DNA from: Halolamina litorea
GTDB lineage: Archaea; Halobacteriota; Halobacteria; Halobacteriales; Haloferacaceae
Direction of reading: 5' to 3'
Assembly (NCBI RefSeq): GCF_026616205.1
Contig: NZ_JANHGR010000001.1
Location: forward strand, 1,550,001-1,614,000
DNA length: 64,000 bases
This document shows positions 1-64,000 of this stretch, in pieces. The notes below the pieces were generated by a model. The model made no database searches, was not told where the DNA came from, and saw only the letters and a program-made list of their open reading frames with translations. The number at the start of each line of letters is the position of its first letter. Positions within the stretch are counted from its first letter, which is position 1. The position numbers and the translations under genes were made by a program.

Positions 1-252
1 GTCGCTGTGGGTCGTTCGAGCCGGAACCGCCACAGTGGCGGACGAAGGGCTGGCCCATCGAAGGCGGGCCGGGGAAGGGGGTTCGGGCGCTGTTGGAGCG
101 ACGGCGCGAGCGCGCGCGGGATCCACCGTCGAAATCTTCGTGAGGAAAGGACCGCTCGTTAGAGAGTCGTTCTTCGTGAGGAAAGGAACGCTCGTTAGAG
201 AGTCCAGCGAACTGCCCCCGGCCGCTCCATCTCGATACCGCCGTGAGGGCGG
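1..252. other. Left-edge non-coding stretch
   Basis: No convincing gene is seen here. One forward frame stays open, but its translation is rich in Arg/Gly, lacks the acidic bias of the neighbouring genes, and runs antisense into the 253-687 gene. The only clear structure is a two-copy tandem repeat at 135-206. The stretch lies downstream of a reverse-strand gene and may hold its terminator or the remains of an older locus. Confidence 0.5.
135..206. repeat. Two-copy 36-bp tandem repeat
   Basis: The unit beginning TCTTCGTGAGGAAAGGA occurs at 135-170 and again at 171-206. The copies differ at one internal position (ACC versus AAC) and in the last two bases. There is no spacer, so this is a tandem duplication and not a CRISPR array. 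Both copies lie outside recognisable genes. Confidence 0.85.
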
Positions 253-687
253 TCAGACCAGATCGGCTAGCGTGTACGAATCGTTGATCCGTTCCTTGAG
301 TCGGTACTCGTTGCGAAGGACTAGCGCGCCACCAACGAGTAACAGCAGCGCCAGCAGCGCCAACACGATCGAACTCCCGCCAGTGGTAATCAGGAGCAGC
401 AACCCGAGCGCAAGGCTTCCGCTTCCGGCACCAACGATTTGATAGTTCAAGTCGTGCTCGTTGAGGCAGTCCGGGCAGTGGAGTTGGGTGCGCTCGGTCT
501 CCCCATCACTGGTGTACTTGTACTTCACCAGTTGGGGCTGGTGACGGATCCCGATCGCACAGCTATCACAAAGTAGCCGTCCACAGTCGTGACAGACGGC
601 GTCGACATTGAACTCGCAGTCGCGTTCGTTCACTTCACACTCCGGCGATTCGGGGTAGGGTTTGTCGAACTCTTTTTCTATCAGCAT
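253..687 (-). CDS. Zinc-box membrane protein, unknown function
   Basis: This 144-residue protein is not recognised by name. Its N-terminal half carries a Cys/His cluster (CHDCGRLLCDSC near residues 32-43, then an HCPDC pair near 70), resembling a B-box or treble-clef zinc site. Two hydrophobic segments follow (about residues 84-102 and 106-124), ending in a short charged tail, so it is probably anchored in the membrane with the zinc head in the cytoplasm. It starts two bases after the end of the larger upstream gene at 690-2120, so the two are almost certainly co-transcribed and may work together. Zinc binding is inferred from spacing only. Confidence 0.75.
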   Translation of the reverse strand: MLIEKEFDKPYPESPECEVNERDCEFNVDAVCHDCGRLLCDSCAIGIRHQPQLVKYKYTSDGETERTQLHCPDCLNEHDLNYQIVGAGSGSLALGLLLLITTGGSSIVLALLALLLLVGGALVLRNEYRLKERINDSYTLADLV

Positions 688-689
688 TT

Positions 690-2120
690 TCAGACCTCCG
701 TGGCCATCGAGTCGAGTGTCATCTGAATGTCGTTGCGCAGATCGTTCACGTAGCTTTCGACTTTCTCGTTGTCAGCACCACGACCGACGATGTCGACGCC
801 GACTCGGCCGTACGCCATCGAGACGTTGCGACGTTGGGCAGGGAGACTCTCGCCTTCTTCGCGAGTCGCCTCTACCTCGCCGGTCCGTCGCTCACCCTTG
901 ATCGCGACTCTGACAGCGATACGGGTGTCCTCAACAACGACTGAGGCGTCGGTGAACTCGCCGTTGAACTTCGTCACTTCCGCATCCTCGTGCATTTCGC
1001 GAGTCTCTTCGAGGTTGGGGCCGGACGCGTCGAGGCCGCGTCGGCTCAGAATGGATTCGATCTCGCCCGCGGCCGTCGGCGGGGTCACCCCTTCGACGGT
1101 CAGCCGCTTGGTCACCTCGGCGCCTTCGCCGACCGTGATCGCCGACGTGGGCGTATGGAACTCTGCCTCGATCGCACAGGTCGAGGAGACATCGGCCATC
1201 CCGGCGTCGGCAGCGCCGTCCATGTCATACACCTTCTCACCACCGGCGTCGAACACCGCGTACGGCCAGAGATACGAGAACGTGTGGTCGGTGTGGATCT
1301 CGGCTTCACCAGCGACCTGTTCGAGATCGCGGCCAGCCGACGGTGGAACGACGAACGACACCGCAGTGTTCTCTCCCGGACCGAGGCCATCGATCACAAA
1401 CTCGTACACCTCGTCTGCAGGGTCGTACGTCCCCGTCGTGTTCGGCCCGAGTTCGGCCTCCCGACCGATCTCTGGTGGCATCGAGAGGCTGATACTCGAA
1501 TTCCGTGTCGGGTAACGTCGGTTGTTCCGGACAGTAAGCGTGAACTCGGTGCCGAACACGTCCTCGTTCTCGTCGGCAATTGGGTCGGCGCGAGCTTGGA
1601 TGTGAATCGGGACGCCGATCTCGTACTCGCTGGGGGGTACTCCTTCCCGCTCCAAGTGATCCCGCAGGTCCGATTCCAGCGCTGAGTGGTTCGTCTCGTA
1701 CTCGATCTCCTGTCTGAGCTCACGTTTCAGGTCGCTCGGGGAGGTTTCCTCGACCCGCTGGACTGAAACGTCGCTGCGTAGCGGCATCGACGGCTCGACC
1801 TCGTCCAGTGGGTCTGTTCCTCGGAGCACGAGCCGCCCGTAGTTGAGGCGTAACTCGTCGGCCGACGAGGCACCGTGGCTCCAATTTTCGAGCACCATAT
1901 TGAGCCGGTCCCTGATCGTCGGCTCCTCGGCTCGCTCGATCACCTCCACCAGTTCACCCCGGTTCGCCTCGTACTCGACCAGTAAGCGACCCTCTATGCT
2001 GCCCAAGTCGACGTACTCACCGTCGCCACTCAGATCGTACTCCGCCTGTGCCCGCTCCTCGATCCGTACATCGATAGGAGCGTTCTGTGTCGTCATTTCC
2101 CGGGTTATCGGGATCTCCAT
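690..2120 (-). CDS. Large beta-rich protein of unknown function
   Basis: A 476-residue protein with no family I can name. It has no signal peptide or membrane segment. The first 170 residues are acidic and partly helical. The middle (about 180-275) contains the phrase FTLTVRNNRRYPTRNSS and later PGENTAVSFVVPP, which resembles an Ig-like or DUF11-type beta sandwich. The C-terminal third alternates beta and helix. ATG at 2120 gives the longest frame; a second in-frame ATG eight codons later is a possible start. It is the first gene of a two-gene unit with the zinc-box membrane protein. Base composition around it is lower in GC than most of the window, which could reflect acquisition. Confidence 0.75.
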   Translation of the reverse strand: MEIPITREMTTQNAPIDVRIEERAQAEYDLSGDGEYVDLGSIEGRLLVEYEANRGELVEVIERAEEPTIRDRLNMVLENWSHGASSADELRLNYGRLVLRGTDPLDEVEPSMPLRSDVSVQRVEETSPSDLKRELRQEIEYETNHSALESDLRDHLEREGVPPSEYEIGVPIHIQARADPIADENEDVFGTEFTLTVRNNRRYPTRNSSISLSMPPEIGREAELGPNTTGTYDPADEVYEFVIDGLGPGENTAVSFVVPPSAGRDLEQVAGEAEIHTDHTFSYLWPYAVFDAGGEKVYDMDGAADAGMADVSSTCAIEAEFHTPTSAITVGEGAEVTKRLTVEGVTPPTAAGEIESILSRRGLDASGPNLEETREMHEDAEVTKFNGEFTDASVVVEDTRIAVRVAIKGERRTGEVEATREEGESLPAQRRNVSMAYGRVGVDIVGRGADNEKVESYVNDLRNDIQMTLDSMATEV

Positions 2121-2345
2121 GATGTCACCTTGGATACGCGTAAGAAAAACGTTTTGCCTGCTGACACATGTAACAGAGTAGCATGTGGTTTATTAACTTA
2201 ATAACTGGTGGAACATTCTTCCCTGCAAAACGGTATGCAGTGGATAACTGTTTGGGATGGGCCGGCTGGTCGTTTACCATGAACCCGACGCCGTGGTCGT
2301 CGCGCCGCTCACGAAGCTTGTTTCGGCAGTAGCGAACGAAGAGAA
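2121..2345. promoter_or_regulatory. AT-rich intergenic region with likely reverse promoter
   Basis: This stretch lies upstream of the reverse-strand two-gene unit. It holds an A/T-rich block at 2189-2205 and an A-run at 2144-2149 that reads as a T-rich box about 25 bases before the start codon on the reverse strand, the spacing expected for a leaderless haloarchaeal transcript. No gene is visible in it. Confidence 0.4.
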
Positions 2346-2416
2346 TGCACCGGCCGGGATTTGAACCCGGGCCATGAGCTTGGAAGGCTCAGGTCCTGCC
2401 ACTAGACCACCGGTGC
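2346..2416 (-). tRNA. tRNA-Gly (anticodon TCC)
   Basis: Read on the reverse strand this folds as a 71-nt cloverleaf. The acceptor arms GCACCGG and CCGGTGC pair perfectly, followed by discriminator A. The anticodon arm TGAGC / GCTCA encloses CTTCCAA, giving anticodon TCC, which reads GGA glycine codons. The T arm contains GGTTCAAATCC. No CCA is encoded and no intron is present. Confidence 0.97.
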
Positions 2417-2582
2417 GCGTTCGGACAAACTACTGGGGGCAATAAGGATGTTCCCCTTCACGACGGCCCGACCCTCGCCGCAGAGGACGGGACCACCCAC
2501 CCCGTGCGCTGAGGGCCTGCCGCGGAACGGGCCGCGAATGTGTGGCCACCCGTTGCGCGCCGACCGACTGGCGCCTGCTCGC

Positions 2583-3623
2583 TCAGTCGTCGTCGGCCGC
2601 CGGCGCTTCGGCATCGTCGTGACGCTTGGCGGCGGCGTCGCGGAGTTTCTGTGAAACCGCTGGCGTCGCCGCCGGGTCGACGGAGTCGCCGTCAAGTTCG
2701 GCCAGCGACTTGGGGTACTCCCGGAGGTCGTAGTGGAGCGCGATGCCGGCCTTCGCACCCTCACCCATCGCGACCGGGATCTGGTTGTGCCCCGGCGTCA
2801 GGTCGCCGACGGCGAACACGCCCTCGACGGAGGTTCGGCCGTGGTCGTCGACCTCGACTGCCTCCTCGCCGTCGTCGTCGACGCGTTTCAGCCCGAGCAC
2901 GTCGGCGAGTTCGGCGTGGTAGTCCGAGCCGAACATGGGGAAGCCGCCGCGGTACTCCCGGACGGTCCCGTCCTCGAACTCGAAGGACTCCAGCCAGCCG
3001 TCGTCGCCGGTGTTCATCCCGGTGATCTCCTCGTCGATGATCTCGACGGGGTGGGCCCGAAGCTGTTCGTCGGTGGTGTCGCTCCACTCCGGCTCAGCCC
3101 CGCGGAGCAGCAGGTCCACCTCGTCGGTGAAGTTGAGCATGATCATCGCGACGTGGGCGGCGCTCTCGCCGGTGCCCATCACGTACACCGACTCGTCGAT
3201 GAACATGTAGGCGTCACAGTGCAGGCAGTAGTGAAGCCCGCGGCCGGTTCGGGGCAGCGGCGGGTCCGGCCGCTCGTCGGAGAACCCCGTCGCGAGGACG
3301 ACGCGCTCGGCGGTGTAGCTGTCGTCGCCCACGTCGAGGGTGAAGTTCCCCACGCCGCCGTGGACGTCCGAGACGTAGCCCCGGACGGTGTCGGCGCCGT
3401 AGGACTCGACCTGCTCGGTGGCGGTCTGGAGCAGTTCGGCGCCGGATGTCTCCTCGGTGATGCCGATGACGTTGTGCGTGTCCTGCATCATCGCCGCGCG
3501 GCCGCCGCCGCGGTTGATGAGGACGGTGTCGTGGCCCAGTCGGGTGGTGTAGAGCGCGGCTGTCAGGCCCGCGGGCCCCCCACCGACGACGGCGACTTGG
3601 TACTCGGGATCGGCTTCGCTCAT
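2583..3623 (-). CDS. NAD(P)/FAD-dependent oxidoreductase, thioredoxin-reductase-like
   Basis: A 346-residue flavoprotein of the thioredoxin reductase fold. The FAD-binding glycine motif (VVGGGPAGL) is at residues 12-20, a CLHC pair at 133-136 occupies the place of the redox-active CxxC, a second nucleotide motif (GTGESAA) follows, and the closing FAD motif GVFAVGDLTPG is near residue 268. The chemistry is probably NAD(P)H-dependent reduction of a disulfide or thioredoxin-like partner. The partner is not encoded nearby. A short acidic tail ends the protein. It is transcribed alone. Confidence 0.85.
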   Translation of the reverse strand: MSEADPEYQVAVVGGGPAGLTAALYTTRLGHDTVLINRGGGRAAMMQDTHNVIGITEETSGAELLQTATEQVESYGADTVRGYVSDVHGGVGNFTLDVGDDSYTAERVVLATGFSDERPDPPLPRTGRGLHYCLHCDAYMFIDESVYVMGTGESAAHVAMIMLNFTDEVDLLLRGAEPEWSDTTDEQLRAHPVEIIDEEITGMNTGDDGWLESFEFEDGTVREYRGGFPMFGSDYHAELADVLGLKRVDDDGEEAVEVDDHGRTSVEGVFAVGDLTPGHNQIPVAMGEGAKAGIALHYDLREYPKSLAELDGDSVDPAATPAVSQKLRDAAAKRHDDAEAPAADDD

Positions 3624-3701
3624 ACGCCTACTCCGGACTTGGAACGTAAAAACGCACCACTCGTGGCAGGCCCGTGGTCGGCCGCGCGAACCCGCGGCCG
3701 G

Positions 3702-4676
3702 CTACGGCGACGGGAACAGCGCGTCGAGGTCCGGGTCGTCCGCGACAAGCCGGTAGTCGGTCGCCTCGTGTTCGACGATGCCGTGTCGCTCCAGGTGATC
3801 GAGGTGGGCGAAAGCCTCACCCGGCCCGTGGAGGATGTGGATCGTCTCGAGTTCGCCGAACAGGTGGTGGCTCACCGTCCAGACGTCGCAGGCGCCGTGA
3901 CGCTCCAGCACGTCGACGACGTTCCCGGTGCGCTCGCGGTGGTGTTCGAGGATCTCCCGGGCGCGTCCGGCGGGGTCCTCGATCGGGTCGCGGTGGCCCG
4001 GCAGCGCGCGGTCCCAGTCTCGTTCGACGATTTCGACGAGGCTGTCGGTGTACTGCGAAAGCGGCGCCTCGACGCGGACGTCGGCGCCGCCAACGTTCGG
4101 CGTGTACTTCGGCAGGATCGCGTCGCCGACGAACGCCTCGCGTCGGCCGTCCCGTTCGACGGCGAAGGCGGTCAGGCCCGCGGCGTGGCCCGGGAGGTGG
4201 ACCGCCTCCATCTCCAGGCCGTTCACCGCGAAGGTGTCCCCGCCGGTGAAGGGCGTCACGTCGACCGGGTCGCCGCGGAGGTCCGCGTGCCCATCGAGGA
4301 AGCTGAGTAGCTCCTCGCGGGGGCCGTCGGGAAGCTGCCACGCCTCCAGCATCTCCTGTTGGCGCGTGTGCTCCTCGGCCAGTGACGCCTCGTCGCCGGC
4401 GATCAGCGGCGCGTCCGCCTCGTGGGCGTGGACCGTCGCGCCGCTCGCTTGCTGGATCATCCCCGCCAACCCAGAGTGGTCGTAGTGCCAGTGGGTCAGG
4501 AACAGTCGGTCCACGTCGGCGGGCGTGACACCGTGGTCGGCCAGCCCGTCGATCAGTTCCGTCCGCGTCGGCTCCGTGGCGACACCGGCGTCGACGAGCA
4601 CGGTCTCCTCCCCCTGCAGGAGGTAGACGTTGTTCTGCCCCTCGAAGACGGTGTTCCCGAGCCGGATACGCTCCAT
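3702..4676 (-). CDS. MBL-fold metallo-hydrolase
   Basis: A 324-residue metallo-beta-lactamase-fold hydrolase. The metal-binding HxHxDH motif is at residues 62-67 (HWHYDH), with later metal ligands in LPGHAAG and LPGHRDP. A helical C-terminal extension of about 90 residues follows, resembling the winged domain of LACTB2/glyoxalase-II-like hydrolases. I start at ATG 4676 (MERIRLGNTV); a longer open frame exists upstream but its extra residues are basic and proline-rich and would run into the divergent J-protein start. The substrate is unknown, probably a thioester or phosphoester. Confidence 0.85.
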   Translation of the reverse strand: MERIRLGNTVFEGQNNVYLLQGEETVLVDAGVATEPTRTELIDGLADHGVTPADVDRLFLTHWHYDHSGLAGMIQQASGATVHAHEADAPLIAGDEASLAEEHTRQQEMLEAWQLPDGPREELLSFLDGHADLRGDPVDVTPFTGGDTFAVNGLEMEAVHLPGHAAGLTAFAVERDGRREAFVGDAILPKYTPNVGGADVRVEAPLSQYTDSLVEIVERDWDRALPGHRDPIEDPAGRAREILEHHRERTGNVVDVLERHGACDVWTVSHHLFGELETIHILHGPGEAFAHLDHLERHGIVEHEATDYRLVADDPDLDALFPSP

Positions 4677-4794
4677 GGAGGCTCTCCTCGGGCGGCGACA
4701 AAGAGGGTTCCCACTCGGGACGGGCGGGCGTCCCGTCGGCTGGCTGTCGGGTCGTGGCGGTAGATTCAAACACGGACTGTTCGTAGGCCGTGGC

Positions 4795-5988
4795 ATGCCG
4801 GCGGACCTCTACGACGTTCTCGGGACCTCCGACGACGCCTCCGCCGAGGAGCTGAAGGGGGCCTACCGGGAGCGCGTCCGGGAGTACCATCCAGACGTGA
4901 ACGACCATCCCGAGGGGGACGCCCAGTTCAAACTCATCCGCAAGGCCCACGACGTGCTCTCGGACCCGGCCGAGCGGAAGGATTACGACCGGCTCGGCCA
5001 CCGCGAGTACGTCGAGAAAAACCTCGATGACCTCCCGCCGATCTCGGTGTTCCCCGACGAGGACCTCCCCGACGGGACGACGACGAGCGACGCCGATCAG
5101 ACGACGAGCAGCAGCAGTTCGTCCGGTTCGAGCGCATCGACCGGACCGAGCGACCGGAGTCGGTCGACGACGACCGACACGTCCGGGTCCGCGTCGGGGT
5201 CGTCGTCGCGGACCTCCGCGTCTACCTCGACTACCTCATCGACTACCTCGACGGATACCGACTCACGCGAGAGCACCACGACAGACAGCGGGAGCCGCGG
5301 CAGCGACACGTCTGCCTCGGCGAGTGGGAGCACGAACACGACCCGCCAGCGCCGCGAGCGCGACGAGCGCGGAACGAGCCAGCGCGACAGTACGACGAGT
5401 AGCGGCGGAAACGGCGGCGGAACGACGGCGGGCGCCGAACGGGACAGTTGGGACGCCGCGACAAACACCGCCAGGTCACCGAGTACCGAACCGTCCACGT
5501 CCGCGGGCGCCCGTCGCCGGCGCGGACTGCGCCGCTGGTACGGCGTCGTCGCCATCGGTCTGCTCGCGTACCTCGCTGGGCTGGGCATCTACGCCGCCGG
5601 CCGACAGGCGGCACTCCGGACGGCCGTCAGCGATCTGACGGCGAACCCGGTCGGCACGCTGCTCGGGGGGTTCCCGCTCGCCTCGCCGGGGCGGTACGCC
5701 CTGAACGCTGTCGAGACAGCGACGGCCGGGACGCCCACTCTTGGACTCCTCCTCCCGGTCGGGGCAGCCGTGCTCCCGCTGGTCGTGCTGACGGCAGTCG
5801 GGCGGTTCGGACGCGGCGCCGCGTGGGTGTACGCGCTCCCGTCGCTCGCGCCGGCGGTCGTGCTCGGGTTGTGGTTCGTCAGCGCCGTCCCCACGTGGGC
5901 CGCGCTGCTGGGGTTGGTGGTGCTGCCGGTCCTCAGCGGCGGCGGGTTCCTCGTCGACGTGGGTCGGTACCTCCGGGCGACGCGCTAA
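4795..5988 (+). CDS. Membrane-anchored DnaJ-domain protein with long Ser/Thr linker
   Basis: A 397-residue protein with an N-terminal J domain (about residues 1-70) with the HPD triad at residues 32-34, which would stimulate the ATPase of an Hsp70 such as the DnaK in this window. The domain is followed by about 190 residues of Ser/Thr/Asp low-complexity sequence and then by about four hydrophobic segments in the C-terminal third. It lacks the Gly/Phe and zinc-finger regions of the canonical DnaJ at 40639. The ATG at 4795 gives the typical MPADLYDVLG opening. Its stop overlaps the stop of the convergent gene by bases shared in CTAA. It may recruit Hsp70 to the membrane. Confidence 0.85.
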   Translation: MPADLYDVLGTSDDASAEELKGAYRERVREYHPDVNDHPEGDAQFKLIRKAHDVLSDPAERKDYDRLGHREYVEKNLDDLPPISVFPDEDLPDGTTTSDADQTTSSSSSSGSSASTGPSDRSRSTTTDTSGSASGSSSRTSASTSTTSSTTSTDTDSRESTTTDSGSRGSDTSASASGSTNTTRQRRERDERGTSQRDSTTSSGGNGGGTTAGAERDSWDAATNTARSPSTEPSTSAGARRRRGLRRWYGVVAIGLLAYLAGLGIYAAGRQAALRTAVSDLTANPVGTLLGGFPLASPGRYALNAVETATAGTPTLGLLLPVGAAVLPLVVLTAVGRFGRGAAWVYALPSLAPAVVLGLWFVSAVPTWAALLGLVVLPVLSGGGFLVDVGRYLRATR

Positions 5989-6620
5989 CGGACGTGGTAG
6001 GACTCCCCTCCCGGGAGGAACCGGCCGAGGTCACTCTCCCGACGGAAGTCCGTCGACTGAAGTTCCAGTAGCGACTCGACGAGCCGTTCGTCGTCGCCGT
6101 CGTTCCAGTCGTCGGGGTCCTTGATCGGCATCACGAGCCAGCCGCTGCCCAGTAGCTCTTGACCGTGGAGTCGGTCCATGTCCATCTCGGTCCGGTAGGC
6201 CTGCGCGGTGAACGTCTCCAGTACGTGTCGCGTCGCTCGTTCGCCGACGGGGAGCAGAACGTGTGCCGCGATCGCGCGGAGTTCGGCGTCGAAGTACCGC
6301 TCCATCTCGACGTAGTCGGCGTCGCTGGGGCCGTCCTCGCCCGTCGACACACAGCTGTGGAGGTACGACATGAACGTTCGCTCGACGGCGGGTTCGTCGC
6401 CGATGCTGTGGAGGAGCCCCGCTTCCTGTAACGCCCGTTGCAGCCGTTCAGCCGCCTCGGTTCCGGAGAACGGGACACCCGTGTCGGCGCCGCCGTGGAC
6501 GCCGGGGTGATCGCCGACGACGTGGAAGTCCGCGTTCGCGTCGCCGTAGCCCGGGACGAACCGCTCACAGGGCGGCGTCATCCCGAAGGGGTTCGAGACC
6601 CGATCGGTGATGTTTCGCAC
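5985..6620 (-). CDS. Uracil-DNA glycosylase family protein
   Basis: A 211-residue member of the UDG superfamily, which removes uracil or other damaged bases from DNA. The N-terminal motif VVGDHPG (residues 34-40) followed by GVPFSGTEA matches the active-site and Pro-loop layout of family 4/5-like enzymes. The usual C-terminal HPS-type motif is not seen; MPIKDPDDWN occupies that area, so activity is uncertain. I chose GTG at 6620 because upstream in-frame residues are basic and unlike the family. It is convergent with the membrane J-protein, and the two stop codons overlap. Confidence 0.7.
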   Translation of the reverse strand: MRNITDRVSNPFGMTPPCERFVPGYGDANADFHVVGDHPGVHGGADTGVPFSGTEAAERLQRALQEAGLLHSIGDEPAVERTFMSYLHSCVSTGEDGPSDADYVEMERYFDAELRAIAAHVLLPVGERATRHVLETFTAQAYRTEMDMDRLHGQELLGSGWLVMPIKDPDDWNDGDDERLVESLLELQSTDFRRESDLGRFLPGGESYHVR

Positions 6621-6709
6621 ACGGGGTGGTAGCCGGCTGTGGGGCTTAGCTGGCGCGGTTCGCTCCCGCGACCGGAATAGCCATAGGGCCCGATACCCCA
6701 GTCCCGCCA

Positions 6710-7213
6710 ATGAGTCTGAGCGACGAGGCGAAAGAGCGCCTCGCGGACATCGTCACCCTCCAGCCGACGAAGAACAAGGAGCTACAGGACCGCTGGGGGA
6801 TGGAGTCGGGCAGCGAGGTCCACCAGTACCTCGAAGGGGAGCTCAAGGACTACTACTACCGCGACGACGACAGCCTGATCCGGGCCACCGAGGAGGGCGT
6901 CGAACTCGTGGACGTGGAGCCGAGCGTCCCCGCCGAGGACACCGACGGCGTCCCGGAACTCATCCGCGTCCCGGAACTCCACGCACAGGTCCTCGACGTG
7001 ATCGCCGGCCCCGACGAGGAGTCAGAGAGCGTCGTGAGCGTGCTGGGGAAACTCCGGACGGAGTTCGACATCGACCCCGAGGTGGAGGCGGTCCGGGACG
7101 CCCTGGGGAGCCTGCGCCGGAAGAACGTCGTCGAGGTCATCTACCGAACCGTCCCGACCTACCGGCTCGCCGCCGACCGCGACGAGTTCGAGGTCGAGAA
7201 CATCGACGACTAA
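6710..7213 (+). CDS. DUF5797 family protein, winged-helix-like
   Basis: A 167-residue haloarchaeal protein of the DUF5797 type, recognised by overall sequence with moderate certainty. The N-terminal part (LADIVTLQPTKNKELQDRW) reads like a helix-turn-helix that counts domains by 'relax' and 'tighten' helices. A second similar segment lies at about residues 83-150. That suggests two DNA-binding-like modules, hence a transcription-associated role, but no target is evident. It stands 90 bases from the divergent UDG gene. Its TAA stop shares bases with the TAG stop of the convergent MFS gene. Confidence 0.75.
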   Translation: MSLSDEAKERLADIVTLQPTKNKELQDRWGMESGSEVHQYLEGELKDYYYRDDDSLIRATEEGVELVDVEPSVPAEDTDGVPELIRVPELHAQVLDVIAGPDEESESVVSVLGKLRTEFDIDPEVEAVRDALGSLRRKNVVEVIYRTVPTYRLAADRDEFEVENIDD

Positions 7214-8514
7214 TCCCCGAGCGCGGGGTCGACGCCCTCGGGTTCCTTCGAGAGGCTGTGGGTCACCCAGAACACCCCGGTTGCGAAGACGACGAACACC
7301 GAGGCCGTCAGGAACGCCTCGACGACGCCGATGAAGTCCTTGATCAAGCCGACCCCGAGCGGGCCGACCGTCTGGCCGATCTTCCACGAGATCGAGCGCA
7401 GCGACATCGCGCTGGCGACCGAGTCGTAGCGTTCCCCCTCCTCGACGAACAGCGCCATGCTCGCGGGAAGCCGGATGGAGTCGCCGATACCCATGATCGC
7501 GTAGGCCCCGAACAGGACGAGGAAGCCGCCGCCGAGTTCCTGCCCGCGGCCGAAGTAGCCGAACCGGAACCGTCCCACCATCTCCTCGGCGGGCAGGGAG
7601 AGGGGAATCAGGGCGATCCCCACCCCGTACAGCAGCGCGCCGACGGCGACGAACTTCGCGCGGTCGCCGATCCGGTCGGTCAGGTCGCCGACGTAGCCCT
7701 GTAACAGCGCCTTCGTGATCTTCCCGCCGGCGAGGATCCAGCCGATGGCGAACGCGCCGATACCGAACTGCCGGGCCGCGAGGATGGGCAGGAAGATGAT
7801 GACCGCCATCTTCCCCACCGAGAAGGAGAGGCGGAACAGCACCAGCGACCGGAGCATCGGGAGCGCGAGCAGTTTCTTGATCGTCCCCGTCCCCGACTGG
7901 GCCTCGGGGTCGTCGACGCCGCCGCCGGGGTCGTCACGGAGGTTCAGGTAGACCAGCGCGAACGCGACCAGCGTGATGACGGTGAGGACGGCGAACACCA
8001 CCCGTGACTGGAGCGGGTCGTAGATCGAGAGGAGCAGCCCTCCCACGACGTTGCCCGCGAGCGAGGAGAGCGCGGCCACCTGGTTGTACGACCCCAGCCA
8101 GCGGCCGCTCTCGTCGTCGGGTGAGATCTGTCCGACGACCGACGCACCCGTAATCCAGAGCATGCTGGCGCCGATGCCCTGCAACATCCGGACGAGGACG
8201 ATGTGGACGGAACTGGTCACGAACATGTAGCCGACGAAGACGAAGACGTTGACCAGCAGGCCGCCGAGCAGCCAGTTCTTCGCGTTCCCCGTGTCGATCT
8301 TCCGACCCAGCGGGAGGACGATCAGTAGCTGGACCGTCGCGAACGCCGTGCCCCAGAGTCCCTCGACGAACCCGGTGGTACCGAAGGCGTCGGCGTAGAG
8401 CGCGAGCGCGATGATGATGGTCGAGTACGCCTGACTCCGGGCGAAGGCGGTCCCCGCGAGCGCGAGGAACTCCCGGTTCCGGAGCAGGCCGACCGAGTTT
8501 CCGAAACGTGCCAC
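7210..8514 (-). CDS. Major facilitator superfamily transporter
   Basis: A 434-residue polytopic membrane protein with about 12 hydrophobic segments arranged in two halves. The loop after helix 2 contains LPLGRKIDTG, a recognisable MFS motif A variant. A longer hydrophilic loop near residues 190-215 separates the halves, as is usual for MFS carriers. The substrate cannot be told from sequence; no partner gene is nearby. It is single-gene, convergent with the DUF5797 gene through a four-base shared CTAA. Confidence 0.88.
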   Translation of the reverse strand: MARFGNSVGLLRNREFLALAGTAFARSQAYSTIIIALALYADAFGTTGFVEGLWGTAFATVQLLIVLPLGRKIDTGNAKNWLLGGLLVNVFVFVGYMFVTSSVHIVLVRMLQGIGASMLWITGASVVGQISPDDESGRWLGSYNQVAALSSLAGNVVGGLLLSIYDPLQSRVVFAVLTVITLVAFALVYLNLRDDPGGGVDDPEAQSGTGTIKKLLALPMLRSLVLFRLSFSVGKMAVIIFLPILAARQFGIGAFAIGWILAGGKITKALLQGYVGDLTDRIGDRAKFVAVGALLYGVGIALIPLSLPAEEMVGRFRFGYFGRGQELGGGFLVLFGAYAIMGIGDSIRLPASMALFVEEGERYDSVASAMSLRSISWKIGQTVGPLGVGLIKDFIGVVEAFLTASVFVVFATGVFWVTHSLSKEPEGVDPALGD

Positions 8515-8613
8515 TCTCGTCCGGACCGACGAAACAGCGACGCAAAAAGGAATCCATCCCCCGCCGAGATTACCGCAGTCGGCCGACGGCGTCGACCGAC
8601 GACACCCCCGCCC

Positions 8614-9414
8614 TCAGAGTTCGATGCGCTCGACGAGGTCGTCGTCGGTCTTAGTGTTGACCGCGACGATGCGGACCGCGTCCTCGATCGTCGAGTCGGT
8701 GAGTTTGGCCTTGAGGAGGTTGTCGACCTGATAGACGCCTGCCGCGTTGATCATCTCGATTTCGACCAGCACGGGCTTGCCGTCGCCCGGTTGGAGGCTG
8801 ACCTGCCGGATCGCCTGGCTGGAGAGGGTGTTGATGCCGCGACCGCCCTCTTCGTAGGGGATACGCGAGCGGCCGTGTTCCATGTCCAGCGCGTCGGCGA
8901 CACGGATCACGCCCGCCTCCCGGGTCAGCGGCGTCTCCTCGGTGTGGTGACAGAGGATCGCGTGCAGCACCTCCCCCTTGATCCGGACCTTCGCGCCGAT
9001 ATCGTAGAACGGGTCGAGAAAGCGGTCGAGGAAGTCGGCCGCCAGCGGGATCGAGTAGTAGGCGTGGTCGTCCCGGTGAACGACGTGGCCGATGTCGTGC
9101 AGCGTCGCCGCCAGCGCGACGATGACCGCCTCGTCAGCCTCGTCGAGGCCCTGCTGACTGGCGCCGTTGAACTCGACGCCGCCGGCTTTCAGCAGGTCGT
9201 ACAGCCGGAGCGCGCGGTTCCGGACGATCTCGATGTGTTTGCTCCCGTGATCGTTGTACCCCTTGCGCGTGACCGCGTTGACGTTCTGGGCGTCGAGGTA
9301 CGCAACGAGTTCGGGGTCCTCGATGAGCGCGGGGAGCACGCGGTTGAGCCGTTCGTCGGGGAACGCGTGCCGCGCCTCCGGGTCGTACTCGTAGCTGGAG
9401 GAGTCCGTCGCCAT
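8614..9414 (-). CDS. HD domain metal-dependent phosphohydrolase
   Basis: A 266-residue HD-superfamily protein. The metal ligands are visible: His60 (GSKHIEIV), the His106-Asp107 doublet in AATLHDIGH, a following His pair (CHHTEE), and the Asp in VADALDMEHG. Such enzymes hydrolyse phosphomonoesters or nucleotides, including cyclic ones; the substrate is not deducible here. The C-terminal 80 residues form an alpha/beta extension seen in archaeal homologues. It is separated by about 50 bases from the peroxiredoxin gene, with which it may be co-transcribed. Confidence 0.85.
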   Translation of the reverse strand: MATDSSSYEYDPEARHAFPDERLNRVLPALIEDPELVAYLDAQNVNAVTRKGYNDHGSKHIEIVRNRALRLYDLLKAGGVEFNGASQQGLDEADEAVIVALAATLHDIGHVVHRDDHAYYSIPLAADFLDRFLDPFYDIGAKVRIKGEVLHAILCHHTEETPLTREAGVIRVADALDMEHGRSRIPYEEGGRGINTLSSQAIRQVSLQPGDGKPVLVEIEMINAAGVYQVDNLLKAKLTDSTIEDAVRIVAVNTKTDDDLVERIEL

Positions 9415-9461
9415 AGCCCCACCTCACAAGGGCAACACAAAAAGACCGTCGGGGTGGCCGC

Positions 9462-9989
9462 TCACTCGGTGGGTTCGGCGCCCACGCTGGTGGCCGCTGC
9501 CGCATCGGCGACGGCGGCGTCGACGGCCTCGTAGTCGGGTTCCTGCCCCGAGTCGTCGGCGAGCCACCGGTACGTGATCGTCCCCTCGGCGTCGAGGACG
9601 AACACGGATCGTCGCGCCACGTCGTCGATACCGAGGCGCTCGAAGTGGGTCCGGACGCCGTAGTCCGTACAGATCGTGGCGTCGTTGTCGGCGACGAGAG
9701 CGAACGGGAGCGACTCCTCCTCCCGGAACGCCGCGAGCGCCCACGGGAGGTCGGTGCTGACCCCCAGCACCGTCGCGTCGCCGTTGGCGAGCGGGCCGAG
9801 TCGGTCCCGGAACGTACAGAACTCGGTCGTACAGGTGTTCGAGAACGCGGCGGGGTAGAACGCCAGCACGGTCGGGGTGTCCGTGAGGTAGTCCTCCAGC
9901 GGGTGCGGGTCGATCCCGTCGGCGTCGGCGACCGGTGCGGTGAACGGCGGTGCGTCGTCGCCCACGGCGGGCGGGGCGGGGTCGTCCAT
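9462..9989 (-). CDS. Peroxiredoxin (AhpC/BCP type)
   Basis: A 175-residue thiol peroxidase. The active-site region YPAAFSNTCTTEFC places the peroxidatic Cys at residue 53 and a second Cys at 58, the five-residue spacing of BCP-type peroxiredoxins that form an intramolecular disulfide. It reduces hydrogen peroxide and organic peroxides using a thioredoxin-like donor. A thioredoxin-reductase-like flavoprotein lies 6 kb away but no direct link is shown. ATG at 9989 is chosen because upstream residues do not belong to the family. It sits upstream of the HD gene on the same strand. Confidence 0.9.
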   Translation of the reverse strand: MDDPAPPAVGDDAPPFTAPVADADGIDPHPLEDYLTDTPTVLAFYPAAFSNTCTTEFCTFRDRLGPLANGDATVLGVSTDLPWALAAFREEESLPFALVADNDATICTDYGVRTHFERLGIDDVARRSVFVLDAEGTITYRWLADDSGQEPDYEAVDAAVADAAAATSVGAEPTE

Positions 9990-10083
9990 ACCCACGGGTC
10001 GGGTGTCTGCGTGATAAGCGCTGGCCCGGCGCCCCGCATATCCAAAAGGCCTATAGTTCGGAGTGGGGTACAGTCGCATAGAG

Positions 10084-10356
10084 ATGTTCCAGATTGCGCC
10101 GCTACAAGTACCGATCCCCGGGGGCCCCGAGCTCATCATCATCCTCCTCGTGCTCGTGCTCCTGTTCGGCGCGAACAAGATCCCGAAGCTGGCCCGTTCG
10201 ACGGGGCAGGCGATGGGTGAGTTCCAGAAGGGCCGTGAGGAGCTGAACCAGGAGCTCGAAGACATGAAGGAGCCGCCGGAGACCTCCACTGACTCGACGA
10301 CCGCCGAGAGCGTCGAGGAAGAGGAGGAGACCGAGACCGAGACGACCGACAACTGA
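10084..10356 (+). CDS. tatA: Sec-independent translocase subunit TatA
   Basis: A 90-residue Tat pore component, which allows export of folded proteins with twin-arginine signals, the dominant export route in haloarchaea. It has one hydrophobic helix (about residues 15-29, ELIIILLVLVLLFG), the conserved hinge FGANKIPKLAR, an amphipathic helix (GQAMGEFQKGREEL) and a very acidic tail. I start at ATG 10084, giving the usual haloarchaeal MFQIAPLQVPIPG opening, although an in-frame start seven codons earlier exists. TatC is not in this window. Confidence 0.95.
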   Translation: MFQIAPLQVPIPGGPELIIILLVLVLLFGANKIPKLARSTGQAMGEFQKGREELNQELEDMKEPPETSTDSTTAESVEEEEETETETTDN

Positions 10357-10401
10357 GCCGGAAGCGCGTTCTTTTGACCCCTGACCCAGTAGCGGCGCTT
10401 G

Positions 10402-10474
10402 GGGCACGTGGCCTAGCGGACAAGGCGAGGGGTTCCTAACTCCTCGATCGTGGGTTCGAATCCCACCGTGCCCG
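10402..10474 (+). tRNA. tRNA-Arg (anticodon CCT)
   Basis: A 73-nt cloverleaf with acceptor arms GGGCACG and CGTGCCC and discriminator G. The anticodon loop TTCCTAA gives anticodon CCT, reading AGG arginine codons. The T arm is GTGGGTTCGAATCCCAC. No intron and no encoded CCA. Its last 30 bases are nearly duplicated 90 bases downstream. Confidence 0.96.
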
Positions 10475-10564
10475 CTGTCTGCGAACGAACGTGAGCAGCA
10501 GCGCCACTCGTGGGATTCCGAAGCAGGGAGCGGGAGGTGGGCAAGCGCGGCGATCGAACGGGAG

Positions 10565-10593
10565 CGATCGTGGTTCGAATCCCACCGTGCCCG
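10565..10593 (+). repeat. Partial copy of tRNA-Arg 3' end (possible old attachment site)
   Basis: The 29 bases here repeat the last 30 bases of tRNA-Arg (10445-10474) with a single missing G in the T stem. A direct repeat of a tRNA 3' end is the hallmark of an attachment site left by a tRNA-targeting integrative element. Only about 90 bases lie between the copies and no integrase is present, so this would be a scar. Confidence 0.7.
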
Positions 10594-10734
10594 TTCACGC
10601 GGAACCCACCCACTCCGTGTACGTCGACGATCCCCAACGCCCGGCGACGAACGTCCCTTCGGAGCGGAGTTAACAATTTGTTTCCTCTGAATTGCTAATA
10701 TGACCCATTTAGACCCCCCGTTTTTAGCAGCGGG

Positions 10735-10743
10735 GTTATTAAC
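10735..10743 (+). promoter_or_regulatory. TATA-like box of the metal ATPase gene
   Basis: GTTATTAAC lies about 26 bases before the ATG at 10766, which predicts a transcript starting at or within a few bases of the start codon. The small inverted repeat CCCCG / CGGGG immediately upstream overlaps the region where a regulator or TFB would bind. Confidence 0.5.
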
Positions 10744-10765
10744 TGAGGGACGACTATCCCGGAGC

Positions 10766-13336
10766 ATGAGCAGTAACGACGAGTCAGACGACGCCCACGA
10801 TCACGACGATCGGGTGGGCGCCCCCGCGGCGGACCTCGGTGAGGCCGAATCGGTCCAACTCACGGTCCCCGGGATGGACTGCCCATCCTGTGCCGGCAAG
10901 GTCGAGTCGAGCGTCCGCGAGATCGACGCCGTCGAGACCGTCGATCCGCAGGTGACGACCGGCACGCTCACCGTGGGCTACGAGGCCGGCGCCACGACGC
11001 CGGAGGCGGTCGCAGACCGGGTAGAGAAGGCCGGCTACGAGGTCGAGTCCGGCGTCGGCGAGGCGACGGAGTCGTTCACCGCGCCGGAAATGGACTGCCC
11101 CTCCTGTGCCGGCAAGGTCGAGAACGCGATCCAGAGCGTCGACGGGGTCGTGAGCTTCCGTACCCAGCCGACGACCGGAAAGATCGTGGTCACGTTCGAC
11201 CAGTCCCGCGCGTCCGCCGCCGAGGTGATTCGGGCCATCGAGAACGCCGGCTACGAGATCACCGACTCGACGGTCGACGGCGGCGGCGACGGCGGCGTCG
11301 CCGGGGGCGAGAGCGTCTGGCGGAGCACGCGAGCGATCAAGACGTGGATCAGCGGCGGCTTCACCCTCCTCGGCCTGCTGTTGGAGTTCGTCCTCGGCGG
11401 GCTGAACGCCGAGCTACTCACGGTCGCCGCCACGGTGTCGCTCTCGACGGCCGACGTGCTGTTCCTCGCGGCCGTCGTCGTGGGCGGACAGGAGATCGTC
11501 CGCGGCGGCTACTACTCGCTACGCAACCGCAACCTCGACATCGACCTGCTGATGACTCTCGCCATCGTCGGCGCCGTCTCGGTCAGTCTAGGGTTCGGGG
11601 AGGCGCTGTACATGGAGGCCGCGACGCTCGCGTTCCTGTTCAGCGTCGCCGAACTGCTGGAACGCTACTCGATGGACAAGGCCCGGAACTCCCTGCAGGA
11701 GCTGATGGATCTCTCTCCCGACGAGGCGACGGTCCAGCGCAACGGGGAAGAGGTCGTCCTCCCCGTCGACGAGGTCCGCGTCGGCGACGTGGTCGTCGTC
11801 AAGCCGGGCGAGAAGATCCCCCTCGACGGCGAGGTGCTGACCGGCGAGAGTGCGGTGAACCAGGCGCCGATCACCGGCGAGAGCGTGCCCGTGGACAAAA
11901 CGCCCGGCGACGAGGTGTACGCCGGGACGGTCAACGAACAGGGCTACCTCGAACTACAGGTCACCTCGGAGGCCGGGGACAACACCCTCTCGCGGATCAT
12001 CGAGATGGTCGAGGACGCCCAGTCGAACAAGACCCAACGCGAGCAGTTCGTCGAGCGCTTCGCGGGGTACTACACGCCGCTTGTCGTCGTCTTCGCGGTG
12101 CTCGTGACGCTCGGCTCGCCGGCGCTGCTCGGGGCGACCCGGACCCAAGCCATCGTCTACGGGCTGACGCTGCTGGTGCTCGCCTGTCCGTGTGCGTTCG
12201 TCATCTCGACGCCCGTCTCGGTCGTCTCCGGGATCACCAGCGCCGCGAAGAACGGCGTGCTGATCAAGGGGGGGAACCACCTCGAAGCGATGGGCGAGGT
12301 GGAGGCTGTCGCCCTCGACAAGACGGGGACGCTCACGTTCGGGGAGCTGACGGTGACGGACGTGGTTCCGCTGGGCGACAACACCGAGGACGACGTGCTT
12401 CGGTGTGCACACGGCCTCGAATCGCGCTCCGAACACCCGATCGGTGAGGCCATCGTCGGCCACGCCGAGGAGCGGGACGTCGACGAACGGTCGGTCGGCG
12501 AGTTCGAGAGCATCACCGGCAAGGGCGTTCGGGCCGACCTCGACGGCACCACCCACTACGCCGGGAAGCCGGGGCTGTTCGAGGAACTCGGCTTCGACCT
12601 CAACCACGTCCACGCGGCGACCGACGGCGGCGTCGTCACCCGGAAGAGCCGGCAACTGTGTGAGCGAAACGACTGTGTGGACCTCCTCGAGACGGTGGTG
12701 CCCGAACTCCAGTCCCAGGGGAAGACGGTGGTCCTCGTCGGCACCGAAGACGAGATCGAGGGCGTCGTCGCCGTCGCCGACGACATCCGCGATGAGGCGG
12801 CGGCGGCGGTCGCCCGACTCCACGACCTCGGCGTCGAACACGTCGTGATGCTGACCGGGGACAACGAGCGAACCGCCCGCGCCATCGCTGAGGAAGTCGG
12901 CGTCGACGAGTTCCGCGCAGAACTCCTCCCGGAGGACAAGGTCGACGCCGTCACGGAACTGGACGAGACCTACGGCGGCGTCGCCATGGTCGGCGACGGC
13001 ATCAACGACGCGCCGGCGCTCGCCACCGCGACGGTGGGCGTGGCGATGGGCGCGGCGGGGACCGATACCGCCATCGAAACCGCGGACATCGCGCTGATGG
13101 GCGACGACCTCTCGCGGCTCCCGTACCTCTACGAACTCTCGGGCGACGCCAACGGCGTCATCCGGCAGAACATCTGGGTCAGCCTCGCGGTGAAGGCCGG
13201 ACTCGCGTTGGCGGTCCCATTCGGCTACGTCCCGATCTGGGCGGCGGTCCTGATCGGCGACGCCGGGATGACCCTCGGCGTCACCGGGAACGCGATGCGG
13301 CTCTCCCGGATCGTCCCCGAGTCGCTGACGGAGTAG
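10766..13336 (+). CDS. P1B-type heavy-metal-translocating ATPase (Zn/Cd type)
   Basis: An 856-residue metal-exporting P-type ATPase. Two N-terminal heavy-metal-associated domains carry CPSC at residues 39-42 and 111-114. The membrane CPC motif is at 474-476, the phosphorylated Asp is D518 in DKTGTLT, and the hinge VGDGINDAPAL follows. In the last membrane segments N-x7-K (NIWVSLAVK) and DAG match the P1B-2 signature of Zn/Cd/Pb exporters, more than the Cu-type signature. The His/Asp-rich first 20 residues could also bind metal. I start at ATG 10766; the longer frame would begin inside the promoter. It converges on the Lrp/TRASH regulator, its likely sensor. Confidence 0.93.
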   Translation: MSSNDESDDAHDHDDRVGAPAADLGEAESVQLTVPGMDCPSCAGKVESSVREIDAVETVDPQVTTGTLTVGYEAGATTPEAVADRVEKAGYEVESGVGEATESFTAPEMDCPSCAGKVENAIQSVDGVVSFRTQPTTGKIVVTFDQSRASAAEVIRAIENAGYEITDSTVDGGGDGGVAGGESVWRSTRAIKTWISGGFTLLGLLLEFVLGGLNAELLTVAATVSLSTADVLFLAAVVVGGQEIVRGGYYSLRNRNLDIDLLMTLAIVGAVSVSLGFGEALYMEAATLAFLFSVAELLERYSMDKARNSLQELMDLSPDEATVQRNGEEVVLPVDEVRVGDVVVVKPGEKIPLDGEVLTGESAVNQAPITGESVPVDKTPGDEVYAGTVNEQGYLELQVTSEAGDNTLSRIIEMVEDAQSNKTQREQFVERFAGYYTPLVVVFAVLVTLGSPALLGATRTQAIVYGLTLLVLACPCAFVISTPVSVVSGITSAAKNGVLIKGGNHLEAMGEVEAVALDKTGTLTFGELTVTDVVPLGDNTEDDVLRCAHGLESRSEHPIGEAIVGHAEERDVDERSVGEFESITGKGVRADLDGTTHYAGKPGLFEELGFDLNHVHAATDGGVVTRKSRQLCERNDCVDLLETVVPELQSQGKTVVLVGTEDEIEGVVAVADDIRDEAAAAVARLHDLGVEHVVMLTGDNERTARAIAEEVGVDEFRAELLPEDKVDAVTELDETYGGVAMVGDGINDAPALATATVGVAMGAAGTDTAIETADIALMGDDLSRLPYLYELSGDANGVIRQNIWVSLAVKAGLALAVPFGYVPIWAAVLIGDAGMTLGVTGNAMRLSRIVPESLTE

Positions 13337-13363
13337 CCGTTTCGTCGTTTCCGCGATGTCCCC

Positions 13364-13957
13364 CTACTCCGCGCCCGCCTCCATCCGCTCGTAGCGCTCG
13401 ACGAACCGCGAGCGACAGGAGGGACAGCAGAAGTGGTAGACGTCGTCGCCGAGCCGTTCGGTCTCCCCCTCGCTGTCGACGGTGTTGCCACACTCCGCAC
13501 AGGTGAGTGCGAACTCCACCCCGCCGAGCGCGGGCGTCCACTCCACGTCGTCGACGACGGTGACCTCCCGGTCACGCACGTCGGCGTCGCCCACCAGATC
13601 GTCGAGCCAACTCCGGACGCCATTGGCCCTGGCGCGGCCGTAGAACATGAGTTCCTCGTCGGCGGTGACGAAGAGGTGTTCGACCGCGCTCGCGGTCGCG
13701 ACCCGCTGGCGGAGCGCCGGCATCGAGCCGTCGGCGACGACCAGTCGGACGAACACCGGCACGCCGGCCCGCAGTTGCGATCGGTCCACGTCGACGGTGA
13801 ACCGTCGGAGGACGCCGGAGTCCTGAAGCCGCTTGACGCGGTCCGACACCGCCGGCCCGGAGAGCCCCACGTCCTCGCCGATGTCGCTGTAGGACCGCCG
13901 GGCGTCCGCCGCCAACAGTTCGATGATCCGCAGGTCGGTCTCGTCGAGGTCGCGCAT
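13364..13957 (-). CDS. Lrp/AsnC-type regulator with C-terminal TRASH metal-binding domain
   Basis: A 197-residue transcription regulator. Residues 1-55 form an AsnC-type helix-turn-helix (DETDLRIIELLAADARRSYS...GLSGPAVSDRVKRLQ is the recognition region). The middle is an alpha/beta ligand-type domain. Residues 153-181 form a TRASH zinc-finger-like site: CAEC at 153-156 and FCCPSC at 176-181. TRASH proteins of this build regulate metal ATPases in haloarchaea. It lies 27 bases from the end of the convergent metal ATPase gene. ATG 13957 is used; an upstream extension exists but has no family character. Confidence 0.92.
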   Translation of the reverse strand: MRDLDETDLRIIELLAADARRSYSDIGEDVGLSGPAVSDRVKRLQDSGVLRRFTVDVDRSQLRAGVPVFVRLVVADGSMPALRQRVATASAVEHLFVTADEELMFYGRARANGVRSWLDDLVGDADVRDREVTVVDDVEWTPALGGVEFALTCAECGNTVDSEGETERLGDDVYHFCCPSCRSRFVERYERMEAGAE

Positions 13958-14069
13958 GGGACCGGGTAGGCGAAGGGGGCGGAAATGGCTTCCCGTCGTG
14001 GCGGTCCGATTCGCTCGAACGATAGCTTGAGGGGTGATTTTTTGCGTGCGCAGCGTGACCCAGTAGTCA

Positions 14070-17000
14070 ATGGCTACCGACGAGGCTGACACCACCCCTG
14101 CCCTCGAAGGTGAGGTGCAGGAGCGCCCCGATCCCGCCGACGACGCCGTGGGCGGTCAGGAGGCCGTCGTCGGATCGTACACTTGGGACGACTTCCTCCG
14201 CGAACACGGCGAGACGACCGCCGCCCGGAAGCTCTACCAGCGCTTCGACGAGACGCCGGGCAGCGAGCGCTGGGGCGAAGCGGACCTGAGCCTCACTCGC
14301 GAGGACTGGGACCGAACCGACGTGGACCCCGCCGACTACCTCGGGTTCCCGCCCTGGGAGATCGAGGCCCGCATCGGCGCCGCCCACGGCGTCGCCGCGG
14401 ACATCACCGACTACTCCCCGCTGATCGGCTACGACGAGACGCCGGTCATCAAGGACATCTACGGCTGGGAGGACTACAAACGGCAGTACTTCTACACCGA
14501 CGAGGGCGAGGCGCCGACCGACCGCGAGGGCGAACCCGAGACGTTCGACGCCGAGGAGGCACTCGGACACCCGCCGGAGTCGATCGGCGGGACGATGGCC
14601 GACTGTAAGCGGGCCGGCGAGGAGCTACAGGAGCTCATCGACGAGCGCACCGTCGACGTGGACGAGGCCGTCGACGAGGACGCCTTCTTCTCGGACACGC
14701 AGGGTCGGACGACCGTCGCCAACCGCTACGACCTGGAGAAGACGGTCCCGATGGCGAAGAAGGCCCACTTCCGCGAGGAGGACCGCTACTGGGTGAACAA
14801 ACCCTACTCCTACGTCGTCATCTTCCACTCGACGAAGGAAAACGAGAAGAAGTACTACGTCGTCCAACCCCACCTGACGGAGATCGAGGACGGCCTCACG
14901 GACTACCTGACCGACAAGCTCCGGGCCTCGATCAAGTACGAGGACGAGGGGACCACCGCCGCCGACGAGGACCACCGCCGCTCGGTGATCGAAAACAGGA
15001 CCCGCGATCTGCTCGACCGGTACGACCTCTACGACGAGCCCGCCGACCCCGAAAACCGCGGTGGGCTCGGCAACACCATCGTGGACAAGTTCGGGCTGGA
15101 CCCGAACGGCGGCGTCTCCGGCCGCGTGGTCGACCTGCTGGGCTACGATGAGCCCATCGAGGGCATCCGACAACTGGAGGGGATCGAGGTCCGGCCCGAG
15201 CCGGCGCTCGTCGAGGAGGACGCCGACACGCTGAACGAGTACCAGGTCGAGAAGCTGCTGTACTACCTCGAACGGGACTTCATCGGCTACGAGCGCATCG
15301 ACGGCATCAAACACGACATCAACGTCGAGGACATCTCGTGTGACGGCTACAACGCCCCCGTCTTCGTCTACCACTCCGACTACGAGCAGATCATCACCAA
15401 CGTCTACCACGAGGAGGACGAACTCGACGACTTCGTCGTCAAACTGGCCCAACGGTCGGGCAAGGGCATCTCGAAGCGACGGCCGCAGGTCGACGCCACG
15501 CTCCCCGACGGCTCCCGTGCGCAACTGACCCTCGGGCGGGAGGTCTCGGACCACGGGACCAACTACACCATCCGGCAGTTCAAGGACGTGCCGTTCACAC
15601 CGGTGGACCTCATCAACTGGCAGACGTTCAGCCTCGACGAGATGGCGTTCCTGTGGCTCTGTATCGAGAACCACAAGTCCCTCATCTTCGCCGGCGGGAC
15701 GGCGTCGGGGAAGACGACGTCCCTGAACGCGGTTTCGCTGTTCATTCCCTCGAACACGAAGATCGTCTCCATCGAGGACACCCGCGAGGTCGAACTGCCC
15801 CAGCGCAACTGGATCGCCTCGGTCACGCGACCCTCCTTCAGCGACGACGACAAGGGCGACGTGGACGAGTTCGACCTGCTGGAGGCCGCGCTCCGCCAGC
15901 GCCCGGACTACATCGTGATGGGTGAGATCCGTGGTGAGGAGGGCCGGACGCTCTTCCAGGTCATGTCCACGGGCCACACCACCTACACGACGTTCCACGC
16001 CGACAACGTCGGCGAGGTGCTCAAGCGGTTCACCACCGAACCGATCAACGTCTCGAAGACGATGTTCACGGCGCTCGACCTCGTGTCGATCCAGACCTCG
16101 ACGCGGGTGCAGGGCCACAAGGTCCGCCGGAACAAGTCCCTCACCGAGATCAACCACTACGACGCCGAGAACGACGAGATCAACGTGCAGGACGTCTACC
16201 AGTGGCAGGCCGAGACCGACGAGTTCCTGAAGATGGGGGACTCGAACACCCTGGACGAGATCATGTTCGACCGCGGGTGGGACCGAGACACGCTCGATCT
16301 GGAGATCTTCAAGCGCCAGACCGTGCTCGCTTACCTGATCTACGAGGGGCTCAACACCTACACGCAGGTGGCGGCGACGTTCCAGGCGTTCATCAACGAC
16401 CCCGAGACCATCCTCTCGCTGATGGCCAACGACATGCTCGAGGCCTCACTGGAGGACCTCCGAGAGATGGAGTCGGTGCTGATCGATATCGACCCGGAGA
16501 AAGAGGAGATGGTCCCCCGTCCGGACCCGAACGACGAGATACTCGCGGAGGCGAAGGCGATCCTCGAACGGGCCGAGGAGGAACTGTTCGAGCAGTACCT
16601 CGGGGAGACGCCCGACGACGTGGCCGACGCCCTCGCCGACACCGAACCGCAGGGCAACGTCCAGGCGGCCCCCGACAGCGCCGGCGAACTCCCGCCGGCA
16701 GCCGAGGAACCCGACGACGACCCCTTCGGCGAGGCGGAGATCAGTCGCCCCGCGCTCGACGAGGAGGCCGAGGGCGACACCGACCCGACCACTCCCGAAC
16801 TCGAACCCGGCGATGACGAGGACGACGACGCCGGCTCGACGGCCGACGGTGCCGGAACCGAGCGGGCACTCCCCGAGCGCGACGACGGCGTCGACGACGG
16901 GAACGACGCCGGCGCCGACCCATCCGAGGAGGTGACGCCGGGCGACCACCCCTCCGCCGAGGACGGAACCGACGCCGGCGAGGAAACGGCCTCCAGCAGC

Positions 17001-17486
17001 GACGACGGCGACGGGACGGACGCGGAGTACGTCATCGGCGAACCACCTGCGGAACCCGACGACGACCCCTTCGGCGAGCCGCCGGACGGACTCTGGGAGC
17101 CGGATCCGGAGTTCGACTCGACGCCCGAACCTGACGAGTTCGACCCGTTCGACGGCTCGTCGGGCGACGAGGAGTACTTCATCGGCGAACCGGCCGACGA
17201 CGGAAGCGCCGACCGGAACGGCGGATCGGTGGCCGACGACCCGTTCGGGAACCCGCCGGGGCGCGACGACGAACCGCCGGAGCCGACTGACGGCTCCTTC
17301 GACGGCGGGTTCGACGGCGGTGGGGGAGACGAGGAGGAGGAGGAAGCGGTCGACGGCCCCGGAGAGGAGTTCGAGGACCCGTTCGACCCGGGTGAGGCCG
17401 ACGAGGAGGCCGAGGACGACGAAGTCGAAGTGGACTCGTGGGAACTCGACGACGGGGGCGACGGGTTCTGGGAGGGCGAGGAGTAG
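14070..17486 (+). CDS. pilB: Type IV pilus/secretion ATPase with long acidic tail
   Basis: An 1138-residue secretion-type ATPase powering assembly of pilus-like fibres. The core carries Walker A GGTASGKT at residues 542-549, an Asp box (SIEDTREVEL), Walker B with YIVMGEIRGEEG, and a His box (MSTGHTTYTTFHADN). From about residue 855 the protein becomes a disordered tail rich in Asp/Glu/Gly/Pro with five DPF motifs (at 884, 999, 1025, 1057, 1103) and two copies of EY[VF]IGEP (986, 1035). The core alone is the normal family length, so the tail is an addition of nearly 300 residues. The platform gene starts on the very next base after its stop. Confidence 0.93.
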   Translation: MATDEADTTPALEGEVQERPDPADDAVGGQEAVVGSYTWDDFLREHGETTAARKLYQRFDETPGSERWGEADLSLTREDWDRTDVDPADYLGFPPWEIEARIGAAHGVAADITDYSPLIGYDETPVIKDIYGWEDYKRQYFYTDEGEAPTDREGEPETFDAEEALGHPPESIGGTMADCKRAGEELQELIDERTVDVDEAVDEDAFFSDTQGRTTVANRYDLEKTVPMAKKAHFREEDRYWVNKPYSYVVIFHSTKENEKKYYVVQPHLTEIEDGLTDYLTDKLRASIKYEDEGTTAADEDHRRSVIENRTRDLLDRYDLYDEPADPENRGGLGNTIVDKFGLDPNGGVSGRVVDLLGYDEPIEGIRQLEGIEVRPEPALVEEDADTLNEYQVEKLLYYLERDFIGYERIDGIKHDINVEDISCDGYNAPVFVYHSDYEQIITNVYHEEDELDDFVVKLAQRSGKGISKRRPQVDATLPDGSRAQLTLGREVSDHGTNYTIRQFKDVPFTPVDLINWQTFSLDEMAFLWLCIENHKSLIFAGGTASGKTTSLNAVSLFIPSNTKIVSIEDTREVELPQRNWIASVTRPSFSDDDKGDVDEFDLLEAALRQRPDYIVMGEIRGEEGRTLFQVMSTGHTTYTTFHADNVGEVLKRFTTEPINVSKTMFTALDLVSIQTSTRVQGHKVRRNKSLTEINHYDAENDEINVQDVYQWQAETDEFLKMGDSNTLDEIMFDRGWDRDTLDLEIFKRQTVLAYLIYEGLNTYTQVAATFQAFINDPETILSLMANDMLEASLEDLREMESVLIDIDPEKEEMVPRPDPNDEILAEAKAILERAEEELFEQYLGETPDDVADALADTEPQGNVQAAPDSAGELPPAAEEPDDDPFGEAEISRPALDEEAEGDTDPTTPELEPGDDEDDDAGSTADGAGTERALPERDDGVDDGNDAGADPSEEVTPGDHPSAEDGTDAGEETASSSDDGDGTDAEYVIGEPPAEPDDDPFGEPPDGLWEPDPEFDSTPEPDEFDPFDGSSGDEEYFIGEPADDGSADRNGGSVADDPFGNPPGRDDEPPEPTDGSFDGGFDGGGGDEEEEEAVDGPGEEFEDPFDPGEADEEAEDDEVEVDSWELDDGGDGFWEGEE

Positions 17487-19520
17487 ATGAGTCTCGAACT
17501 CGGCGACGGCGCGGGCCGGGACTCCGGCGCGCTCGCCGACGCGTTCTACCCGCTGTACGACCTGCTGTTCGACTCCGACGGCGACATCGTCGCCGACGTG
17601 GAGGCCAAACTGGTCGAGGCGCGGATGAACCAGGCGGTCGAACTCTACCTCTCGAAGGCGCTGGCCGTCGGGACGCTGGTGGGCGGGGTGCTGTGGGCGG
17701 TCGGCTGCCTGCTGGGTTGGGCGGTGTTCGAACTCGGCTTCGTGGACCCCGACTCGCTCAGCCTCGGTATCCCCGTCGGCAGCGCCGAGACCGCGGCGCT
17801 ACTGCAGTCGGCGACGGTGCCGGTGGCGGTTCTGCTCGCCGGCCTCGTGTTCGGGAGCGTCGGGTTCGGGATGGGCTTCGGCACGCTCGCGGCGGTACCC
17901 TACTCCCGCGCGTCGGGGCGGAAACGCGAGATCAACATGCTGCTTTCGGACGCGGTGTCGTACATGTACGCCCTCTCCGTGGGCGGGCTGAACCAACTCG
18001 AGATCCTCGAGGCGATGGCCGACGCCGACGACACGTACGGCGAGGTCGCAAAGGAGTTCCAGAGCATCGTCAACGAGACGGAGTACTTCGGCACCGACTA
18101 CCGGAACGCGGTGCGCAAACAGTCGATGGAGACCCCCAGCGACGAGCTCTCCCAGTTCCTCACGGACATGCTGTCGATCATCAACTCCGGCGGGGACATG
18201 GAGCAGTTCCTCTACGACAAGAAGGAGAAACACATGCGGACCGCCAAACAGGAACAGGAGACCACCCTCGAAACGCTGGAGCTGTTCGGCGAGATGTACA
18301 TGACCCTCTCGTTGTTCCCGCTCCTGCTCATCATTATCCTCGTGGTGATGAGCATGATGGGCAGCGGCCGGGAACAGCTCATCTACGGCACCGTCTACGC
18401 GCTGATCCCGCTGACCGGTGTGGGCTTTCTGGTGATGATCTCGACGGTCAAACAGGACGAGATCGGCGACGGCTACCTCTCACCCGGCGACGGCAACGAA
18501 CGCCTCGAAGCCACCCAGCGGGAGGGGCTGATCCACCTCGGCCTGATCGAGGCGTTCAAAGGTCGGTTCAGCGTTTTCGACCGCATCCGCTCGCGCGAGG
18601 GGAACTACAAGACGAAGGAACTGCTCTCGGCGCCACAGCTCTTCTTCCGTGACAACCCCCTGTTCACGCTGGTGTTGAGCGTCCCGACGGCGGCGGCGGT
18701 GGTCGGGATGCTGTTCCTCGACGGCTCGGCGCCGACGGCGTGGGAGGGGATGATCGCGAACCCCATCTGGGGGACGGTCGTCTGGTTCTACATCCCGGCG
18801 TACATGACGCTGATCCCGCTCGCGGTGTTCTACGAGTGGAACGGCCTCACCCGGCGGTCGATCACCGGAAAGCTTTCCGAGAACCTCCGGAAGCTCTCGT
18901 CGGCCAACGACACCGGGCAGACGCTGCTCGAGTCGATCCAGACGGTCTCGGACACCTCGACGGGGAAACTCGCCGACGAGTTCGAGGTGATGTACGCGAA
19001 GGTCAACTACGGGATGAGCCTGCGTGAGGCGATGGTCGAGTTCAACAACAAGTACCACATCCCGCGGCTGGCCCGGACGATCAAACTGATCGCGGAGGCA
19101 CAGGAGGCCTCCAGCCAGATCACCGACGTGCTCTCGACGGCCGCACAGTCCTCGGAGAACCAGGACGACATCGAGCGCGAGCGCAAGTCCCGAACCCGGA
19201 TGCAGGTGGCGATCATCCTGATGACCTACCTGACGCTGCTTGCGGTCATGGCCATCCTCAAGACGCAGTTCCTCGACACGATGGCGGGGCTGGGCGGGCA
19301 GTCGGGTGGCGGCGAAGCGGCGGGTGCGGGGGGGCTGAGCTTCGGTGCCAGCATCGACACCCAACTGCTCTCGCTGCTGTTCTTCCACGCGGTGACGCTG
19401 CAGGCGGTGCTCTCGGGGTTCATCTCGGGCTACATCCGTGACGCCAAGATCATCTCCGGGGTGAAGTTCGTCATCATCCTCCAGACGCTCGCCCTCGCGG
19501 TGTGGGTGGTGGTCGTATGA
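17487..19520 (+). CDS. pilC: Type IV pilus membrane platform protein (T2SF/PilC-like)
   Basis: A 677-residue membrane protein, partner of the upstream ATPase. It contains two T2SF-type helical domains, each with a cytoplasmic helical bundle: the first near residues 140-260 (SVGGLNQLEILEAMADADD) and the second near 460-570 (SANDTGQTLLESIQTVS). Groups of hydrophobic segments lie at about 55-135, 270-325, 390-450 and 575-677. It would form the inner platform on which pilin-like subunits are assembled. Start ATG immediately follows the ATPase stop, and its TGA overlaps the next gene's ATG in ATGA, showing translational coupling. Confidence 0.92.
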   Translation: MSLELGDGAGRDSGALADAFYPLYDLLFDSDGDIVADVEAKLVEARMNQAVELYLSKALAVGTLVGGVLWAVGCLLGWAVFELGFVDPDSLSLGIPVGSAETAALLQSATVPVAVLLAGLVFGSVGFGMGFGTLAAVPYSRASGRKREINMLLSDAVSYMYALSVGGLNQLEILEAMADADDTYGEVAKEFQSIVNETEYFGTDYRNAVRKQSMETPSDELSQFLTDMLSIINSGGDMEQFLYDKKEKHMRTAKQEQETTLETLELFGEMYMTLSLFPLLLIIILVVMSMMGSGREQLIYGTVYALIPLTGVGFLVMISTVKQDEIGDGYLSPGDGNERLEATQREGLIHLGLIEAFKGRFSVFDRIRSREGNYKTKELLSAPQLFFRDNPLFTLVLSVPTAAAVVGMLFLDGSAPTAWEGMIANPIWGTVVWFYIPAYMTLIPLAVFYEWNGLTRRSITGKLSENLRKLSSANDTGQTLLESIQTVSDTSTGKLADEFEVMYAKVNYGMSLREAMVEFNNKYHIPRLARTIKLIAEAQEASSQITDVLSTAAQSSENQDDIERERKSRTRMQVAIILMTYLTLLAVMAILKTQFLDTMAGLGGQSGGGEAAGAGGLSFGASIDTQLLSLLFFHAVTLQAVLSGFISGYIRDAKIISGVKFVIILQTLALAVWVVVV

Positions 19521-20023
19521 GGACCCCACGGGACGGCGCCGCCGACCGGGGCCAGACCGTCCTCGACTACGCCATCGGGATGGGGGTCTTCTTCATCGCC
19601 CTGGCGTTCGTGATCGCCACCATCCCGGGGATGTTCGCCCCCTTCGTCGGCACGGGGGACACGCTGGTCGCGGACCGGGTGGCGACCACCGCGGCGACCG
19701 AACGGCTCGGTTCGCCGGACGACCCCTACGTGCTCGACCGGGACTGCACCGTCGCGTTCTTCGAGCAGGTGAACGGCGGCGACGCCGCCCCCTCGAACTG
19801 TCGGTTCGACACGACGGCGACGACGCTCAACGGCGTGTTCGGTCTCGACGACACCGAGTCGATCCAACTCCGTATCGAGGACGCCGACCGGCAGCCGGCG
19901 ACCCTCGACGGCGTCACGCTCGAAGCCGGGGAGGACCCGCCGAGCAGCACCTCCGTCACCACCGCCCGCCGGACGGTCGGGATCGACGGCGCGACCTACT
20001 GGCTGGAGGTGCGTGCGTGGTGA
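19517..20023 (+). CDS. Pilin-like protein 1 (DUF7287-like)
   Basis: A 168-residue protein with a type IV pilin-like N-terminus: a short polar leader, the cleavage-type sequence DRGQ at residues 10-13, then a hydrophobic helix (about 17-39, AIGMGVFFIALAFVIATIPG). The remainder is a soluble extracytoplasmic domain with two Cys (CTV near 76 and NC near 93) that could form a disulfide. The assignment to a DUF7287-type haloarchaeal family is from memory and tentative. The ATG at 19517 overlaps the preceding stop in ATGA. Confidence 0.8.
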   Translation: MRTPRDGAADRGQTVLDYAIGMGVFFIALAFVIATIPGMFAPFVGTGDTLVADRVATTAATERLGSPDDPYVLDRDCTVAFFEQVNGGDAAPSNCRFDTTATTLNGVFGLDDTESIQLRIEDADRQPATLDGVTLEAGEDPPSSTSVTTARRTVGIDGATYWLEVRAW

Positions 20024-20613
20024 GCGACGACGACCGCGGACAGGCCCACACGCTCGAAGCGATCACGGCGGGGATGTTGCTGCTCGCGAGCGTGCTGTTC
20101 GCGCTGCAGGTCACCGCGGTCACGCCGCTCACGGGGAGTACGTCGAGTCAGCACATCGAGAACCAACAGGCTGCGCTCGCGGAGGGGGTGTTGGCGGCCG
20201 AAGCCGACAACGGCACCGTCGTCCCCTCGTTGCTCTACTGGAACGAGAGCGCGGGGAGTTTCCACGGCGCGCCGGTCGCGGGCTACCACAGCGGCGGCCC
20301 GCCGACGGCGTTCGGCCGGGTACTCGACGCGACGCTCCGGGAGCGCAACATCGCCTTCGACGTGAACCTGTTCTACGTCCGTGGCGGCGGCGCCGACCGG
20401 GAGCGCCACTCGATGGTCGACCTCGGGTCGCCATCCGATCACGCCTCGGCGGCCACCCGATCGTTCACGCTCTACGACGACGACCGGATCCGGTACGCGA
20501 ACGGCTCGGCGGGCCCGACGCTGGCTAACGCGACCTACTTCGCGCCCGACGCGGCACCCGACAGCCGGGTGTACAACGTGATCGAAGTGGAGGTGGTCGT
20601 ATGGCGGATGTAG
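20020..20613 (+). CDS. Pilin-like protein 2 (DUF7288-like)
   Basis: A 197-residue protein opening with DDDRGQ, a prepilin-peptidase-type site, followed by a hydrophobic helix (AITAGMLLLASVLFAL). The remainder contains several N-x-S/T sequons (NGT, NES, NGS, NAT), fitting an exported, possibly glycosylated domain. A GTG at 20020 forms GTGA with the previous stop and lies eight bases after the GGAGGTG ribosome-binding-like sequence at 20005-20011; GTG at 20017 is an alternative. It overlaps the next gene by 13 bases. DUF7288 membership is tentative. Confidence 0.78.
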   Translation: MSDDDRGQAHTLEAITAGMLLLASVLFALQVTAVTPLTGSTSSQHIENQQAALAEGVLAAEADNGTVVPSLLYWNESAGSFHGAPVAGYHSGGPPTAFGRVLDATLRERNIAFDVNLFYVRGGGADRERHSMVDLGSPSDHASAATRSFTLYDDDRIRYANGSAGPTLANATYFAPDAAPDSRVYNVIEVEVVVWRM

Positions 20614-21584
20614 ACGACCGGGGCCAGCTGTTGATCGTCGGCGCGTTCACGTTCGCCGTGATGCTCGTGGCGCTGGCGGTGTTGCTCAACACCGCGATCT
20701 ACACCGGGAACGTCGCGACCCGCGACGCCGGCCCGGGGACCGGCGAGGCCATCGAGTACGAGGGCGAGGCGGCGACGATGGCACGCGACAGCCTCGGCGC
20801 GGTGAACGAGCGCGAGGGGGCAACTTACGCTGACCTCCGTGGGAACTTCACGCGCGCCGTCGACGATTGGGTGGCCATCACCCGCGTTCACGGGGCCACG
20901 TCGCTGGCCGGCGGCGGGCTCGAGCCGGTCGGTGACCCGACCCGGGGGACCCTGATCGAACAGCCGAACGAGCGCAACTTCACGAGCGCCGCGACCGCGC
21001 GGAACTGGACGGTCGCCAACGACAGCACGGTCCGGGCGTTCCGGCTGAACGTTACACAGGACTCCCTCGAGACCCCCCCGGACGGTGACCTGGTCGACAT
21101 CATCTTCGGCGAAGACGAACGGCCGAACTACTTCCACGTCCGGATCGACGACGGCGCCGAAACGTGGCGGATCTACTTCGCCCGGGACGCCAACGACAGC
21201 GTGAGCGAGGACGTGACCCTCTCGGTCGACCACGACGGCAGCAGCGACGCCTGCTCGGCGCCGGCCGACAACGGCACCGTCGCCGTCGACATCACCGGCG
21301 CCGAACTCGGGGGGAGTCACTGTGAGCCACTCGAGAACATGACGACGGCTCTCGACGACTCCTACACCGTCTCGTACCGCAACGGCGTGAACGGGACCGG
21401 TACCTACTCGCTGGTCTCGAACCGGGCGATCGGCCGCCTCGACACCGGCGCCGACACGACCGGGGCGAACGACCCGACCGCCGAGCGCGCACTCTACGAC
21501 GCGACGTTCCGGGTGACGTGGCGCACCGCGGACGTGTACTACCAGTCGGAACTCCGGATCGCCCCGGGGGAGGCAGATGACTGA
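20601..21584 (+). CDS. Pilin-like protein 3 (DUF7261-like)
   Basis: A 327-residue protein with DDRGQ at residues 5-9, then a hydrophobic segment (LLIVGAFTFAVMLVALAVLL), the pattern of a class III signal. The long exterior domain has many N-x-S/T sequons and an isolated Cys pair (DACSAP and SHCEPL) likely to be a disulfide. Function is inferred only from its place in the pilus operon: a minor pilin or a fibre-priming subunit. Its start lies inside the previous gene and its last eight bases overlap the next gene. DUF7261 membership is a tentative recollection. Confidence 0.8.
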   Translation: MADVDDRGQLLIVGAFTFAVMLVALAVLLNTAIYTGNVATRDAGPGTGEAIEYEGEAATMARDSLGAVNEREGATYADLRGNFTRAVDDWVAITRVHGATSLAGGGLEPVGDPTRGTLIEQPNERNFTSAATARNWTVANDSTVRAFRLNVTQDSLETPPDGDLVDIIFGEDERPNYFHVRIDDGAETWRIYFARDANDSVSEDVTLSVDHDGSSDACSAPADNGTVAVDITGAELGGSHCEPLENMTTALDDSYTVSYRNGVNGTGTYSLVSNRAIGRLDTGADTTGANDPTAERALYDATFRVTWRTADVYYQSELRIAPGEADD

Positions 21585-22983
21585 CGGCCCGCCGGCGCCC
21601 GAACCTGGGGCGTCGCTCCTCGACGACGACCGGGGCGTCTCGGTCACGCTCGGCTACGTGCTGACCCTCTCGATCACCGCCGTCATCGTCGCGGGGCTGC
21701 TCGCCGCCGGCGGCTCGTTGATCGAGGACCAGCGTCGGATGGTGGCGGCGGACGAACTCTCAGTCACGGGCCAGCAACTCGCCGTCGGCTTCGGCGAGGC
21801 CGACCGCCTCGCCGGCACGACCGACGACGGCACCGTCCGAGTGAACGTCGACCTGCCGAGCGGCGACAACAGCGACTACACGCTCCGGGTGGTGAACCAC
21901 CCGACTGCGGCCGGCCAGCCCGCGCGGGCGACGGTCGTTGCCAGCGCCGACGGCCTCGAAGTGTCCCGCAACGTCAGCTTCCGGACCGCGGCCCCGGTCG
22001 CCAACCGAACGGTGCCGGCCGGCCCGGTCACGATCACGTACACCGACAGCGACGGCGACGGCGAGCGGGAACTCGTCCTCGCCGAACGACGCCGTATCGC
22101 GCCGGATCCCCTCGATCCCGCCGGCTTCGGTCACGAGGAGGTCGTCTACGTGGACGCGGACACGGGCGAACTCAGGAGCGTCGCCCCCGACAACACGATC
22201 ACGAACTACGGCGTCGGGGCCAGCGCTATCGGGCCCAAACAGGTGGATCTGGACGGCGACGGCCTGCGGGAGGTCCCGTTCGTGAACAGCGCGAACGAAC
22301 TCCGAGTCGTCGACGCCGACGGGGAAACCCGGACGCTGGCGACCGACGCCGCGACCGCGTCGCTCCAGAACGGCTACACGTCGATGCTCGCGGTCGGGGA
22401 GTGGAACGGGTCGACCAGCGTCTTCTACATGAACACCTCCGACCTCGGCGGTGACGACGAGGCGACGATCTATCGTGTGGGCATCGACGGGGCCCCACGG
22501 AAGGTCACCGTCGCGGGGAACGGCGTCGAGGCAAACGCCATCGCCGGCATCGGCGACGTCAACGACGACGGGGACGCTGACCTCGTCTTCGTCGGCGGCT
22601 CACAGCGGGTCCGCTACATCGACGACGACACCATCACCGACACCAGCCAGGGCGTCGACGCCGACGTGGCGATGGGGGTGGGCGCACCGCGGACGTTCGC
22701 GAGCGGCGAGGTCGACCGCGTGCCGTTCGTCTCGAGCAACAACGTCCGACTGCTCAGCTACGTCGGCGGGAGCAGCGACGTTGAGGACCTCACCACCGGC
22801 GGCGTCGCCGCGCCGACCTACGTCTCCGGGATCGACTGGGTCGGCGACGGCGCGTTAGAGGTCGTCTACGTCGACAGCGGCTCCGGAACGCTCCAGTACG
22901 TGACACAGAGTGACACCGGCGGGACCGTCTACGGTCCCGACGGGAACGTCATCGAGGTCGACGAGAGCGTGGGGGTCGCATGA
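21577..22983 (+). CDS. Pilin-like protein 4 with FG-GAP-like repeats
   Basis: A 468-residue protein. The pilin-like leader ends in DDRG at residues 17-20, followed by a hydrophobic helix (about 23-46). After an alpha/beta pilin-like domain to about residue 155, the sequence turns into FG-GAP/VCBS-type calcium-loop repeats: DSDGDG at 157-162, DLDGDG at 224-229, DVNDDGDAD at 327-335, and a weaker one near 425. Such repeats form integrin-like beta propellers used in adhesion. The architecture suggests a tip adhesin or lectin-like subunit. The start overlaps the previous gene by eight bases. The pilin part resembles DUF7266-type proteins (tentative). Confidence 0.8.
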   Translation: MTDGPPAPEPGASLLDDDRGVSVTLGYVLTLSITAVIVAGLLAAGGSLIEDQRRMVAADELSVTGQQLAVGFGEADRLAGTTDDGTVRVNVDLPSGDNSDYTLRVVNHPTAAGQPARATVVASADGLEVSRNVSFRTAAPVANRTVPAGPVTITYTDSDGDGERELVLAERRRIAPDPLDPAGFGHEEVVYVDADTGELRSVAPDNTITNYGVGASAIGPKQVDLDGDGLREVPFVNSANELRVVDADGETRTLATDAATASLQNGYTSMLAVGEWNGSTSVFYMNTSDLGGDDEATIYRVGIDGAPRKVTVAGNGVEANAIAGIGDVNDDGDADLVFVGGSQRVRYIDDDTITDTSQGVDADVAMGVGAPRTFASGEVDRVPFVSSNNVRLLSYVGGSSDVEDLTTGGVAAPTYVSGIDWVGDGALEVVYVDSGSGTLQYVTQSDTGGTVYGPDGNVIEVDESVGVA

Positions 22984-23030
22984 GCCGGGATCGACGGGTG
23001 GGACTATCCGTATGGGGGTCCTACTGACCG

Positions 23031-24539
23031 ATGATGCCATCGGACCGCCGCGGCCAGTCGAACGTCGTCGGGGTGGTGCTCCTGCTCGGGATCACCATCC
23101 TCGGCACCGGCGTCGTCGTCGGCCTCGGCGCGCAGGCGTACGAAGACACCGAGCGGACGGCCACGGTTTCACAGGCCGAACAGTCCCTGACACAGTTCGA
23201 CTCCCGGGCCGCGGTCGTGGCGCTGGGCGAGAGCGTCTCCCAGCGCGTCGACCTCGGGAGCACCGGGGGCGGGGAGTTCGTCAGCGAGCGCGACTCGGGG
23301 TGGATCAGGATCGTCCACTCGAACGCCACCGGGTCAAGCGAGAACGAGACGATCTACAACGCCTCGTTGGGGTCGGTGAGCTACCGCAACGGCGATGTGG
23401 AGGTCGGCTACCAGGGCGGCGGGGTCTGGGAACGTCGGGGGAACGGGAGCACGATGCGCTCGCCGCCGGAGTTCAACTACCGCGGCGCGACGCTCACCCT
23501 GCCCGTGATCCGCGTCACCTCGGACGACCAGGCCTCGGGGCGGGTCAGCGCCATCGTCCGGCAGTCGAGTGATTCACGCCGAGTGTACCCCAACGACTCC
23601 ACCGACGGCGGCGAAACGTGGGACGACGCGGGCGCGCCCTACGGCGACGGGACGACGTACGCGAACCCCATCACCTCGGGGAACGTCACCGTCACCGTCC
23701 AGAGCCGCTTCTACGAGGGCTGGGCGGAGTTCTTCCGGACCAGAACGAGCGGCGAGGTCAGCGTCGACCACGACCGGGAGTTGGCGAACGTCAAGTTGGT
23801 CACGACCGACACCATCGGCGAGTTCGACCTCGGGGAGGTGATCGACGACAACGAACTCACCGCCCGTGGACAGGCGCCGGGCCACAGCCTCTCCCGGTTC
23901 AACATGACGTTCGTCAGCGGCGGCGGGAACGACTTCAACAACCACTACGCCGGCTTCTACACCGAGCGCGGTCCCCACCGCTTCGAGTACGTGGTCCACG
24001 TCCCGCAGGGCAACCCCAGCACGCTCGAACTCCGGATGTTCTACCGGAACACCGAGACCGGCGAACAACACGAGTGGGTCAACGACAGCATGCCCATCGA
24101 CAGCGGGCCGGTCCGACTCGTCGACACCGGCGGCGACACCCACCTGGTCGTCGACCTCACCGCCGGCAGCGCGACCAACGGGCTGAACCTCACCTATCGG
24201 GACACCACCGCCGGTGAGTCCTACTACGACTGGAGCGGGAGCCCGGACGGGACGGCCACCTTCGGTCACAGCGGCTCGGACGGGGAGCCGATCACGTTCG
24301 GAACGGCTGCCGGCGACCGCGACGAGGCGACGACGTACCTCCTCGCACGCCACTACATCGCGTTGATGGGTGACGAGTTCCCCCTCAACGCCCGGAGCAG
24401 TACCGGCGGGAACGGGAACGGGGCCCAACTCGACTTGGACGCCTCCCGAGGGACGTTCGACTACGAGTCCGGGGCCGGCGGGACCTACATCACCTACCTC
24501 CACGTCACCGAGAACGGCATCGAGGTCGAACTGGAGTAG
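23031..24539 (+). CDS. Pilin-like protein 5 (DUF7289-like), large minor pilin
   Basis: A 502-residue protein with the leader MPSDRRGQSN and the hydrophobic helix VVGVVLLLGITILGTGVVVG, closest of the five to the classical archaeal pilin N-terminus. The large exterior domain is beta-rich and has many sequons (NAT, NET, NAS, NGS, NDS, NVT, NMT, NLT). Two adjacent ATGs at 23031 and 23034 are equally possible starts. It follows the previous gene after 47 bases, the only real gap in the operon. It may be the last gene of the operon, because 228 non-coding bases follow. DUF7289 membership is tentative. Confidence 0.8.
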   Translation: MMPSDRRGQSNVVGVVLLLGITILGTGVVVGLGAQAYEDTERTATVSQAEQSLTQFDSRAAVVALGESVSQRVDLGSTGGGEFVSERDSGWIRIVHSNATGSSENETIYNASLGSVSYRNGDVEVGYQGGGVWERRGNGSTMRSPPEFNYRGATLTLPVIRVTSDDQASGRVSAIVRQSSDSRRVYPNDSTDGGETWDDAGAPYGDGTTYANPITSGNVTVTVQSRFYEGWAEFFRTRTSGEVSVDHDRELANVKLVTTDTIGEFDLGEVIDDNELTARGQAPGHSLSRFNMTFVSGGGNDFNNHYAGFYTERGPHRFEYVVHVPQGNPSTLELRMFYRNTETGEQHEWVNDSMPIDSGPVRLVDTGGDTHLVVDLTAGSATNGLNLTYRDTTAGESYYDWSGSPDGTATFGHSGSDGEPITFGTAAGDRDEATTYLLARHYIALMGDEFPLNARSSTGGNGNGAQLDLDASRGTFDYESGAGGTYITYLHVTENGIEVELE

Positions 24540-24767
24540 CCGGCTCCTCAGGCCCGCGAAAGAGCTTTTGGCGTCAGAACACGACGAACGAGTGCCGGAA
24601 TGTGCCGAGCCGGTGCCATCGACGGCGCCGGCACCACTGTGGCCAGTTCGCGGGCGGCCCGTTTCGGGCCGTCCGGGGAGCTGGCGGACCCAGCGCGTTC
24701 ACCCGCCGACGCCCACGGGCCGGCAAACGTTTTTCCCCGCGCAGTTCTGACCTCCGGACAAGCACAC
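24540..24767. other. Intergenic spacer after pilus operon
   Basis: No gene is supported. A forward frame opens at 24600 but is an in-phase extension of the regulator gene with Ala/Arg-rich residues unlike the acidic protein. A short T-run at 24730-24735 lies 33-38 bases before the regulator's ATG and could be part of its promoter or a terminator for the operon. Confidence 0.45.
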
Positions 24768-25325
24768 ATGTCCGAAAACCCCCAACCCGACGAGGAAACC
24801 GACGAGCCGAGCTCCGCACGGGAGCGGCTCGAAGAGGGCGCAGACAAGGCGATCGGCGAGTTCGACCAGGGCGTCGTCGACCTGCTCGCGTGGCTGCTCG
24901 ATACCGAGACGCGCGCACGGATCTACGTCTACCTCCGCCAGCACCCCGACAGCACCAGCGAGGAGGTGGCGGAGGGCACCGGCCTCTACCCGAGCACCGT
25001 CCGCGAAGCGCTCGCCGAACTGCACGATGAGGAGACGGTCTCGCGCGGCAAACGCGAGAGCGAGGGCGCCGGCAACAACCCCTACGAGTACGAGGCCATC
25101 TCCCCGAGCGAACTCGTCTCGGGGGCCGTCGGGCAGGTCCAGAACCAACTCAACGCGGTGTTCAACCTCGACGAGCGGCTCAGCCGCGGCGACGAGGGCA
25201 ACGACGAGGGCCCAGTGACGATTTCCGTGACGGGCGCCGGGGCGACCGAGACGGACGGCGATGCGGACGACGAGGTGGACGACGACGGCGACACCCCCAC
25301 GGCGGCCGACGCCGAGGACGAATGA
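24768..25325 (+). CDS. Winged-helix transcription regulator (TrmB/ArsR-like)
   Basis: A 185-residue protein. Acidic first 30 residues precede a winged helix at about 40-110: LLDTETRARIYVYLRQHPDS, then the recognition part GLYPSTVREALAELHDE and a wing with KRESEGAGNNPYEY. An amphipathic helix (LVSGAVGQVQNQLNAVFNL) may dimerise it. The tail is nearly all acidic. It lies between the pilus operon and coaD and could regulate either; the sequence does not decide. ATG 24768 is chosen because the upstream extension loses the acidic character. Confidence 0.85.
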   Translation: MSENPQPDEETDEPSSARERLEEGADKAIGEFDQGVVDLLAWLLDTETRARIYVYLRQHPDSTSEEVAEGTGLYPSTVREALAELHDEETVSRGKRESEGAGNNPYEYEAISPSELVSGAVGQVQNQLNAVFNLDERLSRGDEGNDEGPVTISVTGAGATETDGDADDEVDDDGDTPTAADAEDE

Positions 25326-25361
25326 CGGCGCTTTAACCGTCGGCACTCCGAGAGCCGGGGT

Positions 25362-25856
25362 ATGCAGGTCGCCATCGGGGGGACGTTCGACCCCGTCCAC
25401 GACGGTCACCGTGCGCTGTTCCGCCGAGCCTTCGAACTCGGCGACCTGACCGTCGGGCTCACCGCCGACGAACTCGCCCCGGAGACACGCCACGTCGAGC
25501 GGTACGTTCGGTCCTTCGAGGACCGGAAACGGGACCTCGAGGACGAACTCGGGCCGCTGGCTGAGGAGTACGACCGCGAGTTCGAGGTCCGCGAACTCAC
25601 CGAACCGACCGGGATCGCCACCGAACCGGAGTTCGACGCGCTGATCGTCTCGCCGGAGACCCGCGAGGGCGGCGAGCGCATCAACGAGATCCGCGAGGAA
25701 CGGGGCGACGACCCGCTCCGGATCGTGGTCGTCGACCACGTCCCCGCCGAGGACGGCGAACGCATCTCCTCGACGCGCATCGTCTCCGGCGAGATCGACC
25801 GGCACGGCAACCTCACGCCCGAGCGTGAGGGCCGGGGGAAAACGCGGCCGGAGTAG
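25362..25856 (+). CDS. coaD: Phosphopantetheine adenylyltransferase, archaeal type
   Basis: A 164-residue nucleotidyltransferase that converts 4'-phosphopantetheine and ATP to dephospho-CoA in coenzyme A synthesis. The nucleotide-binding motif GGTFDPVHDGH (residues 6-16) supplies the HxGH-type histidines, and ISSTRI near residue 132 is the C-terminal signature. Length matches the archaeal family. It lies 36 bases downstream of the winged-helix regulator and abuts, without any gap, the stop of the convergent TFB-like gene. Confidence 0.93.
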   Translation: MQVAIGGTFDPVHDGHRALFRRAFELGDLTVGLTADELAPETRHVERYVRSFEDRKRDLEDELGPLAEEYDREFEVRELTEPTGIATEPEFDALIVSPETREGGERINEIREERGDDPLRIVVVDHVPAEDGERISSTRIVSGEIDRHGNLTPEREGRGKTRPE

Positions 25857-26165
25857 CTACCAGGAGGGAGTCCGGAAGCCGGCCGCTTCGAGCAAGGGTT
25901 TCCAGCGTTGTTGGACCGACAGGCGAGAGACGTCCATAGCGTCGGCGACGGCCGTCTGTGCGCGCTCGTCGCCGGCGATCAGCGCCCCCGCGTAGAGTGC
26001 CGCAGCCGCGACGGCGGGTTTCGAGCGCTCGGCGTCCGGGACGTTGTTCAAGTAGAGGTCCTCGGCGGTCGAGCGGGCGTCGCTCCCGAGGTCGAGGCTG
26101 TCGGCTGCACGGCTCATCTCGGTCAGCCACTCCTCCTCCCGTACTCGGTCGCCTGCGCTGTACAC
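25857..26165 (-). CDS. Half-size transcription factor B-like protein (one cyclin repeat)
   Basis: A 102-residue protein similar to the second cyclin repeat of archaeal TFB. The stretch SKPAVAAAALYAGALIAG followed by AVADAMDVSRLSVQQRWK corresponds to the TFB helix pair whose last helix contacts the BRE promoter element. There is no N-terminal zinc ribbon, no B-finger and no first repeat. It could bind DNA but could not by itself recruit polymerase like full TFB, so it may act as a regulator or competitor. It directly abuts coaD tail to tail. Start ATG 26165 is the only good one. Confidence 0.75.
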   Translation of the reverse strand: MYSAGDRVREEEWLTEMSRAADSLDLGSDARSTAEDLYLNNVPDAERSKPAVAAAALYAGALIAGDERAQTAVADAMDVSRLSVQQRWKPLLEAAGFRTPSW

Positions 26166-26208
26166 GACTCAGGGTCCGTCGCCGACGGGCATAAACGACT
26201 CCCTCGGC

Positions 26209-26607
26209 TCAGAGGTCGTGGTAGTCCGCCATCGCCTCGCGCCACGCATCGGGCATCGGCCGGGACGACCCGCTCTCGCGGTCGACGACCACCTGCACGC
26301 TCTCTATCTCGGCGGCGAGGTCGCCGTCGGCGGTGTAGATGTCGTAGGTCATCGGGATGCTCGACTCGCCGAGGTGAGGAACGTCGACGACGATCGTCAG
26401 CGGCCCATCGTCGAGTTCGATGGGTCGGCGGTAGTCGATCTCGATGGTCGCGAGCACCGACCCGGTAGAGGAGAGGTCCCGATCGACCACGTCGTCGAAG
26501 TAGTCCACTCGGGCCTGTTCGGCGTAGCTTGCGTAGACGGCGTTGTTGACGTGCCCCATCGCGTCGATGTCGCGGAACCGCACGCCGACGGTCGTCTCGT
26601 ACTCCAT
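26209..26607 (-). CDS. Acyl-CoA thioesterase, 4-hydroxybenzoyl-CoA thioesterase family
   Basis: A 132-residue hotdog-fold enzyme hydrolysing acyl-CoA thioesters. The active-site stretch RDIDAMGHVNNAVYASYAE (residues 12-30) contains the catalytic Asp and the HVNN signature of the YbgC/4HBT group. Length is typical. It lies 43 bases upstream of the TFB-like gene and just after the small HVO_2922-type gene, all on the same strand, so a loose three-gene unit is possible. Confidence 0.88.
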   Translation of the reverse strand: MEYETTVGVRFRDIDAMGHVNNAVYASYAEQARVDYFDDVVDRDLSSTGSVLATIEIDYRRPIELDDGPLTIVVDVPHLGESSIPMTYDIYTADGDLAAEIESVQVVVDRESGSSRPMPDAWREAMADYHDL

Positions 26608-26658
26608 AGCCGGCCGACGGCCGGCCGAGGAAAAGACCCTCCGGTCCGTCAGTCCCGC

Positions 26659-26850
26659 TCAGTCCTGCTGTTCGACCATGGCACCGGCGGCGTTCTTCTG
26701 AACGCTCTCGATCCCTTGGCGGGCCTTCTGCTTGCTCGCGTACCCCTCGCCGCTGTCGGCGATGATGTTGCCGTTGTCGTGTCGGAGCCGCCAGCGCCAC
26801 TGCCCGTTTTTGTCCTCGTACAGTTCGAACGTCGCTTTGGAGTCGGCCAT
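26659..26850 (-). CDS. HVO_2922/DUF1508-type small protein
   Basis: A 63-residue protein of the YegP-like DUF1508 group. The pattern FELYEDKNGQWRWRLRHDNG, then a Gly-Tyr and SKQKARQGIESV helix, is the characteristic beta-hairpin plus helix unit. Haloarchaeal members have one such unit and dimerise to form the full fold. Function is unknown. ATG 26850 gives the standard MADSKATF opening. It is divergent from the large FAD/Fe-S gene with about 95 bases between. Confidence 0.9.
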   Translation of the reverse strand: MADSKATFELYEDKNGQWRWRLRHDNGNIIADSGEGYASKQKARQGIESVQKNAAGAMVEQQD

Positions 26851-26945
26851 CGGGTTGGCAATTTGTCCCACACTACATACCTCTTCCGGCCGTGGCGCTC
26901 GCCGGAGTGGGTGCGTTTTTCCCAGTACCCGTGCAACCCTTCCGC

Positions 26946-29900
26946 ATGGCAGCGGACCCGGACCCGTCGACGGCGGGGGATTTCGACTACCGCGGTGGCG
27001 AGGTCGCTCGCCCCGGGCTGGTCGCGGACCTCGAAGGGTTGGTCGACGGCGACGTACGTTTCGACAGCTACTCCAGACAGCTCTACGCGACCGACGCCTC
27101 GGCCTACGAGGTGACGCCGGTCGGCGTCGTACTCCCGGAATCGACGGCGGATATCGCCGCCGTCGTCGAGTACTGCGCCGATCGGGACATCCCCGTCCTC
27201 CCCCGGGGAGGCGGCACCAGCCTCGCGGGCCAGACGGTCAACGAGGCAGTCGTGTTGGACCTCTCGGCGGAACTGAACACGATCCGGTCGGTCGACCCCG
27301 AGGCGGCGACGGCCACGGCGGGTGCCGGCACCGTCGTCGCGGAACTGAACGCCGCCTGCGAGCCTCACGGGCTGAAGTTCGCGCCCGACCCCGCGTGGCG
27401 CGATAAATCCGTTCTCGGGGGCGCCATCGGCAACAACTCCACCGGCGCGCACTCCCTGAAGTACGGCAAGACCGACGCCTACGTCGAGGAGTGTGAGGCC
27501 GTGCTCGCCGACGGCACCGTCACCCGGCTGGGCGAGGAGCGCGTCGGTGACCTCCGGGAGCGGGCCGACGCCGACGGTGACGCGGAGGCCCGAATCGCCG
27601 CCGGCGTGATCGACGTACTCGACGACCACGCCGAGGAGGTCCGGGAGCGCTACCCCGAACTCAAGCGGAACGTCTCGGGCTACAACCTCGACCTCCTCGT
27701 CGACGAGGCGACCGTCGGCGGCGACCACGCTCCCGGCGACGATGCTGGTCGCGGCGAGGTCCGGGACGACGCCACGGTCAACCTCGCGCGCCTGCTCGCG
27801 GGCAGCGAGGGTACGCTCGCGATCGTCACCGAGGCGACCGTCTCGCTCGAACCGATCCCCGAGACGAAGGCCGTCGCCCTGTTGGCCTACGACGGCCTCG
27901 AAACCGCGATGGAAGACGTGACGGCCGTGCTCGAACACGACCCCGCGGCCGTCGAGGTGATGGACGACACGCTCCTCGACCTCGCTCGGGGCACCCAGGA
28001 GTTCGCCGACGTGGTCGGCCTACTCCCCGAGGGGACCGACTCGGCACTGCTCGTCGAGTTCTACGCCGAGGACGACGACGACGGGCGGCGGAAGGTCGCG
28101 GACCTGCTCGCGGATCGACGGCCCGGGACCGAAACGGCGGTCGAACCGAGCGACGAGCCGCCGAGCACGGGTGGTCCGGCCCGCGCGACCGCCGGGATGG
28201 AGGCCCACGACGAGGAGACCCGGAGCCGCTTCTGGAAGATGCGCAAGGCGGGGATGCCGATCCTGCTCTCCCGCACCAGCGACGAGAAACACCTCTCGTT
28301 CATCGAGGACTGTGCAGTTCCTCCCGAGAAGCTTCCCGAGTACACCCGGCGCTTCCAGCAGGTACTGGAGGACCACGACACGTTCGCCTCCTTCTACGCC
28401 CACGCCGGCCCGGGGGTGCTGCACGTCCGGCCGTTGATCGGTACGAAGACCGACGCCGGCGTCGAGCGCTACGAGTCCATCGCCGACGCCGTCAGCGACA
28501 TCGTCGTCGACCTCGGCGGCAGCGTCTCCGGCGAGCACGGCGACGGCCGCGCCCGCACCCAGTGGAACCGCAAACTGTACGGCCAACAGCTCTGGGCGGC
28601 GTTCCGCGACCTGAAGGGGGCGTTCGACCCGAACTGGCTGCTCAACCCGGGACAGGTCTGTGGCTACGCAGAGGACGAGACCCGGCCCCAGTGGCTCCCC
28701 GAGCGCGCCGACGCCGTCGGGATGACCGAGAACCTCCGGTTCTCCCCGGACTACGAGTTCGACGCCGGCTTCGAGCCGTCGATGCGCTGGGAGAACGAGA
28801 ACGGCTTCCAGGGGATGGCCGAGCTCTGTCACGGCTGTGGTGGCTGCCGCGGCGAGCAGGACACCACCGGCGGCGTGATGTGCCCGACCTACCGCGCCGC
28901 CGACGAGGAGATCCAAGCCACCCGGGGCCGGGCGAACCTCCTTCGGCAGGCGATGAGCGGCGACCTCCCCGAGGAGGAAATCTTCACCGAGGAGTTCGAA
29001 AACGAGGTGCTCGATCTCTGTATCGGCTGCAAGGGCTGCTCGAAGGACTGCCCCAGCGAGGTGGACATGGCGAAGATGAAGACCGAGATCGAGCACGCGC
29101 GCCACGAGCGTGAGGGGGCTGGCATCCGGGAGCGCATCTTCGCCAACGTCGACGCCCTCTCGGCGTGGGGGAGCCGACTCGCTCCGATTTCGAACGCCGC
29201 ATCCAAACTGCCGGGGGCGCGCTGGGCGATGGAGAAAACCGTCGGCATCGCCGCCGACCGCACGCTCCCGACGTTCCACCGCGAGAGCGTCGCCGACTGG
29301 CTCGCCGACCGGGAGCCGGCCGTCCCGGAAGCCGAGGCCGAGCGGAAGGCGCTGCTCCTGCCCGACACGCACACGAACTACAACAACCCCGACGCGGGCA
29401 AAGCGGCGGTCGAAGTGCTCGAAGCCGCTGGCGTCCACGTGCGACTCGCCGAAGGGGCCGGCTCCAGCGGCCGACCGCCGCTCTCGAAGGGGTTCGTCGA
29501 CGAGGCCCGCGAGCGCGCCGAGCGGAACGTCGACGCGCTCGCACCGAAGGTGGAGGACGGCTGGGACGTCGTCGTCGTCGAACCCTCCGACGCCGTGATG
29601 CTCCAGTCGGACTACCACGACCTGCTCGCCGGCGACGGCGTCGAGGCGCTCTCGAACGCCACCTACGGCGTGTTCGAGTACCTCGACGCGTTCCGGCTCG
29701 ACGAGGCCCTCGACGTCGCGGGCGAGGGGTCGCTGGCCTACCACGGCCACTGCCACCAGAAGTCGACGAAGAAGGACCACCACGCGGTCGGGGTACTCCG
29801 GCGGGCCGGCTTCGCGGTCGACCCGCTCGACACCACCTGCTGTGGGATGGCCGGGAGCTTCGGCTACGAGGCCGAACACCGGTCGATGAGCGCCGCGATC

Positions 29901-30053
29901 GGCGAGATGCTCTACGAGCGCGTCGAGGCCGCCGACGCCGACGAAGTGGTCGCACCGGGTGCCTCCTGCCGAACCCAACTCGAAGACCGCCCGGGCGCCG
30001 ACGACGAGCCGCCCCACCCGATCGAGACGCTGGCCGACGCGCTCGTGGGCTGA
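26946..30053 (+). CDS. FAD-binding and Fe-S-binding dehydrogenase (D-lactate/2-hydroxyacid type)
   Basis: A 1035-residue fusion oxidoreductase. Residues 50-260 form a PCMH-type FAD-binding domain (PVLPRGGGTSLAGQ, GGAIGNNSTGAHSLKYGK). A FAD-linked oxidase C-terminal domain runs to about 590, with SGEHGDGRARTQ. Two 4Fe-4S sites follow, starting at Cys628 (CHGCGGC) and Cys692 (CIGCKGCSKDCP). The last third has CCG-type heterodisulfide-reductase-like motifs (GHCHQKS and TTCCGMAGSFGYE). It probably oxidises D-lactate or another 2-hydroxyacid and passes electrons to the membrane chain. The ATG at 26946 is preferred over an upstream start with non-family residues. Confidence 0.9.
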   Translation: MAADPDPSTAGDFDYRGGEVARPGLVADLEGLVDGDVRFDSYSRQLYATDASAYEVTPVGVVLPESTADIAAVVEYCADRDIPVLPRGGGTSLAGQTVNEAVVLDLSAELNTIRSVDPEAATATAGAGTVVAELNAACEPHGLKFAPDPAWRDKSVLGGAIGNNSTGAHSLKYGKTDAYVEECEAVLADGTVTRLGEERVGDLRERADADGDAEARIAAGVIDVLDDHAEEVRERYPELKRNVSGYNLDLLVDEATVGGDHAPGDDAGRGEVRDDATVNLARLLAGSEGTLAIVTEATVSLEPIPETKAVALLAYDGLETAMEDVTAVLEHDPAAVEVMDDTLLDLARGTQEFADVVGLLPEGTDSALLVEFYAEDDDDGRRKVADLLADRRPGTETAVEPSDEPPSTGGPARATAGMEAHDEETRSRFWKMRKAGMPILLSRTSDEKHLSFIEDCAVPPEKLPEYTRRFQQVLEDHDTFASFYAHAGPGVLHVRPLIGTKTDAGVERYESIADAVSDIVVDLGGSVSGEHGDGRARTQWNRKLYGQQLWAAFRDLKGAFDPNWLLNPGQVCGYAEDETRPQWLPERADAVGMTENLRFSPDYEFDAGFEPSMRWENENGFQGMAELCHGCGGCRGEQDTTGGVMCPTYRAADEEIQATRGRANLLRQAMSGDLPEEEIFTEEFENEVLDLCIGCKGCSKDCPSEVDMAKMKTEIEHARHEREGAGIRERIFANVDALSAWGSRLAPISNAASKLPGARWAMEKTVGIAADRTLPTFHRESVADWLADREPAVPEAEAERKALLLPDTHTNYNNPDAGKAAVEVLEAAGVHVRLAEGAGSSGRPPLSKGFVDEARERAERNVDALAPKVEDGWDVVVVEPSDAVMLQSDYHDLLAGDGVEALSNATYGVFEYLDAFRLDEALDVAGEGSLAYHGHCHQKSTKKDHHAVGVLRRAGFAVDPLDTTCCGMAGSFGYEAEHRSMSAAIGEMLYERVEAADADEVVAPGASCRTQLEDRPGADDEPPHPIETLADALVG

Positions 30054-30187
30054 GCTTCAAGTACGAGAGCGCGACCACTCCCGGCGTGACCTGAGCACTG
30101 CGGCGGGGCAGCCGCGGGAGCGTGGCACCTGTCCCGCCGAGGAGTCGCCACCTGTTCGCCAGCGTCGGCGCCGACGCCAGCGACGAC

Positions 30188-31267
30188 TTAGAGGTCGTCC
30201 AGTACGTCCCCGAGCGCCGCCAGTCCCGACTCGATCTCCGCGGGAGCGCGGCCCGCCGAGAGCCGGATCCCCGATGGCTCGTCGAAGAACCGGCCCGGGA
30301 CCACCAGCACGCCCGCCTCCCAAGCAGCCTCGGCGAGGCGGTCGCCGTCGACGCGCTCGTGCTCGATCAGCCCGTACGTGCAGCCGTCGGCGACCTCGCC
30401 GGAGAGGCCGGGCCGCCCGTCGACGAACGAGGCCAGCAGGTCGTGGTTCTCCCGGAGGTGCGCCCGTGAGGCAGCCACGAGGTCGTCGCGGTGGGCGAAG
30501 AAGCGCCGGGCGAGCGCCCGGGTCGGACCCGCGACCGTCGGGACGTGCATCAGCACCTCCCGAGCACGGGAGACGAACGGCTCCGGAGCGACCAGCCAGC
30601 CGATCTGGAGGTCGCCCAGCCCGTGGAACTTCGTGAACGAGCCCGTAGCGACGGTGTCCGGTAGCCCCGCGGCCGTCACGCCACCGAACGCACCGCCGGC
30701 ATCGCCGTCGGTGTACGGCCCGTACACTTCGTCGACGAGGAGGTACGCCCCCGCGTCGGCCGCCACGTCGGCCAGCGTCGATAGCTCTGTGCGGCTCGTG
30801 AGCCGCCCCGTGGGGTTGTGGCGGTTCGTGACCGTGACCATCGCCGTTTCCCCGGAGAGCCCCTGCTGAATCCGGGCCGGCAACAGCGGATAGCCCGACT
30901 CGGCGGGACGCTCGAACCGGGAGACGTCGGCCCCGACGCCTGTGGGGGTGTGGACCAGCGGGTCGTAGCCGGGCTTCTCGACGAGCACCTCCTCGCCCTC
31001 GCTGAGCGACAGCGCCGTCGCGGCCGCGAGGAAGTTCGCGTGGGTCGCACCCGCCGCCACCAGCACTTCCGACTCGTCGACGCCGTACTCGGCGGCTATC
31101 GAGGCTTCGAGCGACGGTGGGTCCTCGGGGTCGTCGAGTCCGACGAGCGTCGGCGGCACGACGGCGCCGTTCGAGCGCTCCGTTCGGAGGTCGCTGGAGC
31201 CGAGGTCGTGGGTGGCGGCCCCGGGACGGCCGTGGATCCACTCCAAGTACGGCATCGGTTCGAACAT
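30188..31267 (-). CDS. PLP-dependent aminotransferase, class I/II
   Basis: A 359-residue fold type I aminotransferase. The PLP-phosphate and ring-binding region includes NRHNPTGRL (Asn-His-Asn-Pro) and VDEVYGPY, and the Schiff-base lysine lies in GSFTKFHGLGDLQIGW. The C-terminal arginine that binds the substrate carboxylate is probably in GIRLSAG. It is somewhat shorter than aspartate aminotransferases (about 380-400). The donor/acceptor pair cannot be told. It lies just downstream of the DUF123 gene on the same strand with 60 bases between, so may be co-transcribed. Confidence 0.9.
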   Translation of the reverse strand: MFEPMPYLEWIHGRPGAATHDLGSSDLRTERSNGAVVPPTLVGLDDPEDPPSLEASIAAEYGVDESEVLVAAGATHANFLAAATALSLSEGEEVLVEKPGYDPLVHTPTGVGADVSRFERPAESGYPLLPARIQQGLSGETAMVTVTNRHNPTGRLTSRTELSTLADVAADAGAYLLVDEVYGPYTDGDAGGAFGGVTAAGLPDTVATGSFTKFHGLGDLQIGWLVAPEPFVSRAREVLMHVPTVAGPTRALARRFFAHRDDLVAASRAHLRENHDLLASFVDGRPGLSGEVADGCTYGLIEHERVDGDRLAEAAWEAGVLVVPGRFFDEPSGIRLSAGRAPAEIESGLAALGDVLDDL

Positions 31268-31327
31268 AGCTCCGAGGTCGGCGCCGGGGGGCTAAGAGCC
31301 ACCGGCTCACCCGACGGCCTGCCGGGA

Positions 31328-31780
31328 TCAGTGACGGTGTGCCTCGCGGGCCCGCTCCCGGGCCGCGTCGACGTCGTCGAACTGCGTTCGATCAGCAGCC
31401 GGACGTAGTCCGGCGACGCCGCCGAAGTGAGCGAGATGCGTCCCACAGTCGCAGTCGGAGGCGCCGAAGCCGGGAACGGGGCCGGCACCGAGTTCCGTCG
31501 CGACTTTGCATTCACAGTCCTCGCCGACGCTCCGGACTACATCGACCAAGTCCACCTCTGTGTGAGCCCCGAAGTAGTCGACGTGCCAGTGGCGAACGTC
31601 GTGCTCGCCCGCGGCGACGCGCCGGTGGCGGTCGATCCGCGAGAAGCCGCCGCTGCCCAGCGCGCTGCCGGTGTAGCAGTAGCCGCCCGCGGGGAACCGG
31701 TGCTCGCCGAGCGCGCCGACCTCGATATCGACGGCCACCGGTAGCGAGAAGACGAGCGTGTATGTGCCGCCCTCGGCCAT
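31328..31780 (-). CDS. DUF123 / GIY-YIG-like nuclease family protein
   Basis: A 150-residue protein of the archaeal DUF123 family, related to GIY-YIG nucleases. The diagnostic segments are PAGGYCYTGSALGSGGFSR, RHWHVDYF, CECKVATEL, and PGFGASDCDCGTHLAHF with several conserved Cys/His. A DNA-processing role is suggested by the fold only. ATG at 31780 lies 74 bases from the divergent helicase gene, which is consistent with shared regulation of DNA repair functions. Confidence 0.88.
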   Translation of the reverse strand: MAEGGTYTLVFSLPVAVDIEVGALGEHRFPAGGYCYTGSALGSGGFSRIDRHRRVAAGEHDVRHWHVDYFGAHTEVDLVDVVRSVGEDCECKVATELGAGPVPGFGASDCDCGTHLAHFGGVAGLRPAADRTQFDDVDAARERAREAHRH

Positions 31781-31854
31781 GCTCCGGGTTCGGTGTCGGC
31801 GCTCAAAAGGGCCGGGACCAGAACCGTCATGGCCCGCGGGCGCGGAGTTCGTCC

Positions 31855-34194
31855 GTGCACGATCCGCTCGACTGGCTCCGCGAGCGCCCTTACTACGCGG
31901 ATCAAGTCGCCGCCCACCGGCGAATCCCCGCTCGGGACCCCGTCTTCGCCGACCTCGATCTCGAACCGCGCTTGGAGAGCGCGCTGGCCGAGCGCGGGAT
32001 CGAGCGACTGTTCGGCCACCAAGCCGACACCATCGAGGCCGTCCGCAGCGGCGACGACGCCGTGATCGCCACCGAGACAGCGAGTGGCAAGAGCCTCGCC
32101 TACACTGTTCCCGCCTTCGAGGACGCGATGGACCACGGCGGCCGAACACTCTATCTCGGGCCGCAGAACGCGCTGATCGCCGACCAACTGGAGACGCTCT
32201 CGGAGTTGGCCCGCGACCTGGGCTTTGGCTCCAGGGTGTCTGTCGCGCAGTACACCGGCCGGCTCTCGAAGTCCGAGAAACGCGACGTGCGGGACCGCCG
32301 CCCGACGGTGCTGCTCTCGAACCCCGATATGGTCCACTACGCACTGCTCCCCCACGCCCACCGGCTCTGGGAGTGGTTCTTCAGGTCGCTCGAAACGGTG
32401 GTCATCGACGAGGTCCACAGCTACCGCGGCGTGTTCGGCTCGCAGGTCGCCCTCCTCCTGCGTCGGCTCAATCGGGTCTGTGAGCGCTACGGCGCGGACC
32501 CGACGTACATCTGCTGTTCGGCGTCGATCGGCAACCCCGTCGAGCACGCCGCGACGGTGACCGGCCGCGATCCCTCGGGCTTCTCGCTCGTCGACGACGA
32601 CACCTCCTCGACGGGGCCACGCGACTGGGTGCTCTGGAACCCCCCGGAGTACGAACAGGAGCGCGGCACCGGCCGCCGCCGATCCAGCCACACCGAGTCG
32701 ATGCGCCTGTTCACCGATCTCGTCGAGGCGGGCCAGCAGACGCTGGTGTTCACCCGGAGCCGTCAGACCGCGGAGCGCTACGCCTCCGAGTCGGCGAAGG
32801 AACTCCGGAGCCGCGGGGCAAACGACCTCGCGAACACGGTCGGCGCGTATCAGGGGTCGCTCACCGACGACCGCCGGCGCGAACTGGAGGAACAGCTCCA
32901 CGACGGCGACCTTCGAGGGGTGTGGAGCACGAACGCACTCGAACTCGGCGTCGACGTGGGTGGGCTGGACGCGGTGATCATCGACGGCTACCCGGGAACG
33001 CGGATGTCGGCGTTCCAGCAGGCCGGGCGCGCCGGCCGGGGCGACGACGCGGCGCTCGTCCTGCTCGTCGCCGGCGAGGACCAATTGGACCAGTACCTGA
33101 TGAGCAACCCCGCCGAGTTCTTCGACGGCGAGCCCGAGGACGCCATCTCGGACCCGGAGAACACCGAGATCATGCCGAACCACGTCGCCTCGGCCGCGGC
33201 AGAGAACTGGCTCTCCCGTGACGACGAGCGGCACTTCGGCGAACCGTTCCCCGACGTGGTCGGCGATCTGGAGGCGTCCGGCGTGCTGGAGCGACGGGAG
33301 ACCGCAGACGGGATCCGCTGGACCCACGACGGCGGCGAGAGCCCCCAGCACAGCATGAACCTCCGGACGATCGACGACCGCGAGATCGACCTCCGGGACG
33401 CGCGCTCGGGGGACGTGATCGCTTCCTTGTCGTTCTCCGACGCACTGCGGGACGCCCACCCCGGCGCGATCTACCACCACCAGGGCCAGCGCTACGAGGT
33501 CGCGGAGTTGGACCTCGACCGCGATACGGCCCGACTCCAGCCGACGTGGGCGGACTACCACACCCGCGTGCTGACCGAGAAGTCCGTGACGGTCCACGAG
33601 GACCTGACGGAGAAGCCGCTGTCGGCGCGGCCGGACACGACGGTCCGGTTCGCGGATATCTCGATGACCGAGCGGATCACCGGCTTCGAGCGCCAGGACG
33701 CCGCCTCGGGCGAGACCCTCGGAACGGAAGCGCTCGATCTGCCCGAAACCACGCTGCGGACGAAGGCGCTCTACTGGACGGTCCCCGAGGACACCGAAGT
33801 CGAGATGCGCGCCATCGGCGCCGAGAACGGCGACCCGGAGTACGGATTCAACGGCGGCATCCACGCCGCCGAACACGGCGTCATCTCGCTGTTCCCGCTC
33901 TACCTGCTCTGTGACCGGGCGGACATCGGCGGGCTCTCGACGCCGTACCACAGCCACACCGATCAGTCGACGATCTTCATCTACGACGGCCATCCGGGCG
34001 GCGTTGGGCTGACCCGGCGGGGCTACGACCGCATCGAGGAACTGATGAGCCGGACGGCCCGCCTCATCGACGACTGCGACTGCGCCGACGGCTGCCCGTC
34101 CTGCGTGCAGTCGCCCCACTGTGGGAACGCGAACGACCCGCTCTCGAAGCCCGAGGCGGTCCACCTGCTGGACGAACTCACCGGCGGGAACTGA
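31855..34194 (+). CDS. DEAD/DEAH-box helicase, MrfA/YprA-like
   Basis: A 779-residue SF2 helicase. ATP-binding motif I TASGKS is at residues 75-80 and motif II is DEVH at 185-188. The second RecA domain contains ALELGVDVGGLDAVI and QQAGRAGRG (motifs V and VI). The C-terminal DUF1998-type region ends with five cysteines at 741, 743, 747, 750 and 756, which form the metal site of MrfA proteins. These act in nucleotide excision of cross-links in bacteria. The start is GTG at 31855 (VHDPLDWLRE); upstream in-frame sequence is Arg-rich and overlaps the divergent DUF123 gene. Confidence 0.92.
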   Translation: MHDPLDWLRERPYYADQVAAHRRIPARDPVFADLDLEPRLESALAERGIERLFGHQADTIEAVRSGDDAVIATETASGKSLAYTVPAFEDAMDHGGRTLYLGPQNALIADQLETLSELARDLGFGSRVSVAQYTGRLSKSEKRDVRDRRPTVLLSNPDMVHYALLPHAHRLWEWFFRSLETVVIDEVHSYRGVFGSQVALLLRRLNRVCERYGADPTYICCSASIGNPVEHAATVTGRDPSGFSLVDDDTSSTGPRDWVLWNPPEYEQERGTGRRRSSHTESMRLFTDLVEAGQQTLVFTRSRQTAERYASESAKELRSRGANDLANTVGAYQGSLTDDRRRELEEQLHDGDLRGVWSTNALELGVDVGGLDAVIIDGYPGTRMSAFQQAGRAGRGDDAALVLLVAGEDQLDQYLMSNPAEFFDGEPEDAISDPENTEIMPNHVASAAAENWLSRDDERHFGEPFPDVVGDLEASGVLERRETADGIRWTHDGGESPQHSMNLRTIDDREIDLRDARSGDVIASLSFSDALRDAHPGAIYHHQGQRYEVAELDLDRDTARLQPTWADYHTRVLTEKSVTVHEDLTEKPLSARPDTTVRFADISMTERITGFERQDAASGETLGTEALDLPETTLRTKALYWTVPEDTEVEMRAIGAENGDPEYGFNGGIHAAEHGVISLFPLYLLCDRADIGGLSTPYHSHTDQSTIFIYDGHPGGVGLTRRGYDRIEELMSRTARLIDDCDCADGCPSCVQSPHCGNANDPLSKPEAVHLLDELTGGN

Positions 34195-34230
34195 GTCGGG
34201 TACTCGCCCCGATCGGCGCGCTTCTGCAAC

Positions 34231-34237
34231 GCTTAAA
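34231..34237 (+). promoter_or_regulatory. TATA-like box of grpE
   Basis: GCTTAAA lies about 25-30 bases before the grpE ATG at 34262, the position expected for a leaderless haloarchaeal transcript. Confidence 0.55.
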
Positions 34238-34261
34238 CCCGCGGCGGCGCTCTCAACGACC

Positions 34262-34885
34262 ATGACCGACGACGCCAACGCGACAGCCGAGGAGCCGACC
34301 GAGGAAGCCACGGCGACGGAGGCCGCCGGCGACGCCGCCGAAGAGGCGGCCACGGCCGACGCCGACGCTGAACCGGCCGCGTCCGAGTCCGCGGACCTCG
34401 TCGAGCGCGTCGCCGCCCACGACGAGGACCTGGCCGCCGAGATCGAGGCCGAGCGCGCCGACTTCGAGGAGCGGATCGACGAACTGGAGAGCAAGCTCAC
34501 GCGCAAACAGGCCGACTTCCAGAACTTCAAGAAGCGCCAGCAGAAGAAACTCGAACAGCAGCAGGCCCGGGCGACCGAGGACCTCGTCGAGCGGCTCCTA
34601 CCCGTCCGGGACAACCTCGCCAGGGCGCTGGAGCAGGACGGCGACGCCGACATCCGCGAGGGCGTCGAGGGCACCCTCCGGGAACTCGACCGCGTGCTCG
34701 AAAACGAGGGCGCCGAGCGGATCGAACCCGAACTGGGCGAGGAGCCCGACCCCGAGCGCCACGAGGTGTTGATGCGCGTCGAGAGCGACCGACCGGCCGG
34801 CACCATCGAGGAACTCTACCGCCCGGGCTACGAACTGGGCGAGAAGGTGATCCGGACCGCGCAGGTCACGGTCAGTCAGGAGTAG
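34262..34885 (+). CDS. grpE: Nucleotide exchange factor GrpE
   Basis: A 207-residue cochaperone that releases ADP from DnaK. An acidic low-complexity N-terminus (about 60 residues) precedes a long coiled coil (EIEAERADFEERIDELESK, then RKQADFQNFKKRQQKK, the family core) and the C-terminal beta wing ending in GTIEELYRPGYELGEKVIR and AQVTVS. Length fits. It is 138 bases upstream of dnaK, each gene with its own TATA-like box. Confidence 0.96.
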   Translation: MTDDANATAEEPTEEATATEAAGDAAEEAATADADAEPAASESADLVERVAAHDEDLAAEIEAERADFEERIDELESKLTRKQADFQNFKKRQQKKLEQQQARATEDLVERLLPVRDNLARALEQDGDADIREGVEGTLRELDRVLENEGAERIEPELGEEPDPERHEVLMRVESDRPAGTIEELYRPGYELGEKVIRTAQVTVSQE

Positions 34886-34932
34886 CGAGCGGTCGGTAGC
34901 CGGTTCGTGTTAAACCCTTCTTCGAGCCCTCG

Positions 34933-34960
34933 CGCCCGCTGGTGGAACCGCAAGCGGGCG
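34933..34960 (+). repeat. Inverted repeat between grpE and dnaK
   Basis: Arms CGCCCGCT and AGCGGGCG (8 bp each, perfect) enclose a 12-base loop. It lies after grpE and about 30 bases before the dnaK TATA-like box, so it could be a grpE terminator hairpin, or a regulator site for heat induction of dnaK. Confidence 0.6.
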
Positions 34961-34989
34961 TAGGGGCGGTCTGCGGTCGTGAAAGCAAC

Positions 34990-34997
34990 CTTTAACC
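34990..34997 (+). promoter_or_regulatory. dnaK: TATA-like box and BRE of dnaK
   Basis: CTTTAACC lies about 30 bases before the dnaK ATG (35024) and is preceded by the purine-rich GAAAGCAA, which fits a BRE. The resulting transcript would have a leader of only a few bases. Confidence 0.6.
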
Positions 34998-35023
34998 GAT
35001 TCAGCCCGGAACATACGACCAAG

Positions 35024-36928
35024 ATGGCGAGCAACAAGATCCTCGGTATCGACCTCGGGACCACCAACTCCGCCATGGCCGTCATGGAGGGTGGTGACCC
35101 CGAGATCATCGTCAACAGCGAGGGCGACCGAACGACGCCGTCCGTCGTCGCGTTCTCCGACGACGGCGAGCGACTGGTCGGCAAGCCCGCCAAGAACCAA
35201 GCGATCCAGAACCCCGAGAAGACGATCGCCTCGATCAAGCGCCACATGGGCGAGGACGACTACACCGTCGAGGCCGACGGTGAGGAGTACACGCCCGAAC
35301 AGATCTCGGCGATGATCCTCCAGAAGCTCAAGCGCGACGCCGAGGAGTACCTCGGCGACGACGTGGAGAAGGCGGTCATCACGGTCCCCGCGTACTTCAA
35401 CGACAAGCAGCGACAGGCGACGAAGGACGCCGGCGAGATCGCCGGCTTCGAGGTCGACCGCATCGTCAACGAGCCGACCGCGGCGTCGATGGCCTACGGG
35501 CTCGACGACGACTCGAACCAGACCGTGCTCGTCTACGACCTCGGTGGGGGGACGTTCGACGTCTCCATCCTCGACCTGGGCGGCGGCGTCTACGAAGTGG
35601 TCGCCACCAACGGGGACAACGACCTCGGCGGCGACGACTGGGACGAGGCGCTGATGGACCACCTCGCCGACGAGTTCGAGAACGAACACGGCATCGACCT
35701 CCGTGAGGACCGACAGGCCCTCCAGCGGCTCAAGGACGCCGCCGAGGAGGCCAAGATCGAACTCTCGAACAAGAAGGAGACGACGGTCAACCTTCCCTTC
35801 ATCACGGCGACCGACTCCGGCCCGGTCCACCTCGAACAGTCGGTCACGCGAGCGACCTTCGAGTCCCTGACCAAGGACCTGATCGAGCGGACCGTCGAGC
35901 CGACCGAGCAGGCCCTCGCGGACGCCGACTACGAGAAGGGCGACATCGACGAGGTCATCCTCGTCGGCGGCTCGACGCGGATGCCGCAGGTCCACGACAA
36001 GGTCGAGGAACTGCTCGACAGCGAGCCCAAGAAGAACGTCAACCCCGACGAGGCCGTCGCGCTGGGCGCGGCGATCCAGGGTGGCGTCCTCTCGGGCGAC
36101 GTCGACGACCTCGTGCTGCTCGACGTGACCCCGCTCTCGCTCGGGATCGAGGTCAAGGGTGGCCTCTTCGAGCGCCTGATCGAGAAGAACACCACCATCC
36201 CGACCGAGGAGAGCAAGGTGTTCACCACCGCCGCAGACAACCAGACCTCCGTGCAGGTCCGGGTGTTCCAGGGTGAGCGCGAGATTGCCAACGAGAACGA
36301 GCTGCTGGGCGAGTTCCAGCTGACCGGCATCCCGCCCGCGCCGGCCGGAACCCCCCAGATCGAGGTGACGTTCAACATCGACGAGAACGGGATCGTCAAC
36401 GTCGAGGCCGAGGACCAGGGCTCGGGCAACGCCGAGTCGATCACCATCGAGGGCGGCGCCGGGCTCTCGGACGACCAGATCGAGAAGATGCAGCAGGAGG
36501 CCGAACAGCACGCAGAGGAGGACCAGCAGCGCCGTGAGCGCATCGAAGCCCGCAACGAGGCCGAGGGCGCGGTCCAGCGTGCTGAGACCCTGATCGAGGA
36601 GAACGAGGAGAACGTCGACGCCGAGATCATCGAGAACGTCGAGGCCGCCATCGAGGACGTTGAGGAGACCCTCGAGGACGAGGACGCCACCGCCGAGGAC
36701 CTCGAAGCGGTCACCGAGGAGCTCAGCAGCGAACTGCAGGAGATCGGCAAGCAGATGTACCAGGAGGAGGCCGCAGCGGGCGGCGCCGGCGGCGCTGGTG
36801 CCGCAGGCGGTCCGGGCGGCATGGGCGGCGCCGGCCCCGGCGGCATGGGCGGCGAGCCCGACGGCGGCGACGACGAGGAGTACGTCGACGCCGACTTCGA
36901 GGACGTGGACGACGAAGACGACGAGTAG
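35024..36928 (+). CDS. dnaK: Molecular chaperone DnaK (Hsp70)
   Basis: A 634-residue Hsp70. The ATPase domain opens with [14 protein letters not shown] and contains [14 protein letters not shown] and the connect motifs VGGSTRMP; the linker [13 protein letters not shown] leads into the substrate-binding domain, and the lid and C-terminal tail end in Gly/Ala-rich then acidic sequence (PGGMGG repeats, [17 protein letters not shown]). It folds proteins together with DnaJ (40639) and GrpE (34262). The order grpE-dnaK is intact, but dnaJ lies 3.7 kb downstream. Confidence 0.98.
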
Positions 36929-36966
36929 TCGTCGTTCCCGTCGATTCGAGAGAGGAGCGAAGCGAG

Positions 36967-36972
36967 TTTTTT
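36967..36972 (+). terminator. T-run terminator after dnaK
   Basis: Six consecutive T follow GAAGCGAG about 40 bases after the dnaK stop, the usual form of an archaeal intrinsic terminator. Confidence 0.5.
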
Positions 36973-36978
36973 CGTAAT

Positions 36979-37010
36979 CCCAGGAAACCGACCCTCGGGA
37001 GGTTTCTGGG
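36979..37010 (+). repeat. Inverted repeat upstream of ProRS-like gene
   Basis: The arms CCCAGGAAACC and GGTTTCTGGG pair with one unpaired C and enclose an 11-base loop (GACCCTCGGGA). It may be part of the dnaK terminator or a hairpin in the leader of the next transcript. Confidence 0.6.
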
Positions 37011-37282
37011 CCGCATTGGAACGGAACTGGCAGCCGGTCCCTGATTGTTCACCGAGGTCGACGGCCCTGCCCGGTCCACCAGCGGCAAGATACGCGATAG
37101 GTACACACTGGCAAGGTACACTTTTGACCCACGCGCCGCAGCAGTTAGCCGATGCGTTCCACACGCAGCATCCGTGGGTCCTGCACGGCCCGTGGACACG
37201 TTCCGAAACGGTACTGAGACGCGGCTGTTCCTGTCGAGCGCCGACGCCGACCGATCCGGCTCTGTCACAACGGGGGTGACCT

Positions 37283-38572
37283 ATGCGACGGAGTGACCTG
37301 TTCCTGCCCGCCAGCCGCGAGCGCCGCGGCGAGTGGGTCGGTGCCACGCGGCTGCTGGTCCGGGCCGGCCTGATACGCGAGTTCGGAAGCGGGCTCTGGG
37401 GGCTAACCCCTGCCGGCCAGCGAGTCAAGACGAAGATCGAGGCTCGGGTCCACGACGCGATGCGTTCCGTCGGTGCCCAAGCGGCCAGCCTGCCCAACCT
37501 CCAGTACAGCGACCGGTGGCGGGAGAGCGGCCGCTGGGGGGCGTTCGAAGGCGAGATGTTCACCTTCAGGAACCGCGAGGACCGGGCGATGTGTCTGGCA
37601 CCCAGCCACGAAGAGGGGGTGGTGCATCTGCTCGACGGCCTGGTCAGGTCCTACGATGACCTACCCGTCGTGCTCTACCAGATCGACTCGAAGTTCCGGG
37701 ACGACCACGCCCGCGCTGGCCTCCTTCGCTGTAAGGAGTTCACGATGAAGGACGCCTACAGCGCTCACGTCGACGCCGATTCGCTGCGGGAGGCCTACCG
37801 CACTATGCGAGCCGCCTATCTCCGGATCTTCGACGACCTCGGACTGACCATTGCGGTCTGTGGCGCTGACAACAGCGTGATGGGCGGTGACCGCTCCGAG
37901 GAGTTCGTCGCACCCGTCGACGAGGGGAGTTGCCGGCTCACTCACTGCAGCGCCGATGGCTGCCGCTGGGGCGTCACCGACGAAGCAGCCGAGTTCGACG
38001 AGTACGCGGCGAGCGACGACTGCCCCGACTGTGGCGGTCGCCTCGCGACCGACGGCGGCGTCGAGGTCGGCCACGTCTTCGAACTCGGCACCCGGTACAC
38101 CGACGCGATAGGGCTGACCGTCGACGACCGCGACGGGGGCACGACGACCGTCGAGATGGGCAGCTACGGGATCGGTGTCACGAGGCTCCTCCAAACGATC
38201 GTGATGCAAGGGGCGTGGGAGCGCGACGGCGGCAGCGATGCGGAATCGCTCGACTGGCCCGTCACCGACTGGGGGTCGGTCGCCCCCTACCGCGCCGCGG
38301 TCGTGCCCATCGGCGACGACGATGCAGTCCGAGAGACAGCGACGGGAATCCACGACGCCATCGGCGCCGACTGCCTGCTGTTCGACGACGACCAGTCGGT
38401 GGGAGAGCGCTTCGCCGAGAGCGACCTCTTGGGAGTCCCCGCGACCGTCGTGGTCGGGAACCACTACCGTGAGACCGGCGAGGTCGAAATCGAGCGGAAG
38501 GACGGCGAGACTCGGTCGGTCACTCCCGAGTCGGTCCCCGCCGCAGTCGAGCGGTTCGCGACCGGCGACTGA
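37283..38572 (+). CDS. Bacterial-type mini prolyl-tRNA synthetase-like protein
   Basis: A 429-residue class II synthetase-like protein of the bacterial ProRS type, which normally loads proline on tRNA-Pro. The N-terminus (LVRAGLIREFGSGLWGLTPAG), PSHEE at 107-111, motif 2 FRDDHARAGLLRCKEF at 138-153, and motif 3 GSYGIGVTR at 293-301 are present. The editing insertion between motifs 2 and 3 is absent; instead a four-Cys ribbon (Cys222, 227, 247, 250) is seen. The anticodon-binding domain occupies the last 150 residues. Haloarchaea normally use an archaeal-type ProRS, so this is probably a transferred extra copy. Three AGG arginine codons set it apart slightly from its neighbours. The role may be altered. 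Confidence 0.85.
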   Translation: MRRSDLFLPASRERRGEWVGATRLLVRAGLIREFGSGLWGLTPAGQRVKTKIEARVHDAMRSVGAQAASLPNLQYSDRWRESGRWGAFEGEMFTFRNREDRAMCLAPSHEEGVVHLLDGLVRSYDDLPVVLYQIDSKFRDDHARAGLLRCKEFTMKDAYSAHVDADSLREAYRTMRAAYLRIFDDLGLTIAVCGADNSVMGGDRSEEFVAPVDEGSCRLTHCSADGCRWGVTDEAAEFDEYAASDDCPDCGGRLATDGGVEVGHVFELGTRYTDAIGLTVDDRDGGTTTVEMGSYGIGVTRLLQTIVMQGAWERDGGSDAESLDWPVTDWGSVAPYRAAVVPIGDDDAVRETATGIHDAIGADCLLFDDDQSVGERFAESDLLGVPATVVVGNHYRETGEVEIERKDGETRSVTPESVPAAVERFATGD

Positions 38573-38736
38573 CCGCTGAAGAGTCCGGCGTCGTCGGGGC
38601 CCGCCCTCACGACGCTGGACGCCACGCGGTCCAGACGCACGAGCGAAGCCAGCCATTTGAACCGGCTTTGACACAACGCGAGAGAGCGAACACCGGCGGA
38701 AATCGACTCGACCCCGACTTTCCGGGTTCTCCCCAG

Positions 38737-40509
38737 CTACTCCGCCTCGTAGAGCTTCTCCCCGCGGTGGAGCCGCGTCGCGATGGAGAACGTCTGTTCG
38801 TTCTCCCGGCGGGTCGGGAAGTGGGCGGCCATGTAGCGTGCCGGCGCGATCAGCGCCAGCCGCCGCTCCGCCTCGGGGGCGTCCCGTGCCACGAGGGCGT
38901 CGAAGCGCTCGAACGCCCACGAGACGTTCTGGAGCGTGTGGAACCCCGCGTCCTCACGGAGCAGCCCGCGGCCCATCGTCCGCTTCAGCGCCGCCGGGTC
39001 GCCGCCGGCCGCGAAGTGCTCGGCGACGAGCGTCGCCGCGCGCTCGACTGCGCCCTGCCGGTCGAACGTCTCCAGTAGCTCCTCCCGGACCATTTCGGGG
39101 GCACGGTCACCGTCGGGCGACGGCGACGGCGCCCGCGGGCTGTTGAGGAACCGATCCAGGTAGACCGAGACCGCGGCGTCGAAACAGCCCCGGTAGAGCG
39201 CGTCCGTGCCCGTCCGTTTCGTCGCCTCGAACACCGCGTTGGCGTAGGAGAACGTGTGGTGGACGGTGTTCCAGTCGCCGAACTCGTTGCTGGTGGCGAA
39301 CCACGCCACCCGGCGTGTGGCCGCGCGGAGAACCGCGTCGGCCAGTTCCGTCCGGGTCGCGCCCCCCCGGATCGCTCCCGTGAGGGCGTCGATGATCGCC
39401 TCGGGGTCGTCACCGAGCAGCGTGTCGAGGAAGTCGTCGGGCTCGGTCCACGTCTCCCCGGCGCCGACGGCAACACAGTCGTCGAGGCGGTCGTGGGCGT
39501 CGAAGCAGAGTTGGGCGACGTCGATCGGCTCCCGCCACGAGGAGAGTTCCTCCGAGCGCGTCGCGCCGGTCAGTTGGTCGACCGTCGAGCCCAGAACCTT
39601 CGCGGCGTTGCCGTCCTCGTCGTCGCCGAGTCCCTCCCAGCCGATATGGTCGAGCGTGGCGAATGCGGTGTTGAGGAAGTCGAGCGTGTGGCCGCCGTTG
39701 AGGTACAGCGAGTCCGTCGCGGCGGTGAAGACGATGTCGGCCACGTCGTCGGGGTCGAGACAGGCCACGGCAGTCAGGAGGCAGCGCTCGGCGCCGTCGC
39801 TGTCCCGGACCTCGACGGTGTCCCGGAACCACTCCCGGAGGCGCTCCTTCGAGAGGTCACGGTTGTCGAAGGCGTACTGCTGGAAGCGCGGGGGTTCGCC
39901 GGCAGCCTCGTCGGCGACCTCACGGACGCCCGTGAACATCGCGCGGCGCTTGTCGCGGCCCCCGACCTGCGAGTAGAGGTTCGCCATGCAGCCGAGCGTG
40001 GTCAGCCCGCGACCCCAGCCGGCGGCGCGGTACTTCGTCCCGAAGTTCACGGCGGTCTCGACGGGCGTGTGAAAGCCCTCGCCGGCGTCGTCGAGGCCGA
40101 TGACGGCCTTAGCCATCACCAGTGTGAGGTCCTCGTTGAGGCCGTCGGCGAGTCGGTTGCGCCAGTGGACGCCCGGGCTCACGTCGCGGGGTGGGTCCGG
40201 GTCGAGGTAAATCTCGCCGTCGTGTACCTCGACGGGAAACGTCTGTACGTCGTCGGCCCACGGGTCGAACGTGTCGCCCTGCTCCAGTTCGAAGCGGGCG
40301 TGGTGCCAGTGGCACGTCAGGATCCCGTCCTCGACGGTACCGCGGGTGAGGGGGAACCCCATGTGCGGGCAGCGGTTGTCGACGGCGTAGACCTCGCCCT
40401 CGTGGTCGAACAGCGCGATGGCTTGTCCGTCCTGCTGGACGACGGTTCGGTCGTCGTCGAGGTCGACGAGCGACGCGACGGAGACCATCGTGTCCGTGTC
40501 TGACGACAT
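38737..40509 (-). CDS. Rieske [2Fe-2S] protein fused to a large helical domain
   Basis: A 590-residue protein. Residues 8-108 form a Rieske ferredoxin domain with CPH at 47-49 and CHWH at 66-69, the four cluster ligands. The remaining 480 residues look mainly helical with recurrent His segments ([57 protein letters not shown]), perhaps a questin-oxidase-like fold; that guess is weak. It has no membrane segment and no mononuclear iron 2-His-1-carboxylate motif of dioxygenases. It is transcribed against dnaK and dnaJ, between them. ATG 40509 is used since longer frame extensions overlap the dnaJ promoter. Confidence 0.8.
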
Positions 40510-40638
40510 ACCTGTGGGTTGGTACCATGTCCACTTGAGCGCTCCCTGAAGCCCAGTTTGGTAAGTTGTCAGACAGGTACGGGGCGGCGTCGGACCCGTT
40601 CCTTTCAAACGTCTCCACGGGCTACCCTGCATCAACGA

Positions 40639-41802
40639 ATGAGCGAGGACTTCTACGAGGTGCTGGGGGTCTCGCGGGACGCCGACGAGGAGGAGATCAG
40701 TCAAGCGTTCCGCAAGAAGGCCGCCAAGTACCACCCCGACGTGAACGACGACGAGGACGCCGAGGAGAAGTTCCGCAAGGCCAAGAAGGCAAAGGAGGTG
40801 CTCAGCGACGAGGAGAAGCGCCAAGCCTACGACCAGATGGGCCACGAGCGCTTCGAGCAGGCCGAGAAGCGCGGCGGCTTCGACGGCGGCGGCGCCGGCG
40901 GCGGCATGGGCGGCGGGCCCTTCGGCGGCGGGATGGGTGGCGGTGGCGGCGGCTTCGAGGACATCTTCGAGCAGTTCTTCGGCGGCGGACGCGGCCGCGG
41001 CGGCGGCGGCGGCAACCGCCCCCAGCCAGGCCGGGACATCCGGACGAACATGCGGATCAGCCTCGAAGCGGCCTACGAGGGCGTCACCAAGGAGTTCACC
41101 ATCGAGCGCCCCGAGGAGTGTCCCGACTGCGGCGGCGCCGGCCACCCCGAGGACGCCGACGTGGAGACCTGCCCGGAGTGTGACGGCCAAGGACAGGTCA
41201 CGCAGGTCCGCCAGACGCCGCTCGGTCGGGTCCAGCAGTCCCAGACCTGCCGGCGCTGTTCGGGCGAGGGCGAACTCTACTCCGAGGAGTGTTCGACCTG
41301 TTCGGGCGACGGCGTCGTCCGGAACGAGGCGACCCTGCAGGTCGACGTGCCCGCGGGGATCCGTAGCGGCCAGAGCCTCCGGATGGACCGGGAGGGCGCC
41401 CCCGGCGAGAACGGTGGGCCCAAGGGCGACCTACTGATCGAGGTCAGCGTCGAGGACCACCCGGACTTCGAGCGTGACGGCGACGACCTGCACCACCGAC
41501 ACGCCATCTCGTTCCCGCAAGCCACCTTCGGCGCCACCGTCGAGATCCCGACCCTCGAAGGCACCGTCGAGATGGACATCCCCGCCGGCACCCAGTCGGG
41601 CGAGCGCTTCCGCCTGCACGGCAAGGGGATGCCCCGACTGCGCGGCCGCGGGCAGGGTGACCTCTACGTCGACGTGCAGGTCGTCACGCCCGAGGACATG
41701 AACAAGGAGCAGCGCGAGGCCTTGGAGCAGTTCGCGGAGGCCGGCGGCGAGGAGGTCGACGTGGACCGAGGGTTCTTCGAGAAGCTGCGCAACTCCTTCT
41801 GA
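40639..41802 (+). CDS. dnaJ: Chaperone protein DnaJ (Hsp40)
   Basis: A 387-residue canonical type I J-protein. The J domain carries HPD at residues 32-34. A Gly-rich stretch (about 75-130) follows, then four CxxCxG-type zinc repeats ([32 protein letters not shown]), and the C-terminal substrate domains ([15 protein letters not shown]). It stimulates DnaK and delivers substrates. ATG 40639 gives the expected [10 protein letters not shown] start. The promoter lies in the 129 bases shared with the divergent Rieske gene. Confidence 0.97.
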
Positions 41803-41847
41803 GACCGCCAGTCGACTTTTCCTTTCGGCGACCCAGTTCCGAACTGC

Positions 41848-42168
41848 ATGAGCTACGACGCCACCAGCTACGACGACGTGGAGCCGAAAGCGCCCGGGAT
41901 GTACTTCCTGCGCGAGGCGCTTGACTGTGAGAACCTCGGGATCACCGTCGTCGAAGCCGGCGACGGCTGGGAGGGGATGGAACACGCACACGACGAGGAC
42001 GGACAGGAGGAGGTGTACCTCCTGCTCGACGGCGCGGCGACGCTCTCGGTCGACGGCGAGACGGTCTCGCTCGGCCCCGGCGACGCCGTCCGCGTCGATC
42101 CGGGCGAGGACCGGATGCTCGCCTTCGAGGAGGACGACTCGCGCATGGTCATCGCCGGCGCCCCCTGA
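41848..42168 (+). CDS. Small cupin domain protein
   Basis: A 106-residue single-domain cupin. The first motif lies in GMEHAHDEDGQEEVYLLLDG with His/Glu ligands, the second in LGPGDAVRVDPGEDRMLAF. Small cupins can be isomerases, dioxygenases or sensors; the function is not deducible. It lies 46 bases downstream of dnaJ on the same strand. Confidence 0.88.
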   Translation: MSYDATSYDDVEPKAPGMYFLREALDCENLGITVVEAGDGWEGMEHAHDEDGQEEVYLLLDGAATLSVDGETVSLGPGDAVRVDPGEDRMLAFEEDDSRMVIAGAP

Positions 42169-42249
42169 TCGACGGCCCCCTGATCCACGACGCCGTCGCG
42201 GCCGGCAGCGACCGCCGGAGCCTTGTTCCTGCCGGCCCCCCGTTCCCGT

Positions 42250-42981
42250 ATGAACGTCGTCGGGGACCTACTCGCCCGCGAGCGCCGGAGCGACCGCCCC
42301 GCGCTCGTCATCGGCGACCGCGAGCGCAGCTACCACGAACTGCTGACGAACGCCTACAAAGCCGGGAACGTCCTGCGGTTCTACGGCGTTGGCGAAGGGC
42401 GGCCGCTCGCCGCGGCGCCCGTCCCCGACCTCCCACCGGTGCTCGCCTTCCTCGGCGCCGCCCAACTGGGCGCGGCGACACGGTTCGACCCGGCAGCGGG
42501 CGCCGACGCCGGCGACCGATTAGTGCTCGTTCCGACCGCCGAAGAAGCGGCCTACGATCCCGCCCCCGGAACCAAGCTGGCCGTCTTCGGTGGCGAGGCG
42601 GACGACGCCGACACGATCGACTGGGAGGAGTCCGTCTGGAGCGAGAACCCCGCGTTCCCGCCGACGCGGGTCGATCCAGAAACGCCGCTGTTGCTCGACG
42701 GTGATCGGTCGGTGAGCCACGCCGCCGCGCTCGAAGCTGCGACCGAAGTCGCGGAGATGGAGGGGCTCGGCGAGGAGAGCAGAGTCGTGGTTCGGAGTTC
42801 GCTCGCTGAGCCGGGTGCCGTCGTCGCCGGCCTGCTCGCGCCGCTGCTGGTCGGTGGCTGTGCGGTGCTCGCCGATCCGTCGGCGGCGGCCGAGGACGGC
42901 TTGGGTGATCTCGCGATAAGCGGAAACGAGGCACCGGAGCCGGCGCGGATCGCGCCGGGGTCGGTTCCGTTGTCCGATTAG
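42250..42981 (+). CDS. Isolated half adenylation domain, acyl-CoA synthetase-like
   Basis: A 243-residue protein resembling the N-terminal subdomain of AMP-dependent acyl-CoA synthetases (LLARERRSDRPALVIGDRERSYHELL, then FYGVGEGRPLAAAPVPDLPP). The ATP-binding loop and the C-terminal lid with the catalytic lysine are not present, so it cannot activate a substrate by itself. It may be a degenerate paralogue or a partner of the full synthetase immediately downstream on the opposite strand; their stops overlap in TTAG. Start ATG 42250 follows from the family-like opening. Confidence 0.72.
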   Translation: MNVVGDLLARERRSDRPALVIGDRERSYHELLTNAYKAGNVLRFYGVGEGRPLAAAPVPDLPPVLAFLGAAQLGAATRFDPAAGADAGDRLVLVPTAEEAAYDPAPGTKLAVFGGEADDADTIDWEESVWSENPAFPPTRVDPETPLLLDGDRSVSHAAALEAATEVAEMEGLGEESRVVVRSSLAEPGAVVAGLLAPLLVGGCAVLADPSAAAEDGLGDLAISGNEAPEPARIAPGSVPLSD

Positions 42982-44984
42982 TTCGCGTCCTTGATCGCTT
43001 CGAACGCCTCGGGGTTCTCCATCGAGGAGAGGTCACCCGGGTCCTCGCCGCGGTAGGCGGCGCCGATGGCCCGTCGGATCACTTTCCCCGACTGGGTCTT
43101 CGGGAAGGCGTCGACGAACAGTACCTCCCGCGGACGGAACGGCTTGCCGTGTTCCTCGCCGACGAGCGCGCGGAGGTCCTCCCGGAGGTCGTCGCTCGGT
43201 TCGGCGCCGGGTTCGAGGACGACGTAGGCGACGACGGCGGTCCCGGTGGTGTCGTCGGGGACGCCGACGGCGGCGGCCTGATTCACGGCGTCGTGCTCGA
43301 CGAGCACGGCCTCGATCTCGGCGGGGCCGACCTTCCGGCCCGCGACGTTGAGCGCGTCGTCGGCGCGGCCGTGGAGGAACCAGAAGCCGTCCGCGTCCTG
43401 CTGGGCGAAGTCCCCGTGGTCCCAGAGGTCCGGCCACGTCGACCAGTACTCCTCCAGATAGCGCTCGTCGCCCGACCAGAGGCTCTTGGTCATCGACGGA
43501 CAGGAGTCCCGCGCCACGAGGAATCCCCGCTCGTGGTCGTCCTTGACGGAGTTCCCGTCGGCGTCGACGATGTCGATGTCCATGCCGAGGCCGGGGCCGC
43601 CGAGCGTGCCGGGCTTGAGGTCGTTGATCGGCATGGGCATGAGGAAGCAGCCACAGATCTCGGTGCCCCCGGAGATGTTGATGATCGGCGCCTCGCCGCC
43701 GCCGACGTGTTCGTAGAACCAGACCCACGTCTCGGGGTCCCACGGCTCCCCGGTGGAACCGAGGATTCTGAGGCTGGAGAGGTCGTAGGAGTCGACCACG
43801 TCGTCACCGTGCTTACGGAGCGCGCGGATCGCCGTCGGCGAGACGCCGAAGGTGGTGATCCCGTGCTCCTCGATCATCTCCCAGAAGCGCCCGGGGTGCG
43901 GGTGGTCGGGCGCGCCCTCGTACATGACCGTCGTGCCCGCGAAGTGGTGGTTCCCGATCAGCGTCCACGGGCCCATCATCCAGCCGATGTCGCTGACCCA
44001 GAAGAAGCGGTCGCCGGGTTGCTGGTCGAAGCCGAAGTGGATCTCCTTAGCACACTGCATCAGGACGCCGGCGTGGGTGTGGACGATCCCTTTCGGCTCG
44101 CCCGTCGTGCCCGAGGAGTAGAGCAGCATCGACTCCTGATCGGACGGCAGGGATTTGGTGGCGTACTCGCCGTCCTGCGGCGCAACGGCGTCGGCCCACC
44201 ACGCGTCACGGTCGTCGTCCCACGGCACGTCGGCGTTGGGGTCCGCACGGGAGTCGAGTCGGTCGAAGACCACCACGTCCTCGACGTGGCCGGCCTCCTC
44301 GATGGCCTCGTCGGCGCTCCCCTTCAGGCGGATCGGGCTCCCCCGGCGGTAGAAGCCATCGCCGGTGAACAGCACCGAGGGCTCGGCGTCGTCGATGCGC
44401 GTCGCCGTCGCCTCAACGCCGAACCCCGAGAAGATCGGGACCGCGATGGCGCCGACCTTGAAACAGCCATAGAGGATCGAGATGACCTCGGGAACCATCG
44501 GCATGTAGAGCCCGACCGTGTCGCCGGTCTCGACGCCGGCGTCTTCGAGGTAGTTCGCCACACGGTTGGCCTGCCGGTAGAGGTCGTGGAAGGTGCGCTG
44601 GTCGACCTCGCCGTCCTCACCCTCCCAGATGCAGGCCACCTTGTTTCGCTCGGCCGCGTCGACCTCGGCGTAGCGGTCGAGTGTGTTGTGGGCGATGTTG
44701 ATCTCGCCGCCCGGGTACCAGTCGGTGAACTGCGGCCCGTCGGTGTCGTCCCGCACCGTCTCGTAGGGCTCGTAGAACTCCACGTCGAGGTAGTCGGGCA
44801 TCTCGTCCCAGAACCAGTCGACGCCCGACTCGGGTTCGCCCTCGATCTCGGTCGTCGTGCGCTCGATGAGCGCCTCGTAGTCGTCGATGCCGTACGTCCG
44901 CATGAACTGCCAGACGTTGGTCGACTCCACGAACTCCCGGCTGGGCTCGTGGACGACTTCGTCGAAGCCCTCGGTCGCGTCCAT
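42978..44984 (-). CDS. Acetyl/acyl-CoA synthetase (AMP-forming)
   Basis: A 668-residue ligase that forms an acyl-AMP then acyl-CoA. The ATP loop is LLYSSGTTGEPKGIVH, further core motifs GSTGEPWDPETW and the hinge region GRADDALNVAGRKVGPAE follow, and the C-terminal catalytic lysine is in FPKTQSGKVIRR. Length and layout are like acetyl-CoA synthetase; the true acid substrate (acetate or a longer acid) is not certain. It is convergent with the half adenylation protein and divergent from the CPBP protease. Confidence 0.9.
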   Translation of the reverse strand: MDATEGFDEVVHEPSREFVESTNVWQFMRTYGIDDYEALIERTTTEIEGEPESGVDWFWDEMPDYLDVEFYEPYETVRDDTDGPQFTDWYPGGEINIAHNTLDRYAEVDAAERNKVACIWEGEDGEVDQRTFHDLYRQANRVANYLEDAGVETGDTVGLYMPMVPEVISILYGCFKVGAIAVPIFSGFGVEATATRIDDAEPSVLFTGDGFYRRGSPIRLKGSADEAIEEAGHVEDVVVFDRLDSRADPNADVPWDDDRDAWWADAVAPQDGEYATKSLPSDQESMLLYSSGTTGEPKGIVHTHAGVLMQCAKEIHFGFDQQPGDRFFWVSDIGWMMGPWTLIGNHHFAGTTVMYEGAPDHPHPGRFWEMIEEHGITTFGVSPTAIRALRKHGDDVVDSYDLSSLRILGSTGEPWDPETWVWFYEHVGGGEAPIINISGGTEICGCFLMPMPINDLKPGTLGGPGLGMDIDIVDADGNSVKDDHERGFLVARDSCPSMTKSLWSGDERYLEEYWSTWPDLWDHGDFAQQDADGFWFLHGRADDALNVAGRKVGPAEIEAVLVEHDAVNQAAAVGVPDDTTGTAVVAYVVLEPGAEPSDDLREDLRALVGEEHGKPFRPREVLFVDAFPKTQSGKVIRRAIGAAYRGEDPGDLSSMENPEAFEAIKDAN

Positions 44985-45090
44985 ACCTCGGGCGTTCCGG
45001 CGGCGGGGGGAAGTAACTTTCTCGACGGCGGGCGGGGAGTCGCCCGCGGGGAGTCAGCCCGGCCTGACGCCGTTCAGCCCCCGGCGATCA

Positions 45091-45099
45091 GGTTTATCT
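45091..45099 (+). promoter_or_regulatory. TATA-like box of the CPBP protease gene
   Basis: GGTTTATCT lies about 30 bases before the ATG at 45126, giving a very short leader. Confidence 0.5.
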
Positions 45100-45125
45100 G
45101 TCACTCAAACCAATAACGAAGAGAA

Positions 45126-45839
45126 ATGTCCACGAACTACCCTTCGACCCCGCGGGCGCTGCTGGAACTGGTGGCCCTGACCGTGGGGGTCTTCCTCGTC
45201 TCGCTCGTCGCCGGCGTCGCGTTCATCGTCCCGGTGCTCGCGCTCGGATACGGCATCGAGACGACGCTCGTTCTCGTCGGATCGACTGCCGTCGGCCAGT
45301 TGGCGATGTTCGGCCTCGGCTACGCGTATCGGCGCTACCGGGACGTCTCGGTGCCGATCGCGCTCCCCTCGCTGTTCCAGTTCGGCTACGTCGTCGGCGG
45401 CGTCGTCGTCGCCATCGCCTTGGCGATCGGACTCTCGGTACTGCTGACGACGCTGGGGCTGCTCCCCGGCTCAGTCATCAGCGATACGGCGACGACGAAC
45501 CCCACGTTCCTCCTCGGTCTGGCGGCGCTGTCGGTGGTCGTCGTCGCCCCCGTCGAGGAGTTCGTCTTCCGCGGCGTCGTCCAAGGGCGGCTCCGTGCCC
45601 GGTTCGGCGCGGTGCCGTCGATCATCGGCGCCAGCCTCCTGTTCGGCTCGCTGCACCTGGCGAACTACTCGGGCAACCCCGTGTCGATCGTCGCCGGCGC
45701 GCTCATGATCGCCGCGGTCGGCACCGTCTTCGGCGTCGTCTACGAGCGGACCGGGAACCTGCTCGTGCCGGTCCTGGTCCACGCGATCTACAACGTCATC
45801 CTGCTCGTGAGCAGCTACATCTCGATAACCGCCGTCTGA
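45126..45839 (+). CDS. CPBP family intramembrane metalloprotease
   Basis: A 237-residue membrane protein with about seven hydrophobic segments. The CPBP catalytic motifs are in place: EEFVFRG (double Glu with Arg), then FGSLHLAN, and the last His in VLVHAIYN. Such proteins cleave membrane-embedded prenylated or signal-type peptides; in bacteria some protect against bacteriocins. Substrate unknown. Transcribed alone, with the TATA-like box close upstream. Confidence 0.9.
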   Translation: MSTNYPSTPRALLELVALTVGVFLVSLVAGVAFIVPVLALGYGIETTLVLVGSTAVGQLAMFGLGYAYRRYRDVSVPIALPSLFQFGYVVGGVVVAIALAIGLSVLLTTLGLLPGSVISDTATTNPTFLLGLAALSVVVVAPVEEFVFRGVVQGRLRARFGAVPSIIGASLLFGSLHLANYSGNPVSIVAGALMIAAVGTVFGVVYERTGNLLVPVLVHAIYNVILLVSSYISITAV

Positions 45840-45972
45840 GCCACGGCGGCGGTCTCCCGCCGGGTCGAACTGGACGAAGCACCCGGTGGGCATCTCGGAG
45901 TTTGTAGAAATTGTGGAGTGTCCGAGCGGCGCAGACGCCGTGAACTGTCGAAACCCGATACCGGAAACCGGC

Positions 45973-45978
45973 AAAAAA
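45973..45978 (-). terminator. T-run terminator after gyrA
   Basis: On the reverse strand six T follow about 15 bases after the gyrA stop and precede a CCGG-TTT-CCGG stem. It is the likely transcription end of the gyrBA operon. Confidence 0.5.
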
Positions 45979-45991
45979 GCGGCGCGGGTTG

Positions 45992-50968
<4,977 letters not shown>

Positions 50969-51078
50969 GTCCGGACGGAGGGCCGCCGCCCGGAAAACCG
51001 CGGTGGCCACTGGGGGTGTCGGACCCCCCGAACCCGTCGTCGCCGTGGAGTTTCAGTTTCACCGAGCTACGAAAGGGA

Positions 51079-51086
51079 CTTTAAGG
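51079..51086 (+). promoter_or_regulatory. top6B: TATA-like box of top6B
   Basis: ACTTTAAG lies about 30 bases before the top6B ATG (51112), a typical haloarchaeal arrangement with almost no leader. Confidence 0.55.
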
Positions 51087-51111
51087 AACCGCCGGGTAGC
51101 CCGGGTACAGA

Positions 51112-53568
51112 ATGACCTCGCAGCAGACGACACTCGGCGAGGGCGCGACGACGGCCGAGGAGTTGGCCGAGAGTCAGCGCGAGATCTCCATCGCCGAGTT
51201 CTTCGAGAAGAACAAGCACATGCTCGGGTTCGACTCGGGCGCCCGGGGGCTGGTGACGGCCGTGAAGGAGGCCGTCGACAACGCCCTCGACGCGACCGAG
51301 GAGGCGGGCATCCGCCCCGACATCTACGTCGAAATCCGCGAGGTCGGCGACTACTACCGACTCGTGGTCGAGGACAACGGTCCCGGGATCACCAAAGAAC
51401 AGCTCCCGAAAGTGTTCGGGAAGCTCCTCTATGGCTCGCGGTTCCACTCCCGCGAACAGACCCGTGGCCAGCAGGGGATCGGTATCTCGGCGGCGGTGCT
51501 CTACTCCCAACTGACCTCCGGCAAGCCCGCGAAGATCACCTCCCGCACGCAGGGCAGCGCCGAGGCGGAGTACTTCGAACTCATCATCGACACGGACAGC
51601 AACGAACCCGAGATCCAGACCGAATCGACGACTTCGTGGGACCGCAGCCACGGCACCCGGATCGAGTTGGAGATGGAGGCCAACATGCGGGCCCGCGCGC
51701 AGCTCCACGACTACGTCAAACACACCGCGGTCGTCAACCCCCACGCCCGGATCGAACTCCGGGAACCCGGGCTCGACGAGCCGCTGAAGTTCGAGCGCGC
51801 GACCGACCAACTCCCCGCCGAGACGAAGGAGATCCGGCCCCACCCCCACGGCGTCGAACTGGGGACGCTGATCAAGATGCTCGGCGCGACGGACTCCTAC
51901 TCGGTCTCGGGGTTCATGCAGGAGGAGTTCACCCGTGTCGGGAAGAAGACCGCCGACAGCGTCATCGACGCCTTCCGGGACCGCCACTTCGGCCGCGAAC
52001 TCGGCTGGCCCGCCCGCAACGGTTCCCCCGGCGCCGACGTGACCGCCGACATCGAGGCCACGCTCCGGGAGGCCGTCTCGAACAAGGGCGCCGACGCGAC
52101 CGACACCTTCGCCGAACGGATCGCGAACAGCCTGACCGAGCGCGAGCGGACGAACTACTCGGCGGTCGTCGACATCGTCGCCACCGTCGCCGACGAGGTC
52201 GGCACCGAGACGGGCAAGACGTTCGGCTCGACGGTCCGGGAGAACGCGGTCGAGGCGGCGTGGACCGAACTCACCCGCGTCGGCGGCGACACGGAGGAGA
52301 ACGGCGACGGCCTCGACCGGCTGACGCCGACGCTGTACGAACTGGTCGACGACGCCACCTCGACGCGGAAGGACGACGCCGCGGTCCACGGGCTGGCCGA
52401 GCGACTGGCCGAGCGCCTCGTGGCCGCCGGCGACGACGGTCCCGACCGGATGCGGTTCACTCACTCGGCGCTGAAGGTGATCGTCGACGAGGCCGCCGAC
52501 ACCACCGAGGAGTACGACGAGGAGACGTTCGGCGACACCGCCCGGGAGAACGTCGTCGAGGCGCTTTGGAGCCGGATGGTCACGGTCCCGGACGACCCGC
52601 CGAACGTGACGGTCGTCGCCGAGGACCGCGACACCGCCTCGGAACTGCTCGAAGCGATGCGCGCGACGGACATCCTCGCGCCGCCGACGGACTGTCTGGC
52701 CCCGATCACCGAGGAACTGGTCGAGGCGGGGCTGCGAAAGGAGTACGACGCGGACTTCTACGCCGCCTCGACGCGTGACGCGGAGGTCCACGGCGGCGAC
52801 CCGTTCGTCGTCGAGGCCGGGATCGCCTACGGCGGCGAGATCGGCGCCGAGGGCAACGTCGAACTGCTGCGCTTTGCCAACCGCGTGCCGCTCGTCTACC
52901 AGCGCGGTGCGTGTGCGACGACCGACGTGGTCAAGCGGATCGGTTGGCGCAACTACGGGCTCGATCAGCCCGGCGGCTCGGGGATGCCCAGCGGCCCGGC
53001 GGTCATCTCGATCCACGTCGCCTCGACGAACGTCCCCTTCACCAGCGAGTCAAAGGACGCGCTGGCGTCGGTGCCGGCGATCGAGGACGAGATCGAACTC
53101 GCCATCCGCGAGGCCGCCCGCGAACTCAAGTCCTACCTCAACAAGCGCCGCTCGATGGCCAAGCGCCGGGAGAAACAGGACGTGCTCGGGCGCATCCTCC
53201 CCCAGATGGCCGAGAAGGTCTCCGAGGTCACCGGCCGGGAGTACCCCGACATCGAGGGGGCGATGGCCCGGATCATGAACAACATCGGCGTCGACCGCGA
53301 GCGCGATGACGACTCGGTGACGCTGACGGTCGAGAACCACTCCAGCCGGGGTGAGAGCCTGGAGATCACGGAGATCGTCTCCGCGGAGCCCGCGGCCCTC
53401 CCCGACGGCGTCGACGCCATCGAGGTCGACGACGAGTGGTTCATCAAGTGGAACCCCGAGGTCGGCTCGGGTGAGACGGTCGAACTGACGTACAGCCTAC
53501 CGAGCGACGCCGACGCCGACGCGAACGTCGACGGCGTCGACGCCGAGAAACTCACGGTGAACGCATGA
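51112..53568 (+). CDS. top6B: DNA topoisomerase VI subunit B
   Basis: An 818-residue GHKL ATPase subunit of archaeal topoisomerase VI. N-box ([11 protein letters not shown]), G1 (EDNGPGI) and G2 ([16 protein letters not shown]) motifs are clear, and the transducer lysine region lies later. A haloarchaeal insertion of some 200 residues (roughly 305-510, Asp/Thr-rich) lengthens it relative to other archaea. Subunit B dimerises with subunit A (53565), whose ATG overlaps its stop in ATGA. Together they relax and decatenate DNA. Confidence 0.97.
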
Positions 53569-54662
53569 GCATCAAGGACACCAGCGACGAGGAGGCACGC
53601 GAACGGCTGATCGAGCTTGCCGCACAGTTCTACGACCAGTTCGCGGCCGGGGAGATCCCCCATCTGGACCTCCCGACCCGGACCAAGACGAACATCGAGT
53701 ACGACCCGCAGAAGAAAGTCTGGGTGTACGGCGACCGTACGTCGACGCGCTCGGCGAACTCCGTCGGCGGCGCCCGGAAGCTGCTGAAAGCGAGCTACGC
53801 GGTCGAGTTCCTCGCGAACCAGTTGGACGAGAACCGCTCGTCGACCCTGCGTGAACTCTACTACCTGAGTGAGTCCTGGGACAACGACGAGGCCCAGTTC
53901 AACAGTCAGGACGAGTCCAACGGCCTGATCGAGGACTTGGAGATCGCCACCGGCGTCACCCGCGAGGACTTCCACATGCGACCCGAGGAGTCCGGCGCGA
54001 AGGTGATGGGTCCGCTGAAGCTCCGCGAGCAGACCCGCCGGGGCGACCGGGACATCCACTGTCAGGACGACGTGGGCCAGGGCGGCTACCAGATCCCGAA
54101 CGACCCGGACACCATCGAGTTCCTCGACAACGACGCCGACTTCGTGATGTGTGTCGAGACCGGCGGGATGCGCGACCGACTCGTCGAGAACGGCTTCGAC
54201 GACGAGTACAACTGTCTGGTCGTCCACCTCGGCGGCCAGCCGGCCCGGGCGACCCGGCGGCTGACCAAGCGCCTGCACGACGAACTCGACCTGCCGGTCG
54301 TCGTCTTCTGTGACGGTGACCCGTGGTCCTACCGGATCTACGGCTCCGTGGCCTACGGCTCGATCAAGTCCGCCCACCTCTCGGAGTACCTCGCGACTCC
54401 TGAGGCCGACTACGTGGGCATCCGCCCACAGGACATCGTCGACTACGACCTGCCGACGGACCCGCTGGCGGACTCGGACATCAACGCACTGGAGTCCGAG
54501 CTGGAGGACCCGCGCTTCCAGAGCGAGTTCTGGGAGGAGCAGATCGAACTCCAACTCGACATCGGGAAGAAGGCCGAACAGCAGGCGCTGGCCTCGCGCG
54601 GCCTCGACTTCGTGACCGACACCTACCTCCCCGAGCGACTCGAGGAGATGGGCATCCTGTAG
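53565..54662 (+). CDS. top6A: DNA topoisomerase VI subunit A (Spo11-like)
   Basis: A 365-residue DNA-cleaving subunit. The catalytic tyrosine lies in [13 protein letters not shown], and Toprim acidic residues are in [12 protein letters not shown] and [16 protein letters not shown]. It makes the double-strand break and religates it. Length is standard. It follows top6B directly and no other gene is in the operon. Confidence 0.97.
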
Positions 54663-54719
54663 GCGGCGGTTCGTCCCGGTTGCTCCCCGTTTTTTGACCA
54701 CACCCCGTCAGCGACGCGT

Positions 54720-55856
54720 ATGGAGTTCCCCGACCCCCACGACGAGGGCGGCTTCGACCGCATCACCCCGGAAGAAGCGGGAATCGACGCCGACGCCGTC
54801 GAGAACGCCGTGACCTTCCACCTCACCCACGGCACGCCCGACGAAACCGTCCAGTACCACATGCCCGACCTCGAACCGTTCGACGAGACCGAGGGCGAAC
54901 TGGGCGGCTTCCTCGGGCCCGTTCCTGACCGCCGGGGCGGCCCCGCAGGGCTGATCCTGAAAAGCGGCGAGATCGTCGCCGAATGGGGCGACATCGAACG
55001 GGTCGACCACTGCTTCTCCTGTGCGAAATCGTTCCTGAGCATCGCCGGCGGCGTCGCGTGGGACCAGGGACGCTTCGACCTCGGGGATCGAGTGAAGAAA
55101 GATATAGCGGATGGCGGTTTCAAGAGCGACCACAACCGACAGATCACGTGGGAGCACCTGTTCCAACAGACCTCCGAGTGGGAAGGTGAGCTGTTCGACC
55201 GGCCGGACAGCATCGACCGCAACCGCGCAGTGGGGAAAACCGGCGGTCCGGGGAAAGAGGAGCCCCGGGATCTCGAAGAGCCGGGGACGTTCTGGGAGTA
55301 CAACGACGTGCGGATCAACCGCCTCGCGCTCTCGTTGCTGCGGCTGCACGCCAAACCCCTGCCGCGCGTGCTCGCCCACGAGGTGATGGACCCCATCGGC
55401 GCCAGCCGGACGTGGGAGTGGCACGGCTACTACAACTCCAAGGTCGACGTGGAGGGGCGGACGATGGAGTCCGTCTCCGGCGGCGGCCACTGGGGCGGCG
55501 GCTTCTGGTCGTCGACGACCGACCTCGCGCGGGCTGGCCACCTCCTCCTGAACGGCGGCGAGTGGGACGGCAAGCGCCTACTGAGCGAGGAGTGGGTCGA
55601 GAAGGCCACCGATCACTGCGACGTGTACGAGAACTACGGCTACCTGCTCTGGCTCAACACGAACCGGACGCTGTGGCCCTCGGCGCCCGAATCCGCCTAC
55701 GCGTTCCTCGGCCACGGGCAGAACGTGGTCTGGATCGACCCCGAACACGAACTGGTCGTCGTGCTGCGCTGGCTTGACCTCGCCGATGACCGCGGCGAAC
55801 GCGATGACCAGCCCAATCAGGACCGCTTCTTCGAGAAACTGCTGGCGGGGGTCTGA
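54720..55856 (+). CDS. Serine hydrolase of the beta-lactamase/penicillin-binding family
   Basis: A 378-residue serine hydrolase. The nucleophile motif is S100-C-A-K103 (CFSCAKSFLSIAGG), and the YxN-like element is in FWEYNDVRINRL; GHGQNVVW near the C-terminus is the KTG-equivalent HxG. No signal peptide or Tat motif, so it is cytoplasmic. Members act on diverse esters and amides, not necessarily beta-lactams; archaea lack the peptidoglycan target. Substrate unknown. Confidence 0.85.
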   Translation: MEFPDPHDEGGFDRITPEEAGIDADAVENAVTFHLTHGTPDETVQYHMPDLEPFDETEGELGGFLGPVPDRRGGPAGLILKSGEIVAEWGDIERVDHCFSCAKSFLSIAGGVAWDQGRFDLGDRVKKDIADGGFKSDHNRQITWEHLFQQTSEWEGELFDRPDSIDRNRAVGKTGGPGKEEPRDLEEPGTFWEYNDVRINRLALSLLRLHAKPLPRVLAHEVMDPIGASRTWEWHGYYNSKVDVEGRTMESVSGGGHWGGGFWSSTTDLARAGHLLLNGGEWDGKRLLSEEWVEKATDHCDVYENYGYLLWLNTNRTLWPSAPESAYAFLGHGQNVVWIDPEHELVVVLRWLDLADDRGERDDQPNQDRFFEKLLAGV

Positions 55857-55919
55857 GCCGATACCGGGGTCGTCGGAACACGACAGCCTTACGCCCCCGG
55901 TAGCCGGATCCTCGGGGGT

Positions 55920-56729
55920 ATGTCTGACGCCTCCGACGAGATGCAGTACCACGTCGAACTCGAACCCGGCGACGTCGCCGAGAGCGTCCTGCTCCCGGGG
56001 AACCCCGAGCGCCTCGACAAGATCACCCCCCACTGGGACGACCACGAGGAGGTCGCCTACCACCGCGAGTACCGCACGGCCACCGGCACCTACGACGGCG
56101 CCGACATCTCGGTCACCTCGACGGGGATCGGGTCCCCGTCGGCGGCCATCGCCGTCGAGGAACTCGCCCGCGTCGGCGCGGACACGTTCATCCGTGTCGG
56201 CTCCTGTGGCGCCATCCAGCCCGAGATGGACGTCGGCGACCTCGTCATCACCCGCGGGGCCGTCCGACAGGAGGGCACGAGCAAGGAGTACGTCCGCGAG
56301 GACTACCCCGCCGTCGCCGACGAGGAGGTCGTCTCCGCGCTGATCGCCGCCGCCGAGCGACTGGGCCACGACTACCACGTCGGCCTCACGATGTCCGCCG
56401 ACTCCTTCTACGCCGGACAGGGCCGCGAGGGGTTCGGGGGGTTCGAGGCCGCCGGCAGCGAGACGCTGGTCGAGGACCTCAAGGAGGCGAACGTCCTGAA
56501 CATCGAGATGGAGACCGCCGCCATCTGTACGCTCGCGAACGTCTACGGCCTGCGCGCGGGTGCGGTCTGTTCGGTGTTCGCGAACCGGACGACCGGCGAG
56601 TTCATGACCGAGGGCGAGTCCGTCGCCGCCGAGACGGCGAGTCTGGCGGTGAAGCTCCTGGCGAAGATGGACGAAGTCAAGGCGGAAGCCGGCGCCGACC
56701 GCTGGCACGCCGGCCTGAGTCTGGAGTAG
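55920..56729 (+). CDS. Uridine/nucleoside phosphorylase
   Basis: A 269-residue phosphorylase that splits a nucleoside with phosphate into base and ribose-1-phosphate. The phosphate site GNPERLDKI, the STGIGSPSAAIAVEE helix, RVGSCGAIQPEMDVGDLV and the nucleoside site NIEMETAAI all fit the uridine phosphorylase branch. It would feed pyrimidine salvage. Transcribed alone on this strand, 63 bases after the serine hydrolase; convergent with the methyltransferase. Confidence 0.92.
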   Translation: MSDASDEMQYHVELEPGDVAESVLLPGNPERLDKITPHWDDHEEVAYHREYRTATGTYDGADISVTSTGIGSPSAAIAVEELARVGADTFIRVGSCGAIQPEMDVGDLVITRGAVRQEGTSKEYVREDYPAVADEEVVSALIAAAERLGHDYHVGLTMSADSFYAGQGREGFGGFEAAGSETLVEDLKEANVLNIEMETAAICTLANVYGLRAGAVCSVFANRTTGEFMTEGESVAAETASLAVKLLAKMDEVKAEAGADRWHAGLSLE

Positions 56730-56738
56730 TTCGGCCTC

Positions 56739-57509
56739 TCACCCCGCGACAGCCCAGAACCGCACGCTTTGGGGGATCTCCCAGAGCACCTCGGGGGCGT
56801 CGCTCTCCTCGGGGTCGTTGTTCTCGACACGGTGGCTGTGGTGTTCGAACAGTCGTCGGACCTCGAAGCCGGCGTCGACGAGGCCGTTGTGGAGGTCCGC
56901 GACGGTGCGGTCGAACACCGTCAGCACCTCGTCGTAGCCCTCGTCGATCCGGATCTCCCGCGGGCCGGCGTCGACGTAGCTGTGTTCGAGCGTGCCCGAC
57001 GCCGGGTCCATCGCCTCGTGCAACGGATGCATCACGCTGAAGACGAACACGCCGCCCTCCCGGAGGACGCGGTGGGCCTCCGCGAACGCGCGGTCGACGT
57101 GTTCGACCATCTGGAACGCCGCCTCCGAGGAGGCCACGTCGAAGCGGTCGTCCGGCAGCGGGAGGTCGGTCACGTCGCCCTGTACGAACCGCGCGTCAAC
57201 CCCGTAGCGGTCACGGAGCCGGCGTGCGTGGCCGAGCTGTTCGCCCGAGAAGTCGACGCCGACGACGGGATCGGCTCCCAGTTGGGCGGTCCCGACGCTC
57301 CCCTGTCCGCCGCCACAGCCGAGTTCGACGTACGCCTCACCCTCGACGCCATCGAGGATCTGTGGCTGTGGCCCGCCCGGCGCGTCCTCGGCGAACGGCG
57401 ACGGCGCCGGCGGCAGTTCGCCCTCGTCGGTGTCCGAGCGCCAGATCGCCTGAAAGTCGTCGCTCCACTCGTCCCAGAGCCGGCGGTTCGACTGTCGGAG
57501 ATCGCTCAC
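56739..57509 (-). CDS. Class I SAM-dependent methyltransferase
   Basis: A 256-residue methyltransferase. SAM motif I is YVELGCGGGQGSVG (near residues 60-73), then VVGVDFSGEQLG, GDVTDLPLPDDRFDV and the post-motif LREGGVFVFSVMHP. Substrate unknown; a small-molecule target like quinones or sterol-like lipids is common for this build. I start at GTG 57509 because no ATG exists in the proper region and the residues match; a longer frame is Arg-rich and overlaps the glycosyltransferase. Confidence 0.85.
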   Translation of the reverse strand: MSDLRQSNRRLWDEWSDDFQAIWRSDTDEGELPPAPSPFAEDAPGGPQPQILDGVEGEAYVELGCGGGQGSVGTAQLGADPVVGVDFSGEQLGHARRLRDRYGVDARFVQGDVTDLPLPDDRFDVASSEAAFQMVEHVDRAFAEAHRVLREGGVFVFSVMHPLHEAMDPASGTLEHSYVDAGPREIRIDEGYDEVLTVFDRTVADLHNGLVDAGFEVRRLFEHHSHRVENNDPEESDAPEVLWEIPQSVRFWAVAG

Positions 57510-57568
57510 AGCGGACCCTGGTCGGGTAGTGGTATCAGTTTTCCGTCCGTTCGGCACGGGCCCACACG

Positions 57569-58792
57569 TTACAGCCCATGGCTGTCGTCCTCCTGGTCGA
57601 CTTTCTCCGTGACCTCGAACGTCTCCGGCGGCGAGAGCAGGCCCCACAGTGCACCGGCGGAGTGGAGCACGGTCGTGATCGGCGCCAAGAGGAGACACAG
57701 CACGGCGATACGCCGTTTCGGCTGGTGGAGATACACCCCGAGAACGGCCCAGAGGAGCAGCATTCCCAGCAGTACGAACGAGACTAGCCGGTACGCCTCG
57801 AAGAAGTACAGGTCCACCACCGGCACGAACGAGAGCACCACCAACGCCGGTATGAACGCGGTCACCGACCACGAGAGGTCCCGGATACCGTACATCAGCA
57901 CCCGATCGATGGAGAGGATGCTGTTGTCCTCCCGAGCGCCGGCGATCCACCGGCGCCGTTGGCGGAACATGGCGCCGACCGAGGGCGGTGCCTGATTGGA
58001 GACCTGGTCGGTGACGTAGGAGAACGTCGCGTCGGCCTCGACGTACGCGCGCCAGAGGAACACCGTGTCCTCGATGACGGTCGGGTAGTCCCACGTCACC
58101 TCGGCTTCGAGGGACTGCCTGATGGCCAAACCGCCGCCCCACGCGTACAGCGGGACAGTGATGGACGGGAACGCTCGCTGTTCGGCTTGGAACCCGATCC
58201 GGGTCACCTCCGCCAAGTAGGTGAGGAGGCTCGACGTCCGGCGCGGGTGTTCGCTGAGTTGGACGATGTCCGCGTCCGGAAGCCCGGCGAACTCCATGAC
58301 GTGACTGTCCTCGTCGAGGTAGAGCACGAACTCCGCCTCACAGTCGAGGGTCCGTCTGGCCCACTCGAGTGCCCGCCCCTTGTTCGTCGCGGAGCACTCG
58401 AAGGAATCGGGGACGACGGCGACCTCCGACCCGGCGATATCCATCGGCTCCTCGGCGACGACGTACCGATCGGTGAGTTCCTCGGGCAACCGATCGACCG
58501 ACCGCTGGACGACCGACTCGGCGTCGATGGTCAGGAACCGGACTTGGACGTCGTCGCTGCCGTACACCCGCTCGGGGTCCTCGTAGCGCCAGCCGTAGAC
58601 GGCGATTTCGAACAGCCAGTAGAGGCCGCCGGCGATGTAGAGGCTCATCACGGACCAGAGGAGCGTCGTCGCGACGAGATCGGGCCCCAACGCCTCCCAC
58701 GGCCCCTGCAGAGGGAGGTCTCCCCCGACCGCCACCGCGCCCTGTACCGGGACGGGGTGAGCAACCGGGGCTTCGGCGAGCGACGTACCCAC
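57569..58792 (-). CDS. Membrane glycosyltransferase family 2 (processive type)
   Basis: A 407-residue membrane enzyme. One hydrophobic segment lies at about 37-62; the catalytic GT2 domain contains DAESVVQRSVDRL, the metal-binding DED in YLDEDSHV, a second acidic site EDTVFLWRAY, and the QRRRW motif of processive transferases. The last third has three to four membrane segments. It would add sugars to a lipid or exported polymer. Single gene; its own TATA-like sequence lies upstream. Confidence 0.88.
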   Translation of the reverse strand: MGTSLAEAPVAHPVPVQGAVAVGGDLPLQGPWEALGPDLVATTLLWSVMSLYIAGGLYWLFEIAVYGWRYEDPERVYGSDDVQVRFLTIDAESVVQRSVDRLPEELTDRYVVAEEPMDIAGSEVAVVPDSFECSATNKGRALEWARRTLDCEAEFVLYLDEDSHVMEFAGLPDADIVQLSEHPRRTSSLLTYLAEVTRIGFQAEQRAFPSITVPLYAWGGGLAIRQSLEAEVTWDYPTVIEDTVFLWRAYVEADATFSYVTDQVSNQAPPSVGAMFRQRRRWIAGAREDNSILSIDRVLMYGIRDLSWSVTAFIPALVVLSFVPVVDLYFFEAYRLVSFVLLGMLLLWAVLGVYLHQPKRRIAVLCLLLAPITTVLHSAGALWGLLSPPETFEVTEKVDQEDDSHGL

Positions 58793-58933
58793 GATAAATG
58801 TGGCTCAGGAAAGATGATGTATATAACTTGTTCCTAATACGACTCATTCCGGGCTGAATTTACGGTATACTGTCGATAACCGATAATCGACGGGGAGAAC
58901 GCCGAACGGCGGGCGCGGATCGATCCGAGCCGA
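58793..58933. promoter_or_regulatory. AT-rich regulatory region upstream of the glycosyltransferase
   Basis: This 141-base stretch is the most AT-rich in its area. On the reverse strand TTATATACA (58820-58828) is a strong TATA-like box about 30 bases before the glycosyltransferase ATG. Near 58873-58890 a tandem CGATAA / CGATAA with TCGAT / ATCGA ends is present, a possible regulator site. No gene is present. Confidence 0.55.
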
Positions 58934-59548
58934 TCAGGAGAGGTCCGACCACGCGCCCCAGAACCGCTGGAGCGCGGTGAGGTGGCCGACCACCGCGAAC
59001 AGGGCGAGCAGCAGTTCCACGGCGCCGAGGCCGGCGACGAGTTCACCCGGCAGGGCGAAGGCGACGACGCCGACGAGTCCCACGAGCGCGAGGCGGTCCG
59101 CACGGCCGAGCAGGCCGCCGTACTCCCGACCCAACCCCACGGCCTGGATCTGCGTGCCGAGGTAGGAGGTGAGCAGGACGCCCGTCACCGCCAGCAGGCC
59201 GAGCGCGTAGGCGTCGGCGCCCGCGGCGAGGCCGGCGATGATCAGCACGTCGGCGTAGCGGTCGAGTACGTGGTCGAGCAGGTCCCCGCCCTTCGAGTCG
59301 GTGCCGAGCGTCCGGGCGAGCGCGCCGTCGACGAGGTCAAGCCAGCCGTTGGCGAACACGAAGAAACTGGCCGCGAGGTAGAGCCACGCCGGCCCCGACG
59401 CGCCGCCGACGTAGAACGCGCCGGCGGCAGCGCCGGCGAAGCCGAACGCGATCACGCTCACGCCGTCGGGAGTCAGCCCCAGCGCCTCGGCGGCGTCGAC
59501 GAACGGCACGAGCATCCGGTCTGCGACCTCGCGGAAGCGGTGGAGCAT
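58934..59548 (-). CDS. CDP-alcohol phosphatidyltransferase family protein
   Basis: A 204-residue membrane enzyme of phospholipid head-group synthesis. The signature D-G-x2-A-R-x8-G-x3-D-x3-D is complete in DLVDGALARTLGTDSKGGD followed by LLDHVLD. About six membrane segments are seen. It transfers a CDP-linked archaeol to an alcohol such as glycerol or inositol phosphate, but the acceptor is not known. Its start follows the adenylate kinase stop directly; it is the third gene of the hisC-adk unit. Confidence 0.9.
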   Translation of the reverse strand: MLHRFREVADRMLVPFVDAAEALGLTPDGVSVIAFGFAGAAAGAFYVGGASGPAWLYLAASFFVFANGWLDLVDGALARTLGTDSKGGDLLDHVLDRYADVLIIAGLAAGADAYALGLLAVTGVLLTSYLGTQIQAVGLGREYGGLLGRADRLALVGLVGVVAFALPGELVAGLGAVELLLALFAVVGHLTALQRFWGAWSDLS

Positions 59549-60106
59549 CTACAGCGCCCCCGTGAAGTCGACGGTGCCGGCCGACGGCTCGCGCTCGCCC
59601 CGGAGGACGGCGACGGCGTCGTCGACGACGGTCTCGACCGGCCGGTCGGTGGTGTCGATCTCGTAGACGCGGTCCTCGCCGTACTGCCGGACGGACTCGC
59701 TGAGTACGATGTCGAGGGCCTCGCTCTCGGCGTTCTCGGCGGCCTTGGCCTCCGCCTCGCCGCGCTCGGTCAGTCGGTCCGCCAGTTCGTCGGGGTGACA
59801 GCGCAGCACGATGGCCGCGTCGGCCTCGAAGTGGTGGGCGAGGTGGGAGTCGAGCAACCCCGACCAGTCGCCGAGGTGCTCGCGGATCGCATCGAGGTCG
59901 GCGACGAGCGAGCCGCGCTGCTCGTCTTCGCCCTCGTGGAGCCCCTCCTCGCGGATCAGGTCGTTGAGGTGATGGACCTCGATCCCGAGGCGCTCGCCGA
60001 GGCGCTCGGCGACGGTCGTCTTGCCGGTCCCCGGCGTCCCCGTGAGGACGATCCGGTCGAAGGAGAGGTCGGCGTCGCCGCCGTCGCCGCCGTCGCTCCC
60101 GCTCAT
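59549..60106 (-). CDS. Adenylate kinase family protein (Fap7-like NMP kinase)
   Basis: A 185-residue P-loop kinase: GTPGTGKTTVAERLG (about residues 23-37), then HHLNDLIREEGL and a Walker-B-like IVLRCHPDELADRL. It resembles archaeal adenylate kinase/Fap7 (Hhp) proteins that interconvert adenine nucleotides and assist small-ribosome maturation. The first ATG at 60106 overlaps the hisC stop by four bases, so they are translationally coupled. Confidence 0.88.
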   Translation of the reverse strand: MSGSDGGDGGDADLSFDRIVLTGTPGTGKTTVAERLGERLGIEVHHLNDLIREEGLHEGEDEQRGSLVADLDAIREHLGDWSGLLDSHLAHHFEADAAIVLRCHPDELADRLTERGEAEAKAAENAESEALDIVLSESVRQYGEDRVYEIDTTDRPVETVVDDAVAVLRGEREPSAGTVDFTGAL

Positions 60107-61191
60107 GCGGTCGCCCCCAGCTCCGCGAGGACCTCGTTCAGCGTCTCGACGGCCCGCCGGGTTTCCGCCTCGGTGCCACAGGAGATCCGGACACAGCCGG
60201 GGAGGCCGAAGGAGGTGCAGTCCCGGATGATGACGCCCTCCCCCTGGGCGGCCTCGGCGACGGCGCTCCCGTCGCCCACCTCACAGAGGACGAAGTTGGC
60301 CTCGCTGGCGAACGTCGGCGCGTCGAGGTGCTCGTGGATGTGCTCGCGTGCCCACTCGGCGCTGGAGACGGACTTCTCGACGTGTTCGTCGTCGTCGAGT
60401 GCGGCGAGGGCGGCCCGGAGCGCGGCCTCGCTGGCGGCGAAGGGCGTCGAGACCTTCGCGTAGGCGTCGCCCCACGCCGAGGGGACGAGCGCGTAGCCGA
60501 TCCGCAGGCCGGCCAGGCCGTAGGCCTTCGAGAACGTCCGAAGGACCGCGAGGTTGTCGGAGGAGTCGAGGAGGCCGGCGGCGGAGTCGACGTCGGCGAA
60601 CTCCCCGTAGGCCTCGTCGACGACCACGAGCGAGTCGTCGTCGACACCCGAGAGGAGCGCCTCGATCTCCTCGTGAGCCATCGTCGCGCCCGTGGGGTTG
60701 TGCGGCGAGGTGACGAAGACGATCCGTTCGCCGTCGTAGGCGTCGAGAACTGCGTCGGCGGTCATGGCGAACCCGTCGGCCTTCGAGAGTTCGTAGGCGT
60801 GGACGTCGCCGTGGTGGTAGCGCGCGCTCATCCCGTAGTAGGAGAAGCCGGGCTCGGGAACGAGCACCGGGTCCTCGGGGTCCAGCATCGCCCGCGAGAG
60901 GTAGTCGATGGCGCCGTCCGCGCCGGGGCCGACCCAGACCTGTTCGGTGCCGAGGTCCCACTTCTCGGCCAGTCGGGCCGTGAGGTCGGTGTGGGCGGCC
61001 TTCGGGTAGACCGAGATGTCCTCGGCGGCGCCCCGGACCGCGTCGATGGCCGCGGGGCTGGCGCCGTGTGGGTTCTCGTTCGAGGAGAGTTTCACCAAGT
61101 CCGCGGGGTCGAGGCCGAGGTCGCGGGCGACCTCCTCGATCCCCCGTCCGGGGACGTACTCGGTGTGGGCGGAGAGGTCCCGTGGTTGCAT
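60103..61191 (-). CDS. hisC: Histidinol-phosphate aminotransferase
   Basis: A 362-residue PLP enzyme converting histidinol phosphate and 2-oxoglutarate to imidazole-acetol phosphate and glutamate, in histidine synthesis. The SSNENPHG signature, TSPHNPTGATM (PLP ring stacking), VVDEAYGEF, and the Schiff-base lysine in RTFSKAYGLAGLRIGYAL are all seen. Length is typical. First gene of the hisC-adenylate kinase-CDP-alcohol transferase unit; other his genes are not in the window. Confidence 0.92.
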   Translation of the reverse strand: MQPRDLSAHTEYVPGRGIEEVARDLGLDPADLVKLSSNENPHGASPAAIDAVRGAAEDISVYPKAAHTDLTARLAEKWDLGTEQVWVGPGADGAIDYLSRAMLDPEDPVLVPEPGFSYYGMSARYHHGDVHAYELSKADGFAMTADAVLDAYDGERIVFVTSPHNPTGATMAHEEIEALLSGVDDDSLVVVDEAYGEFADVDSAAGLLDSSDNLAVLRTFSKAYGLAGLRIGYALVPSAWGDAYAKVSTPFAASEAALRAALAALDDDEHVEKSVSSAEWAREHIHEHLDAPTFASEANFVLCEVGDGSAVAEAAQGEGVIIRDCTSFGLPGCVRISCGTEAETRRAVETLNEVLAELGATA

Positions 61192-61293
61192 GGCGCGACG
61201 TTCACGGTGATGGGGGATAAGGCTCCCGCCCTCGTTCGGCGGCGTCGGCCCGGAGCGCGGTATCGCGGTGCGACGTCGGTTGTCCTCGGGCCG

Positions 61294-62094
61294 TCAGTCG
61301 GCGCGCTCCTCGATGAGGCGCGTCTCGACGGCCGCCTGCACGACCTCGGAGACGTCGCCGAGGCTGTTTGAGTTGTTCGCCACCACGCCGTTGAGCAGTG
61401 CTTCGTGGTCCCGCAGGCCGGCGACGACCAGCGAGTCCTCCTCGGGCACGTCGTAGGCGTCGGCGACCGCTTCGACCACCACGTCACCCTGATCCTGGTC
61501 CTCGTCGGCGACGATGTCGAGCAGACCGCCGAAGATGTCGTCGGCCTCGACCTCGATCTTGCGCTTGAGCGTGCCGGGGGACTCCACGTCGCCGCCGAGC
61601 AGGCCCGCGAGGTAGCCCTTCACCGAGCCGACGATGTACTCGTCGAGGTTGTCCTCGCCGATCTGTTCGGCTCGGCGTGCCGCGAAGGCACGGACGAACC
61701 GGTCCATCTCGATCTCCAGCGAGGATCGCTCGTCAACGTCGGTCGCGCGGGTCTCGACCGGGCTGTCGTCCTCGTCTGCCTCGTCGTCGGCCTCGGCGTC
61801 CGACGCGTCGGCTTCCTCGGCGTCGTCGCTTTCGTCGCTTGCGTCGGTACCCTCGGGGGCGTCGTCGGCGAGCGCGTCGGCGTCGGTACCGCTCGACTCG
61901 TCGCTCTCGTCGTCGGCGTCGGCGCCGTTGCCGGTCAGCCCCGAACTCACGTCGTCCTCGTCGGCCTCGGTGTCGGCCGAATCGGTCCGGGAATTACGCC
62001 GACCGCGGCTGCCCGTCCCCTTCCCGCCCGCGCCGAGCGTGTTGATCCGACCCTCGATGTCGCGTCGCCGATCGTTGCCGCCAGTGTCAGTCAT
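61294..62094 (-). CDS. Acidic hypothetical protein
   Basis: A 266-residue protein of unknown function. Residues 1-120 are a low-complexity tract of Asp/Glu/Ser/Ala, probably disordered. The rest is a helical domain (LEIEMDRFVRAFAARRAEQ, NLDEYIVGSVKGYLAGLLGG, VEADDIFGGLLDIV, VVEAVADAYDVPEEDSLVVAG) with no motif I recognise. It lies 69 bases downstream of hflX on the same strand. A role as a chromatin- or ribosome-associated protein cannot be excluded but nothing proves it. Confidence 0.75.
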   Translation of the reverse strand: MTDTGGNDRRRDIEGRINTLGAGGKGTGSRGRRNSRTDSADTEADEDDVSSGLTGNGADADDESDESSGTDADALADDAPEGTDASDESDDAEEADASDAEADDEADEDDSPVETRATDVDERSSLEIEMDRFVRAFAARRAEQIGEDNLDEYIVGSVKGYLAGLLGGDVESPGTLKRKIEVEADDIFGGLLDIVADEDQDQGDVVVEAVADAYDVPEEDSLVVAGLRDHEALLNGVVANNSNSLGDVSEVVQAAVETRLIEERAD

Positions 62095-62163
62095 GAGTAG
62101 CACCTCGATTGGGAGCGAGAAAAAGTCAGCGGAGGATGCCCCGGGGGCGGCCCGGGCGAGCGA

Positions 62164-63708
62164 TCAGTCCTCGCGGAGTTCGGCCGCCCGGGAGCGTGCC
62201 CGTTCGACGACCGCCGGGCGGGCCGTGAACTCGATTTCGACCCGGTCACCCTTGTAGGTGGCACTCGCCCGGCCCCGTTCGTGGGCCCACGCGAGGAACG
62301 ACTGCGTCTCCCCCGTGTTGGGCAGGTCGAACGTCGCGTCGGCGTCGGGCAACGCGTCGGCGACGGCCTCGCGGAGGCTGTCGGTACCGTCCCCCGCGAG
62401 CGCGCTGACGGCGAGCGGGTCGCCGACCCGGTCGTCGGTCACGTCCGCGACGGCCGCGCGTCGAGCGTCGAGGGCGGCGTCGTCAACGAGGTCGGCTTTG
62501 TTGAGCACGACCAAGAGCTCCCCCCGCGGGTCGTCGAGTTCCGCGAGCGAGACCCGGAGTTTCTCGCGCAGTTCCGCGAGCGGGTCGCTTGCGTCGACGA
62601 CGAGAAGTGCGAGGTCGCTGTCCGCGACTGCATCGAGCGTGGTGCTGAAGGCCGCCACGAGGTCGTGCGGGATGCCGTCGACGAGGCCGACGGTGTCGGT
62701 CAGGAGCACCCGCCTGCCGTCGACGCTCGCCCGGCGCGTCGTGGTGTCGAGGGTCTTGAACAGCGAATCCTCGACCGTGGCCGCGCCGTCGAGGTCCTCG
62801 TGGTCGGGCGCCAGTTCCTCGACCGAGAGGTCCTCGGCGAGTCGGTGCAGCAGCGTCGACTTCCCCGCGTTGGTGTAGCCGGCGATGGCCACGAGGTCGA
62901 ACCCCTGTTCGCGGCGGTCGGCCCGGCGCTCGCCCGCCCGGTCGGCGACTTCGTCGAGTTTGTTCTCGACGGTCCGGATGCGCTTTTCGAGGTCGACCAA
63001 CCGGGAGCCGGTCTCGGCGGCCTTCTGCATGTGGGTCCGCTCCTCGGTCTGGCGGACCCGCGGGAGTTCGTACCGGAGCTTCGCGAGTTTGACCTGTAGC
63101 CGGGCGGCCTTCCCGCCGGCGCCGGCCTCGAAGATGTCGAGGACGAGTCGGTGGCGGTCGATGATCCGCGTCCCGTCGGGGAGCAGTTCGGTCAGGGAGC
63201 TGTACTGGCCGGGGGTGAGTTCGGTGTCGAACAGGGCCGCGTCGGCACCCGTCTCAGCCACTCTCCGGGCCAGTTCGTCGGCCTTCCCGCTCCCGAGGTT
63301 GTAGCGGTTGTCCTCGCGGCGGCGCTGGGTGACGGCCCCGACGACGGCGTAGTCCGCCGCGGCGGCGAGCCGTTCGATCTCGGTCGTGTCGGGCTGTTCA
63401 TCGCGCTTGCGGGCGACGACGATGGCGGTTCGGCCAGCGTCGCTGGTCGGCTGGTCGTCGTCGATGGTCCGGTGGTCGTCCGTCCTTGTGTCAGTCGTCC
63501 GTGTGTCGTCCGCGTGGGCGTCGCTGGTCGTGTCGTCGTTCGTCGTCGGTTCGTCGGTTGCCGATCCGTCGGCTGGTGTGTCTTGCAACGTTGGTGAAGG
63601 TGGGTCCCCCGGCGTCGGCGGGCGACGACGGCGGCGACGCCTGCGGCCGACGGGAGACCCGAGGCTGTCTGGAAACGGTGCCTCAGTGGGTCTCCCGCCG
63701 TCGCTCAC
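62164..63708 (-). CDS. hflX: GTPase HflX
   Basis: A 514-residue ribosome-associated GTPase. The HflX N-terminal domain has RRREDNRYNLGSGKADEL, and the glycine-rich region GAGGKAARLQVKLAKLRYEL; the G1 loop is GYTNAGKST at residues 277-285, G3 DTVGL and G4 NKAD are present. The first ~95 residues (proline, Arg8 run, then Asp/Thr repeats) are not part of the family. The frame starts at GTG 63708, but a TTG at about 63588 and others further in would give a normal-sized product, so the start is uncertain. Such GTPases rescue or split stalled ribosomes. Confidence 0.9.
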   Translation of the reverse strand: MSDGGRPTEAPFPDSLGSPVGRRRRRRRRPPTPGDPPSPTLQDTPADGSATDEPTTNDDTTSDAHADDTRTTDTRTDDHRTIDDDQPTSDAGRTAIVVARKRDEQPDTTEIERLAAAADYAVVGAVTQRRREDNRYNLGSGKADELARRVAETGADAALFDTELTPGQYSSLTELLPDGTRIIDRHRLVLDIFEAGAGGKAARLQVKLAKLRYELPRVRQTEERTHMQKAAETGSRLVDLEKRIRTVENKLDEVADRAGERRADRREQGFDLVAIAGYTNAGKSTLLHRLAEDLSVEELAPDHEDLDGAATVEDSLFKTLDTTTRRASVDGRRVLLTDTVGLVDGIPHDLVAAFSTTLDAVADSDLALLVVDASDPLAELREKLRVSLAELDDPRGELLVVLNKADLVDDAALDARRAAVADVTDDRVGDPLAVSALAGDGTDSLREAVADALPDADATFDLPNTGETQSFLAWAHERGRASATYKGDRVEIEFTARPAVVERARSRAAELRED

Positions 63709-63824
63709 GGCGCGGCCGGGTGGCCACGCGTCCAGGGCTCTCGCCTCCCGGCCGTCGTGTGAGCGTCGCGGGCTCAGTAGGAAACGAGCTCCATCGGCTA
63801 CGCGCTACTGGATCGGCATCCCGG

Positions 63825-63833
63825 AAAAAAAAA
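63825..63833 (-). terminator. T-run terminator of the right-edge gene
   Basis: Nine consecutive A on the plus strand (nine T on the transcript strand) lie about 27 bases after the stop of the reverse-strand gene that leaves the window. This is the clearest intrinsic-terminator-like run in the window. Confidence 0.65.
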
Positions 63834-63859
63834 GTTCGGTCGGTGTGGGGTCGAGTCGC

Positions 63860-64000
63860 TTACTCGTCGTCTTCGAGCTCGTCGACGATCTCCTCGGCGT
63901 CCACGTCGGCGTCCTCGAGGTCGGCCTCGATGTCCTCGATCTCCTCTTCGATGGCTTCGGCACCGCCCATGCCACCCATCATGCCGCCCATGCCACCCAT
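63860..64000 (-). CDS. C-terminus of a GGM-rich protein, possibly a thermosome subunit (partial)
   Basis: The last 46 codons of a reverse-strand gene that continues beyond the right edge. It starts with Gly-Gly-Met repeats (MGGMGGMMGGMGG) and ends with an acidic helix (EAIEEEIEDIEADLED and a DDE tail). GGM repeats followed by the C-terminus are usual in group II chaperonins (thermosome), but they also occur in other proteins, and the acidic end is longer than I expect for a thermosome. The stop is at 63860-63862. Confidence 0.45.
   Translation of the reverse strand: MGGMGGMMGGMGGAEAIEEEIEDIEADLEDADVDAEEIVDELEDDE

Follow-up and report, generated by a model that had tools for sequence, protein, structure and literature searches.

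Some bacterial type IV pilins are modular, i.e. a functional module is grafted onto a pilin (PMC8179133). Examples are found in S. sanguinis, where the modular pilin PilB carries a vWA module and the modular pilin PilC a lectin module (PMC8179133, PMC9934059). A C-terminal propeller, which belongs to IPR008707, is present in the PilY1/PilC tip adhesins (PMC8179133). Halobacterial PilB4 loci possess their own set of pilins and are characterized by the layout of their ATPase, which carries extra N- and C-terminal domains (PMC4858521). Here, we describe a 468-amino acid minor pilin of Halolamina litorea, encoded in a window of 64,000 nucleotides (the whole stretch of DNA that was analysed), which is probably an archaeal modular pilin that presents a mobile propeller at the outermost position of the filament, where the propeller would bind a ligand. 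The structure and the history of the propeller are supported by computation; its tip position, its calcium and its ligand are inferred.

The pilus operon and the pilin module

The original prediction had placed the open reading frame 21577-22983, whose coordinates were reproduced exactly, in a type IV pilus operon, and the surrounding genes bear this out. All of them are encoded on the forward strand, in the following order:

14070..17486, forward strand: type IV pilus secretion ATPase, 1138 amino acids (T2SSE, E 1e-31, residues 467-680)
17487..19520, forward strand: TadC/PilC-type membrane platform (T2SSF, E 6e-30)
19502..20023, forward strand: minor pilin-like protein DUF7287 (E 1e-44), class III-type leader DRG followed by Q (by sequence)
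20017..20613, forward strand: minor pilin-like protein DUF7288 (E 4e-64), class III-type leader DRG followed by Q (by sequence)
20601..21584, forward strand: minor pilin-like protein DUF7261 (E 2.6e-6), leader DRG followed by Q, without propeller in the window
21577..22983, forward strand: target modular minor pilin, DUF7266 with a predicted C-terminal six-bladed propeller, 468 amino acids
23031..24539, forward strand: DUF7289 and DUF7308 pilin-like protein (E 7e-20 and 6e-48), leader RRG followed by Q
24600..25325, forward strand: winged-helix regulator (TrmB/HTH matches; synteny)

All five proteins encoded between the platform and the regulator possess a class III-type leader and a hydrophobic helix and are thus pilin-like. 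The end of the DUF7261 gene and the start of the target gene overlap by 8 bases, and the winged-helix regulator is kept beside the operon in all seven Halolamina genomes. The ATPase extends for around 460 residues on each side of its core, and with this 1138-amino acid protein beside five leader-bearing neighbours, the operon resembles the haloarchaeal PilB4-type locus (PMC4858521). However, the main text of the PilB4 survey is silent on propellers and FG-GAP repeats (PMC4858521), and the DUF7266 subunit, which is plain in most genomes, bears a propeller in the window. A gene of the prepilin peptidase family (PF01478, E 8e-12) is found in the same genome. When compared with Halolamina salifodinae by tblastn, the DUF7261 neighbour (20601-21584) shares only 49% identity with its counterpart, whereas the surrounding genes reach 72-89% (83% for DUF7288), as if the surface part of the DUF7261 protein were under different pressure.

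The target protein itself can be divided as follows:

21577..21636, forward strand: class III-type leader of 20 residues with DDRG at its end (by sequence)
21637..22086, forward strand: pilin module, residues 21-170, with N-terminal hydrophobic helix, DUF7266 domain and acidic loop 157-165
22087..22131, forward strand: pilin-propeller linker of around 15 residues (171-185), boundary partly from AF2 confidence
22132..22980, forward strand: predicted propeller, residues 186-468, six repeats (family alignment, AF2, VIA)
22246..22281, forward strand: calcium-type loop of repeat 2, DLDGDGLREVPF, residues 224-235 (alignment and sequence)
22555..22587, forward strand: calcium-type loop of repeat 4, DVNDDGDADLV, residues 327-337 (alignment and sequence)

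The leader reads D17-D-R-G20 and is followed by V21 and a single hydrophobic stretch (around residues 20-49), as had been proposed, and the protein lacks cysteine. Features of a membrane enzyme, which the original prediction had named as the opposing outcome, were looked for and none was seen; there is one transmembrane helix only. The DUF7266 domain (PF23928) matches residues 17-166 with 72.9 bits (Pfam cut-off 27.6, E 3e-20), and the pilin module is 60-63% identical to short relatives in the genus. Modelled alone, it yields a low-confidence structure (pLDDT 41) with a helix at residues 21-79 followed by seven strands, and in the full-length AF2 model its pLDDT stays below 50. Searches of the literature returned no paper on DUF7266, none that links FG-GAP repeats to haloarchaeal pilins and nothing relevant on FG-GAP repeats and archaeal type IV pili; preprints and most subscription journals lie outside the coverage of these searches, which therefore are weak evidence of novelty. 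The linker contains Pro, and its sequence RIAPD is reminiscent of the ends of DUF7261 proteins (VxVAPD/E); such a likeness would be expected if DUF7266 had received the end of a DUF7261-propeller protein, but it extends over few residues, was noted post hoc and is given no weight as evidence.

Fold and carriers of the propeller

A family alignment divides residues 186-468 into six repeats, the last of which closes at the C-terminal GVA. AF2, run with six sequences, models this region as a propeller with a pLDDT of around 80; its six blades lie within the four to seven that had been anticipated. In a Foldseek search with the full model, nearly all top matches are propellers, with poor TM-scores that probably result from the unmodelled residues 1-185. 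VIA, which gives a clearer picture, aligns residues 182-468 to six-bladed propellers with Z up to 19.8 and 233-253 residues aligned at 2.9-3.7 Å; TolB (Z 19.8 over residues 186-468) is followed closely by fungal fucose lectins, LRP6 and nidogen, and LRP4 is also among these six-bladed matches. The nearest solved chain by sequence profile is CRTAC1 (9etn, E 6.7e-7). FG-GAP_3 matches residues 224-278 slightly short of the Pfam cut-off (23.5 versus 26.9 bits, E 9e-5), and eight of ten members of the propeller family match it at E up to 0.01, some of them over the cut-off. Residues 186-468 are thus predicted to adopt a closed six-bladed propeller fold; the original prediction, which a structure without blades would have refuted, was right about the fold in outline.

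The original prediction had listed FG-GAP loops at residues 157, 224 and 327 and a weaker one near 425. The three DxDxDG loops are indeed present, while shuffled sequences are expected to contain 0.03 and reached three in none of 5,000 shuffles, and the weaker loop corresponds to a degenerate WVGDG at residues 420-425. The loops at 224 and 327 lie in the propeller, but loop 157 lies outside the propeller, in the hairpin with which the DUF7266 pilin domain ends, and is also retained in the short, propeller-free Halolamina proteins (DDDGDGDPELV, DGDEDGDRELV), which end at around residue 177-187. A full acidic loop is found in repeats 2 and 4 of the target only, the remaining repeats being degenerate, whereas other members of the propeller family possess it in further repeats. 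Judged from these motifs, the DxDxDG loops of blades 2 and 4 may hold Ca2+, which would stabilize the two blades.

The propeller had been thought specific to this operon. This part of the original prediction did not hold, since the same propeller is found on several other carrier families. It is patchily distributed, with profile matches in 47 of 392 haloarchaeal genomes of the order and in 25 of 95 genera, multiple copies being frequent, and among 295 genomes drawn from the phylum every match falls in the same order. In a census of around 70 copies, in which a sample was scanned with Pfam and the remaining class labels were assigned by reading N-termini, the carriers comprised DUF7261 pilins (L065, L066, L072, L090, L099-L101, L106, L142, L170), some of whose genes lie beside PilB, PilC, DUF7287, DUF7288 and plain DUF7266; PF07790 pilins (L077-L079, L096, L146, L150, L154); Arch_flagellin/ArlG-like proteins (L067, L068, L080, L168); large leader-bearing proteins, often with Ig-like parts (L070, L088, L093-L095, L105, L153, L155 and others); and Sec-type secreted proteins, in which the propeller near the N-terminus is followed by other parts (L069, L071, L073-L075 and others). 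The N-terminal or upstream part of some propeller proteins (L158:6186-7283, L167:6092-7540, L076:7384-8484) appears to resemble Tat-exported TasA/SipW-type filament proteins. The propeller is located at the C-terminus of filament-type carriers, which is the outward end, and near the N-terminus of secreted carriers, away from an apparent C-terminal membrane anchor; in both cases it should therefore be outermost.

The ArlG-like proteins with a C-terminal propeller are around 420 amino acids long (L067:7344-8612, L068:7159-8424, L080:7922-9196, L168:6728-8176). In L080, genes that appear to be canonical arlF, arlG and arlH-like genes lie around 5 kb from the gene of the propeller protein, which hence looks like an additional, head-bearing subunit of the ArlG type. 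The ArlG filament is capped by ArlF, which connects it to the S-layer (PMC8667602), and the ArlG-like carriers keep alive the idea that the propeller faces inward and binds the S-layer of the same cell or the glycans on it, the target being a stator-like or pilus-base subunit instead of an adhesin. However, the L080 genome encodes a separate, apparently canonical ArlG, which marks the propeller version as a paralogue, and in most cases the carrier is a pilin or a secreted protein whose propeller occupies the end expected to be outermost. We therefore regard an inward-facing anchor as unlikely.

History of the fusion

The DUF7266-propeller fusion is present in two of the seven Halolamina genomes, that of the window and that of H. 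salifodinae, whose orthologue shares 73% identity across all 468 residues, has the same length and layout with a similar linker and is part of the same operon. The other five genomes contain a syntenic operon with a plain, propeller-free DUF7266 protein; within one genus, an otherwise conserved pilus operon thus encodes the head in some species and lacks it in others. Beyond these two, the matches listed for 293 genomes of the order include no DUF7266 protein fused to a propeller, and rare ones may be missing from that listing. Homologues that share the pilin part, which the original prediction had proposed to search for, do exist, but the propeller repeats are absent from most DUF7266 proteins; those are ordinary short pilins, and the picture they give is that of a lineage-specific graft and not of an enzyme. 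The dN/dS between the window and H. salifodinae is 0.24 for the propeller side, which is under purifying selection, and 0.29 for the pilin part. In one Halolamina genome of 79% completeness (L083, G293), PilB, PilC, DUF7266 and DUF7289 match in broken, frame-shifted pieces, most likely due to sequencing errors.

It is conceivable that the target is never assembled and acts as a helix-anchored surface display protein in the membrane, for which the pilus operon is merely an address; membrane pilins have been suggested to be behind the residual adhesion of H. volcanii in the absence of PilB3-C3 (PMC6491452). This appears quite improbable, however, as Halolamina proteins share 60-73% identity in the pilin module, which is under constraint (dN/dS 0.29), and the short version stands alone as a member of the operon, so that the module has a job that is independent of the propeller. 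A chance joining of two unrelated genes, through misassembly or the loss of a stop codon, is hardly credible and was rejected: although five of the seven Halolamina genomes lack the fusion, the separately deposited H. salifodinae genome encodes it at the same length, with a similar linker and under purifying selection.

How a modular pilin with a mobile propeller could have arisen is indicated by trees of the propeller, which place a DUF7261-propeller of Halospeciosus flavus as sister to the pair of DUF7266 copies (95/88; SH-aLRT 94). The nearest propeller outside the genus is carried by a pilin of the family encoded immediately upstream of the target in the window. Further DUF7261 and ArlG-like carriers surround the DUF7266 copies, and at least nine changes of carrier label are required across the tree. 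Furthermore, the adjacent pair is reversed: L072 and L106 combine a DUF7261-propeller with a short DUF7266, whereas the window combines a short DUF7261 with a DUF7266-propeller. Tree placement and reversed pairing fit a cassette that was passed between subunits or lineages. The donor was most likely a DUF7261-propeller protein, from which the module reached DUF7266 in the Halolamina lineage, a direction that rests on one moderately supported branch. A tree of PilB and PilC of the genus does not discriminate between a single gain by two sisters and an early gain followed by loss. The DUF7261 pilins of L072 (5857-8484) and L106 (6243-8894) also contain PKD-type inserts, tested with Pfam for L072, and their genes, each part of a PilB/PilC operon, are directly followed by the one for the short DUF7266 protein.

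Proposed mechanism and comparison with modular pilins

In the proposed mechanism, a prepilin peptidase would cleave the target after G20, and the ATPase and platform of the operon would polymerize its pilin module like that of any minor pilin. The propeller, attached via the short Pro-containing linker, would thereby be carried outward, most likely to a position at or near the filament tip, since a C-terminal module of 280 residues fits poorly inside the fibre. Once displayed, it may bind a ligand, which could be a glycan, a glycoprotein of the surface layer or of another kind, or a surface of mineral or organic nature. A role as an adhesin or sugar-binding subunit is plausible by analogy with the bacterial modular pilins and with the six-bladed fucose lectins among the fold matches. 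On the scale of the haloarchaea, the propeller would constitute a mobile cassette whose fusions to the various filament subunits arose on separate occasions. A possible, though far from assured, extension is that a dedicated, horizontally moving six-bladed cassette provides several type IV pilin families and archaellum-stator-like ArlG paralogues with an interchangeable outer head, as the archaeal counterpart of the bacterial modular pilins, and that all these heads recognize the same kind of ligand at the surface of haloarchaeal cells, e.g. S-layer glycans. For most archaeal minor pilins, no individual function is known; a separable head gives a concrete handle on it, and the repeated fusion of the propeller to unrelated filament subunits suggests that archaea, like bacteria, exchange filament heads between machines.

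Propellers of the FG-GAP/VCBS type, such as those of CRTAC1 and integrin alpha, share the DxDxDG loops with the target, which additionally matches CRTAC1 by profile. The integrin alpha propeller consists of seven blades, whereas the target has six repeats, aligns over its full length to six-bladed folds and is attached to a pilin. As for PilY1/PilC, the propeller is expected at or near the tip of a type IV pilus; however, PilY1/PilC, rather than being a pilin itself, sits on a complex of minor pilins, and its propeller family gives no Pfam match on the target at E up to 1. Comparable in layout are PilB and PilC of S. sanguinis, which likewise combine a small N-terminal pilin module, a short linker and a bulky C-terminal functional module that is presented by the filament, and the C-terminal domain of the target, separate from its pilin module, also occurs in secreted non-pilin proteins. 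In contrast to the bacterial modular pilins, the target is archaeal and built on DUF7266 instead of an IPR012902-type pilin module, and its functional module is a predicted six-bladed FG-GAP-type propeller that is found on several different carriers. Taken together, the target appears to be an archaeal variant of the known modular-pilin kind, equipped with a mobile six-bladed propeller.

Follow-up and report, generated by a model that had tools for sequence, protein, structure and literature searches.

The second prolyl-tRNA synthetase gene of Halolamina litorea, here called proS2 (product, ProRS2), probably encodes a conditional backup enzyme of bacterial type, turned on by a +1 ribosomal frameshift when charged tRNA-Pro runs short. 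As to how the leader of the gene works, we lean towards a dedicated amino-acid sensor based on hungry-codon +1 frameshifting, in which GUU-CCG in a leaderless upstream open reading frame (uORF) would be the shift site and the frame change would serve only to bring the ribosome to the start of the backup synthetase gene. This reading is supported by comparison of homologous leaders (uORF, invariant GUU-CCG, open +1 frame, position of the +1 stop, insertions and deletions in multiples of three, and hairpin covariation) and by the presence of a second ProRS, from which we infer the slip itself, the sensing of Pro-tRNA and the coupled initiation. The following features were assigned in the window, that is, the whole stretch of 64,000 nucleotides that was analysed.

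37120-37127, plus strand: TATA-like box ACTTTTGA of the ProRS2 transcript (AT-rich box conserved in 36 leaders).
37152-37217, plus strand: uORF1, 21 codons, leader peptide MRSTRSIRGSCTARGHVPKRY followed by a stop codon (frame reading and family consensus).
37172-37195, plus strand: hairpin P2, with arms 37172-37180 CCGTGGGTC and 37187-37195 GGCCCGTGG (covariation).
37200-37205, plus strand: GTT CCG (Val-Pro), proposed +1 shift site and proline-codon sensor (invariant columns).
37201-37296, plus strand: ORF2, the +1-frame ORF running from the shift site through the Shine-Dalgarno sequence and the start codon to a stop TGA (37294-37296) inside proS2 (open-frame comparison).
37272-37279, plus strand: Shine-Dalgarno sequence GGGGGTGA of proS2 (window and homologous leaders).
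37283-38572, plus strand: proS2, P-type mini prolyl-tRNA synthetase of 429 aa without the INS domain (ORF, profiles, alignment and model).
37946-38032, plus strand: Cys ribbon C222, C227, C247 and C250 at the INS insertion point (alignment).

The ORF of proS2 was intact and began with ATG, and its product comprised a class II aminoacyl-tRNA synthetase (aaRS) core and an HGTP_anticodon domain (Pfam). ProRS2 scored 326.6 bits against TIGR00409 (proS_fam_II), above the curated cut-off of 306.7, and only 77.8 bits against TIGR00408 (archaeal/eukaryotic, E-type ProRS), below the cut-off of 437; NF006625 and NF008979 were both matched under their cut-offs, and no family among the PADLOC defence models was matched. 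The AlphaFold model (pLDDT 85.5, pTM 0.87) was closest among PDB folds to the mini-ProRS of Rhodopseudomonas palustris (2i4l/2i4n, TM 0.82-0.84) and next to INS-bearing bacterial ProRS. Profiles and fold thus bore out the bacterial-type mini-ProRS named in the preliminary description, and the ORF is, judging from homologues at about 46-82% identity in other haloarchaea, a real gene beyond chance. The motifs of ProRS2 were PSHEE, FRDD-HARAGLLRCKEFTMKDAYS and GSYGIGVTR, and the class II motifs were kept in all 39 full-length homologues examined. The INS editing domain is typical of P-type ProRS, not universal in them; alignment with bacterial enzymes confirmed, as first described, that the haloarchaeal copies lack it and have four Cys residues in its place. 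These residues were invariant or almost so among the homologues (four-Cys pattern in 35 of 39), and the ribbon may bind zinc. ProRS2 shares its class II core and its motifs, as well as its fold and its anticodon domain, with the TIGR00409 family, and it lacks INS like the alphaproteobacterial mini-ProRS 2i4l; it differs from bacterial-type ProRS in its separate clade, in a motif 2 loop shorter by 1 residue in the alignment (RDEIRPR to RDD-HAR), in the Cys ribbon at the INS site and in mostly bearing PSHEE, and also in that it is co-resident with a ProRS of archaeal type and meets a tRNA-Pro that is archaeal (G1:C72).

An archaeal ProRS was encoded in the same genome (C1:992413-993855; 532.6 bits versus the TIGR00408 cut-off of 437), so that ProRS2 is a paralogue, as had been supposed, and not the only ProRS of its source genome. 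Among 392 haloarchaeal genomes ProRS2 was found in 39 (about 10%), in a patchy distribution over 18 genera, 17 of which had at least one leader-bearing copy; homologues also occurred in named records. The archaeal ProRS was co-resident in 37 of the 39 carriers; the other two, G012 and G039, are genomes of one genus (about 2.1-2.2 Mb, 99% complete) with ProRS2 as the sole ProRS. A loose search of these two genomes for another ProRS returned, apart from ProRS2 itself, just weak hits on other frames resembling synthetases, and their tRNA-Pro genes were of the ordinary archaeal type, with G1:C72 and A73. ProRS2 can thus evidently serve as the sole ProRS, in which role it would have to charge archaeal tRNA-Pro bearing G1:C72 and A73. 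This genus, without the archaeal ProRS and dependent on leaderless ProRS2 alone (L041 of G039, L042 of G012), represents a natural synthetase replacement. A further leaderless copy, bearing PTHEE (L043, G008:C11:33441-34628), lay in one genome with a leader-bearing copy and an archaeal ProRS; it clustered with the sole-ProRS genus, and the G008 genome was 81% complete.

These genomes bear also on the suggestion, made at the outset, that ProRS2 is a non-canonical activator serving a special tRNA, a special amino acid or a non-ribosomal product. Its being a paralogue with S for T in PTHEE, a motif 2 loop deletion and a Cys ribbon would fit such a role; its conserved catalytic motifs, the lack of conserved partner genes and its position as sole ProRS in G012 and G039 argue the other way, and we regard the suggestion as very improbable. 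No special tRNA was found in the 64-kb window. No neighbour or operon partner of ProRS2 was conserved across genera, the neighbours varying by genus, and a conserved operon partner was dropped from consideration. In the window, a 590-aa Rieske-like protein was encoded between proS2 and dnaJ (38737-40509, minus strand), and its gene was absent at this spot in L027 of the same genus, so that the dnaK-dnaJ gap accepts insertions. Viral carriage was ruled out, since the viral contigs searched held no relative of ProRS2; the phage and plasmid matches were bacterial proS at <60% identity.

Outside the G012/G039 genus, ProRS2 is dispensable as judged by genome comparison. Four other genomes of the same genus as the source genome were sampled, and it was missing from three of them (G183, G213 and G373); in G027 (L120) and G224 (L121) the leader and the first proS2 codons were left and the rest of the gene was deleted; and the copy of Halolamina pelagica was frameshifted in its draft. 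Haladaptatus halobius (G190; L046/L070 and L071) contained three broken or partial copies with both leader types. In phylogeny, the haloarchaeal ProRS2 formed a single clade apart from nine bacterial references (support 100/100), and haloarchaeal families were intermixed in the gene tree; therefore transfer among haloarchaea is likely. A resistance or backup copy, also raised at first, has become more likely through the patchy distribution, the decay of copies and the conserved leader with its invariant Pro codon.

The gap between the dnaK stop (36928) and the proS2 start, given as 354 non-coding bases in the preliminary description, had that length (354 nt) and was misjudged as non-coding: within it lie a box resembling a promoter element and a uORF that is conserved. 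Conservation of the leader was met by aligning upstream regions, in which a block, at first seen as a hairpin, was kept far past the promoter. The AT fraction was 0.75-1.00 at positions -32 to -28 from the uORF1 start codon (36 leaders), and uORF1 starts about 29 nt downstream of the AT-rich box; from this spacing, the transcript probably starts at or beside the uORF1 start codon, and uORF1 would therefore be leaderless. Across 17 genera, 38 homologous leaders each contained a uORF of about 18-28 codons, with ATG as start codon in 36 and probably GTG in two (L033 and L034), and with the family consensus M...NRxSG.ARGWVPR-stop or ...TARGRVP..-stop. GUU-CCG, shortly before the uORF stop, was invariant in all 38 uORFs, and GTTCCG was the only invariant run of six columns in the core alignment. 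GTT makes up 4.8% of Val codons in the carrier genomes, yet is invariant at this site; CCG accounts for 50% of Pro codons, more than any other, and uORF1 has only one Pro codon. GGAGGTG or GGGGGTG occupied the place equivalent to the Shine-Dalgarno sequence in most homologous leaders. A second conserved motif, ACUGnUUCU-like and not a conserved peptide, was seen about 10-35 nt past GTTCCG; its candidacy as an anti-Shine-Dalgarno element was dropped, as folding gave no consistent partner.

When the 392 genomes were searched with a leader model, strong matches were confined to sites preceding proS2 or what deletion has left of it (G027 and G224). The next-best match was at an unrelated gene (G106, 36.5 bits), and matches below about 37 bits in or near unrelated genes (L122-L126) were treated as chance. 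Rfam gave no match, T-box riboswitch or other, over 36900-37400 up to E 10. The tRNA-Pro anticodons of the source genome (G000) were TGG and GGG; tRNA-Pro(CGG) was not found among its 42 tRNA loci, of which L152 and L160 were left unassigned by ARAGORN.

Read in the +1 frame, the stretch between GUUCCG and the proS2 start was open in all 38 leaders; the remaining (third) frame was open in 9 and interrupted by stops in 29. The distance from GUUCCG to the proS2 start took 24 values (62-179 nt), 22 of which were 2 mod 3, and within genera 21 of 22 leader length differences were multiples of three. As the lengths keep frame, translation of the spacer is suggested. The +1 frame stopped at nt +11/+14 of proS2 in 36 of 38 leaders; of the two exceptions, L068 ends at TAATG and L032 reads on, fusing to ProRS2. 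This stop was mostly made by rare codons at Arg3/Ser4 (CGT-AGC or CGR-AGT-GA; CGT is 6.3% of Arg codons and AGT 5.5% of Ser codons), and normal synonymous codon use would give a stop of the +11/+14 type in 9% of genes. The stop was absent in the leaderless copies (G012, G039 and the second G008 copy). Substitutions in ORF2 had no codon-position bias (52:55:62), because of which selection seems to act on the passage of the ribosome through ORF2 and not on its peptide; for the same reason, ORF2 as a functional peptide was ruled out. The trans-frame peptide predicted for the window reads ...TARGHV-RNGTETRLFLSS... (...ARGHV-RNGTETR...). An in-frame N-terminal extension of ProRS2 was ruled out by in-phase stops in many leaders.

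The openness of the +1 frame was assessed by shuffling one leader per genus-level group (18 groups, Haladaptatus entered as two), which gave log10 P = -9.0. Unrelated upstream regions of 98 nt used as controls were open in the +1 frame in 84 of 152 cases; real upstream regions are thus often open, and therefore the shuffle P overstates the effect. At a probability of 0.55 over 18 groups, the chance of +1 openness was about 2e-5. An open frame together with a stop at the +11/+14-type position was found in 8 of 152 control genes. The stop position, the frame-keeping indels and the codon choice were taken as further lines of evidence that partly overlap with openness, and the leaders are related by descent, so that the counts overstate independence.

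How ribosomes would come to read the +1 frame was considered next to two accounts that need no frameshift. In one, ORF2 would be a second leader ORF with a GTG start of its own, translationally coupled to proS2. A +1-frame GTG does lie at -8, -17 or -26 from GTTCCG in most leaders; its position varies, however, with GTGs sitting in or beside the conserved hairpin, and some leaders have only a distant TTG or ATG. A conserved +1-frame start codon was sought in the leaders and none was found, L061 having no start codon in that frame, and the peptide is not conserved, all of which makes an independent ORF2 improbable. In the other, classical leader-peptide control, a stall at the Pro codon or of the nascent ARGxVP would rearrange the RNA and free the proS2 start. 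The invariant Val-Pro near the uORF end, the partly conserved peptide ARG[WRH]VP and the covarying hairpin overlapping the uORF agree with such control, and stalling would be the first step of the frameshift model too; the open +1 frame, the frame-keeping indels and the rare-codon +1 stop in proS2 are left unexplained by it, and we hold it to be unlikely, though still the most serious competitor. A frame change inside the uORF would be the simplest account of the comparisons.

Pairing of hairpin P2 was examined over 32 distinct leaders, in which 97.2% of cells were paired, against 32-44% in slid controls. Double changes were found in 20 cells versus 7.0 (sd 1.9) after shuffling, with none of 500 shuffles as high. 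The hairpin overlaps the uORF and its 3' end lies 4 nt upstream of GUU, where it may stop the ribosome from slipping back or hold the leader closed. The Shine-Dalgarno sequence and proS2 start were mostly paired in folding; the leaders are GC-rich, the predicted partners differed and none was conserved, and the leader of the window folded no better than its shuffles (z +1.43). A reading of the hairpin as an anticodon mimic (CGCGG-CUGGGUU-CCGCG) was rejected, the alternative stem being lost when the 5' arm changes. Autoregulation through binding of ProRS2 to the leader hairpin, as in E. coli thrS, draws on the covariation of this hairpin and on its place shortly before the shift site. The hairpin is, however, far upstream of where proS2 starts, its loop does not consistently resemble the anticodon loop of tRNA-Pro, and the frame constraints would be left unexplained, which makes autoregulation the least probable of the alternatives, with hardly any claim to consideration. 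The leader as a pure RNA element or a DNA operator was dropped given the uORF frame, the frame-preserving indels and the codon choices; RNA pairing may still act as a second layer.

In the frameshift switch that we favour, the transcript would begin at or next to the short uORF. With ample Pro-tRNA, GUU-CCG would be read in the uORF frame, the ribosome would stop one to a few codons further on, and little ProRS2 would be made. When Pro-tRNA is scarce, from inhibition of the archaeal ProRS or from proline starvation, the A-site CCG would stay empty and the P-site tRNA-Val would slip by +1 from GUU to UUC. As a Pro codon, CCG in the A site is read by the tRNA that the product of the downstream gene would charge. 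By pairing rules, tRNA-Val(GAC) would wobble on GUU and its anticodon would keep two pairs on UUC, where the middle pair is kept and G-U becomes G-C; GUC-CCG would not permit this slip. The shifted ribosome would read the +1 frame past the Shine-Dalgarno sequence and the start codon of proS2 and end 11-14 nt inside the gene, and termination there would let proS2 translation initiate by coupling. More speculatively, the system may usually be triggered by a compound that inhibits the archaeal enzyme and to which the bacterial-type pocket is resistant. The promoter spacing, the confinement of leader matches to their own sites and the leaderless proS2 of G012 and G039 were counted for the frameshift switch; the single Pro codon, the use of CCG, the commonest codon for Pro, and the loss of the leader in carrier G182 (L066), although an archaeal ProRS is present there, were counted against it.

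Leader-peptide control of synthetases is known in bacteria, where auxiliary aaRS genes stand under attenuation (e.g., TrpRS1 of Streptomyces), and hungry-codon slippage has long been familiar as a mistake that starved cells make. Bacterial aaRS attenuation likewise involves a second synthetase of patchy occurrence, preceded by a leader with codons for its own amino acid; it needs no frame change, whereas just one codon, combined with a shift of frame, is proposed here. GUU-CCG is, to our knowledge, not among the known shift sites. Slippage at hungry codons is caused by an A site left empty for want of aminoacyl-tRNA, and in Ty1 (CUU_AGG_C) a slow A-site codon favours the +1 slip of the P-site tRNA (PMC5009743). 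The slow A-site codon would be common to both systems; Ty1 yields a fusion protein, whereas here ribosome passage seems to be the output. In the ermC leader, a ketolide-induced frameshift lets the ribosome enter the spacer and permits the downstream protective gene to start, the trigger being the ribosome-bound drug, largely independent of the nascent peptide; a review names it as the case of productive leader frameshifting, frameshifting in pheL being incidental (PMC5009743). The proS2 leaders resemble that of ermC in their short leader ORF (38 leaders) and in an alternative frame open into the target start (38 of 38). They differ from it in that the GUU-CCG is fixed, the +1 frame is open in every leader and ends within the target gene, the target is an aaRS and the host is an archaeon. 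A review of programmed frameshifting in Archaea counts a single verified example, a -1 shift in Saccharolobus fucA1, besides a putative +1 shift in halovirus HSTV-2 (PMC8211752); these share with the present proposal a frame change in an archaeal mRNA, and none of them is regulatory in a leader. Searches of the open-licence literature, outside which most subscription papers lie, gave nothing relevant on a second bacterial-type ProRS in haloarchaea or on frameshift-coupled amino-acid leaders.

We know of no earlier conserved frameshift switch controlling an aaRS, nor of a regulatory +1 frameshift in Archaea; if true, the proS2 switch would be the first of each known to us. A conserved leader with a frame change as its signal would turn starvation frameshifting into a sensor. 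ProRS2 also presents a natural experiment in synthetase replacement, being an inducible-looking backup in 17 genera and the sole, leaderless ProRS in the 18th. It is also a hint that salt lakes may contain undescribed natural compounds that inhibit archaeal ProRS.
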